From contig JAUXTU010000019.1 in assembly GCA_030679145.1 (NCBI GenBank), positions 1-35,682 of the forward strand: DNA of 35,682 bases. Direction: 5' to 3'. The translations under genes were made by a program, and so were the position numbers. This stretch comes from Bacteroidota bacterium (GTDB lineage Bacteria; Bacteroidota; Ignavibacteria; UBA10030; UBA8401). Under the pieces are notes generated by a model. The model saw only the letters and a program-made list of their open reading frames with translations, made no database searches and was not told the origin of the DNA. Each line of letters starts with the position of its first letter. Positions within the stretch are counted from its first letter, which is position 1. This document shows, piece by piece, positions 1 through 35,682 of the stretch.

Positions 1-422
1 AAAAAGAATTTACCGAAGAAAATTACCCTCTCAAAGATTTAACAGAAAAAATAATCGCTGCAGCTTTTAAAGTCCATAATACCCTTGGTTCTGGGTTTGT
101 CGAAAAAGTTTACGAAAACGCACTTGCAGAAGAACTACGGCAACAAGAACATACGGTTGTCCAGCAAAAAAGAATCTCGGTTGATTACAATGGGAAATCG
201 GTTGGTGAATTTAATACTGATTTAGATGTCGATAACCTTGTTATTGTGGAGGTTAAGGCTGTAAAGAATTTTGACCATTCTTTTGAAGATAAATTACTTC
301 ACTACCTTAAGGCAACAAAATTTAAAGTTGGACTAATTATTAACTTTGCCGATAAAGTGTACATTAAACGTAAAGTAAACTCATCTGCGAACCCATCAGT
401 GCAATCTGAGAAATCATCATGA
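1..422 (+). CDS. GxxExxY family protein (PD-(D/E)XK-like), 5' end missing
   Basis: The reading frame is open from the left edge (first full codon at 3) to TGA at 420-422, giving 139 visible residues. It contains the family signature GSGFVEKVYENAL (visible residues about 27-39), which is the GxxExxY motif. A following D...EVKA stretch (TDLDVDNLVIVEVKAVKNF) fits the D and ExK positions of a PD-(D/E)XK nuclease fold. GxxExxY proteins are normally about 125-140 aa, so only a few N-terminal residues are probably lost. Their function is not established; a nuclease-like role is inferred from the fold. The stop codon overlaps the ATG of the next gene (ATGA at 419-422), which suggests translational coupling. 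The C-terminal tail (SSANPSVQSEKSS) is low complexity and extends past the usual end of the domain. Confidence 0.85.
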   Translation, partial: KEFTEENYPLKDLTEKIIAAAFKVHNTLGSGFVEKVYENALAEELRQQEHTVVQQKRISVDYNGKSVGEFNTDLDVDNLVIVEVKAVKNFDHSFEDKLLHYLKATKFKVGLIINFADKVYIKRKVNSSANPSVQSEKSS

Positions 423-898
423 TCTTATTTTTTCTTAGACATGGCGAAGCAGGGATAAATTCCCATTCCGATTTTGAACGCGAGTTGACTGACAAAGGAG
501 TAAGTGCTTCCAAAAGCGTTGGAGAGTTTTGCAAAAAATCAGAGATCTCTTTTACGCACATCATTACAAGCCCGTTGGTAAGAGCAAAACAAACTGCACA
601 AGAAGTCGTAAAATTTTTTCCAAATACACCAATAGAAGAATCCGAATTTCTTACGCCTGATTCCGATCCAAAAAATCTATTCCATCTTTTACGCTCATTT
701 ACATCTGGCAGTAAGATCCTTTTTGTTACACATGAACCGTTCGCGAGCACGTGTATTTCAACGTTGATCAGTGGAACAGAAACTGCCAATGTGGTAATGA
801 AAACAACAAGCCTTGCATGCATAGAAACACACGGAACGCCGGTTCGCGGCAATGGAAATTTACTTTGGATAATTCCATCCGACTTTATAAAAAAATAG
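419..898 (+). CDS. sixA: SixA-type phosphohistidine phosphatase
   Basis: This 159-aa protein is a small single-domain member of the histidine phosphatase (phosphoglycerate mutase-like) superfamily. The N-terminal LRHGEA motif places the catalytic His at residue 8 with Arg7. SPLVRAKQTA gives the second phosphate-binding Arg (R55), and VTHEP gives the second catalytic His (H105). Length and motif spacing match SixA, which in E. coli dephosphorylates His-phosphorylated HPt or phosphotransferase proteins. The substrate here is unknown, and no phosphorelay gene is adjacent. The start ATG overlaps the stop of the upstream GxxExxY gene, so the two are probably translated from one mRNA. No signal peptide is visible, so the protein is cytoplasmic. 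Confidence 0.85.
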   Translation: MILFFLRHGEAGINSHSDFERELTDKGVSASKSVGEFCKKSEISFTHIITSPLVRAKQTAQEVVKFFPNTPIEESEFLTPDSDPKNLFHLLRSFTSGSKILFVTHEPFASTCISTLISGTETANVVMKTTSLACIETHGTPVRGNGNLLWIIPSDFIKK

Positions 899-1004
899 AA
901 TGAATCTATTCTTTTAAAAATTACCTGCAAATTTTTTCTTTGGAATTTTTGACAAATTTCAGTTTCTTATAAAGGTTTATTACAATAAAGGTGAAAAAAA
1001 GTCT

Positions 1005-3119
1005 ATGGCAAAGCTAAAATCTTCTTCAACACAAGCTCTTGTGGAAGGGCTTCACTCACTCTCGAAAAATCTATGGTGGACTTGGAATACTGATGTACTC
1101 TTTATATTCCGAGAACTTTCACCGCGTTTATGGGAAAAGACAAACCATAACGCTCCTTGGGTGATGGCAGATATTTCCGAACAGGAATTACGTGCACGTT
1201 TGGGTGATAAACCTTTTGCCGCACGTGTTGAAGCTGTGCTTGATAAATTCCAAGCATATATGTCGGACAAAAATACGTGGGCTTCAACAAAGGCAAAATC
1301 ATTAAAGAATCCGATAGCATATTTCAGTGCAGAGTTTGGTCTGCATGAAAGCGTCCGGATTTATTCCGGAGGTCTCGGAATTTTAGCCGGCGACCATACA
1401 AAATCTGCAAGCGATCTTGGTGTTCCCTTTGTCGGAATTTCGCTGTTTTATCGTCAAGGATATTTTGAACAAAGGATCAGTGCTGACGGATGGCAGCAAG
1501 AGCAATACATTAACGTCGACCTTACCCGCCAAGCATCCGAACTTATTGTGGATAAAAATGGCGATGCGATTGTCTGTGAATTCCAGATCGGATTCAGCAC
1601 AATAAAGTTTGTTGCCCGTAAATTACGTGTTGGAAGAAGTATTATTCTTTTACTTGATACCAATCTCCCTGAAAACGAAGAGCGCTACCGAGACATTACC
1701 GCACATGTATATGGCGGAGACAGTACAACACGCATCTCTCAAGAAATTCTTCTGGGCGTTGGCGGTGTACGTATGCTTCGTGCAATGGGAATCAAACCTT
1801 CCGTTTATCACATGAATGAAGGACATTCTGCATTCCTTACGTTGGAATTGCTGCGTGAAGAGATCATAAAAGGAGTCGCAAAAGAAAAAGCGATGCAGAA
1901 TGTCAGGAAGCAATGTATCTTCACCACCCATACACCTGTTCCTGCAGGGCACGATAGATTCAATCAGGATCTTATGACATTCATCTTTGCAGAAAAAGCA
2001 AAAAATTTCGGAATGACGATGGATGAATTGATGGCATTTGGCCGCGAACATCCTGAAGAGAGTCATTCACAATTTTGTATGACGGTGCTGGCGCTAAAAA
2101 TGTCTCGCACAGCAAACGGTGTCAGTGAATTGCACGGGCATGTAAGCCGCGAGATGTGGAATTTTATGTATCCAAAAAAAACAGTGGACAACGTTCCAAT
2201 CGGTTTTGTTACCAATGGAATTCACGTGAGCAGCTGGCTCCATGAAAAGACACAATCCTTCTGGAATGAAAAACTTGGACCGGAATGGCGTGAGCATTTT
2301 CTGGAGCCTAAATTTTGGGAGAAAGCTGTTGATCCAAAAAATATTTCTGATGAGGAATTGTGGGCGCTTCGATACACTCTTCGCCGTAAGCTGGTAGAGT
2401 TCTCTCGCTTCCGTTTACACGAACAGCATTCGCGTTACGGAAATGGTGCAGACGTTTATAATACAGTACTCAATCCCGATGCACTGACGATTTGTTTTGC
2501 GCGCAGATTTGCAACATACAAACGAGCACCATTGCTTTTTACGCATTTTGAGAAAATATTATCGCTCTTCAACGATACACAGCACCCATTCCAAATTATC
2601 TTTGCCGGGAAAGCCCATCCGAGGGACGATGAAGGAAAAAAATTCATTCAAAAAATTATCGAGATCACCAAGCATCCTAATCTGTTCGGGAAAGTTGTCT
2701 TTGTAGAAAATTATGATATGAACGTTGCACGGTATCTTACTTCCGGTGCAGATGTGTGGCTAAATAACCCGCGCAGACCGCTGGAAGCCAGTGGAACTAG
2801 CGGAATGAAGGTCAGTATCAACGGTGGAATGAACTGCAGTATTATGGACGGCTGGTGGCGAGAGGGATACGACGGACACAACGGTTGGTCGATCGGCGGC
2901 GATGAACAACCGGCAGATGCTCACGTTCAAGACACGCAGGATTCACAACTTCTGTATGAAGTATTGAGCAAACAGATCATTCCGGAGTTTTATGATCGTG
3001 ATTCGAACGGCATCCCAAAAAAATGGATCAAACGAATGCGCCGAGCTATTGCAACACTTGTTCCGCAATACAGCACGCACCGCATGGTGGCAGAGTATGT
3101 GAAGAAGTATTATCTGTAA
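1005..3119 (+). CDS. glgP: Alpha-glucan (glycogen) phosphorylase, GT35 family, short form
   Basis: This 704-aa protein releases glucose-1-phosphate from alpha-1,4-glucans by phosphorolysis. The N-terminal segment (NLWWTWNTDVLFIFRELSP, about residues 22-40) is the DUF3417-type start seen in the compact bacterial and archaeal phosphorylases. YFSAEFGLHESVRIYSGGLG and the downstream HMNEGHSAF are typical of the family. The pyridoxal-phosphate lysine lies in EASGTSGMK (K602), followed by NGGMN. The length of about 700 aa fits the short type rather than the 800-plus aa E. coli type. The start is preceded by AAAGGTG about 14 nt upstream. A strong hairpin terminator follows the stop. There is no glycogen synthesis gene nearby, so it appears to be transcribed alone. 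It acts in cytosolic glycogen or maltodextrin breakdown. Confidence 0.95.
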   Translation: MAKLKSSSTQALVEGLHSLSKNLWWTWNTDVLFIFRELSPRLWEKTNHNAPWVMADISEQELRARLGDKPFAARVEAVLDKFQAYMSDKNTWASTKAKSLKNPIAYFSAEFGLHESVRIYSGGLGILAGDHTKSASDLGVPFVGISLFYRQGYFEQRISADGWQQEQYINVDLTRQASELIVDKNGDAIVCEFQIGFSTIKFVARKLRVGRSIILLLDTNLPENEERYRDITAHVYGGDSTTRISQEILLGVGGVRMLRAMGIKPSVYHMNEGHSAFLTLELLREEIIKGVAKEKAMQNVRKQCIFTTHTPVPAGHDRFNQDLMTFIFAEKAKNFGMTMDELMAFGREHPEESHSQFCMTVLALKMSRTANGVSELHGHVSREMWNFMYPKKTVDNVPIGFVTNGIHVSSWLHEKTQSFWNEKLGPEWREHFLEPKFWEKAVDPKNISDEELWALRYTLRRKLVEFSRFRLHEQHSRYGNGADVYNTVLNPDALTICFARRFATYKRAPLLFTHFEKILSLFNDTQHPFQIIFAGKAHPRDDEGKKFIQKIIEITKHPNLFGKVVFVENYDMNVARYLTSGADVWLNNPRRPLEASGTSGMKVSINGGMNCSIMDGWWREGYDGHNGWSIGGDEQPADAHVQDTQDSQLLYEVLSKQIIPEFYDRDSNGIPKKWIKRMRRAIATLVPQYSTHRMVAEYVKKYYL

Positions 3120-3148
3120 ATTACGGTTTGTTGTTTACCAAAACCAAA

Positions 3149-3175
3149 AAACCCGCTCAAAAGCGGGTTTTACTT
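3149..3175 (+). terminator. Rho-independent terminator after glgP
   Basis: A perfect 9-bp stem (AAACCCGCT / AGCGGGTTT) with a CAAA loop is followed by TTTTACTTT, 29 bp after the glgP stop. A run of A on the left side means it could also stop transcription from the minus strand. Confidence 0.9.
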
Positions 3176-3370
3176 TGTCCTCAATCTCTTCTTATGATCT
3201 AGTTCCTTTCCTTAATGATGTAATAGGCAAGCGTTTGTCTTTGAGGTTCCATTGGGAAGTCATTAAATTTTTCTAAAGATGTTGATTTTGCTCTTACGAT
3301 AATAAAATATTTTGTATTTTATTGTAATACATTTACACATTAATTAACCATTAAACTCTCTTGTGGCTGT
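3176..3370. other. Intergenic region with no convincing gene
   Basis: About 195 bp between the glgP terminator and the next small gene. On the minus strand a short open stretch ends at TAG (3199-3201) and reads SLEKFNDFPMEPQRQTLAYY before its last residues, but has no good start except an internal ATG that would give 17 aa. It may be a gene remnant; no function can be given. Confidence 0.4.
3301..3323. repeat. AT-rich perfect inverted repeat upstream of the 51-aa gene
   Basis: AATAAAATA (3301-3309) and TATTTTATT (3315-3323) are exact reverse complements separated by TTTTG. The repeat sits 48 bp upstream of the ATG of the small membrane protein gene. It could be an operator or part of the promoter, but with only A and T it may be chance. 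Confidence 0.35.
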
Positions 3371-3526
3371 ATGAAAAGTTTGCTCAATGTAATTAAGTGG
3401 ACCGCGATCATCGCCGGTGTTGTTGCCATTCCGATCCTTCTCAAGAAAAAGATGGATGAAACGGAACGGAACAGTGAAAACGTTCGGTACGATACGAACG
3501 ATTACATTTCCGAAAGCGGATTGTAA
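3371..3526 (+). CDS. Small single-span membrane peptide, 51 aa
   Basis: An ORF of 51 codons starts MKSLLNVIKWTAIIAGVVAI and has one hydrophobic segment (about residues 8-24, ending PILLKKKMDE). A basic KKK stop-transfer cluster follows, then a hydrophilic, charged C-terminal half. It is too short for most ORF callers. Support comes from its protein-like layout and from the strong hairpin terminator that begins 5 nt after its stop codon. No clear Shine-Dalgarno is visible upstream. I do not recognise the family; a monotopic inner-membrane peptide with the tail in the cytoplasm is inferred from the positive charges after the helix. Confidence 0.6.
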   Translation: MKSLLNVIKWTAIIAGVVAIPILLKKKMDETERNSENVRYDTNDYISESGL

Positions 3527-3530
3527 TAAA

Positions 3531-3563
3531 AAAAAGGTCAACATTGCTGCTGACCTTTTTTAT
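3531..3563. terminator. Bidirectional terminator between the small membrane peptide and pyk
   Basis: A 10-bp perfect stem AAAAAGGTCA / TGACCTTTTT with a 10-nt loop. It is followed by T-rich sequence on the plus strand and, because of the A run on the left, also on the minus strand. It can serve both convergent genes. Confidence 0.8.
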
Positions 3564-3639
3564 TTCTGTGTATTTCTGTCTCTTGCCGATTCGAAAGGTC
3601 ACTCCCCAGTAGTAAAATCTTTTTACTCTAAGAGTAATA

Positions 3640-5094
3640 TTATTGAATTTTTTCAACTTTGATCATGTTCGTGGTATTACGCGCCATCAATGGAATTCCT
3701 GCAGTGATCACAACATAATCTCCCTTCTTTAAATATCCAAGTTCTGTCAACATTACATTCACACGCGCGATTGTTGTATCCGTTTCTCCAACATCAAAAC
3801 TTTTGATCAATAACGAACGAACTCCCCATATCAGATTCAATCTGCGTTGTATGCGTTCACGGTTCGCAACACCGATCACCTGCGCCTGCGGTCTGTAGCG
3901 AGAGATTGCTTTTACAGTTGCCCCTGAATGCGAAAAACAAATGATCGCGGCGGCATTGATCTGTTTCGCTAGGACACAAGCGGACCGTCCGAGTGCTTTG
4001 AACACCGCATCGTTTTCATTTCCAATCTCATCTTCAAGATAGAGTTTATCTTTCGCTTCTTCTTCAACACGGCGAATGATCGTGTCCATTGTTTTTACAA
4101 CGATCACCGGATATTTTCCAACGGAAGTTTCACCGCTCAACATCACTGCATCAGCACCATCTAACACTGCGTTTGCAACATCATTCGCTTCAGCACGTGT
4201 CGGGCGCGGATTTTCGATCATCGAATCAAGCATCTGTGTTGCAATAATAACCGGTTTACCCGCGATGTTTGCTTTTCGCGCGATCATCTTTTGCGCAAGC
4301 GGAACTTCTTCCGTTTTGCATTCTACACCAAGGTCACCGCGTGCAACCATCAAGCCGTCGCTTTCTGCAATAATAGCATCGATGTTTTGCAGTGCCTCAT
4401 TTTTTTCGATCTTTGAAATGATCGGAAGCATTTTCCGTTTATCAATGTGATTAATAATGAACTCACGCAGATCCACAACATCCTGCGCTGACCGAACAAA
4501 TGACAGGGCAACGTAATCGACATCGTGGGCAATACCAAACAACAGATCTTCTTTATCCTTTTCTGTCATCGACGGCGCGCTGACAGAAACTCCCGGAAGA
4601 TTGATCCCTTTGTTACTTTTTAAAATTCCACCGTACACAACCTCGGTTACTACTTCCCGTTTTGAAGATGATATCACTTTAAATTGAAGCAACCCATCAT
4701 CCATTAAAATAGTATCCCCTGGTTTAACATCGGTTGGAAGATTCTGATAGGTTGTCGAAACTTTATGATTCTCGCCAAGCATCTCGTCGATGGTAATGGT
4801 CAATTGCTCTCCATTCTTTAACTCCATCGGTTCTTTCAGTTTCCCTGTCCGTATCTTCGGACCTTGCAGGTCGAGAAGAATAGAGACCGGTTCACCCGTG
4901 ATTATAGTAGCCTGTCTAACCCGATTCATCATTTCCAAATGATCTTCGTGAGAACCGTGCGAAAAGTTCAGCCGCGCAACGTCCATCCCTGCTTCGATCA
5001 TATTCACCAGCGTTTCAATGGATGACGATGCAGGACCTAATGTGCAGACGATCTTTGTTCTTCCGTATTTTTTTCTATGTTCAACTTTTACCAT
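3640..5094 (-). CDS. pyk: Pyruvate kinase
   Basis: Converts phosphoenolpyruvate and ADP to pyruvate and ATP, the last step of glycolysis, in the cytosol. I start it at ATG 5094 (MVKVEHRKKYGRTKIVCTLG), giving 484 aa; a longer in-frame start at 5127 would add 11 residues with no family similarity. Signatures in order: TKIVCTLGPASS, ARLNFSHGSH, the catalytic loop ISKIEKNEA with its Lys, MVARGDLGVE (metal and substrate binding), ATQMLDSM, RAEANDVANAVLDGADAVML and SGETSVGKYP. The C-terminal allosteric-type domain is complete. It lies downstream of the acylase gene on the same strand with a gap of 231 bp, so it probably has its own promoter. Two copies of ATGTCACTG lie in that gap. The start has only a weak ribosome site (AAGAA). 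Confidence 0.96.
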   Translation of the reverse strand: MVKVEHRKKYGRTKIVCTLGPASSSIETLVNMIEAGMDVARLNFSHGSHEDHLEMMNRVRQATIITGEPVSILLDLQGPKIRTGKLKEPMELKNGEQLTITIDEMLGENHKVSTTYQNLPTDVKPGDTILMDDGLLQFKVISSSKREVVTEVVYGGILKSNKGINLPGVSVSAPSMTEKDKEDLLFGIAHDVDYVALSFVRSAQDVVDLREFIINHIDKRKMLPIISKIEKNEALQNIDAIIAESDGLMVARGDLGVECKTEEVPLAQKMIARKANIAGKPVIIATQMLDSMIENPRPTRAEANDVANAVLDGADAVMLSGETSVGKYPVIVVKTMDTIIRRVEEEAKDKLYLEDEIGNENDAVFKALGRSACVLAKQINAAAIICFSHSGATVKAISRYRPQAQVIGVANRERIQRRLNLIWGVRSLLIKSFDVGETDTTIARVNVMLTELGYLKKGDYVVITAGIPLMARNTTNMIKVEKIQ

Positions 5095-5134
5095 ACTGAT
5101 TCTTATTTTTATCCGGTAAACATTCAAATATTGG

Positions 5135-5166
5135 ATGTCACTGAAAATCTCAACATTATGTCACTG
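5135..5166. repeat. Direct repeat ATGTCACTG upstream of pyk
   Basis: Two identical 9-mers, ATGTCACTG at 5135-5143 and 5158-5166, are spaced 23 bp start to start, 41-72 bp upstream of the pyk start. The spacing is close to two helical turns, which would suit a dimeric regulator. No known binding motif is recognised, and a 9-bp repeat can arise by chance. Confidence 0.35.
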
Positions 5167-5325
5167 CTACTAAAAAATCCCTTTGCTACGAAACGCTTTT
5201 TATCAACCTACGATCTCGAGAAAAGTAAACTTGTTTTTGGCTCGTTTTGGGAAGAAGGTTTCGTCGCTTCCCCTAAAAGAAGGCGGACAAGTCGCTCCAA
5301 TGACTTTTTTTCAAGTTTCGTGTTG

Positions 5326-7731
5326 TTATTTCTGCGGCATAAGATACAAAATATTTTTTGAAATTTTAGCCACCTCATCCTCATTAATTGGAAGAGTATG
5401 ATATTCTCCATTTTTCCATAACGGTGTCTGATCAGAATAGTGATCATGTAACGGCTGACCTGATTGTCCAGATGGAATGACTGAAAGAGCATTGTTGATA
5501 TTCCCAAAATCAACTATCGATCGCATCGATGGTCCAAGCGTCATTTCGTACGGTGCCGTGAAATGATATTCACCATTATTTACTGTTGTTCCCGATCCAC
5601 CAACTTCCATTGGACCAATATTGAAGATAGATTGAAGAACTTCTATTTTCCCAAACGGATGTTTAAGAGTCAGGGTATGCAAACGTCCCCAGCGCCACTC
5701 TTTCATTTCACTGCCGAATTTTTCGGTAAGTTCATTCAATGTTTCCATTAAGCTTTTTCGAATGATTTCATCGCGGGATTCAATTTCAGGAGTTGTAACA
5801 TCATCAAACCACGTTGCGCTTGTATCTCCCAGCATTGAAAGTGTAACACGATACGGCATATTTGCCAGATAGATATATTGATTGAACAATTCATCACCCA
5901 TTTCATCATGGTAAATATTCTTGATGAGATGATTGAAGAACACTTCAAAGATCGTCGTTGGCACATCGTCTTTCATCATCACAAAATTCCAATTACGGAA
6001 ATAGTTGACGGCGGTTTGAACATTCGGAATATTCGAAGGAGTGGTGTGATAAGCAGAAAGAATGTACGGAGTTATATCTTTTGCAAAATACGAAAATTGA
6101 TCGTTTTGTAACCGTTTAAAATCATTGACATCGAACAATTGTTTGGATTGCAAGATTTCACGTATTCGTTGAATCCTTGAAGGCGGCTCCCATAAATTTG
6201 AAATATGATAGTTGAGGTTGTTCGTTGTTTTATTGTTTGCCGTGGCGATAAAACCTTCCGATGGATTGAAGAGTGAAGGAAGTTGCTCGAACGGAATAAA
6301 ACCCTGCCACTCATTTTCTCCTGACCAGCCAATAAATGGCAGCGTAGGATTATTACTTATCCGTTTCGGCAGCCGCACTCCCGGATGATAACCAATATTT
6401 CCTTTCACATCAGCATACACAAAATTTTGACCCGGCACAGTGAATTCTTTTACTCCATTCAAAAAACTCTGCCAGTCATGAGCAGTGTTGACAAGATATA
6501 GTGCATATAATTCATCGCTCACTTCAAATCCGGTCCATTTCATGGTGATAAAATTTGAGGAAGAAATATTCTCTAACGGATAGATCTCATTAATTGCCGG
6601 ACCATGAAGAGTCTTTCGAATTGTGAACGGAACTTCAGTTGAATCTTTCACCCATACAGTATCGTGAATGATTTCTATATCCTTCCATTCTCCTTTATAA
6701 AGATATGTATCAGCTCCTAGTGAATCGGTTTTTTCAAAATAAAAATCTGCATCATCAGCCATCACGTTTGTTAGTCCCCATCCTACATTTTGATTATGTC
6801 CGATAACGACAAGCGGCGTTCCGGGAAGAGAGACTCCGGCAACATTCACCGAACCGCCATGCAGATGAATCTCATACCACTTTGCAGGAAGCGAGAGACC
6901 AAGATGCGGATCATTCGCGATCATTGCGCGTCCGCTTGCAGATTTTTGCGGAGCAACCGCCCAGGAATTACTGCCAATATGTGTACCGGTTGTTCCGAAA
7001 AATTGTTTGAATTGATTGTGAACCGAAGCAAAATTGCGCAATGCTGAAAGCTGTTCCGTTGTTGTTCCTGCAACGATCACCGGTCCATTCTCCGGATATG
7101 TTGGAAACACTTCACGCGCTTTTTCTTCGCCAAGTTTCGCAACAAGCTCTCCTAACGTTACATCAACATGCCATGAGATGTTCAACTCCCACGCCATCAA
7201 TCGCGAGATCATCAAACTATGAACCGGTGTCCACTCCTCTGGTTCATAGTTCAACATATCGAATTCGATCGGATATTTTCCTTTGTGGGTTCTAATGAAA
7301 GAATTGATCCCATCCGAGTACGCCCTCAATATTTCTTCTGATTTTGGATTAAGCTGTTGTTGCAACTGCATGGCAATTCGTTTAAAGCCGACTGTTTTTA
7401 GCATTTTGTCGAACTTAATTGTCGACGAGCCAAGAATTTCAGAAAGTCTCCCTTCACCCGCGCGGCGCGTAAGGTCCATCTGCCACAATCGGTCTTGAGC
7501 GTGAACATATCCTTGGGAAAAGAAAAGATCATATTCATCTTCAGCAAAAATATGGGGAACACCAAATTCGTCACGATAAACTTTTACTGTATTATGAAGT
7601 CCCAAAACAACAAGCTCGCCATTAGTCTCAGAGAATGATTTGGTCACAAGATATCGCAGTGAGAAATAACCCGTAAGGGCAATGAGAATTAATGAAAACA
7701 CAATGCCGATGATAATTTTTATTTTCCGCAT
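5326..7731 (-). CDS. Penicillin acylase family protein (Ntn hydrolase, peptidase S45)
   Basis: An 801-aa precursor of the penicillin G acylase / acyl-homoserine-lactone acylase superfamily. An N-terminal hydrophobic segment (residues about 4-26, KIIIGIVFSLILIALTGYF) is a membrane anchor or signal peptide. The A-chain motif VYRDEFGVPHIFAEDEYDLF (50-69) is followed by GYVHAQDRLWQMDLTRR. The autocleavage site is GSNSWA, so Ser254 would become the N-terminal nucleophile of the B chain. Later conserved stretches are ANDPHLGLSLPAKWYEIHL and GNIGYHPGVRLPKR. Members cleave amide bonds in acylated substrates in the periplasm or outside the cell; the natural substrate here cannot be read from sequence. 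It is 22 bp downstream of the L,D-transpeptidase gene on the same strand, so the two are probably cotranscribed. A weak AAGTC...GACTT hairpin lies near its 3' end. Confidence 0.92.
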   Translation of the reverse strand: MRKIKIIIGIVFSLILIALTGYFSLRYLVTKSFSETNGELVVLGLHNTVKVYRDEFGVPHIFAEDEYDLFFSQGYVHAQDRLWQMDLTRRAGEGRLSEILGSSTIKFDKMLKTVGFKRIAMQLQQQLNPKSEEILRAYSDGINSFIRTHKGKYPIEFDMLNYEPEEWTPVHSLMISRLMAWELNISWHVDVTLGELVAKLGEEKAREVFPTYPENGPVIVAGTTTEQLSALRNFASVHNQFKQFFGTTGTHIGSNSWAVAPQKSASGRAMIANDPHLGLSLPAKWYEIHLHGGSVNVAGVSLPGTPLVVIGHNQNVGWGLTNVMADDADFYFEKTDSLGADTYLYKGEWKDIEIIHDTVWVKDSTEVPFTIRKTLHGPAINEIYPLENISSSNFITMKWTGFEVSDELYALYLVNTAHDWQSFLNGVKEFTVPGQNFVYADVKGNIGYHPGVRLPKRISNNPTLPFIGWSGENEWQGFIPFEQLPSLFNPSEGFIATANNKTTNNLNYHISNLWEPPSRIQRIREILQSKQLFDVNDFKRLQNDQFSYFAKDITPYILSAYHTTPSNIPNVQTAVNYFRNWNFVMMKDDVPTTIFEVFFNHLIKNIYHDEMGDELFNQYIYLANMPYRVTLSMLGDTSATWFDDVTTPEIESRDEIIRKSLMETLNELTEKFGSEMKEWRWGRLHTLTLKHPFGKIEVLQSIFNIGPMEVGGSGTTVNNGEYHFTAPYEMTLGPSMRSIVDFGNINNALSVIPSGQSGQPLHDHYSDQTPLWKNGEYHTLPINEDEVAKISKNILYLMPQK

Positions 7732-7753
7732 AATATTATTTCGATTTGTACCG

Positions 7754-8476
7754 TTAGTTATTCAATAGTTTCGGCATGTTCCACTCAGAACGCAGCCGAT
7801 GGTATTCAGAGTGAGGCAGCTGGACAATTACTGTTTTTTTCTTCGGATCGAGCCATCGTAGCAGTGTCAGCATATCTTCTTCATCCATCGATGTGCATCC
7901 ACTCGTGGGAACGTTGACCGTGTGAATAAAGATACAGCTCCCTTTTCCCGGTTCTCGCTGTGGATTATGCTTTACTACAAGAACATATTTATAGTCCGGA
8001 TCAACTGCACCCATTCGTTCGGCACTGTTCCAATCTTTTTTCAATGAATCCTCTTCGACAATGGAATTATATACAGTAGATTTTTCATCATCAACACATC
8101 TCGTCAATTTAGTCAACGGCAGATACGGATACCTCACACCATCCGGAGCTTTTTCACTAAGCCCGTAAAAAAGTGTATCCAATTCAAATACACCTGCAGG
8201 TGATCGATCATCTCCCTCTTTTTTTACATACTCGCCATTTTGCTTTGGATGGACTCCTTCTCCCCAGCCAAGACCATTTCTTCCTATGGAAACAGAAAAT
8301 ACCAAACGATGCTTCTTCCAACCTTCACTTGTTTTATCAAAAAGATACATTGTTGCTTTGTTGCTGCCCCAATCGTCGGTGACGGATACTAATACTTTCT
8401 GAGCCGAGGACATTTGCGCATGTGTTATACCAAGTATCAAAAATGTAAAAAAAATGTAAATGGATATTGTTCTCAT
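7754..8476 (-). CDS. L,D-transpeptidase (YkuD-like) family protein, secreted
   Basis: 240 aa from ATG 8476. The upstream in-frame start at 8560 is rejected because it would read through the divergent tRNA and removes the signal peptide from the N-terminus. Residues 1-21 (MRTISIYIFFTFLILGITHA then Q) are a signal peptide, so it acts in the periplasm. The catalytic motif is CIFIHTVNVPTSGCTSM, with His185 and nucleophile Cys194 in the arrangement H-x8-GC-[TS] typical of YkuD domains. Such enzymes form 3-3 cross-links in peptidoglycan or attach proteins to it. This branch carries a longer insert between the domain start and the active site (SPAGVFELD ... GVRYPYLPL) like the ErfK/YafK-type proteins. 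It probably shares an mRNA with the acylase gene. Confidence 0.85.
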   Translation of the reverse strand: MRTISIYIFFTFLILGITHAQMSSAQKVLVSVTDDWGSNKATMYLFDKTSEGWKKHRLVFSVSIGRNGLGWGEGVHPKQNGEYVKKEGDDRSPAGVFELDTLFYGLSEKAPDGVRYPYLPLTKLTRCVDDEKSTVYNSIVEEDSLKKDWNSAERMGAVDPDYKYVLVVKHNPQREPGKGSCIFIHTVNVPTSGCTSMDEEDMLTLLRWLDPKKKTVIVQLPHSEYHRLRSEWNMPKLLNN

Positions 8477-8489
8477 AAAAATTCTTTCG

Positions 8490-8520
8490 TTGGAAAATCT
8501 GACTCTTTTGTGTAAATTTG
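8490..8520 (+). promoter_or_regulatory. Bacteroidetes-type promoter for tRNA-Pro
   Basis: TTG (8490-8492), 20-bp spacer, then TAAATTTG (8513-8520), an exact fit to the Bacteroidetes primary sigma consensus TTG-N19-23-TAnnTTTG. Start of transcription would fall a few bases before the tRNA at 8533. Read by eye only. Confidence 0.6.
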
Positions 8521-8532
8521 ACTTGTTAAACA

Positions 8533-8606
<74 letters not shown>

Positions 8607-8613
8607 CTAAAAT

Positions 8614-8645
8614 AAAAAAGTCTTCCTTATGGAAGACTTTTTTAT
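8614..8645. terminator. Bidirectional terminator after tRNA-Pro and the MerR-type gene
   Basis: A perfect 13-bp stem AAAAAAGTCTTCC / GGAAGACTTTTTT with TTAT loop. T runs on both strands allow it to end both the plus-strand tRNA transcript and the minus-strand regulator gene (stop at 8706). Confidence 0.9.
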
Positions 8646-8705
8646 TAAAAATTGATTTTTCACAAATTATTATCGGCGTCAAATCTTGTTGTTCGTGATG
8701 TCGGT

Positions 8706-9116
8706 TTAGTTTAATTTATGCAGGACATCTTCCAGTAATGAACGCACTTCTTGAAGATCTTCTTTCAACTTCGAATCCGTTATTTTTACAACTGGCTGCT
8801 GTAACACAGGTTTGGCACTGTCCATTCCATCACCAAACGGCAGCACTGTCTGTTCACCGGTCTCATCGGTTTTGTAATCGACCAATACTTGCTTCGCACC
8901 TTCTATAGTATAGCGTTCTTCACGAAGTAACTTTCGTATATGAATAATAAGTTGAATATCCCTATTCGTGTACACCCTGTTACCGGCTCTGTTCTTTTGC
9001 GGTTTTAATTGTTCAAACTCAGATTCCCAATAGCGCAGAACATATTGCTCTAAGTCGGTAATTTTGCTGACTTCGCTGATAGAATAATAGAGTTTTTTGA
9101 TACCAATCGATTTCAT
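8706..9116 (-). CDS. Small MerR-family transcriptional regulator
   Basis: 136 aa. The N-terminal winged-helix HTH starts YYSISEVSKITDLEQYVLRY (residues 10-29), followed by WESEFEQLKPQKNRAGNRVY and TNRDIQLIIHIRKLLREERY, the classic MerR layout with R.Y after the second helix. After residue about 80 there is a Q/D/E/P-rich linker and a C-terminal amphipathic helix (SKLKEDLQEVRSLLEDVLHK) that probably forms the dimerising coiled coil. There is no cysteine cluster or ligand-binding domain, so it is not a metal sensor of the MerR type proper; proteins of this layout are common single copies in Bacteroidota and are mostly uncharacterised. GAGG lies 6 nt before the ATG. It diverges from the outer-membrane protein gene at 9323, with an inverted repeat between them. 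Confidence 0.88.
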   Translation of the reverse strand: MKSIGIKKLYYSISEVSKITDLEQYVLRYWESEFEQLKPQKNRAGNRVYTNRDIQLIIHIRKLLREERYTIEGAKQVLVDYKTDETGEQTVLPFGDGMDSAKPVLQQPVVKITDSKLKEDLQEVRSLLEDVLHKLN

Positions 9117-9162
9117 TATTGCCTCATTCTGTTATACAATGGTAAAAAAAAAGCAGCGCAAT

Positions 9163-9183
9163 CGCAACAAAAAATTTGTTGCG
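9163..9183. repeat. Perfect inverted repeat, possible operator between the MerR-type gene and the OMP gene
   Basis: CGCAACAAA-AAA-TTTGTTGCG: 9-bp perfect arms around a 3-bp centre. It overlaps the TTG element of the putative promoter for the plus-strand gene at 9323 and lies about 50 bp upstream of the minus-strand regulator start. This position would suit an operator, but it is not shown that this MerR-type protein binds it. Confidence 0.5.
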
Positions 9184-9208
9184 TTTAGAGATAAAATATG
9201 TATATTTG
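9179..9208 (+). promoter_or_regulatory. Bacteroidetes-type promoter for the outer-membrane protein gene
   Basis: TTG (9179-9181), 19-bp spacer, TATATTTG (9201-9208) matching TAnnTTTG. It leaves a 5' leader of roughly 110 nt before the ATG at 9323. The TTG falls in the right arm of the inverted repeat. Confidence 0.5.
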
Positions 9209-9322
9209 TAATGCCTTCAATACAGGAAAACAACGTATAATATGCTTACCTCCCCAATGGCATAGGAAATTTTAGAATACAACCAACATTCATATCACAT
9301 TCACAACACAAAGGGGTTCATA

Positions 9323-10411
9323 ATGAAAAAAACTTTTCTTACTGTTATTGTGTTCGTACTCGTATCGATTACGTTCGTACAAGCGCAGGATCTTACCGAA
9401 ACTCTGACCAAAATGGCCGGATCGGCAGCACAGGGTTATGTACAACCGGTTGCAAGCGGCTTTGGTGCAAACTTGAACGGCGGCTGGTTCCACAAATCTC
9501 CACAAACAAAAATTTTCGGGATCGATCTTGAACTTGGTCTTGTTGCAATGGCAACATTCACCACCGATGAAAATAAAACATTCAGTGCAAACGGCGGATT
9601 CCGCTTTGGCGGGGGAACACCAGGAAGCGGCAGTCAAGCAGAAGATATCGCGAAGAATATCCCAAATTATGCTTCCTTACCCGCCTTGCAAAAACAACAA
9701 GTGATAGACGCTATATCAAGTAAAGAATTTCAGGTAGGAATTACCGGACCAACAATTGTTGGAACAAAACAGGATACAATGAAAATTGCTATCCCGTCAC
9801 AAACAATCACTGCTAACGGTCAAACATACACCATTAATGGAAACACACAAACTCTCGATGGCGTTGTCGGTGTTCTTGATGGTTCTGCAATTATTCCACT
9901 CTTTGCTCCACAGGCAAGCATCGGAACAATTTATGGAACACAATTCACCTTCCGTTTTTTACCTGAATTAGAAGTCAGTCCTGAAATTGGAAAGTTCAAA
10001 TATTTTGGTTTTGGCATTCAGCATAACCTTGGTATGTGGCTTCCAATCCCGGTTGTTGATGTTTCAGCAAGTTTCTTCACACAGAATTTGAAAGTTGGAA
10101 CCATTTTCGAATCAAAAGCAACGGCATTTGGTTTGAATGCTTCAAAACAATTGGGATTTGCATTCCTAAACGTTACACCATACGCAGGCTTCATGTTGGA
10201 ATCATCCAAAATGAATGTTACCTACAATTTTGAAGTTGACAAGGGTAATGGCGTTATGGAAACAATTCCAGTTGCCTTTGAACTTGAAGGCGAAAATAAA
10301 TCACGTATCACACTTGGTCTCGGAATCAGATTGCTTGTAATTAACATCAATGTTGACTATAACATTGGCAAACAAAACTCCGCAACCGCAGGCGTTTTCT
10401 TTGCGTTCTAA
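9323..10411 (+). CDS. DUF6588-like outer-membrane beta-barrel protein
   Basis: 362 aa with a signal peptide (MKKTFLTVIVFVLVSITFVQ, cut after AQA). The mature part alternates short hydrophobic and polar stretches typical of beta strands, with NGGWFHKSPQTKIFGIDLEL near the start, FKYFGFGIQHNLGMWLPIP in the middle and a last strand ending in Phe (SATAGVFFAF), the usual barrel-assembly signal. The overall pattern fits the DUF6588 family, common in Bacteroidota and of unknown function; the family name is from memory and not searched. AAAGGGG lies about 8 nt before the ATG. It is divergent from the MerR-type regulator and ends at a strong terminator, so it is monocistronic. Confidence 0.75.
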   Translation: MKKTFLTVIVFVLVSITFVQAQDLTETLTKMAGSAAQGYVQPVASGFGANLNGGWFHKSPQTKIFGIDLELGLVAMATFTTDENKTFSANGGFRFGGGTPGSGSQAEDIAKNIPNYASLPALQKQQVIDAISSKEFQVGITGPTIVGTKQDTMKIAIPSQTITANGQTYTINGNTQTLDGVVGVLDGSAIIPLFAPQASIGTIYGTQFTFRFLPELEVSPEIGKFKYFGFGIQHNLGMWLPIPVVDVSASFFTQNLKVGTIFESKATAFGLNASKQLGFAFLNVTPYAGFMLESSKMNVTYNFEVDKGNGVMETIPVAFELEGENKSRITLGLGIRLLVININVDYNIGKQNSATAGVFFAF

Positions 10412-10432
10412 ATTCTTAATAAACTGTTAAAC

Positions 10433-10466
10433 AAAAAGTCCTGCGAAAAGCAGGACTTTTTGTTTT
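10433..10466 (+). terminator. Rho-independent terminator after the outer-membrane protein gene
   Basis: A perfect 12-bp stem AAAAAGTCCTGC / GCAGGACTTTTT with GAAAA loop, followed by GTTTT. It lies 21 bp after the stop and before the TPR/CHAT lipoprotein gene, so that gene needs its own promoter. Confidence 0.92.
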
Positions 10467-10494
10467 AAACAGCTCTTGCTATATTGTATAAACA

Positions 10495-13110
10495 ATGAAA
10501 CTACCGCCGCTCATATTATTGTTTCTTCTTTTTGTTATTGGATGCAGTGATAACTCCAACCAACAGCCAAATGAAAAAGCCGAACGCTTAACACAACAAG
10601 CAGAGGTTGAATTAAATAAACAGAACTATGAAGAAGCGGAACGTCTGTTAATAGAAAGCATCAACATCCATACAGAGACCGATAATGAGGCAAAACTTGC
10701 AGAGAATTATTCAACGCTTGCAACCGCGCAGATCCTTTCCGGAAAATTATCTTCCGCAGTAGAAAGTCTTATAGCTCTCCGCGGTTATTACAGGCACGCC
10801 GCCGACCGCAATGCTGAATTACATGCGATGCTTCAGATCGGGAATATATATTTCCAACTTGGCAAGGCGAGAGAAGCACTTTCAATTCTCAATGAAGCAT
10901 TCAACAGCAGTCAACTCTACCAATTAGAACAGATACGCGCTAAAGCTGCGATGGATGTTGCCTCAGTCTATACTGCAACAGGTCATCACGAAGCTGCGAT
11001 GCCGTATCTTATAAGCGCGGCAGTATTCTATCAGAAACAGAACGATATTCCCCATTTGCTTCAGACAGAGTGTGTACGAATCGCCGCTCTTATCGCTATT
11101 GGAAAAATTGACGAAGCATTCGAGGTGTATCAAAAAACTGAATCACTCCTTCAAGCAAATCCATCTTCAATGAATGAATCGTTCTTTTTTTTGAAATGCG
11201 GCGAATCATTTGCTGCCGCCGGAGAGTTCTCTTTTGCAAAAAGTTGTTTTGAATACGGATTGATGTTGATCGGCAAACAATCGAATGACCGAAACAGTAA
11301 ATATAAAAAGCATTTACAGATTGGACTTGGAGAACTATATTTCCGAAATTTTGCATTTACCGAAGCACAGAACCATTTTACGAAAGCTTACGAAACAGCA
11401 AAGAATGAACTGGATAGTCGTAACGGTATTGTAGTCGGGTATCTCCTCGTTCGAATCGCTGATTGTATCGCAAAAGATGCTGCGCTTCAGAACAGAAGTT
11501 CAAGCGATGGAATCATTCGCGGAACACAATTATACGAACAGGCACAAACCTATTTTGCCCGCGCAGGATTAGGTTTTGGTGAAGCAATTGCACTGCATCG
11601 GCTTGGGATGATACGACAGCTATCAAAAGACGATAATGCGGCGATCACTTTTTACAAAAGGGCATTTGAAAAATTTTCACATAATACAATTCCCACCGCA
11701 TTCTTCACATTACCGGTGAATGTTCAACGACTATGCACATCCATCTCGCAGACAAACAGCATTGAATTTTGGTTCTCCAATGATCTTATCTCGTTATTGT
11801 TAAACTATAGAAAATTTTCGGAAGCACTCTCTTATTACGAAACTGTTCGGAATATGAAATTGCAATCCGAACTTAGTGAACTTCAACTTCAATTTCATGA
11901 GAGTGCAAAAAATAAACGATATACAGAATTTCAAAAAGCGACAGCAAAAAAAACTACTCTGCAGATGGAATTATTTCATCTGAACACATTGCAGAAGCCG
12001 AATAAGAATTATGCCTCCAAAGTTCAGCAAGAATTAACGTATGTTCAAAGTAAAACAGCTTCGGATGGTATCACTATCGCACAGGAATATCCTGTATTTT
12101 CATTCTTAAACGGAACACAAAAATCATCGCTTGCCGCCGTTTCGGAAGCGATACCACCGGCTTCAACAGTCCTTGAATATTGTTTTGCCGGAAATGAAAT
12201 GTGGGTGTTTGTTGCAAGAAATAATGAAGAGATCACTGCAGTAAAGTTATCGCCATTCGGTTATTCCCTGTCGAATAGAATGAAACGATTTATGGACTTA
12301 CTCAATCGCTCAACACTGCGAACCGGTCTTATTCAGTTAGAAGCAAATGAACTGTATTCATTTCTTGTGCAGCCGATCGAATCATATGGGAGACAATCGT
12401 TTATCATCATTCCTCCTATTGGATTGGAAAAATTTCCGTTCCACACTCTATTGAAAAATGAACGATCTCTGATCGAGATGATGGATGTTTCATATCTTCC
12501 AAGTATTTCGTTTGTTCAATCCAATCAATCTAAAACAAGAACATTGCAGAACTCCGCAGCAATCGCGGCATTTGGCTTCACCACGGATTCGAGATGGGGA
12601 TTAGAGTTTGAATTGCGCGATATCCGCAGCTTCTTTAAAAATACGCAGGCAAATGTGAATCTTTCTGCAACACCGGAAAAACTATCTGCCGCAACGGGTG
12701 ATGTACTGCAATTAGCATCACCGTTTCAAAAGAATGTCGACGGCGAATATTCATTCTTGCTTTCAAGCGGAAGTACATTGAAGTCTGGAGTAGCTCTTTC
12801 AATTGAGAAATTCGCATCATATCATCCTTACCCGATTGTATATTTATCTGATGTACAATCATCGACGAACAATATTTCAGTAATTCATCCGCTATTATGG
12901 ATGCTTAACGGATCAACTTCGGTCATTGCAACGCAATTTCCCATCACTTCGAACATTAGTAAATCATTCAGCGAAAATTTTTACAATTCACTATTGTCGG
13001 AAGAGACACCGGCTGGTTCTTATAGAAGATCGGTTACATTGTTAGAGCGTAAAAAAGAATTGTATGGCGGATTTGCGGGAGCATCGTATTTCTATTACGG
13101 AGTGAAATAA
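10495..13110 (+). CDS. TPR lipoprotein with degenerate CHAT-like C-terminal domain
   Basis: 871 aa. The N-terminus MKLPPLILLFLLFVIGC is a lipoprotein signal with lipobox VIGC (Cys17); residues after it (SDNSN) suggest export to the outer envelope. Residues about 28-400 are TPR-like helical pairs (AEVELNKQNYEEAERLLIES, IGNIYFQLGKAREALSILNE, LGELYFRNFAFTEAQNHFTK). Residues about 440-530 look coiled-coil. The C-terminal 300 residues follow the CHAT (caspase-like) layout: FIIIPPIGLEKFPFHTLLKN, then GDVLQLASPF (735-744), IVYLSDVQSS, a GSTSVIATQFPI strand and FYNSL. The catalytic His of the HxxxHG motif and the Cys of LSAC are replaced (Q739, P743, V787), so peptidase activity is unlikely. Only about 30 nt separate the preceding terminator from the ATG, so the leader is very short. 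Confidence 0.85.
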   Translation: MKLPPLILLFLLFVIGCSDNSNQQPNEKAERLTQQAEVELNKQNYEEAERLLIESINIHTETDNEAKLAENYSTLATAQILSGKLSSAVESLIALRGYYRHAADRNAELHAMLQIGNIYFQLGKAREALSILNEAFNSSQLYQLEQIRAKAAMDVASVYTATGHHEAAMPYLISAAVFYQKQNDIPHLLQTECVRIAALIAIGKIDEAFEVYQKTESLLQANPSSMNESFFFLKCGESFAAAGEFSFAKSCFEYGLMLIGKQSNDRNSKYKKHLQIGLGELYFRNFAFTEAQNHFTKAYETAKNELDSRNGIVVGYLLVRIADCIAKDAALQNRSSSDGIIRGTQLYEQAQTYFARAGLGFGEAIALHRLGMIRQLSKDDNAAITFYKRAFEKFSHNTIPTAFFTLPVNVQRLCTSISQTNSIEFWFSNDLISLLLNYRKFSEALSYYETVRNMKLQSELSELQLQFHESAKNKRYTEFQKATAKKTTLQMELFHLNTLQKPNKNYASKVQQELTYVQSKTASDGITIAQEYPVFSFLNGTQKSSLAAVSEAIPPASTVLEYCFAGNEMWVFVARNNEEITAVKLSPFGYSLSNRMKRFMDLLNRSTLRTGLIQLEANELYSFLVQPIESYGRQSFIIIPPIGLEKFPFHTLLKNERSLIEMMDVSYLPSISFVQSNQSKTRTLQNSAAIAAFGFTTDSRWGLEFELRDIRSFFKNTQANVNLSATPEKLSAATGDVLQLASPFQKNVDGEYSFLLSSGSTLKSGVALSIEKFASYHPYPIVYLSDVQSSTNNISVIHPLLWMLNGSTSVIATQFPITSNISKSFSENFYNSLLSEETPAGSYRRSVTLLERKKELYGGFAGASYFYYGVK

Positions 13111-13126
13111 ACATCTATGGAGTATT

Positions 13127-13207
13127 TGTCATGTCAGCGTACATTCTAAAGGAATCCCTTTGGGACTGGCATCCATCTCGTGGATTCCCGCTTTCGCGGG
13201 AATGACA
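13127..13207. repeat. REP/MITE-like palindromic element
   Basis: About 80 bp bounded by TGTCAT (13127-13132) and ATGACA (13202-13207) as short inverted ends. Inside is a perfect 8-bp hairpin ATTCCCGC-TTTC-GCGGGAAT (13184-13203) and an imperfect palindrome GGAATCCCTTTGGGACTGG (13151-13169). Sequences of this type (ATTCCC...GGGAAT) are dispersed repeats in several bacteria, for example the Neisseria dRS3 repeat. It lies between two gene ends (13110 and 13303). Only one copy is in this window, so its repetitive nature is inferred from structure. Confidence 0.55.
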
Positions 13208-13302
13208 TAACTTTGGTTTATCATTATCAGCGTAGTATAGTTATTGTCTGTTTTCTTTGTGCCTTTGTGTTTTTTGCGACAAAATTACTTTGTGGAACAG
13301 CC

Positions 13303-13518
13303 CTAAATATGATTTAGTATAATAGGAATTAAAAACCACGCCCAGATCAGCCCGCCAAACACGATACACGCCAACGCAAGAATTCCCCAAAAAACCATTG
13401 CGATTTCATTTTTGATATTCTTTGAATTTTTGTAAGCGAAATATCCTGCAATAGTACCAAGTGCAAGGGAGAGAAAGGAAAGAATGATAAAGAAGGTAAA
13501 GACTATATTATCCGGCAT
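13303..13518 (-). CDS. Small two-span membrane protein
   Basis: 71 aa with two hydrophobic segments, VFTFFIILSFLSLALGTIAG (6-25) and about MVFWGILALACIVFGGLIWA (41-60), separated by a short basic loop YKNSKNIKNE. No known domain is recognised. It is the last gene of a minus-strand run after the LiaF-like protein (57 bp apart), although a hairpin lies between them. A role at the membrane related to the sigma factor unit is possible but only inferred from position. Confidence 0.6.
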   Translation of the reverse strand: MPDNIVFTFFIILSFLSLALGTIAGYFAYKNSKNIKNEIAMVFWGILALACIVFGGLIWAWFLIPIILNHI

Positions 13519-13537
13519 AGTAAAAAATAGATTAGAT

Positions 13538-13562
13538 AGACCTTACCTTACAGGTAAAGTCC
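13538..13562 (-). terminator. Hairpin between the LiaF-like and small membrane protein genes
   Basis: On the minus strand GGACTTTACC pairs with GGTAAGGTCT (two G-U pairs) around a TGTAA loop. A T run (TTTTTT) follows only about 11 nt later, so it is a weak terminator or an mRNA processing hairpin. The G-U pairs mean it folds better in minus-strand RNA. Confidence 0.4.
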
Positions 13563-13575
13563 ATCTTTGTAACAA

Positions 13576-14469
13576 TTAGCGTGTACGTTTAACTTTCACG
13601 CTGCCAAGTCCGGATTCAATGAGGATGTTCATTTTTCCTTCAGCGGTGATATAATTAGTGGATTCGTAAATCCCTTTCTTTTTGCGAATGAACTCTTCAT
13701 CATCTAACGAAAGATTTGAGAACCAGTTATCCTCATATTTCACTTTCACTCCGATATCCTTTGGGATCAATAATGTGATCGCTCCAAGTCCGACGTTGAT
13801 ATCGACCTTTACTTCTTTTTTAAGCTCACCGCCAAAATCTAAAATATATGCGCCAACTCCCCCTTCAAATTCCAACGTCTGAAAATTGGCATTGTTCAAA
13901 TTATCCGCAACAAATTTACTGACACCTGATTCGATCCTGAGAGTTTTGATCTCGCCGGAGTTTTTTTCATCAAATCGTAATTTTGATGAACTTGCTCCCG
14001 TAGAAATACTCAGATCGTTGATGATCAAACCTGAAAAATCAAAATCACTCTTACCAGCGCCAAGTTCTGCATCAATTGAAAGTGGAATTCCTTCCACTAA
14101 TTGCACATACCATTCGTCCGGATTAAAATCAAAATTATTAAGATGAACATTCACTCCGGCATCACCATCATTGGACGATCGAACTTCTGCCCCATCCGGA
14201 TGCATCTCTAAAGTGAGATCTCCGACATTTTTATTAAGATAGTAGTTTAGATCTAATTTCGGATCATTATCTTTCTTCTTCCGTTTAAAAAGAACGTTCA
14301 CAATCTTATCTTTCGAACCTTTCTCAATATTAACGGAACCAAATGACGCTTCGATCTTGACTTTCACTTCTTTTTCGTTGGTTCGTTTCACTTCGCGATG
14401 AAGATCTTGAGCAACGATGATTCCGCTTACGAAGGTAAGGATGATAAGATATGATTGGGATTTTTTCAT
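13576..14469 (-). CDS. Exported protein with toast-rack / LiaF-like (DUF2154-type) fold
   Basis: 297 aa with a signal peptide (MKKSQSYLIILTFVSGIIVA before QDLH). The rest is a stacked series of short beta strands with repeated G[AV]G or GAS turns (SFGSVNIEKG, ELGAGKSDFDFSGLIINDL, STGASSSKLRFD, ESGVSKFVADNL, EGGVGAYILDFGGE, NVGLGAITLLIPKDIGVKVK, ESGLGSVKVKR). This is the pattern of the toast-rack N-terminal domain and the LiaF C-terminal domain, in which LiaF-type proteins of Firmicutes restrain a cell-envelope stress regulator. Here it lies 60 bp downstream of an ECF sigma factor on the same strand, so an envelope-stress or regulatory link is plausible. Which ligand or partner it has is not visible. 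No transmembrane anchor other than the signal is seen. Confidence 0.72.
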   Translation of the reverse strand: MKKSQSYLIILTFVSGIIVAQDLHREVKRTNEKEVKVKIEASFGSVNIEKGSKDKIVNVLFKRKKKDNDPKLDLNYYLNKNVGDLTLEMHPDGAEVRSSNDGDAGVNVHLNNFDFNPDEWYVQLVEGIPLSIDAELGAGKSDFDFSGLIINDLSISTGASSSKLRFDEKNSGEIKTLRIESGVSKFVADNLNNANFQTLEFEGGVGAYILDFGGELKKEVKVDINVGLGAITLLIPKDIGVKVKYEDNWFSNLSLDDEEFIRKKKGIYESTNYITAEGKMNILIESGLGSVKVKRTR

Positions 14470-14529
14470 AATTCAGCCAATTCTGTGGGGCTGATAATTC
14501 CTTACGATGAGAAGGTGAAAGAGTTTCGA

Positions 14530-15195
14530 TTAATATTGATGAATTTTCTTCTTTAATCGACGGTATAATATGTCGCGCGCGCGGAAAATATGGGCTTTAA
14601 CGGTTCCCAACGGAAGTTTTAGTTCATCGGCAATTTCTTGGTAGTCTTTATCTTCAGTATGACGCATAAGAATGACTTGACGATATTTTTCAGGAAGAGA
14701 GTTGACCGCTTCTTCTAATATCTTTGACCGCTGCCCAGCGATCAGGGTTTTATCTGGCTCATATGTTGAATCAGGAATCTCAAAACTATATTCTCCATCT
14801 TTTGATTCCAACGGCTTATCAATGGAAAATGTCTGTAATTTCCGTTTACGGATGTAATCAATACAATTGTTCGTTGCAATCTTATAGAGCCATGTGGAGA
14901 ATGCGAATTCTTCGTTGAAATTCTTTAAGGAATTGAATGCCTTAATGAATGCTTCTTGCGTTAGATCTTCTACTTCATCTTTATCATGCACCATTCTATA
15001 TAATAGATTATATACCTGATCGTGATATTTTTTCAAGATAGCGCGATAGGAAACTTGGTCTCCTTTAAGAGCGGCTTTGATATTCCGGGAATCTTCCGCG
15101 CGTGAATCGAGTCTTCGCTGAGCGAGAACTTCCTCTCTGGTTTTAGCGGGTGGAACTGATCGTATGTTTGAGGAAGTTTTTTTGGTTTGTGACAT
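14530..15195 (-). CDS. ECF-type RNA polymerase sigma factor
   Basis: 221 aa from ATG 15195 (MSQTKKTSSNIRSVPPAKTR); an in-frame start at 15255 would add 20 hydrophobic residues that do not belong to the family. Sigma region 2 is at FLANKS DQVYNLLYRMVHDKDEVEDL and TQEAFIKAFNSLKNFNEEFA, with FSTWLYKIATNNCIDYIRKR. Region 4 is LPEKYRQVILMRHTEDKDYQ followed by EIADELKLPLGTVKAHIFRA. There is no region 3 of normal length, as expected for ECF sigmas. The N-terminal 35 residues are an unusual basic, polar extension. No anti-sigma gene with a clear zinc-binding motif is adjacent; the downstream exported LiaF-like protein may be a regulon member. It diverges from purA. Confidence 0.93.
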   Translation of the reverse strand: MSQTKKTSSNIRSVPPAKTREEVLAQRRLDSRAEDSRNIKAALKGDQVSYRAILKKYHDQVYNLLYRMVHDKDEVEDLTQEAFIKAFNSLKNFNEEFAFSTWLYKIATNNCIDYIRKRKLQTFSIDKPLESKDGEYSFEIPDSTYEPDKTLIAGQRSKILEEAVNSLPEKYRQVILMRHTEDKDYQEIADELKLPLGTVKAHIFRARDILYRRLKKKIHQY

Positions 15196-15286
15196 TGTAT
15201 AAAGTATGAACAATTTCGTGTAAATGAAATTAGTCAAAAATGGATGGAGTTGCAAGATTTCACAAGAATTCGCCTAATCTTACAAG

Positions 15287-15315
15287 TTGAGATTACAGAC
15301 AAATCTTGTTATACT
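15287..15315 (+). promoter_or_regulatory. Sigma-70-like promoter of purA
   Basis: TTGAGA (15287-15292), 17-bp spacer, TATACT (15310-15315), five of six matches in each hexamer to the primary sigma-70 consensus. Transcription would begin about 45 nt before the purA ATG. Confidence 0.6.
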
Positions 15316-15366
15316 GAATCAACGAATTATTTAATCTCCCATCTCAAACTCAAATAGAATCTCATT

Positions 15367-16635
15367 ATGTCAGTATCAATCGTTGTTGGTGCCCAATGGG
15401 GCGATGAAGGAAAAGGAAAGATCGTTGATATGCTCAGCGAAAAGATCGATATTGTTGCGCGATATCAAGGCGGAGCAAATGCCGGACACACCGTCGTGAT
15501 CGGCGACAAAACATACGTTCTTCATCTTGTTCCTTCCGGAATTTTTCAAAAAAATGTGAAATGCGTTATCGGAAACGGCGTGGTCATTGACCCCATTGCC
15601 CTGATGGACGAAATTGAAATGATCAAATCGTTCGGGATCAAGATCGACGGACGATTATTCATCAGTCACAATGCACATTTGATCATGCCATATCATAAAC
15701 TGCTCGACAACATTCGTGAGCAAGGGGCACAAAAGATCGGCACAACAGGACGCGGTATCGGTCCGGCATACATTGACAAATATATGCGCACAGGAATTCG
15801 TGTTGTGGATTTGCTCGACAGAAAAGTGCTGCGCGAAAAATTGACGCGCAACATTGAAGAAAAAAATCAATTGCTCAGCAAAGTGTACGGTTCCGCAGAA
15901 ATCGATGTCGACAAGATCGTCAATGAATATCAGGAGTTTGATAAAAAGATCGACCCGTTCATCACCGATACATCTGCATTATTGAATAATGCATTGAGTA
16001 AAAAGAAAAAAATTCTTGCCGAAGGTGCACAAGGTGCGCTGCTGGATGTTGATCACGGAACATATCCGTACGTTACATCATCCAACCCTACCAGCGGCGG
16101 TGCCTGCACCGGTCTTGGAATTCCGCCGACTTCGGTAAAATCAATTATAGGAATTGTAAAAGCATATTCAACACGGGTCGGGAACGGTCCCTTCCCTACT
16201 GAATTAAACGAGACAACCGGTGAAACCCTTCGAAAAATCGGACATGAGTTTGGCGCTACAACAGGCCGCCCGCGCCGATGCGGATGGATTGATATGGTCA
16301 GTTTGAAATATTCATTGATGGTAAATGGCATTTCTGAAATTGCATTGACCAAACTTGATGTGCTCGATCAATTTGATGAGATAAAGATCTGTGTTGGTTA
16401 CAAAAAGAATGGCACGGTTCTTAAATCATTTCCAACGGATGTTCAGACATTAGAAACAGTAGAACCAGTGTTACAATCCTACAAGGGTTGGAATGAGAAT
16501 ATATCCGAAGCAAAGAAATGGAAACAACTTCCCAAACGCACGATGAAGTATGTTGAAATGATCGAAAAACTTTCCGGAGTAAAGGTTTCACTTGTCTCAG
16601 TCGGGGCACGGAGAGATCAAACAATCGTACGGTAA
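15367..16635 (+). CDS. purA: Adenylosuccinate synthetase
   Basis: 422 aa. Joins IMP and aspartate with GTP hydrolysis to form adenylosuccinate, the first committed step to AMP. The N-terminal SIVVGAQWGDEGKGKIVDML holds the GTP-binding loop GDEGKGK and catalytic Asp; GGANAGHTVV gives the catalytic His; TTGRGIGPAYIDKY, EGAQGALLDVDHGTYPYVTS and NGPFPTEL are further family signatures. The C-terminal base-recognition segment is LTKLDVLDQFDEIKICVGY. Length is normal for bacteria (420-430 aa). It is cytosolic, has a promoter of its own and is followed by a hairpin before the histidine kinase gene 62 bp downstream. Confidence 0.98.
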   Translation: MSVSIVVGAQWGDEGKGKIVDMLSEKIDIVARYQGGANAGHTVVIGDKTYVLHLVPSGIFQKNVKCVIGNGVVIDPIALMDEIEMIKSFGIKIDGRLFISHNAHLIMPYHKLLDNIREQGAQKIGTTGRGIGPAYIDKYMRTGIRVVDLLDRKVLREKLTRNIEEKNQLLSKVYGSAEIDVDKIVNEYQEFDKKIDPFITDTSALLNNALSKKKKILAEGAQGALLDVDHGTYPYVTSSNPTSGGACTGLGIPPTSVKSIIGIVKAYSTRVGNGPFPTELNETTGETLRKIGHEFGATTGRPRRCGWIDMVSLKYSLMVNGISEIALTKLDVLDQFDEIKICVGYKKNGTVLKSFPTDVQTLETVEPVLQSYKGWNENISEAKKWKQLPKRTMKYVEMIEKLSGVKVSLVSVGARRDQTIVR

Positions 16636-16651
16636 TTTTTGGATTAATCAG

Positions 16652-16683
16652 ATGTCACGCCTTGCTTTCGGTCGGCGTGACAT
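16652..16683 (+). terminator. Hairpin after purA, probable terminator
   Basis: A perfect 10-bp stem ATGTCACGCC / GGCGTGACAT with a 12-nt loop, followed by TCTATTTGT. The U tract is poor, so read-through into the histidine kinase is possible. The stem ends 14 bp before the kinase ATG and could also affect its translation. Confidence 0.5.
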
Positions 16684-16697
16684 TCTATTTGTATCCT

Positions 16698-17900
16698 ATG
16701 AAGAATCTCAATACCCGCAGTCCACAATCCAGCAGGATAAAATTTGCATTGCTCGTTGCTGCAGTGTGTATCGCAATCCCAATCCTTCTCTATACACATA
16801 ATCTTGTTACTGAACTTCAAAAAAAACAACGAGATACGGCGGCGTTGTATGCTCGTTCGCTTGAGTACCTTGCGAACAGCACAACCACTCCGGGAACAGA
16901 TTATACATTTATTTTTGACGAGATCATCGGCGCGATAGATTTTCCGGTAATTCTTACTAATGGAACAAATACCGAGATCAACACAACAAAAAATATTTGG
17001 CTTGATTCCACATTCTCAGAAGAAAAAAGAACGACAATCCTTTTTGAGATGATGAAAACAATGGATCAAGAGAATAAACCGATCAGTGTAACGTACCAAG
17101 ATTCGCTTGTTCTCAGTAAGGTACATTACGGGGAATCTCCTCTTATTGGTCGATTACGATGGCTGCCGGTCATAGAACTTTCAATTGCCGCATTATTTAT
17201 TTTGGTCGGATATATCGGTTTTAGTTATATCAAACGAAACGAGCAGAGCAATATCTGGGTAGGGATGGCACGAGAAACAGCACATCAGCTTGGAACACCG
17301 TTGACAAGTATGATGGGCTGGATCGAATTATTAAAACATCAGTCCGAAACATATCCGACGCTCCTTGAAACAGTTTCGGAATTTGAAAATGACGCTCGGA
17401 GACTGACAAAAGTTGCTGAACGATTTTCAAAGATCGGATCGAAACCGGATTTGAAGGAAGAAAATCTTGCTGAGTTGATCAATCGTTCCATCGCGTATTT
17501 CCAAAAACGGATCCCGCAAATGGGAAAAAAGGTTGATATTTCCGTAAACTCTGACGCTGTTTATTTAGCAAAGGTCAACAGCGAACTGTTCGAATGGGTG
17601 ATTGAAAATCTTGTAAAAAATGCACTTGATGCAATGGAAGATGGAAAAGGGTCGATCGTTTTTTCTCTTTCAACTGAAGGGAAGAAAACCTTTATTGATG
17701 TGAAAGATACCGGAAAAGGAATTGACTCATCATATCAGAAAGATATTTTCAGACCGGGATTCAGTACAAAAAAACGGGGCTGGGGCTTAGGACTTTCATT
17801 GTGTAAACGGATCATAGAAACGTATCACAACGGAAAACTCTCAGTCCTCAAAAGCACAGTCGGCGAGGGAACAACATTTAGAATTGTACTGAAATCGTAG
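16698..17900 (+). CDS. Orphan membrane sensor histidine kinase
   Basis: 400 aa from ATG 16698; the in-frame start at 16662 lies inside the purA hairpin loop and is rejected. TM1 is about residues 15-32 and TM2 about 159-178 (PVIELSIAALFILVGYIGFS), enclosing a periplasmic sensor domain of about 125 residues with no recognised fold. The H-box is ARETAHQLGTPLTSMMGWIE (phospho-acceptor His196). The ATPase domain has the N-box ELFEWVIENLVKNALDAME, G1 DTGKGID, F-box FRPGFST and G2 GWGLGLSLCKRI. There is no receiver domain and no response regulator gene nearby, so its partner is elsewhere. The HQLGTP form of the H-box is common in Bacteroidota kinases. The stop codon is two bases from the left REP of the RAYT unit. 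Confidence 0.92.
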   Translation: MKNLNTRSPQSSRIKFALLVAAVCIAIPILLYTHNLVTELQKKQRDTAALYARSLEYLANSTTTPGTDYTFIFDEIIGAIDFPVILTNGTNTEINTTKNIWLDSTFSEEKRTTILFEMMKTMDQENKPISVTYQDSLVLSKVHYGESPLIGRLRWLPVIELSIAALFILVGYIGFSYIKRNEQSNIWVGMARETAHQLGTPLTSMMGWIELLKHQSETYPTLLETVSEFENDARRLTKVAERFSKIGSKPDLKEENLAELINRSIAYFQKRIPQMGKKVDISVNSDAVYLAKVNSELFEWVIENLVKNALDAMEDGKGSIVFSLSTEGKKTFIDVKDTGKGIDSSYQKDIFRPGFSTKKRGWGLGLSLCKRIIETYHNGKLSVLKSTVGEGTTFRIVLKS

Positions 17901-17902
17901 AT

Positions 17903-17925
17903 GTAGGACGGAGCGATGCTCCGTC
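17903..17925 (+). repeat. Left REP element
   Basis: GTAG (17903-17906) directly followed by the perfect hairpin GACGGAGC-GAT-GCTCCGTC (17907-17925). GTAG next to a stem-loop is the hallmark of REP sequences. T-rich sequence after it (TTGTTATT) means it could also work as a terminator for the histidine kinase gene. Confidence 0.8.
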
Positions 17926-17928
17926 TTG

Positions 17929-18570
17929 TTATTCTATGGTATACTTGCAAAAGGTAAATGGCCAATCCTTTACATCAGAAACAAGACCTGCTTTAACAGG
18001 ATTATAGGCAACATAATTTATTACCTCCTCAAACTCTTTTTCATTCCTTATTACACGATCGTAATTTTCTGATTGCCAGAATTGACCATCACGCTGCAAT
18101 ATTATATTTGATTGTATTGCAGTATAGCTTTTCAAGGATTGTAACACTTTCGTAAGATATTTTGTAGTTGAGTTAGCAGCATTATTGTGTTTTTCTAAAA
18201 TTTCAATTACTAAATGGACATGATTTGGCATAATACAAAAACAAATCAGATCATATTTTATGTTGGCTCGAAAGTGAATTGCATCAGCAACAACTTTTGC
18301 AACTCTACTGTCGTTTAACCAATTATCATTTGATTTTTGATTATCCAAAAATCCATCAAATTCTAGAAAATATCTTCGGTAAAACTCTTCTGGAAGTTTC
18401 TTAATTGATGGATCAGTCTTTTTATATTCTGCAAGTGCCAGTTCAGAATCGTATTCATTTCTCAATTTATCAATAATCCAAACTGGCAAAGAATTGACAA
18501 GCCTGAATGTAACAAAAAATATTGCCTCACTCGGAAGAAAATGTGGAAGATGTCTTCGATAGTATTCCAT
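17929..18570 (-). CDS. REP-associated tyrosine transposase (RAYT), Y1/HUH family
   Basis: 213 aa, related to IS200/IS605 TnpA. The N-terminus YYRRHLPHFLPSEAIFFVTF is the typical RAYT start. The HUH motif is FCIMPNHVHLVIE (His117 and His119), and the catalytic tyrosine is Tyr186 in INYVAYNPVKAGLV. FWQSENYDRVIRNEKEFEE matches the conserved family stretch before it. The length fits intact members, and no frameshift is seen, so it could be active. It is a domesticated-type transposase: such proteins move or maintain REP sequences rather than a classical IS. The gene starts 17 bp from the right REP and ends 3 bp from the left REP, in an otherwise tight convergent gap. Confidence 0.93.
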   Translation of the reverse strand: MEYYRRHLPHFLPSEAIFFVTFRLVNSLPVWIIDKLRNEYDSELALAEYKKTDPSIKKLPEEFYRRYFLEFDGFLDNQKSNDNWLNDSRVAKVVADAIHFRANIKYDLICFCIMPNHVHLVIEILEKHNNAANSTTKYLTKVLQSLKSYTAIQSNIILQRDGQFWQSENYDRVIRNEKEFEEVINYVAYNPVKAGLVSDVKDWPFTFCKYTIE

Positions 18571-18587
18571 ACGCTAAAATAATTCAC

Positions 18588-18610
18588 GTCGAAGCATCGC
18601 TTCGACTTAC
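18588..18610 (-). repeat. Right REP element, inverted
   Basis: On the minus strand GTAA (18610-18607) is followed by the perfect hairpin GTCGAAGC-GAT-GCTTCGAC (18606-18588). Compared with the left REP it differs at two stem pairs, each changed on both sides so that pairing is kept. The GTAA supplies the TAA stop of the minus-strand gene at 18607-19098. Confidence 0.8.
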
Positions 18611-19098
18611 ACTGTATGTTTCGGTTTAAACACATTCCATCCAATTAACGCACCAAGAAATGCGAACAGCGTATTTGGAATTATGGTAATGAACATTGCA
18701 AGAATAGATCCAATAATATTTGGACCTTGTTGTTTAGCCTCCTCGATCATCTGATAAAGTTCCGATGGAAAGTCTACCTGCAGTCGCTCCGCTAATTTCA
18801 TCATGACATCAAGAGCAATATCACCGAACGCTAGTTGAATAATGAATTGTATAATCGCTCCGGCAACAGAAGCTATGATTCCAGTATAGACACCAAGGTT
18901 ATTACAATCATCGCGCGATAAAGGCTCCATTTCCGATGTAATATCTTTTTGGTATAACACTACCGCAAGAAACCCTCCGAGCAATACTCCCGCACAACAT
19001 AAACAATTAAGAAAATTCAATCCGGGAACAGACCAAATTGTAGCAATTAATAATCCGCCGTATAATGACGGCATCAGTTTATCTGGTTTTGATTTCAT
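18607..19098 (-). CDS. Uncharacterised multi-span membrane protein
   Basis: 163 aa with four likely hydrophobic segments: about residues 11-27 (SLYGGLLIATIWSVPGL, weak), 31-50 (CLCCAGVLLGGFLAVVLYQK), 70-93 (GVYTGIIASVAGAIIQFIIQ) and 128-155 (IIGSILAMFITIIPNTLFAF). Two cysteines sit close together in NCLCCAG. A charged loop follows TM3 (MKLAERLQVDFPSELYQMIE). I do not recognise a named family; proteins of this form appear as hypothetical membrane proteins in Ignavibacteria-type genomes. Its start overlaps the end of the DUF2085 gene by 20 bp in another frame, so the two are translationally coupled. The stop codon is formed with the RAYT right REP. Confidence 0.75.
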   Translation of the reverse strand: MKSKPDKLMPSLYGGLLIATIWSVPGLNFLNCLCCAGVLLGGFLAVVLYQKDITSEMEPLSRDDCNNLGVYTGIIASVAGAIIQFIIQLAFGDIALDVMMKLAERLQVDFPSELYQMIEEAKQQGPNIIGSILAMFITIIPNTLFAFLGALIGWNVFKPKHTV

Positions 19099-19567
19099 AT
19101 AATTTGGAAGGTAACAGTGAAGAAATAGTTTCTGTTAATGAACGATGGAGCAATAATGCCAGACCAATTCCGAAGATTGCACCGGTGACCAATCGTGATA
19201 GAGTAGAGATTTCATAGAATGAAGTAAACGAAGAAACAACATCCAACACCATTGGGACCAATGAGCAGAGCAATAAAAGAAACGGATTATATTTTTTACT
19301 ATGCAATTTTGAAGAGAATCGAATTCCTATCAATGCAATCAAAAATCCAAAATAGATAGCTGTGCAACGAATGCAGACAGCAAACGGATGGCCATCAATA
19401 TGGAACGAATGTGAATCGAACTGATGACACACCACACCGTAAAATTTATAAAAAATACCTGTAGCCATTTCTTCAGTCGGATAAACGGAAGTAATGATTG
19501 GCGTTAACACGATCCCTGCACACCATGCGGCGACAAATACGATTAGTATATTCAATGCTTTTTTCAT
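19079..19567 (-). CDS. DUF2085 membrane protein
   Basis: 162 aa. The signature VCHQFDSHSFHIDGHPFAVC followed by IRCTAIYFGF is that of DUF2085, with its conserved Cys/His set (C47, H48, C65, C68 region). Hydrophobic segments are at about 5-23, 71-85, 95-112 and 126-144. The domain is of unknown function; the Cys/His set in a membrane context suggests metal or heme binding, which is inference. It is upstream of, and overlaps by 20 bp, the next membrane protein gene, which suggests the two products work together. The gene starts divergently from the TPR gene at 19693, with 125 bp between them in which I see nothing else. Confidence 0.85.
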   Translation of the reverse strand: MKKALNILIVFVAAWCAGIVLTPIITSVYPTEEMATGIFYKFYGVVCHQFDSHSFHIDGHPFAVCIRCTAIYFGFLIALIGIRFSSKLHSKKYNPFLLLLCSLVPMVLDVVSSFTSFYEISTLSRLVTGAIFGIGLALLLHRSLTETISSLLPSKLYEIKTR

Positions 19568-19692
19568 TCTATAGTAATTCTATGGCAAAATTGGTAAAGA
19601 AGCAAACAAATGGCGGTTTTTTATCGAAAATTCCGATTGCATCAATAGATTCCACTTCGTACTATTGGGCATTAATCTCATAAGGAATTATT

Positions 19693-20448
19693 ATGAAATA
19701 TATTATTGTATTCATTGCTCTGCTTCTTTGTTCGACCCTCCTCTATTCACAATCCGTTCAAGACCTTATTTCCGAAGCCGATAACTACTCCAGCGTTACG
19801 TTTGAGAATCAAAAAGCACTGGACAAATTGCTGCAGGCAGAAAAAATGGATCAAAATAATTTCAATATACAATGGCGTATAAGCCGAAGTTATGTTGATA
19901 TCGGGGAACATCTTCCGAATAAAACAGACGGTGAAAAAGAAAAACAATTGGAATACTATCAAAAATCATTTGACTACGCTGATAAAGCGGTGAAAACAAA
20001 ACCGGATTCAGCAATTGGCTATGTACGCAGAGCGATTGCAAACGGAAGAGTTGCTCTTTTCAAAGGAGTGTGGAGCGCGATCGATTTTGTAAAACAGGTA
20101 AAAGCAGATTGTGAAAAAGCAATCTCACTCGACCCCAATAATGCGGCAGCATATTATCTTCTCGGACGAACACACGCCAAACTTTGCGAGAAATCAAAAA
20201 TAATCCGTTGGCCGCTTGGTCTTGGATGGGCAAATATGGAAGATGCGATAAAAAATTACGAAAAAGCTATATCGCTGAAGAGCAATTTCATTATGTATCG
20301 ATTGGATGCTGCAAGAGCATATGTTGAGGAAGAGAACGAAACAAAAGCAAAAGAATATCTGATCGCCACTTCTGTTTTTCCTAAACAAGACGAAGATGAT
20401 GATACATATCGAAAAGAAGCAAGGGAGCTATTGGAAAAAATAAAATAA
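19693..20448 (+). CDS. Exported TPR protein
   Basis: 251 aa with a signal peptide (MKYIIVFIALLLCSTLLYSQ). TPR-like helical pairs run through residues 35-220, with clear units at KALDKLLQAEKMDQNNFNIQ, YYQKSFDYADKAVKTKPDSA, CEKAISLDPNNAAAYYLLGR and AIKNYEKAISLKSNFIMYRL. The stretch WSAIDFVKQVKADCEK followed by YLLGRTHAKLCEKSKIIRWP is typical of a periplasmic TPR protein group in Bacteroidota/Ignavibacteria with no assigned function. AAGGA lies 7 nt before the ATG. It is transcribed alone, and a multi-armed hairpin follows before the convergent receptor gene. A scaffold role in the periplasm is likely from the fold, but no partner is indicated. Confidence 0.82.
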   Translation: MKYIIVFIALLLCSTLLYSQSVQDLISEADNYSSVTFENQKALDKLLQAEKMDQNNFNIQWRISRSYVDIGEHLPNKTDGEKEKQLEYYQKSFDYADKAVKTKPDSAIGYVRRAIANGRVALFKGVWSAIDFVKQVKADCEKAISLDPNNAAAYYLLGRTHAKLCEKSKIIRWPLGLGWANMEDAIKNYEKAISLKSNFIMYRLDAARAYVEEENETKAKEYLIATSVFPKQDEDDDTYRKEARELLEKIK

Positions 20449-20461
20449 AAAAAGGGGTAAT

Positions 20462-20504
20462 AAACCTTGTCAAGGATTTGAAACCTTAACAAGGTTTGAT
20501 GATT
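20462..20504. terminator. Hairpin region between convergent TPR and TonB-receptor genes
   Basis: AAACCTTG (20462-20469) pairs with CAAGGTTT (20490-20497), followed by GATGATTTTT. Two alternative small hairpins (CCTTGTCAAGG and AAACCTT-AAC-AAGGTTT) share the same bases. Likely the terminator of the TPR gene. Confidence 0.6.
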
Positions 20505-20505
20505 T

Positions 20506-22923
20506 TTAGAATGAATATGTTGCACTCAACGTTGACCGCCTGCCGAGCATTGACCCGCCAAAAATTTCATAATGTCTTCTATCAAGAAGATTTGCAATGT
20601 TAAAATTCATGCTTAAATTTTCATTGACAACATATCCTGCGGATAAGTTTAACATTGTATATGCCAAGATTTTTCCCTGATATACTCCAGCCGCCCAGAA
20701 ATACGAAGGGACATATTTTACTTTCAACGAAACATCATAATTATTCTTGCTTTGATATGTTATCCCTGCATTCGTTTTCCAATGTGGTGAATTCGGCTGT
20801 ATCTGTGCAGCATCAGAAGCACTGACAGTTTTCTTATCGATCTCAAATTGGAAATAGGTGTAATTCGCATCAAGAACGATCTCATCCGTGAGATAATAGT
20901 TCACAGAAAGATCATATCCGTATTCATCAACCTTGCCGACGTTTTTGTATGACCAAACCGCATGCGAAAAAGTTGTATCGACCCCTGTTTTATAACTCGT
21001 CCGATGAAGGATATCCGGTGATATGGCGCTAAAACCTGCACCAAGATCTGAAATGAAATCTTTCAAGTTGTTGTAATAGAGATCAACCGTTAAGAAAAGC
21101 TTTCCATCAATAACGCCGTTATAACCAACTTCATATCCTTCGATCTTTTCCACTTTCAATTCTTTATTACCGCGGTAGACCAATCCTGTCGTTGGATTAC
21201 CAAGAAATGTTGTAAATCCCCTATACGGATGATCCACAGAGAGATACAGTTCGGAATAATTTGGTGCTTGAAATGCTTTATTATATGTCGCACGGAATGT
21301 GTGGTTCGAAAATGGTGAGAAAACAACCGCTGCTTTTGGAGAGAAAAAACTTTCATGCAATGACGCTCGGTCAAAACGAGCAGCAGTGACAATTTTCAAT
21401 TCCGGAGCAAAACGATATTCCGCTTGTCCAAAAACACCGGATGTATTATCTTCCCTGGAACCGATCATCAATGTATTCTTCGTATCTATGGAAACGATAC
21501 GATGCGATGCGCCAACAACAAAAAAGAGGCGTTCATCCAAATATGATCGATGAAACTGTACTTCTCCTTGTGAAATATTGGCATCCTGTATAAGATTGAG
21601 TCCTGTTGACAATGATACCTCAGGTGCCATATTAATCCTTGATTGAGACCAGAGATTGACATTGAACCCATGTCCGCTATAACTTAAGCGGCCAAATGGA
21701 CGTCGGGCGCGCTGCACCTGAACACGTCCGATTCCGGTGACGATAACTTCATTTTCCACTTGTGTGACGCCCGTTTCAACAGTTACGGCACCACCTGTTT
21801 CATATTCATGATCCAATCTACCGGAAAGATAGAATTGATTCACCGGACCATCTCGTAATTGTGCAACCTCGTTATTGAGAGCCGTAAAATATTCTAAACC
21901 TCTATTTTGTGGATATTCAAATTCTTGATGGGTATTGATATAATCTTGAAAACTTCCATTGGTTGCCGCATTATAGATATCCAGCTTTCTGTCTCCTGTT
22001 AGGGATGTTATTCTTTTTTGACTGAATGTTTTTCCGGTAACTCCACCGGCGTTGATACGAAAACTATAATGGTCTATTTCTCCTGAATGGCGAACGTCGG
22101 CACGATACATGTTTAATTCTCCAATTCCGGTGGTGATCTTTGTCCCAAGCATCGCTTTTGGCGAAATTGACGTAATGTTTAGAACACCGTTGTAAGCATT
22201 TGCTCCGTACAGCGCTGAACCGGGTCCACGCACCATCTCAACTCTTCCAAGGTCTTCAATTGGTGTAGCCATTCCGTTCCATTCCGTTGAACTGAGAAAC
22301 GCGGTCCCAAGATCGCGTCCATCAAGTAAGATCAACACACGACGATTCAATGAAGAATTGAATCCGCGTGTATTGAGATTAAAATCGTACAATCCGCTTT
22401 GCACAAGATCAACACCCGGCTGACCTTCAAGAAGTTTTGGCAGTTGTCCCGTGGATGCGCTTCGCTGTAATCCCTTTCCTTCTACTACGGAAATCGCAGC
22501 GGGAGCTTCGGTGATCCTTTCTTTTCGGAATGATGCCCCATAAACTAAGATCTCATTCATTTGCACATCTTCGTTCAGTAAATAGATGTTGACTGTTGTT
22601 ATCTGCTCAGCAGCAACGGTCACATTCTCTTCGGTATTCTTATGACCCACCGTTGATATAACAAGCTTATATTTCCCTGTCGGAATTTTGGTCAGCATAA
22701 ATTCGCCATTCTCATTGGATGATATGCCCCATGTGGTACCTTTAACTTGGATATTGGCAAACGGCACTCCTTCTTCAGAATCTGCATGACGAACAAATCC
22801 CTTAATCGTACCAAAATTGACCGTGCTTTGACGGATGGAATCAATGACCGATAGTTGAGAAAACAAATTTGATAGAAAAAGAAAACTGAGGATTATGACA
22901 AAAAAAATGTGTTGCTTTTTCAC
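20506..22923 (-). CDS. TonB-dependent outer-membrane receptor with N-terminal carboxypeptidase-regulatory-like domain
   Basis: 805 aa from GTG 22923; GGAGG sits 5 nt before this GTG, so the TTG at 22935 is not the start. A signal peptide (KKQHIFFVIILSFLFLSNLF) is followed by a CarboxypepD_reg-like beta domain (GTIKGFVRHADSEEGVPFAN ... GEFMLTKIPTGKYKLVIST). The plug domain includes QLPKLLEGQPGVDLVQSG, RGFNSSLNRRVLILLDGRDL and VEMVRGPGSALYGANAYNGV. The 22-strand barrel ends in RRSTLSATYSF with a terminal Phe. It imports a ligand across the outer membrane using TonB energy; the ligand is not evident. It lacks the extra N-terminal signalling domain of FecA type. It is downstream of a lipoprotein gene in the same orientation, with a hairpin in between. 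Confidence 0.95.
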   Translation of the reverse strand: MKKQHIFFVIILSFLFLSNLFSQLSVIDSIRQSTVNFGTIKGFVRHADSEEGVPFANIQVKGTTWGISSNENGEFMLTKIPTGKYKLVISTVGHKNTEENVTVAAEQITTVNIYLLNEDVQMNEILVYGASFRKERITEAPAAISVVEGKGLQRSASTGQLPKLLEGQPGVDLVQSGLYDFNLNTRGFNSSLNRRVLILLDGRDLGTAFLSSTEWNGMATPIEDLGRVEMVRGPGSALYGANAYNGVLNITSISPKAMLGTKITTGIGELNMYRADVRHSGEIDHYSFRINAGGVTGKTFSQKRITSLTGDRKLDIYNAATNGSFQDYINTHQEFEYPQNRGLEYFTALNNEVAQLRDGPVNQFYLSGRLDHEYETGGAVTVETGVTQVENEVIVTGIGRVQVQRARRPFGRLSYSGHGFNVNLWSQSRINMAPEVSLSTGLNLIQDANISQGEVQFHRSYLDERLFFVVGASHRIVSIDTKNTLMIGSREDNTSGVFGQAEYRFAPELKIVTAARFDRASLHESFFSPKAAVVFSPFSNHTFRATYNKAFQAPNYSELYLSVDHPYRGFTTFLGNPTTGLVYRGNKELKVEKIEGYEVGYNGVIDGKLFLTVDLYYNNLKDFISDLGAGFSAISPDILHRTSYKTGVDTTFSHAVWSYKNVGKVDEYGYDLSVNYYLTDEIVLDANYTYFQFEIDKKTVSASDAAQIQPNSPHWKTNAGITYQSKNNYDVSLKVKYVPSYFWAAGVYQGKILAYTMLNLSAGYVVNENLSMNFNIANLLDRRHYEIFGGSMLGRRSTLSATYSF

Positions 22924-22933
22924 AAGCACCTCC
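22921..22933 (-). promoter_or_regulatory. Ribosome binding site that fixes the receptor start at GTG
   Basis: On the minus strand GGAGG (22933-22929) is 5 nt before GTG (22923-22921), and codon 2 is AAA (Lys) as is typical of signal peptides. The in-frame TTG at 22935 overlaps the GGAGG and cannot use it. Confidence 0.75.
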
Positions 22934-22953
22934 AATAGTGTTTAAAGACACAA

Positions 22954-22984
22954 CGTCCCAACTCTTCTTGTAAGAATTGAGACG
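22954..22984 (-). promoter_or_regulatory. 13-bp RNA hairpin between the lipoprotein and receptor genes
   Basis: In minus-strand RNA CGUCUCAAUUCUU pairs with AAGAGUUGGGACG around ACAAG, with two G-U pairs that would be A-C mismatches in plus-strand RNA. It ends 20 nt before the receptor GGAGG site, and only a short U tract follows (UUGUGUCUUU). It may be an attenuator or processing site that lowers receptor expression relative to the lipoprotein. Confidence 0.5.
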
Positions 22985-23014
22985 CTGCTGAATATCATCA
23001 TAATTGATTCAACT

Positions 23015-23872
23015 TCAATTAATTTTCTTTGATTTAAGTACACGATAATTACCCGGTGCTTCTGCATCGCCTGCCAAGAACATTTTTACCGGTCCAACCC
23101 CTTTTACCAACCATAATTTGGCTGTCACACCGCTGGCAACTGTTGCAGTTCCAACTTTTGCCGTTCTCGATATGATCAAATAATAGGATGAATATGTTGT
23201 ATCGTTCACGGTGACATCAACTTTGCTTTCCCATTTTCCAGTAACAGTTAATACAATTGTGGTCGGTGCTAATGGATTCGAATAACTGATATAGCTCTGT
23301 TGGAATGATGTGAACTCTCCGCCAATTTTTGCTCTTGGGGAAGCAAGCTTAATGAAGCGGAGCGAATCTCTGCGAATACCGCCATTTGCTGAATCTCTGA
23401 TCACTGAACCGCGGAAGAAAAGTCCAAGATTCGTCATGTAATAGTAATCTGCATTTACAGTATCATAGTATGCAAATATAGGTGTAAATTTCTTGACTGT
23501 AACTCCAGCTGGTGTTAAAGGCGGGACAATCAATGTTGTGTCATATATCAATGAAGCAGATGTTCTTCCCCCGTTATTGGCGGATACCAATCCGCCATAC
23601 GTTGCTCCAAAAATCGCAGAGAAAGGAGTTGCCGAACTGCCAAGTGTCCACGAAGTACTATATAATGCATCAGTCCCTGCAATTGGTGTTTCAGTATCAG
23701 CATTCGTAAAATATCCGGAATACACAAATCGATTCGTAGCCTTCAACGGAAATATATCATCTGGAATAGTCGTATCTGCTACTGAGACAGGATCCCCATC
23801 TTTTTTACATCCGTTGAATGCCATTAGCGCGATCAACATTGCTACACTAAAAATGTATAATGTTTTTTTCAT
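23015..23872 (-). CDS. Surface or periplasmic lipoprotein preceding a TonB receptor
   Basis: 285 aa from ATG 23872, which has GGAGG 5 nt upstream; the longer reading frame to 23959 is rejected. The signal MKKTLYIFSVAMLIALMAFN ends in the lipobox FNGC, Cys22, followed by KKDGD, whose acidic residues suggest outer-membrane or surface location. The mature part is predicted mostly beta (FVYSGYFTNADTETPIAGTD, TVTGKWESKVDVTVNDTTYS, YYLIISRTAKVGTATVASGV), a single-domain beta-sandwich-like protein. No named family is recognised. It is the first gene of a pair with the TonB-dependent receptor, an order also seen for hmuY-hmuR type pairs, so a role in capturing the receptor's ligand is possible; no HmuY-like signature is visible. 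Confidence 0.8.
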   Translation of the reverse strand: MKKTLYIFSVAMLIALMAFNGCKKDGDPVSVADTTIPDDIFPLKATNRFVYSGYFTNADTETPIAGTDALYSTSWTLGSSATPFSAIFGATYGGLVSANNGGRTSASLIYDTTLIVPPLTPAGVTVKKFTPIFAYYDTVNADYYYMTNLGLFFRGSVIRDSANGGIRRDSLRFIKLASPRAKIGGEFTSFQQSYISYSNPLAPTTIVLTVTGKWESKVDVTVNDTTYSSYYLIISRTAKVGTATVASGVTAKLWLVKGVGPVKMFLAGDAEAPGNYRVLKSKKIN

Positions 23873-23930
23873 TGAACCTCCGAAAAGTTGATAATAAGTG
23901 AACGGTGAATTGAATGCCAAAACGTGGGTA

Positions 23931-23959
23931 AGTTTAGCAAATGGAACATTGAGAGTCAA
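23931..23959 (-). promoter_or_regulatory. Sigma-70-like promoter of the lipoprotein/TonB receptor pair
   Basis: On the minus strand TTGACT (23959-23954), 17-bp spacer, TAAACT (23936-23931), about 60 bp upstream of the lipoprotein ATG. It lies within the intergenic region shared with the divergent FadL-type gene. Confidence 0.55.
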
Positions 23960-24040
23960 GGGGGTTCAACCATTCAAACTATTTTTTCTTTTTGCATTTG
24001 TAGTTTGTCTTCGCCATATTCGGCTCATTCTTTTACTCTA

Positions 24041-24055
24041 AAAGGAGGAAACTTG
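24041..24055 (+). promoter_or_regulatory. Ribosome binding site that fixes the FadL-type start at TTG
   Basis: AAAGGAGG (24041-24048), then AAAC, then TTG (24053-24055). The full-strength Shine-Dalgarno and the following signal peptide make TTG the start rather than the upstream in-frame ATG at 23924. Confidence 0.8.
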
Positions 24056-25264
24056 AAAATCAGTCTAATTTTATCTTATTGTATGATTGGCACTACGCTG
24101 TTATTCGGCGGTGGATTCCAACTGAACGAACACGGAGCCCGATCAATGGCACAAGCCGGAGCATTTGCAGCCCGTGCATATGATGCATCGGCGGTGTATT
24201 TCAACCCTGCAGGTCTCGCATTCCAAAAACAAAATTCAGTGTATCTCGGTTCAACATTCATTTCACCGGAAATTGATTTCTACGGTCCATCAAACCTCGG
24301 ATCAAACAAAAAAACTTCCATGAAGAATCAGATCTTCACACCAATCAACGCGTATGTACAGTACGGTATCACCGAAGATCTCCATTTTGGGTTTGGAGTG
24401 TATAATCCGTTCGGTTTGGGAACAGAATGGGATCCGATGTGGGACGGACGGAGGATCAGTATTAAAGCAGATCTTCAAACATTCTATTTTTCTCCAACAG
24501 TAGCGTACAAAGTAAATGATCAAATTTCTATCGGTGTTGGTGTGAATATCATCACCGGAGGTGTGGAACTTCGTCAAGAGGTTGCAAGTGTTCCTGTTGG
24601 TGCAACCCCTCCAATCATCGATCTTGAACTTTCAGGTAATAACTTCGGATTTAATGTTGGCTTGCTCTATAAATTTTCGGAGACCGTTTCATTCGGTGCA
24701 TCGTACAGAAGCGGATCGAAAATTGAAGGAACTGGTACAGCAACATTCACACCTAATTATGCTGCACTTCAACTCCCTAATGGAGAAATCAATGGAAATT
24801 TGGAATTGCCCGCAACGGCATATGCCGGGGTTTCAATGAGTCCAATGGAAAATCTTGAAGTTGAAGTTGACTTTCAATATGTCGGCTGGGCGAGCTATAA
24901 AGAATTAAAAGTTAATTTTAAGGCGGATCAATCTTCAACAGTTCTGCCAAAGAATTATGAGAATACATATATCATTCGTGTCGGAGGGGAGTATTCGATG
25001 GATGCTTTAAAAATACGGGGAGGATATTTATTCGATCATTCTCCGGTTCCACAGAAATATGTCGATCCGGTACTTCCCGATGCAGACCGAGATGGTTGGA
25101 ATGTCGGCTTCGGATATCAACTATCTGAAAACATCACCATTGATGCTGCATATCTATTCTTAAAGGTCCGTCAAAACACAGTGACAAACACCGAAACCGT
25201 TTTTGACGGAACATACAATTCAATTGCAAATCTGTTTGCACTGAATATCGGTTATTCATTTTAG
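24053..25264 (+). CDS. OmpP1/FadL family outer-membrane transport protein
   Basis: 403 aa from TTG 24053. The signal peptide is KISLILSYCMIGTTLLFGGG. The mature N-terminus FQLNEHGARSMAQAGAFAAR is the FadL hatch motif (GFQLNEQGARAMGMAGA in relatives), followed by ASAVYFNPAGLAF, the NPA signature. The rest is a 14-strand barrel with typical repeats (YGITEDLHFGFGVYNPFGLG, TEWDPMWDGRR) and a last strand ending in Phe (LFALNIGYSF). FadL proteins let long-chain fatty acids or other hydrophobic compounds cross the outer membrane. The SGNH-hydrolase lipoprotein gene begins 18 bp downstream, suggesting that esters are cleaved outside and the released acid is imported. Confidence 0.93.
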   Translation: MKISLILSYCMIGTTLLFGGGFQLNEHGARSMAQAGAFAARAYDASAVYFNPAGLAFQKQNSVYLGSTFISPEIDFYGPSNLGSNKKTSMKNQIFTPINAYVQYGITEDLHFGFGVYNPFGLGTEWDPMWDGRRISIKADLQTFYFSPTVAYKVNDQISIGVGVNIITGGVELRQEVASVPVGATPPIIDLELSGNNFGFNVGLLYKFSETVSFGASYRSGSKIEGTGTATFTPNYAALQLPNGEINGNLELPATAYAGVSMSPMENLEVEVDFQYVGWASYKELKVNFKADQSSTVLPKNYENTYIIRVGGEYSMDALKIRGGYLFDHSPVPQKYVDPVLPDADRDGWNVGFGYQLSENITIDAAYLFLKVRQNTVTNTETVFDGTYNSIANLFALNIGYSF

Positions 25265-25282
25265 GTTAGAGGAATATTGAAT

Positions 25283-26740
25283 ATGAAAAATTATTTCGGA
25301 GTCTTACTACTTATTACATTTTTTTTGGTCGGGTGTAAAGATGATGCTCCATCCGGCATTCCCGGACCGGGACTTGGCGGCGTAACGGTAAACAAATATA
25401 TTTCCATCGGAAACAGTCTGACCGCAGGATATCAAGCGGGCGGATTGTATGAAGATGGTCAGATCTACAGTTTTCCCAATTTGATCGCTCAACAACTGAA
25501 AATTGCCGGCGCACCACTTGGAAAATTTGAGCAACCGATTTGGGGTAATCCCGGTTCTCCTGATATCTCAGGAAAGACAGCGCGCTTAGAAATTCTTGCC
25601 TGGCCTGCCAGCGGACCTGTGATCGGTTCAAGCGGAGCAACTGCAGGGGTTGCCACAAACTCAAACCTTCCACGTCCGTACGATAATCTTGGAATACCGT
25701 TTGCCTACATTAGCGATTTTTTAGATACAGCGGACTTTGTTGTGAAAAGTGTACCGCTTCCGAAAATATTTTTTCTCCATGTGCTGAGAAATAAATCGTA
25801 TGGAAACAGTGTTTTCGATCAAGCAAGAAAAGTTACACCCAAAGCAGACATCGTTACATTTTGGCTAGGCAATAACGACGTTCTTATATTCGCTATTTAC
25901 GGCGGCACAGCAGTTATTGGCAACACAGTTATTCCAACAGCTCCAACTCCTTCGGCAACTTTTGCAATACAATACGGACAAGCATTCGATTCATTACGCT
26001 CTGCATTCCCGAATGCAAAGATCATCGTCGGTAATATTCCGGATGTTCGTGCAATACCACATTTCACCACTGTTGGTCCTGCCGTTGCAGCAAGTCTGGA
26101 AGGAGCTTTTGCTATCAGTTATCAAAAGCATGGAACAACTGGTGCTGGCGATGCATCCTCTTACTTAACAGAAGCTAATGCGCCGTTATTACCATTAGGG
26201 GCTGGAGCATACGTTGCGAAAATAGGGCAACCCTCTGGACAATGGTATAAAGATAATAGTATCACTCTTCCTGCCGGGATCGATACGACGCAGATGTTCG
26301 GACTCGACTATCGAAATCCAATACCTGACGCTTTGATTTTGGATTCTTTGGAAATTGCAATGGCAGGAGCAGCAGTAACATCATTTAACCAAACAATTGT
26401 AACGGTAACGGCTGCAAAGGGAGCCGCACTTGTTGATATATATAGCATTTTTAACGGTATAAAAAAGAATGGGTTGAAGATTGGCGGAGAAACATTCACC
26501 GCTGATTATCTTGCAGGCGGATTATTCAGTTTGGATGGCATTCATCCCTCTTCAAAAGGAGCAGGAATTGTTGCGAATGAATTTATTAAAACAATGAATT
26601 CAAAATTCGGAATGAATGTACCACAAGTAGATATTTCTCGACTGCCCGGTATTCCGGCACCGCTTGGGAAATATATTGTAAACAGCAAGAGCGGGCTTAA
26701 ACGATCATACGATTCAATGCAGCCATTCTTAAAACAATGA
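25283..26740 (+). CDS. SGNH/GDSL-type hydrolase lipoprotein (GNSL variant)
   Basis: 485 aa from ATG 25283; a TTG two codons earlier is a possible alternative. The lipoprotein signal MKNYFGVLLLITFFLVGC has its Cys at 18. Block I is ISIGNSLTAGY with Ser45 as nucleophile, but with GNS instead of the canonical GDS. Block III is TFWLGNNDVL (the N oxyanion residue), and block V is LDGIHPSSKGAGIVANEF with the catalytic Asp-x-x-His (DGIH). A long insert of about 90 residues between block I and block III is common in the Bacteroidota members. It is an esterase or lipase of the outer envelope. It is cotranscribed with the FadL-type gene and ends at a strong terminator. The D-to-N change in GDS lies next to the nucleophile and is not expected to abolish activity. 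Confidence 0.88.
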   Translation: MKNYFGVLLLITFFLVGCKDDAPSGIPGPGLGGVTVNKYISIGNSLTAGYQAGGLYEDGQIYSFPNLIAQQLKIAGAPLGKFEQPIWGNPGSPDISGKTARLEILAWPASGPVIGSSGATAGVATNSNLPRPYDNLGIPFAYISDFLDTADFVVKSVPLPKIFFLHVLRNKSYGNSVFDQARKVTPKADIVTFWLGNNDVLIFAIYGGTAVIGNTVIPTAPTPSATFAIQYGQAFDSLRSAFPNAKIIVGNIPDVRAIPHFTTVGPAVAASLEGAFAISYQKHGTTGAGDASSYLTEANAPLLPLGAGAYVAKIGQPSGQWYKDNSITLPAGIDTTQMFGLDYRNPIPDALILDSLEIAMAGAAVTSFNQTIVTVTAAKGAALVDIYSIFNGIKKNGLKIGGETFTADYLAGGLFSLDGIHPSSKGAGIVANEFIKTMNSKFGMNVPQVDISRLPGIPAPLGKYIVNSKSGLKRSYDSMQPFLKQ

Positions 26741-26767
26741 CTATATAGAAGATCAGTTTCAGTACAA

Positions 26768-26803
26768 CCAAAAACTCCCGATAATGTCGGGAGTTTTTGG
26801 TCT
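26768..26803. terminator. Strong bidirectional terminator
   Basis: A perfect 14-bp stem CCAAAAACTCCCGA / TCGGGAGTTTTTGG with TAATG loop, 27 bp after the hydrolase stop and 28 bp after the end of the convergent YWTD protein gene. The stem's own T5 run lies at its 3' side on either strand. Confidence 0.9.
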
Positions 26804-26830
26804 AAAGATATCGAATCGTAAGAATGAAAG

Positions 26831-28348
26831 TCATTTAAGCAATATCATTTTTTTAAATACCGCTTTATCACCGCTTTGCAATCTTGCAAAGTATATTCCC
26901 GAAGAATGTTTTGCTCCCTTGAATGTTGTAGAATAACTTCCCGCTTCTTTTACTCCGTTGACCAATGCTGCTACTTCTCTTCCAATTGCATCATATACTT
27001 TAAGAGAAACATTACTCTTCACCGGTATCTGATAACTGATCGTCGTAGAGGGATTAAATGGGTTGGGATAATTCTGCATCAGCGCAAACTCTTTTAACAT
27101 TGTTCCAATTGTGACTTCAACTTCTTGGGTGTATGAGAATTTCCCGTCACGGTCGATCTGTTTTAGTCGGTACGAATACTTTCCTGTAGAGAGATTTTTA
27201 TCGGTATATGAATATTCTTTTGGTGCGTTCGTTGTTCCACTTCCTTCAACAAAGCCAACACTCGACCACTCATGCTGAGCGACCGAGCTGTTCTTTGGCG
27301 AGGGAGTCGAAGCATCCTTCGACGCGCTCATTTCATTCGCTTGCTCAGGATGACCAATGTATTTTCGCTCCACTTCAAACCCATAATTATTTGTTTCCGT
27401 TGCTGTTTTCCATGTTAGTGTTGCAGCATTGTCCATTGCGGATACCGTGAATGCTGTCAGCTCCACCGGAAGTGCAGCTTCGTTCTCTGATACGAACCTA
27501 ATACCGGTAGGATGAGAAACAGTGATTGGAAGTGTTTCAACCGAATTGCCGGCCACCGTTGCTTTGCGAATGCGCGGAGTACTAATTTCAGTCCAGTACA
27601 CAAATCCTCCGGCTGTATCAACCGTTAGATAATTCGGCGTTGCCAGGCTGGATAGAATGACAACCTTGACGAATCCATTCAGAGGGCTCCGGCTGATCGT
27701 ATTGGCATTCGCTTCAGTCCAATATATGTTCCCTCCACTATGATCCACAGCGAGTCCCACCGGACCGTTAAGCCCGCTTACGATAATCTGCGGAGCTGCA
27801 CTGTCATCGAGATCAATACGCTTGATCGTTCCCTCAGTGAATTCTGTCCAGTATAAATGCCGTGTAGCAGCGTCAAGTGCCAGAGCGCGGGGATTTCCTG
27901 TGATACTGTCTAACACGAGAACAGTTTCATTACCTGTTCCATTGAGATGCATACGATTGATTTTTGGTTTCGTCTGCAGATTGGATGTTGCATAATAAAT
28001 CCAGTTGCTGTCTATATCAACGGCGACTCCGCGTACAACAGAAGTGTTGGAAAGTAATTGTGAGGCTGCAGCGAAGCTGGTATCTGTATCATAAATACTT
28101 CCATCAGAGAATTTCAGCTCTGTCCAGAGAATTTTACTGTCTGAAGTAGAATAGGTCAGTGCTTCCGGCAGAGATGATCCGATCAACGGCGTTGTCTGGA
28201 TATTCGATCCATCAACAGCGGATTTTCCGATTACCGGAGAAGAAAATGAAGCATCCAACCAGTACAACGTTTGAGCCTTAAGAGGAAATACAAATAAAAT
28301 AAAGCCGAATAATGTCGAAAAAAAGAAATATTTTTTCTGAAAGTTCAT
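26831..28348 (-). CDS. Type IX secreted YWTD beta-propeller protein with FN3-like and sorting domains
   Basis: 505 aa from ATG 28348 (AAAGGA upstream); the longer frame to 28414 would overlap the preceding gene. Signal peptide MNFQKKYFFFSTLFGFILFV...KAQ. Residues about 28-290 contain LDL-receptor class B (YWTD) units: LYWLD, WIYYATS, HLYWTEFTEGTIKRIDL, NIYWTEANANTISRSPL, FVYWTEISTPRIRK, a six-bladed propeller. Residues 295-415 are an FN3-like domain (ALPVELTAFTVSA ... YSYTDKNLSTGKYSYRLKQI). The last 80 residues are the type IX sorting domain (MQNYPNPFNPSTTISYQIPV ... GIYFARLQSGDKAVFKKMIL). A run of about 34 residues between VERK and VGFVEGSG comes from a palindromic DNA insertion. Likely a secreted, cell-surface anchored protein; the ligand is unknown. 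It follows the tail-collar gene by 34 bp. Confidence 0.88.
   Translation of the reverse strand: MNFQKKYFFFSTLFGFILFVFPLKAQTLYWLDASFSSPVIGKSAVDGSNIQTTPLIGSSLPEALTYSTSDSKILWTELKFSDGSIYDTDTSFAAASQLLSNTSVVRGVAVDIDSNWIYYATSNLQTKPKINRMHLNGTGNETVLVLDSITGNPRALALDAATRHLYWTEFTEGTIKRIDLDDSAAPQIIVSGLNGPVGLAVDHSGGNIYWTEANANTISRSPLNGFVKVVILSSLATPNYLTVDTAGGFVYWTEISTPRIRKATVAGNSVETLPITVSHPTGIRFVSENEAALPVELTAFTVSAMDNAATLTWKTATETNNYGFEVERKYIGHPEQANEMSASKDASTPSPKNSSVAQHEWSSVGFVEGSGTTNAPKEYSYTDKNLSTGKYSYRLKQIDRDGKFSYTQEVEVTIGTMLKEFALMQNYPNPFNPSTTISYQIPVKSNVSLKVYDAIGREVAALVNGVKEAGSYSTTFKGAKHSSGIYFARLQSGDKAVFKKMILLK
27271..27355. repeat. REP-like palindrome inserted in frame in the YWTD protein gene
   Basis: Outer arms TCATGCTGAGC (27271-27281) and GCTCAGGATGA (27344-27354) are reverse complements with one mismatch. 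Inside is a perfect hairpin GTCGAAG-CATC-CTTCGAC (27307-27324), which matches the core of the right REP beside the RAYT (GTCGAAGC-ATC-GCTTCGAC). The insertion keeps the reading frame open, adding about 23 residues relative to a paralogue (29067-31724). Confidence 0.75.
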
Positions 28349-28382
28349 GTTCAATCCTTTGTGAAAAAGTATTGAAAAAAAA

Positions 28383-28994
28383 TTAGGGGCGCGACGGAAA
28401 AATACCTTCAACACAAATTATATAATTGATGCCTGTGTACGGAGGCATATTGTTGTGCGGCTGCGAACTGCCACTGTATCCAACAGACCCTGCACCACCT
28501 AATGAAGTGTTCGGTGTCAAACCATATTGGGGAATTCCTGCTGCGTTACGAGCAGGATATTTTCCCACGGGATTTTCTGAACTTCCAACGGTTGAATCTG
28601 CATACTGCATATATGAATGTGAATGCGATGGCATTTGGGATGAAACCAAAGTAACCGATTCTTCGCCACTCATTTCACCGAGATAGCGTTCGGTAAGATA
28701 CGGACCAGTTCTAGGACCGATTGGCACTCTGCCGCGAAGATCGGGTAATGCAAATGTTGTTTGTCCATCACCGCCATAGGTTGTGCCAAGGATTGAAAAT
28801 AATGCAGTATTTGATGCAATCGAAAGTAACTGCCCATCACAATACATCCAGTACCTAGGTGCAAAAGTACCAGCAAACATACGAATTTCGCCAATAAACC
28901 CATCTTGCGCTTTTACCGATTGAAATCCGGATACCGACAGTATGCCGATAGTAAGCATAATGGTACAGAACGATCTGTTTTTGTTTTTTTTCAT
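28383..28994 (-). CDS. Secreted phage tail collar-domain protein (microcystin-dependent-protein-like)
   Basis: 203 aa with a signal peptide (ILSVSGFQSVKAQ cut before DGFIGEIRMF). The mature part reads GEIRMFAGTFAPRYWMYCDG, LLSIASNTALFSILGTTYGG, TFALPDLRGRVPIGPRTGP, then a long Ser/Gly-rich stretch and a C-terminal QPHNNMPPYTGINYIICVEG. These are the signatures of the phage tail collar fold and of the MdpB-type family. In phages it is part of the fibre; here, with a signal peptide and no phage genes nearby, it is an exported cellular protein. It has no type IX sorting domain, unlike its neighbours. It lies in the cluster between an eight-repeat cargo gene (72 bp) and the YWTD cargo gene (34 bp), probably in one transcript. 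ATG is preceded by AAAGGA. Confidence 0.9.
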   Translation of the reverse strand: MKKNKNRSFCTIMLTIGILSVSGFQSVKAQDGFIGEIRMFAGTFAPRYWMYCDGQLLSIASNTALFSILGTTYGGDGQTTFALPDLRGRVPIGPRTGPYLTERYLGEMSGEESVTLVSSQMPSHSHSYMQYADSTVGSSENPVGKYPARNAAGIPQYGLTPNTSLGGAGSVGYSGSSQPHNNMPPYTGINYIICVEGIFPSRP

Positions 28995-29066
28995 CGAAGC
29001 CGTCCTTTGTTAATAATAATGGTTCTAATTTTTCTGTAAAAGTAAATGCGGGATCTATTCATGCTA

Positions 29067-31724
29067 CTACTTGATCAACATCATCTTCTTCATTTGAACT
29101 TTGTCACCGTTTTGTAATTTCGCAAAATAAATTCCGCTGGAAAGATTCTTCGCGTCAAATGCTCTCTGATGATATTCTCCCGCTTCTGCAATACCATCGA
29201 ACAACGTCGCAACTTCCTGTCCGATTGCGTTGAATATTTTCAGCATTGCTTGACCAGTGACAGGAACGGTGAACTCGATGTTCGTTGTTGGATTAAATGG
29301 ATTAGGATAATTCTGTGCAAGTTCAAATACATTTGGTGCTACTCCCATCTTCACTTCTACCGTGCGGGAAAATGTGTACTGTCCGTTCCGGTCGATCTGT
29401 TTTAACCGATACGCAAATACGCCGCTACCGACATTCCTGTCGCTATATGAATATTGCCGTGCCAATTGTGATGTACCGTTTCCTTCAACAAATCCTACTC
29501 GTTGGAAATTACTTCCGTCTGTGTCCATCGATCTTCGTTCGATGTCGTATCCGAAGTTGTTCGTTTCCGTTGCCACACTCCATGCGATATTGGCATTACG
29601 ACGGTTCGGTGATACAACAAATGATGACAACTCTACTGAAAGTGCTGTCTCATTCAACTCATTGCTTGGTGTTCCGAGATTACCATGCACATCGATTGCT
29701 GCGATACGATAGTAGTATGATGTACCGTTTGTACCTGATGGATCATTATATGTTGTGTCGATTGTAGTGCTCAACTGTGTTCCTGAACCGATCATAAATC
29801 CTGCAGTGGTTGAACGGTAGATTCGGTACTCCATCAAGTCTCCGTCAACTCTGTTCTTGCTCCACTTTAATAATATCCCTCCGCCATTCACCGAGATCAT
29901 TGCACTACCAACTCCTATGGGAGGAATATTATCCACCGAATAGCCGCTGTCTTCAGCAGACAGAATGAAGAGATTTGGATCACTCGTATGGGCTGTAACA
30001 AGATATCTGTATTGGTATGTGCTCGTCGAAGTAGAATCTGTCAATGTCTGAACTACAACGTTATACGTTGGTGACTGAACCGCGGGAACAGTTGTAAAAA
30101 AATCATACAATGTTCCAAGTGTATCGTTCATGGTCTTTGCAAGAGTGACCGAAGAACGTAATGAAGCTACACTACCGGGTGGAATTCTTCTCCAAAGACC
30201 ATAGTACGTTATTTGCCATGTATCAGATAAAGTATCAAGTGCACTCTTGTTCCACTTCAGTCTGATTTTCCCTCCCTGATCTGATGGTATATCCGCTATT
30301 GATGATATCGATGGTTCGACTATACCTAAAAATCTATACCTGTCAACCCTTTGTGCGTAGATGTCATAATTCGTTCCATTACGAAAATCTATCCATGTGA
30401 TGATCGCCCCCCCAAAACCATCACTGACTATTGTTGAATATTGTTGAGAACCTGTTGCAGTCGAAACTGGCTCGCCATTTGCCTTCCATTGCACAGTTCC
30501 GGCAGTATTAATTCTTTGTGTGTAGATGTCATAATTCGTTCCACTGCGAAAATCAGTCCACGTAATAATAGCTCCACCAGAACCGTCACTTATTATTGCT
30601 GGATAGAATTGTTCACCAGTCGTGGTTGAAATGGCAACACCATTAGCTGCCCACAGTACTACACCGGAGACGCTGATCTTTTGTGCATAGATGTCATAAC
30701 TCGTACCACTTCGATAATCAGTCCACGTAATAATTGCTCCCCCTGATCCATCACTGACTAGTGTTGGATTGGTTTGACCATCCGTTGCGTTTGAAATAAC
30801 AACTCCATCTGCTGTCCATTGCACGGCACCAGAAGAATTGATCTTCTGTGCGTAGATGTCATTATTTATTCCACTACGTAAATCATTCCATGTAATGATC
30901 GCTCCACCCGATCCATCACTCACTATTCTTGAATTGTTTTGATCATAATACGCATTTGAAATAACAACTCCATCTGCAGTCCACTGCACTATTCCTGCGG
31001 CATTGATCCTCTGTACGTAGATGTCACCATCCGTCCCGCTCCGAACATCTTGCCACGTGATGATTGCACCACCTGATCCATCAATAGCTATTGTTGGAAG
31101 GTATTGATCATTTGTTGCATTTGAAATAACAACTCCATCTGCTGTCCATTGAACAGCACCTGATGCATTAATCCTCTGTGTGTAGATGTCATAATACGTT
31201 CCACCACGAATATCAGCCCACGTAATAATTGCTCCCCCTGATCCATCGCTGACTATTGTTGGATTCGTTTGATCACTAGCCGCAGTTGAGATAGCAATGC
31301 CATTTGTTGCCCATTGCACGACTCCGAAGGCATTGATCTTCTGTGCATAGATGTCCAAATTTCCACTGCGGGCATCATTCCACGTTATAATCGCTCCGCC
31401 AGATCCATCGCTGACTATTGTTGGATACATTTGATCATTAGCCGGAGTAGAAATTGCAATTCCATCTGTTGTCCACTGTACTACACCGGAGACACTGATC
31501 TTTTGTACATAGATATCATAACTCGTTCCACTTCGAGAATCCTGCCATACAATAATTGCACCACCAGAACCGTCGCTTGCAATTGTGGAATTCGTTTGTT
31601 CGCCAGTAGCTGTTGAAATTACATTATTTATTGCTGGGTTGGTAGACCATTGCGCAGTAAGATTCGCGGTAATCATCAAAAAAAGAATGATATACTTTGT
31701 AGAATAATTAGTAGAAAATCTCAT
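29067..31724 (-). CDS. Type IX secreted protein with eight about 53-aa repeats
   Basis: 885 aa. Signal peptide MRFSTNYSTKYIILFLMITA...TAQ. Residues about 25-460 hold eight tandem units built on PTIVSDGSGGAIITW-D-RSG followed by DIYAQKINASGVVQW and TADGVAIST. The spacing of about 53 residues with paired beta strands suggests blades of a propeller-like or beta-roll array; the number eight fits one propeller, but this is inference. Then come two FN3-like domains (about 470-700; GGGILLKWSKNRVDGDLMEY, SYYYRIAAIDVHGNLG) and a further FN3-like stretch (VELSSFVVSPNRRNANIAWS). The C-terminal type IX sorting domain is LAQNYPNPFNPTTNIEFTVP ... SSGIYFAKLQNGDKVQMKKM. No enzyme motif is visible; an adhesin or surface-structural role is likely. 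A TTGACA/TATGTT promoter lies upstream. Confidence 0.85.
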   Translation of the reverse strand: MRFSTNYSTKYIILFLMITANLTAQWSTNPAINNVISTATGEQTNSTIASDGSGGAIIVWQDSRSGTSYDIYVQKISVSGVVQWTTDGIAISTPANDQMYPTIVSDGSGGAIITWNDARSGNLDIYAQKINAFGVVQWATNGIAISTAASDQTNPTIVSDGSGGAIITWADIRGGTYYDIYTQRINASGAVQWTADGVVISNATNDQYLPTIAIDGSGGAIITWQDVRSGTDGDIYVQRINAAGIVQWTADGVVISNAYYDQNNSRIVSDGSGGAIITWNDLRSGINNDIYAQKINSSGAVQWTADGVVISNATDGQTNPTLVSDGSGGAIITWTDYRSGTSYDIYAQKISVSGVVLWAANGVAISTTTGEQFYPAIISDGSGGAIITWTDFRSGTNYDIYTQRINTAGTVQWKANGEPVSTATGSQQYSTIVSDGFGGAIITWIDFRNGTNYDIYAQRVDRYRFLGIVEPSISSIADIPSDQGGKIRLKWNKSALDTLSDTWQITYYGLWRRIPPGSVASLRSSVTLAKTMNDTLGTLYDFFTTVPAVQSPTYNVVVQTLTDSTSTSTYQYRYLVTAHTSDPNLFILSAEDSGYSVDNIPPIGVGSAMISVNGGGILLKWSKNRVDGDLMEYRIYRSTTAGFMIGSGTQLSTTIDTTYNDPSGTNGTSYYYRIAAIDVHGNLGTPSNELNETALSVELSSFVVSPNRRNANIAWSVATETNNFGYDIERRSMDTDGSNFQRVGFVEGNGTSQLARQYSYSDRNVGSGVFAYRLKQIDRNGQYTFSRTVEVKMGVAPNVFELAQNYPNPFNPTTNIEFTVPVTGQAMLKIFNAIGQEVATLFDGIAEAGEYHQRAFDAKNLSSGIYFAKLQNGDKVQMKKMMLIK
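30340..31640 (-). repeat. Tandem coding repeats of about 160 bp (8 units) in the secreted protein
   Basis: Eight units of roughly 156-165 bp encode the SDGSGGAIITW motif; their conserved blocks lie near 31560, 31390, 31222, 31060, 30900, 30739, 30580 and 30415. They are similar at DNA level to the array in 34710-35682. Not a CRISPR: units are coding throughout with no spacers. Confidence 0.85.
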
Positions 31725-31774
31725 CGGACATCCTAATTGTTAGTGAGAATAAATTATGACTATTGCTTGCAGTC

Positions 31775-31803
31775 AACATACCTAAATCGGACATAGTTGT
31801 CAA
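31775..31803 (-). promoter_or_regulatory. Sigma-70-like promoter of the eight-repeat gene
   Basis: On the minus strand TTGACA (31803-31798), 17-bp spacer, TATGTT (31780-31775), about 50 bp upstream of the ATG. A copy of ATGTCCGAT lies in the spacer and another overlaps the start codon. Confidence 0.65.
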
Positions 31804-31835
31804 TTTTCCGCTTGTATTGCAGAGCACACGATGCT

Positions 31836-31881
31836 GTATAAAAAAAGTCCGATACAATACAAAATTGAAATCGGACTTTTT
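31836..31881 (-). terminator. Terminator after the beta-helix protein gene
   Basis: A perfect 12-bp stem AAAAAGTCCGAT / ATCGGACTTTTT with a 16-nt loop. On the minus strand a T7 tract follows. It separates the 31906-33393 gene from the next cargo gene. Confidence 0.85.
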
Positions 31882-31905
31882 CACGTTGACACCAAAAATA
31901 TTAAT

Positions 31906-33393
31906 TTACCTTAGCAATATCATCTTCTTTATCTGCACTTTATCTCCACTTTGCAGTTTTGCAAAGTATATTCCCGACGAAAGTTTCAACGCGTTGAACG
32001 TTACAGAATAATATCCCGTTTCTTTCACTTCGTTCACCAGTGTTGCCACTTCTCTTCCAATCGCATCATAAATTTTTAATGACACGCGACTGTTCACTGG
32101 TATCTGATAACTGATTATTGTCGTAGGATTAAATGGGTTGGGATAATTTTGTTCTAATAAAAATTTTTTGGGGGCACTCAAGGTTTGATCATTGACAGAA
32201 GTTGGACCAGACCCATCATACGCTCCAATCGAAGGAGGATTGGTCCGCGTGACTCCATCCATATCTGTTGTCGGCGCTCCTATTACAGTTCCGGCTTTTC
32301 TTGCAGGCGATAACGCTTGAAGATGGAAATTTGTATCGCTCACAAACAATGGATCGCTGCCAATTATATTATTTGAGCCAAGATTACCGCCATTAGCATT
32401 TGTTGTGGCGGTATTATTGTGATATAAATTATATGAAAAATTCACCCCCTGAAAAAATGAAAGTGCACCATCAGTTGCCGTCCCATCGCTTCCACCGGAA
32501 CCACCACCAACAGTTCCGGCAATTACCGAATTATTGCTAAAGATATTATTTTTTATAATTGCATTGAATGATGCTGAAATTCCGCCGGCTGTTGCATTAC
32601 CTCCGTCACCTGCACCAAGAGAGTTTGACGAACCTCCAAGGCCGCCAATCGCTTTGTTGCCATAGAATGTATTATTAATAATTATTTCACTGCCGGTTGC
32701 ATAGATACCTCCGCCTGCGGCATTTCCTCCTGCACTTCCATTACCGCTCCATCCTCCGCGATAATCTTTACCACCTCCACCCTGCGCTGTATTATTGCTG
32801 ATGACATTGTTCCGAATTGTTGGAGCACCACTATTTGCAATATAGATTCCTCCGCCATGTGCGGTTCCTCCATTATTTGCACCTAATCCTGCCTGGTAAA
32901 AATCATATCCGCGGACTGTGTTGCCGGTAATAATATTGTTTTGAATGATTGGTGCTCCACCATCGATGAATATTCCTGCGCCTTGTGATACTGTACCTCC
33001 ACTGGTAGTATCTTTGACATATCCGCCCGTAATTGTAAATCCCTGAATAATGGTTGAAGCAGAATTACTAGCGCAGTTGAATACACGGCTTAAGATATTC
33101 GGTTGAATTATTGTCGTGAGCGCCCCTGCTGTTCCGGTCAGTGTAACTCCGCTTACCATATTGAGAGGAAATGTCTCTCCGATTTTGTACTTACCGGCGG
33201 CGACATTGATCACATCGGCATCGACTGCCACCGATAGTGCTTTGGTAATTGTTTTGAATGCAGTTCCGGTTGAAGTTCCATTGTTAGTATTGTTTCCTGT
33301 GGTAGCATTCACATAATATGTTGTCGCATTTGATATCGACAAGATGAATATCAACAGCGCTAACATCCAATTAAAACGATTGTTGGTGCTCAT
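31906..33393 (-). CDS. Type IX secreted parallel beta-helix protein
   Basis: 495 aa. Signal peptide MSTNNRFNWMLALLIFILSI...NA. Then YYVNATTGNNTNNGTSTGTA followed by FKTITKALSVAVDADVINVA, the DUF1565-type opening of secreted right-handed beta-helix proteins. Rungs with NNxIxxNxxxGGGIY (INNTFYGNKAIGG, IIKNNIFSNNSVIAG, IRNNVISNNTAQGGG) run through residues 80-380, and the end (LQALSPARKAGTVIGAPTTD, GVTRTNPPSIGAYDG) is the choice-of-anchor type seen in these families. The C-terminal type IX sorting domain is LEQNYPNPFNPTTIISYQIP ... GIYFAKLQSGDKVQIKKMIL, of the same subtype as the YWTD protein. Gly/Asn-rich inserts are long. Substrates, possibly polysaccharides, cannot be told. AAGGAGT lies 5 nt before the ATG; the gene starts 51 bp after the previous cargo gene. 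Confidence 0.88.
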   Translation of the reverse strand: MSTNNRFNWMLALLIFILSISNATTYYVNATTGNNTNNGTSTGTAFKTITKALSVAVDADVINVAAGKYKIGETFPLNMVSGVTLTGTAGALTTIIQPNILSRVFNCASNSASTIIQGFTITGGYVKDTTSGGTVSQGAGIFIDGGAPIIQNNIITGNTVRGYDFYQAGLGANNGGTAHGGGIYIANSGAPTIRNNVISNNTAQGGGGKDYRGGWSGNGSAGGNAAGGGIYATGSEIIINNTFYGNKAIGGLGGSSNSLGAGDGGNATAGGISASFNAIIKNNIFSNNSVIAGTVGGGSGGSDGTATDGALSFFQGVNFSYNLYHNNTATTNANGGNLGSNNIIGSDPLFVSDTNFHLQALSPARKAGTVIGAPTTDMDGVTRTNPPSIGAYDGSGPTSVNDQTLSAPKKFLLEQNYPNPFNPTTIISYQIPVNSRVSLKIYDAIGREVATLVNEVKETGYYSVTFNALKLSSGIYFAKLQSGDKVQIKKMILLR

Positions 33394-33444
33394 AGTTTAC
33401 TCCTTACTATAGTGCAAATAATTGATATTTCATTTTCGTTTCTC

Positions 33445-35682
33445 CTACCGTAGCAGCGATAACTTCTTTATCTGTGATTTCCCATCCGATATGAGTCGAG
33501 CAAAATATATACCGCTGGAAAGATCCTTCGCGTTGAATGTTACTTGATGATATTTTCCCGCTTCTGCAATTCCGTCAAATAACGTTGCAACTTCCTGACC
33601 GATTGAATTGAATACTTTCAATGTTGCCAATCCATTTGCGGGAATAGTGAACTCAATATTCGTTGTAGGATTAAATGGATTCGGATAATTCTGTGCGAGC
33701 TCGAATACATTTGGTGCAACTCCCATCACTACTTCTACTGAGCGGGAAAATGTGTACTGTCCGTTTCGATCGATCTGTTTCAAACGGTATGAAAATATTC
33801 CGCTGCCAACATTCTTGTCGCTGTATGAATATTTCCGCGCTGTTTGTGATGTACCGCTTCCTTCAACAAATCCTGCTTTGACCCACGCCAGGTGGGATCC
33901 ACCTTCAAGGTGGAGTCCACCTGCAGCACGGCGTTCGATCTCATATCCAAAATTGTTCGTTTCAGTTGCTACGCTCCAAGCTATGTTCGCGTTGCGACGG
34001 TTCGCTGATACAGCAAACGATGTCAATTCTAATGAGAGCGCCGTTTCGTTCAGCTCACTGCTCGGCGATCCAAGATTTCCGTGAACATCAATCGCTGCAA
34101 TACGATAATAGTATGCGGTTCCGTTCGTACCGGAAGGATCATTATATGTTGTATCGGTTGTAGTGCTCAACTGTGTTCCGCTACCAACGGCAAATCCAGC
34201 AGTGGTTGAACGGTAGATTCTGTATTCCATTAGATCCTTATCAGCTCTGTTCTTCTCCCACTGTAATAGAATTCCACCGCCGTTGGAGTATATCCTTGCA
34301 TTGCCAACACCGACCGGTGGAACATTGTCCACTGAATAGCCGCTGTCGATGTTGGAATACCACATTTTTGTGGAATCACTATTCTTTGCTATCACCTGAA
34401 AATAATACATTGGTTTTCCCTGTAAACCGGAATCGGCATACGTTGGTATCACCGTCGTATATCCTTCAAGCCAATTTGCCGGAATTGATCCCGCTACCTG
34501 CCAATAAATACCGCTCCCTTGAGATTCTGAATTTTTCCCCAATATGCCGGTTGTTTTTGCTCCAAGTAAAATTGTGTACGATTTTATTGTCTGGTATGCT
34601 TCAGCATCAAGATATGATGGATCCCAGAAAAGGCGCAGTCTGCTTCCTTGATCGTTTGCAATATCTTTTGCCGCTACCAATTTTGGTCCGGCTTGACCAT
34701 AGAATCCATATCGGTCGATCTTCTGTGCATAAATGTCGTAATACGTTCCACTGCGATAATCTTGCCACGTAATTATTGCTCCGCCAGAACCATCACTGAC
34801 AATTGTTGGAGAAGATTGATCACTCGACGCGGTTGAAATAGCAACACCATCTGCTGTCCACTGAACAACTCCCGAAGCATTGATCTTCTGTGCATAAATG
34901 TCGTTCGTTCCACTGCGAGCATCTTGCCACGTGATAATTGCTCCCCCTGAACCATCACTGACAATTGTTGGAGAAGATTGAGTATTAGCCGCAGTTGAAA
35001 TAGCAACACCATTTGCAACCCACTGCACAACTCCGGCATTATTGATCTTTTGTGAAAAGATGTCATAATTCCCACTGCGAGCATCTTGCCACGTGATAAT
35101 TGCTCCCCCTGAACCATCACTGGCTATTGTTGGATAGTATTGATAATTCGCCGCAGTTGAAATGGCAACACCATTTGCTGTCCACTGCACAACTCCCGAA
35201 GCATTGATTCTCTGTGCATAGATGTCATCACTCGTTCCACTGCGATAATCCTGCCACGTAATAATTGCTCCTCCCGATCCATCACTGACTATTGTTGGAG
35301 AATATTGAAAATTAGCCGCAGTTGATATGGCAACACCATCTGTTATCCACTGCACAGCTCCGGATGAATTGATCTTCTGCGCGTAGATGTCCCAATTTGC
35401 TCCACTGCGACAATCCTGCCACGTAATAATTGCTCCCCCTGATCCATCACTGACTATTGTTGGATAGTATTGATTATTCGCCGCAGTTGAAATGGCAACA
35501 CCATCTGCTGTCCACTGTACAACTCCCGAAGCATTGATCTTCTGTGCATAAATGTCGTAAGACGTTACACTGCGACCATCATGCCACGTAATAATCGCTC
35601 CGCCAGAACCATCATTGACTATTGTTGGAGAATATTGATCATAAGCCGCGGTTGAAATAACAACACCATCTGCTGTCCACTG
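33445..35682 (-). CDS. Type IX secreted repeat protein, 5' end beyond the window
   Basis: The reading frame is open to the right edge (745 residues visible). The apparent start at 35355 is an internal GTG, since the same repeat continues beyond it in frame without a stop. Six repeat units are visible (about 54 aa each, PTIVSDGSGGAIITWQDYRS, DIYAQKINASGVVQWTADGV). Next come FN3-like domains (GGGILLQWEKNRADKDLMEY, YYYRIAAIDVHGNLGSPSSE, LELTSFAVSANRRNANIAWS) and the type IX sorting domain (LAQNYPNPFNPTTNIEFTIP ... SSGIYFARLISDGKSQIKKL). It is a close paralogue of the 29067-31724 gene in both halves. A GGTGG palindromic insert codes for AAGGLHLEGGSHLAWVKA between EIERR and GFVEG. Probably cotranscribed with the beta-helix gene downstream. 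Confidence 0.88.
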   Translation of the reverse strand, partial: QWTADGVVISTAAYDQYSPTIVNDGSGGAIITWHDGRSVTSYDIYAQKINASGVVQWTADGVAISTAANNQYYPTIVSDGSGGAIITWQDCRSGANWDIYAQKINSSGAVQWITDGVAISTAANFQYSPTIVSDGSGGAIITWQDYRSGTSDDIYAQRINASGVVQWTANGVAISTAANYQYYPTIASDGSGGAIITWQDARSGNYDIFSQKINNAGVVQWVANGVAISTAANTQSSPTIVSDGSGGAIITWQDARSGTNDIYAQKINASGVVQWTADGVAISTASSDQSSPTIVSDGSGGAIITWQDYRSGTYYDIYAQKIDRYGFYGQAGPKLVAAKDIANDQGSRLRLFWDPSYLDAEAYQTIKSYTILLGAKTTGILGKNSESQGSGIYWQVAGSIPANWLEGYTTVIPTYADSGLQGKPMYYFQVIAKNSDSTKMWYSNIDSGYSVDNVPPVGVGNARIYSNGGGILLQWEKNRADKDLMEYRIYRSTTAGFAVGSGTQLSTTTDTTYNDPSGTNGTAYYYRIAAIDVHGNLGSPSSELNETALSLELTSFAVSANRRNANIAWSVATETNNFGYEIERRAAGGLHLEGGSHLAWVKAGFVEGSGTSQTARKYSYSDKNVGSGIFSYRLKQIDRNGQYTFSRSVEVVMGVAPNVFELAQNYPNPFNPTTNIEFTIPANGLATLKVFNSIGQEVATLFDGIAEAGKYHQVTFNAKDLSSGIYFARLISDGKSQIKKLSLLR
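33890..33922. repeat. Double palindrome AGGTGG-N3-CCACCT inserted in frame
   Basis: AGGTGG-GAT-CCACCT (33890-33904) and AGGTGG-AGT-CCACCT (33908-33922) are two hairpins joined by TCA; CCACCTT-C-AAGGTGG in the centre is a third possible stem. It encodes GGLHLEGGSHL on the minus strand, at the linker where the YWTD protein gene carries its REP-like palindrome. Confidence 0.75.
34710..35682 (-). repeat. Tandem coding repeats of about 162 bp (6 units visible)
   Basis: Six units with the SDGSGGAIITW block are visible before the window edge; the array continues past it. Several units share stretches of identical sequence with each other, so copy number may vary between strains. Confidence 0.85.

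Follow-up and report, generated by a model that had tools for sequence, protein, structure and literature searches.

The palindrome at positions 27271 to 27355 of the analysed DNA is very probably one copy, turned into part of a secreted protein, of a non-autonomous dispersed palindromic repeat that is built as a doublet from two GTCAT..CTGAGC half-elements; the RAYT (REP-associated tyrosine transposase) encoded on the same stretch is not implicated. Sequence comparison established that the insert is homologous both to intergenic copies and to copies read in frame in unrelated proteins.

The window, which is the whole analysed stretch of 35,682 nucleotides, is contig C84 of its own genome, G000 (3.83 Mb in 123 contigs). 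G004 is a genome of the window's genus, L followed by a number denotes a fetched locus, and ORFs were taken from a greedy longest-ORF script, not from an annotation.

The host gene and its protein

The insert lies in a gene on the minus strand (26831 to 28348), which according to profile matches encodes a secreted protein of 505 amino acids comprising YWTD/Ldl_recept_b repeats (78 bits), an FN3-like domain and a type IX sorting tail. The tail, a Por_Secre_tail profile match covering residues 427-502 (26843 to 27070, minus strand), scores 39.4 bits at a cut-off of 27, and TIGR04183 scores 40.6 bits at a cut-off of 23, so that the protein has the C-terminal sorting domain which characterizes type IX cargo. 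As read from the sequence, its N-terminus is hydrophobic and ends in KAQ.

At E 1e-30 the protein is matched in at least 49 of 80 genomes, its own genome counted, and nearly all of the matches listed run through the C-terminal half. A few of them extend back to residue 158 or 198 (40-41% identity), and one, from G075 of another family, covers the N-terminal part alone (41% identical). Because a close orthologue of the whole gene is not among the matches listed at this threshold, it is the paralogues that argue for an insertion into the host gene itself.

The FN3-like domain bearing the loop (27152 to 27463, minus strand; model strands E8-17 to E101-111) was assigned from a structure model and from Foldseek, many matches of which are FNIII domains; RbmA and the T9SS protein PorU are among the best, and the whole-model TM-scores are low. 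AlphaFold2 gave a mean pLDDT of 86.2 for the FN3-plus-tail segment (56 rows). The insert occupies approximately residues 44-72 of this model, between strands 33-44 and 74-80, and the pLDDT of the ten-residue blocks starting at residue 41 is 75, 58 (51-60) and 52 (61-70), with 95 before and 94 after. In the model the insert is a low-confidence loop which joins two beta strands of the FN3-like domain, and an exposed loop of such a kind is the place where inserts are most easily tolerated.

The in-frame insert

The insert, which is read on the minus strand, was delimited by its arms, fold, translation and alignment to a copy between genes described below (L158). Between its outer arms TCATGCTGAGC (27271-27281) and GCTCAGGATGA (27345-27355), 10 of the 11 positions are complementary. 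The core hairpin GTCGAAG-CATC-CTTCGAC (27306 to 27323; perfect 7-bp stem) is the junction of half-element 1, TCATGCTGAGCGACCGAGCTGTTCTTTGGCGAGGGAGTCGAAGCATC (27271 to 27316), and half-element 2, CATCCTTCGACGCGCTCATTTCATTCGCTTGCTCAGGATGA (27313 to 27355). A genome-wide pattern search indicates that this core is unique, GTCGAAGNNNNCTTCGAC having one exact site and the other four sites of GTCGAAGNATNCTTCGAC two mismatches each. GTAG is found on neither strand of 27260-27365. Stop codons are absent from three of the six reading frames of the insert, and the frame in use is predicted to yield GHPEQANEMSASKDASTPSPKNSSVAQH between FEVERKYI and EWSSVGFVEGSG without a frameshift; DASTPSPKNSSVAQHE is an example of a peptide that would be expected from such inserts.

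The host loop from ER to GFVEG comprises 36 residues, compared with 9-13 in short-loop paralogues, which amounts to about 23-27 extra residues. One such paralogue is the cargo gene at 29067 to 31724 (minus strand, identified by ORF and loop comparison), whose short loop RSMDTDGSNFQRV served as the comparison without insert. The earlier note had described a palindrome that is set in frame between VERK and VGFVEGSG of a type IX cargo gene and adds about 23 residues without a frameshift, and this description is borne out by the pairing of arms and core, the translation (...NNYGFEVERK / VGFVEGSG) and the loop lengths.

The strand folds across 27260-27365 with a z of -2.68, and three of 200 shuffles fold equally well. 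These three shuffles and the variable length of the loop among paralogues could also be expected of an ordinary hypervariable protein loop with a palindrome that arose by chance, an explanation which is barely credible in view of the homologous repeats between genes and of the same DNA in MutS.

Dispersed copies of the repeat family

Judged from the alignments, the insert represents one copy of a dispersed repeat made of two half-elements. The search inside and outside genes that the earlier note had proposed does bring up related copies between genes: words of the insert recur within the genome in dispersed GTCAT..CTGAGC units, which lie between ORFs at L002, L004, L009 and L010, the one at L004 being flanked by trigger-factor-like and clpP-like genes (named by eye). 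The CATTGCGAG units (L003, L005-L008; a shorter part in L011) share the word CGAGCYGTTCTTTGGCGA with the insert. Exact GTCATNCYGAGC units number 13 in the G000 sample, 10 of them outside ORFs of 100 residues, and seven in the G004 sample, two of them outside. Twelve of these 20 units are thus located outside and eight inside ORFs, the latter comprising six in cargo FN3 loops (one in G000, five in G004), one in MutS and one in an ORF of 369 residues. At L187:17960 (G000:C57) a GTCATTCTGAGCGA unit is found within a 369-residue ORF. Units of the type GTCATTGCGAG occur 23 times in the G000 sample (20 outside ORFs) and not at all in the G004 sample.

The insert is matched at E <=0.01 in 10 of 22 family genomes, its own one counted. 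A near full-length copy, L158 (G010:C16:7634-7730), lies between two ORFs and aligns to positions 9-93 of the query with 76% identity; it has the same layout of two oppositely oriented half-elements joined at the core, with a longer junction than in the window copy. Copies of half-element 1 which are 88-90% identical lie between ORFs in G010 (L167, L175, L181). For half-element 2, one form was found as 20 stretches in a collection of one genome per species, 18 of which are outside ORFs of at least 100 residues, and the hosts are Ignavibacteriales, other Bacteroidota, Omnitrophota, Holophagae and a Clostridia MAG. In this MAG (L335, JAGAAC010000036.1) the bases of half-element 2 are, across phyla, the same as in the window from ATCCTTCGACGC to the end.

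Half-element 1 is also present in FN3 loops of G004 (L157, L166, L174) and G007 (L159). That three paralogues of G004 and one of G007 hold the same half-element in the same loop, and that fillings of other kinds are near-identical among some of the G000 paralogues, would fit an arrival of the insert by recombination or gene conversion from an already filled cargo paralogue, with no fresh insertion. We regard this as a real possibility which falls somewhat short of an even chance, since the window copy has both half-elements, whereas one aligned G004 copy is without the middle and two others start later, and since no second full match to the insert was found within G000.

The RAYT and its hairpins

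The RAYT gene (17929 to 18570, minus strand) was recognized by NF047646 (88.9 bits, cut-off 80) and scores only 19.2 bits with Pfam Y1_Tnp (cut-off 23). Pattern searches identified a hairpin on each side of it, on the left GACGGAGCGATGCTCCGTC (17907 to 17925), which GTAG precedes, and on the right GTCGAAGCATCGCTTCGAC (18588 to 18606), which GTAA precedes on the minus strand. In the 3.83 Mb the hairpin GNCNNAGCGATGCTNNGNC occurs without mismatch only at these two RAYT flanks; no further mismatch-free copy of the hairpins GACGGAGCGATGCTCCGTC and GTCGAAGCGATGCTTCGAC is present in the genome, and one plausible copy with one mismatch is located at C55:1407. The genome contains five RAYT-family matches, two of them over the cut-off, and near four of the five (loci L225-L229) there are hairpins whose sequences all differ.

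The earlier note had equated the core of the insert with the right REP beside the RAYT and had suggested a link to that gene. This does not stand, as the right hairpin is one base longer and a different element, and a RAYT origin of the insert was rejected: the RAYT hairpin is confined to its flanks, and the insert belongs to the GTCAT..CTGAGC family. RAYTs have been put forward as the enzymes that move GTAG-tagged REPs (PMC3733652, excerpt), and the core is only one base off the right hairpin, so that the RAYT at 17929-18570 might have moved the insert palindrome as its REP; we consider this very unlikely. Apart from C55:1407 the hairpin is confined to two flanks, the insert is without a GTAG tag, and no GTCATNCTGAGC unit (at most one mismatch) is found in the fetched DNA, about 1.5 kb on each side, of the five RAYT-family matches. 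The link was dropped because two half-elements that belong to another family meet at the core. The insert thus shows neither GTAG at a hairpin end nor the same hairpin both flanking a RAYT and dispersed, which define GTAG-class REPs. No transposase for the insert was identified in this analysis.

Loops of the paralogous cargo proteins

A domain search yielded 24 matches in the genome; the host gene contributes two of these, as the insert splits it into two pieces. Regular expressions, which missed some domains, were used to delimit the loops, and the parsed lengths range from 9 to 36 residues. A stem search revealed a second in-frame palindrome of the window that is absent from the earlier note, RAAGGLHLEGGSHLAW (GGTGGACTCCACC-TTGAA-GGTGGATCCCACC; 33888 to 33924, minus strand). 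It is located in the same FN3 loop of a paralogous type IX cargo gene (33445 to 35682, minus strand, profile match), which is open at the window end. In the G003 homologue of this gene (L143) the palindrome at this position is built of different arms. The window also contains arrays of 162-165-bp coding repeats at 30350-31662 and 34718-35671, in two cargo genes (DGSGGAIITW..D.RSG..YDIY).

The palindromic fillings vary among the paralogues of G000 and its congeners. Besides the element of the insert they comprise GACCGTCACCTTGAAGGTGACGGTC (DRHLEGDGH), GAACCGTTCCCTTGAAGGGAACGGTTC and GGTGGACTCCACCTTGAAGGTGGATCCCACC, the last being the second insert of the window (33888-33924); further loop palindromes among the paralogues are CCCCTCCTTTGCAAGGAGGGG, GTTCGTCCCGATGTAATCGGGACGAAC and GTCATCCCGAGCGGAGACGAGGGATGAC. 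Palindromes of the types GGTGG.., GTTCCC.., CCCCTCC.. and ATCCCGAGC.. were found in loops alone within the fetched DNA, which gives no support to their dispersal. Direct-word fillings (CAGTCAGC-like, GGACAATTGACAAT-like and CAGAATTCAGAA-like) have some copies outside loops and presumably resemble known spacers. Non-palindromic word repeats (GTCAGCNCTCAGCANTCAG; AATGGACAATTGACAAT and look-alikes) fill the FN3 loop at L100, L102, L124, L126, L129, L131, L133 and L152, and the AATGGACAATTGACAAT-type repeat recurs around L138.

The second insert of the window and L143 are left out of the tests on loop length, folding and BLAST; the stem-density count leaves out L143 and includes the second insert. 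Folding is better than in controls from the same genes for a set of 36 representative long loops (mean z -1.65, Wilcoxon p 3.9e-5), of which 12 have a z below -2 and 10 beat every control. For 12 short loops no better folding than in same-gene controls was seen (p 0.43). Stem density was determined for 44 loops in samples of 767,560 bases of G000 and 581,503 bases of G004. Perfect stems of at least 10 bp occur five times in 2,472 loop bases, 69 times in 1,208,090 bases of other coding DNA and 146 times in 138,501 non-coding bases. They are approximately 35-fold denser in loops than in other coding DNA, with a Poisson p of 4e-7 that is too small since the loops share descent. BLAST of loop DNA against non-coding samples was null in three of four tests and weak in one (p 0.024 for G000 loops against G000 DNA, 0.92 for G000 against G004, 0.24 for G004 against G000 and 0.97 for G004 against G004), an outcome explained by the shortness of the exact matches (about 9-18 bases) and by fragments of cargo genes that remained in the databases.

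A second dispersed family in loops, spacers and other proteins

The GACCGTCACCTTNAAGGTGACGGTC family, which is the same as the GACCGTCACC family, was searched for with the pattern GACCGTCACCTTSAAGGTGACGGTC, allowing up to two mismatches, in 98 genomes of the order. At least 79 copies are present in at least 12 of these genomes, while a reversed-pattern control gave none. We examined 44 distinct copies, some of them chosen as already fetched and including all copies of G000 (9/9), G003 (8/8) and G004 (3/3). Thirty of the 44 lie outside ORFs of 80 residues, five in FN3 loops (L239, L241, L103, L127, L143) and nine in other ORFs. Six of these nine look like upstream DNA or doubtful ORFs, and three are clearly within proteins, namely a SpoU methylase of the window's own genome (L249), MutS (L235) and an MPG glycosylase (L234). 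The 20 copies of G000, G003 and G004 taken alone are distributed over spacers and genes as 12 outside ORFs, four in FN3 loops, one in SpoU, one in MutS and two in doubtful ORFs.

In the SpoU methylase (G000:C54:5714-6592) the in-frame palindrome adds 11 residues, which are missing from all 13 other orthologues among the 14 of 17 loci that could be parsed. The MPG-type DNA glycosylase of G010 has an in-frame DRHLEGDGHL palindrome and is a second DNA-repair gene beside MutS. The presence of a palindromic repeat in frame in unrelated proteins as well as outside genes is what defines elements of the RPE kind.

Across twelve copies or arm variants from loops, other proteins and spacers, paired changes keep the hairpin: both sides have changed in nine of 15 pairs, paired cells amount to 97.2%, and none of 500 shuffles reached this value. 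TTNAA-centred palindromes at one loop whose arms differ and yet pair to this extent, together with the different arms at the same place in homologous genes of G000 and G003, would also be compatible with immobile palindromes built in place by templated mutation, i.e. strand switching on near-palindromes. This explanation is improbable, as homologous copies were found, for the insert as well as for the GACCGTCACC family, in spacers and in unrelated genes.

Palindromes in MutS

MutS was matched in 21 of 22 family genomes (E 1e-60). An in-frame half-element in a domain III loop is found in 11 of the 21 proteins (G000-G007, G010, G013, G015) and is absent from the other 10, so that relatives do differ in carriage. 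The peptide D-P-S-T-R-S-S-K-N-D-S-L-A-Q-D-D and its variants compare to D-A-S-T-P-S-P-K-N-S-S-V-A-Q-H of the insert. The best-matching solved MutS, 7ou2_A, which we take to be the E. coli protein, has a gap at the insert point. MutS of G015 holds the full doublet, in the same layout as L340, a copy between genes. Elements of the RPE kind further require that homologues without the insert exist, and these are the 10 of 21 MutS proteins and 13 of the 14 parsed SpoU orthologues.

Other palindromes are located in the same MutS loop, namely CGTTCCCAAACGGAGTTTGGGAACG in G000 and G001 with a variant in G008, and AAGTTGGTCTCCA..TGGAGACCAACTT in G016. The MutS gene of the window's own genome (G000:C34:3641-6358; L287, L290; hairpin L204:4823) has two palindromic families in one domain III loop. 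Stems of at least 9 bp occur eight times in 1,737 MutS loop bases versus 13 times in 54,246 other MutS bases, the loop having been delimited after the inserts were seen. A second site, in a linker near the C-terminus, contains TTNAA-centred palindromes with differing arms in G003, G015 and G017 (L235, L272, L277).

Palindromic repeats might be directed to a few loops, the type IX cargo FN3 loop and the two MutS sites being landing sites where unrelated palindromes insert repeatedly in frame; such selfish DNA would diversify surface proteins and, because MutS restrains recombination between diverged repeats and is itself loaded, may ease its own spread. We consider such directed insertion unlikely. 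Under the explanation we favour, in which dispersed repeats become part of proteins, copies would land at many places, and those without stop codons in exposed loops would be kept by selection. Such permissive sites would be the type IX cargo FN3 loop and the two MutS sites, where unrelated palindromes would therefore pile up. Gene duplication and recombination among the cargo paralogues may then have spread filled loops.

Comparison with known systems

REP doublets (BIME/REPIN), which are associated with RAYTs, consist of two inverted units that form a larger palindrome. The insert resembles them as two inverted units making one larger palindrome; it differs in that it has no GTAG tag and that the five RAYT-family matches of the genome have no insert unit nearby.

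Rickettsia proteins contain in-frame palindromes, the RPEs (Ogata and others 2000, 2002; described in excerpts of PMC10969869 and PMC3733652). As in that description, palindromic repeats were found here in frame in unrelated proteins and outside genes too; compared by description only, the present case differs in belonging to another phylum and in having several unrelated palindrome families in the same loops. The earlier note regards in-frame palindromes as a feature known mainly from Rickettsia, a view that is outdated, since the excerpt of PMC3733652 describes REPs inside genes of O. terrae, Thauera, Xanthomonas and others, many of them in DNA-repair genes. The same excerpt argues that an insert which falls in a flexible linker or loop may be neutral, and it notes for recB that two species of Xanthomonas have different REPs at about the same site. 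The intragenic GTAG/CGTC REPs described there are like the present repeats in that singles and dimers lie within ORFs, add 20-30 residues and affect many DNA-repair genes, whereas Ignavibacteria and type IX cargo are not met in that part of the account.

The CGTC class of REPs is characterized in the excerpt by a CGTC, TGTC or CCTC tag, AT at the stem base, a stem of 8-9 bp, a short loop and a CCA tail (PMC3733652). The GTCAT start of many copies of the insert family recalls the CGTC/TGTC-tagged units. With respect to the other features of the class, the window copy has no CGTC end, the half-elements are longer and their stems imperfect. MITEs with ORFs, as far as they are covered by the excerpt of PMC10969869, are likewise short, without a transposase of their own, bounded by terminal inverted repeats and able to form in-frame fusions, but the terminal repeats of the insert measure only 11 bp, of which 10 pair.

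In-frame palindromes as a kind are already known from Rickettsia and other bacteria (excerpt of PMC3733652). A literature search by sequence strings retrieved no related paper, and as far as our searches of the open-access literature show, novelty lies in the occurrence in Ignavibacteria, in a host protein that is type IX cargo, and in the way unrelated palindromes accumulate at the same loops.

The findings add a lineage in which short palindromic repeats turn into protein, and they point to fixed loops in type IX cargo and in MutS as recurrent acceptors of different repeats. With and without the insert, the single-copy MutS genes of sister species form natural test pairs for the effects of inserts, and the same pairs are useful for studying how palindromes insert when no transposase is known.
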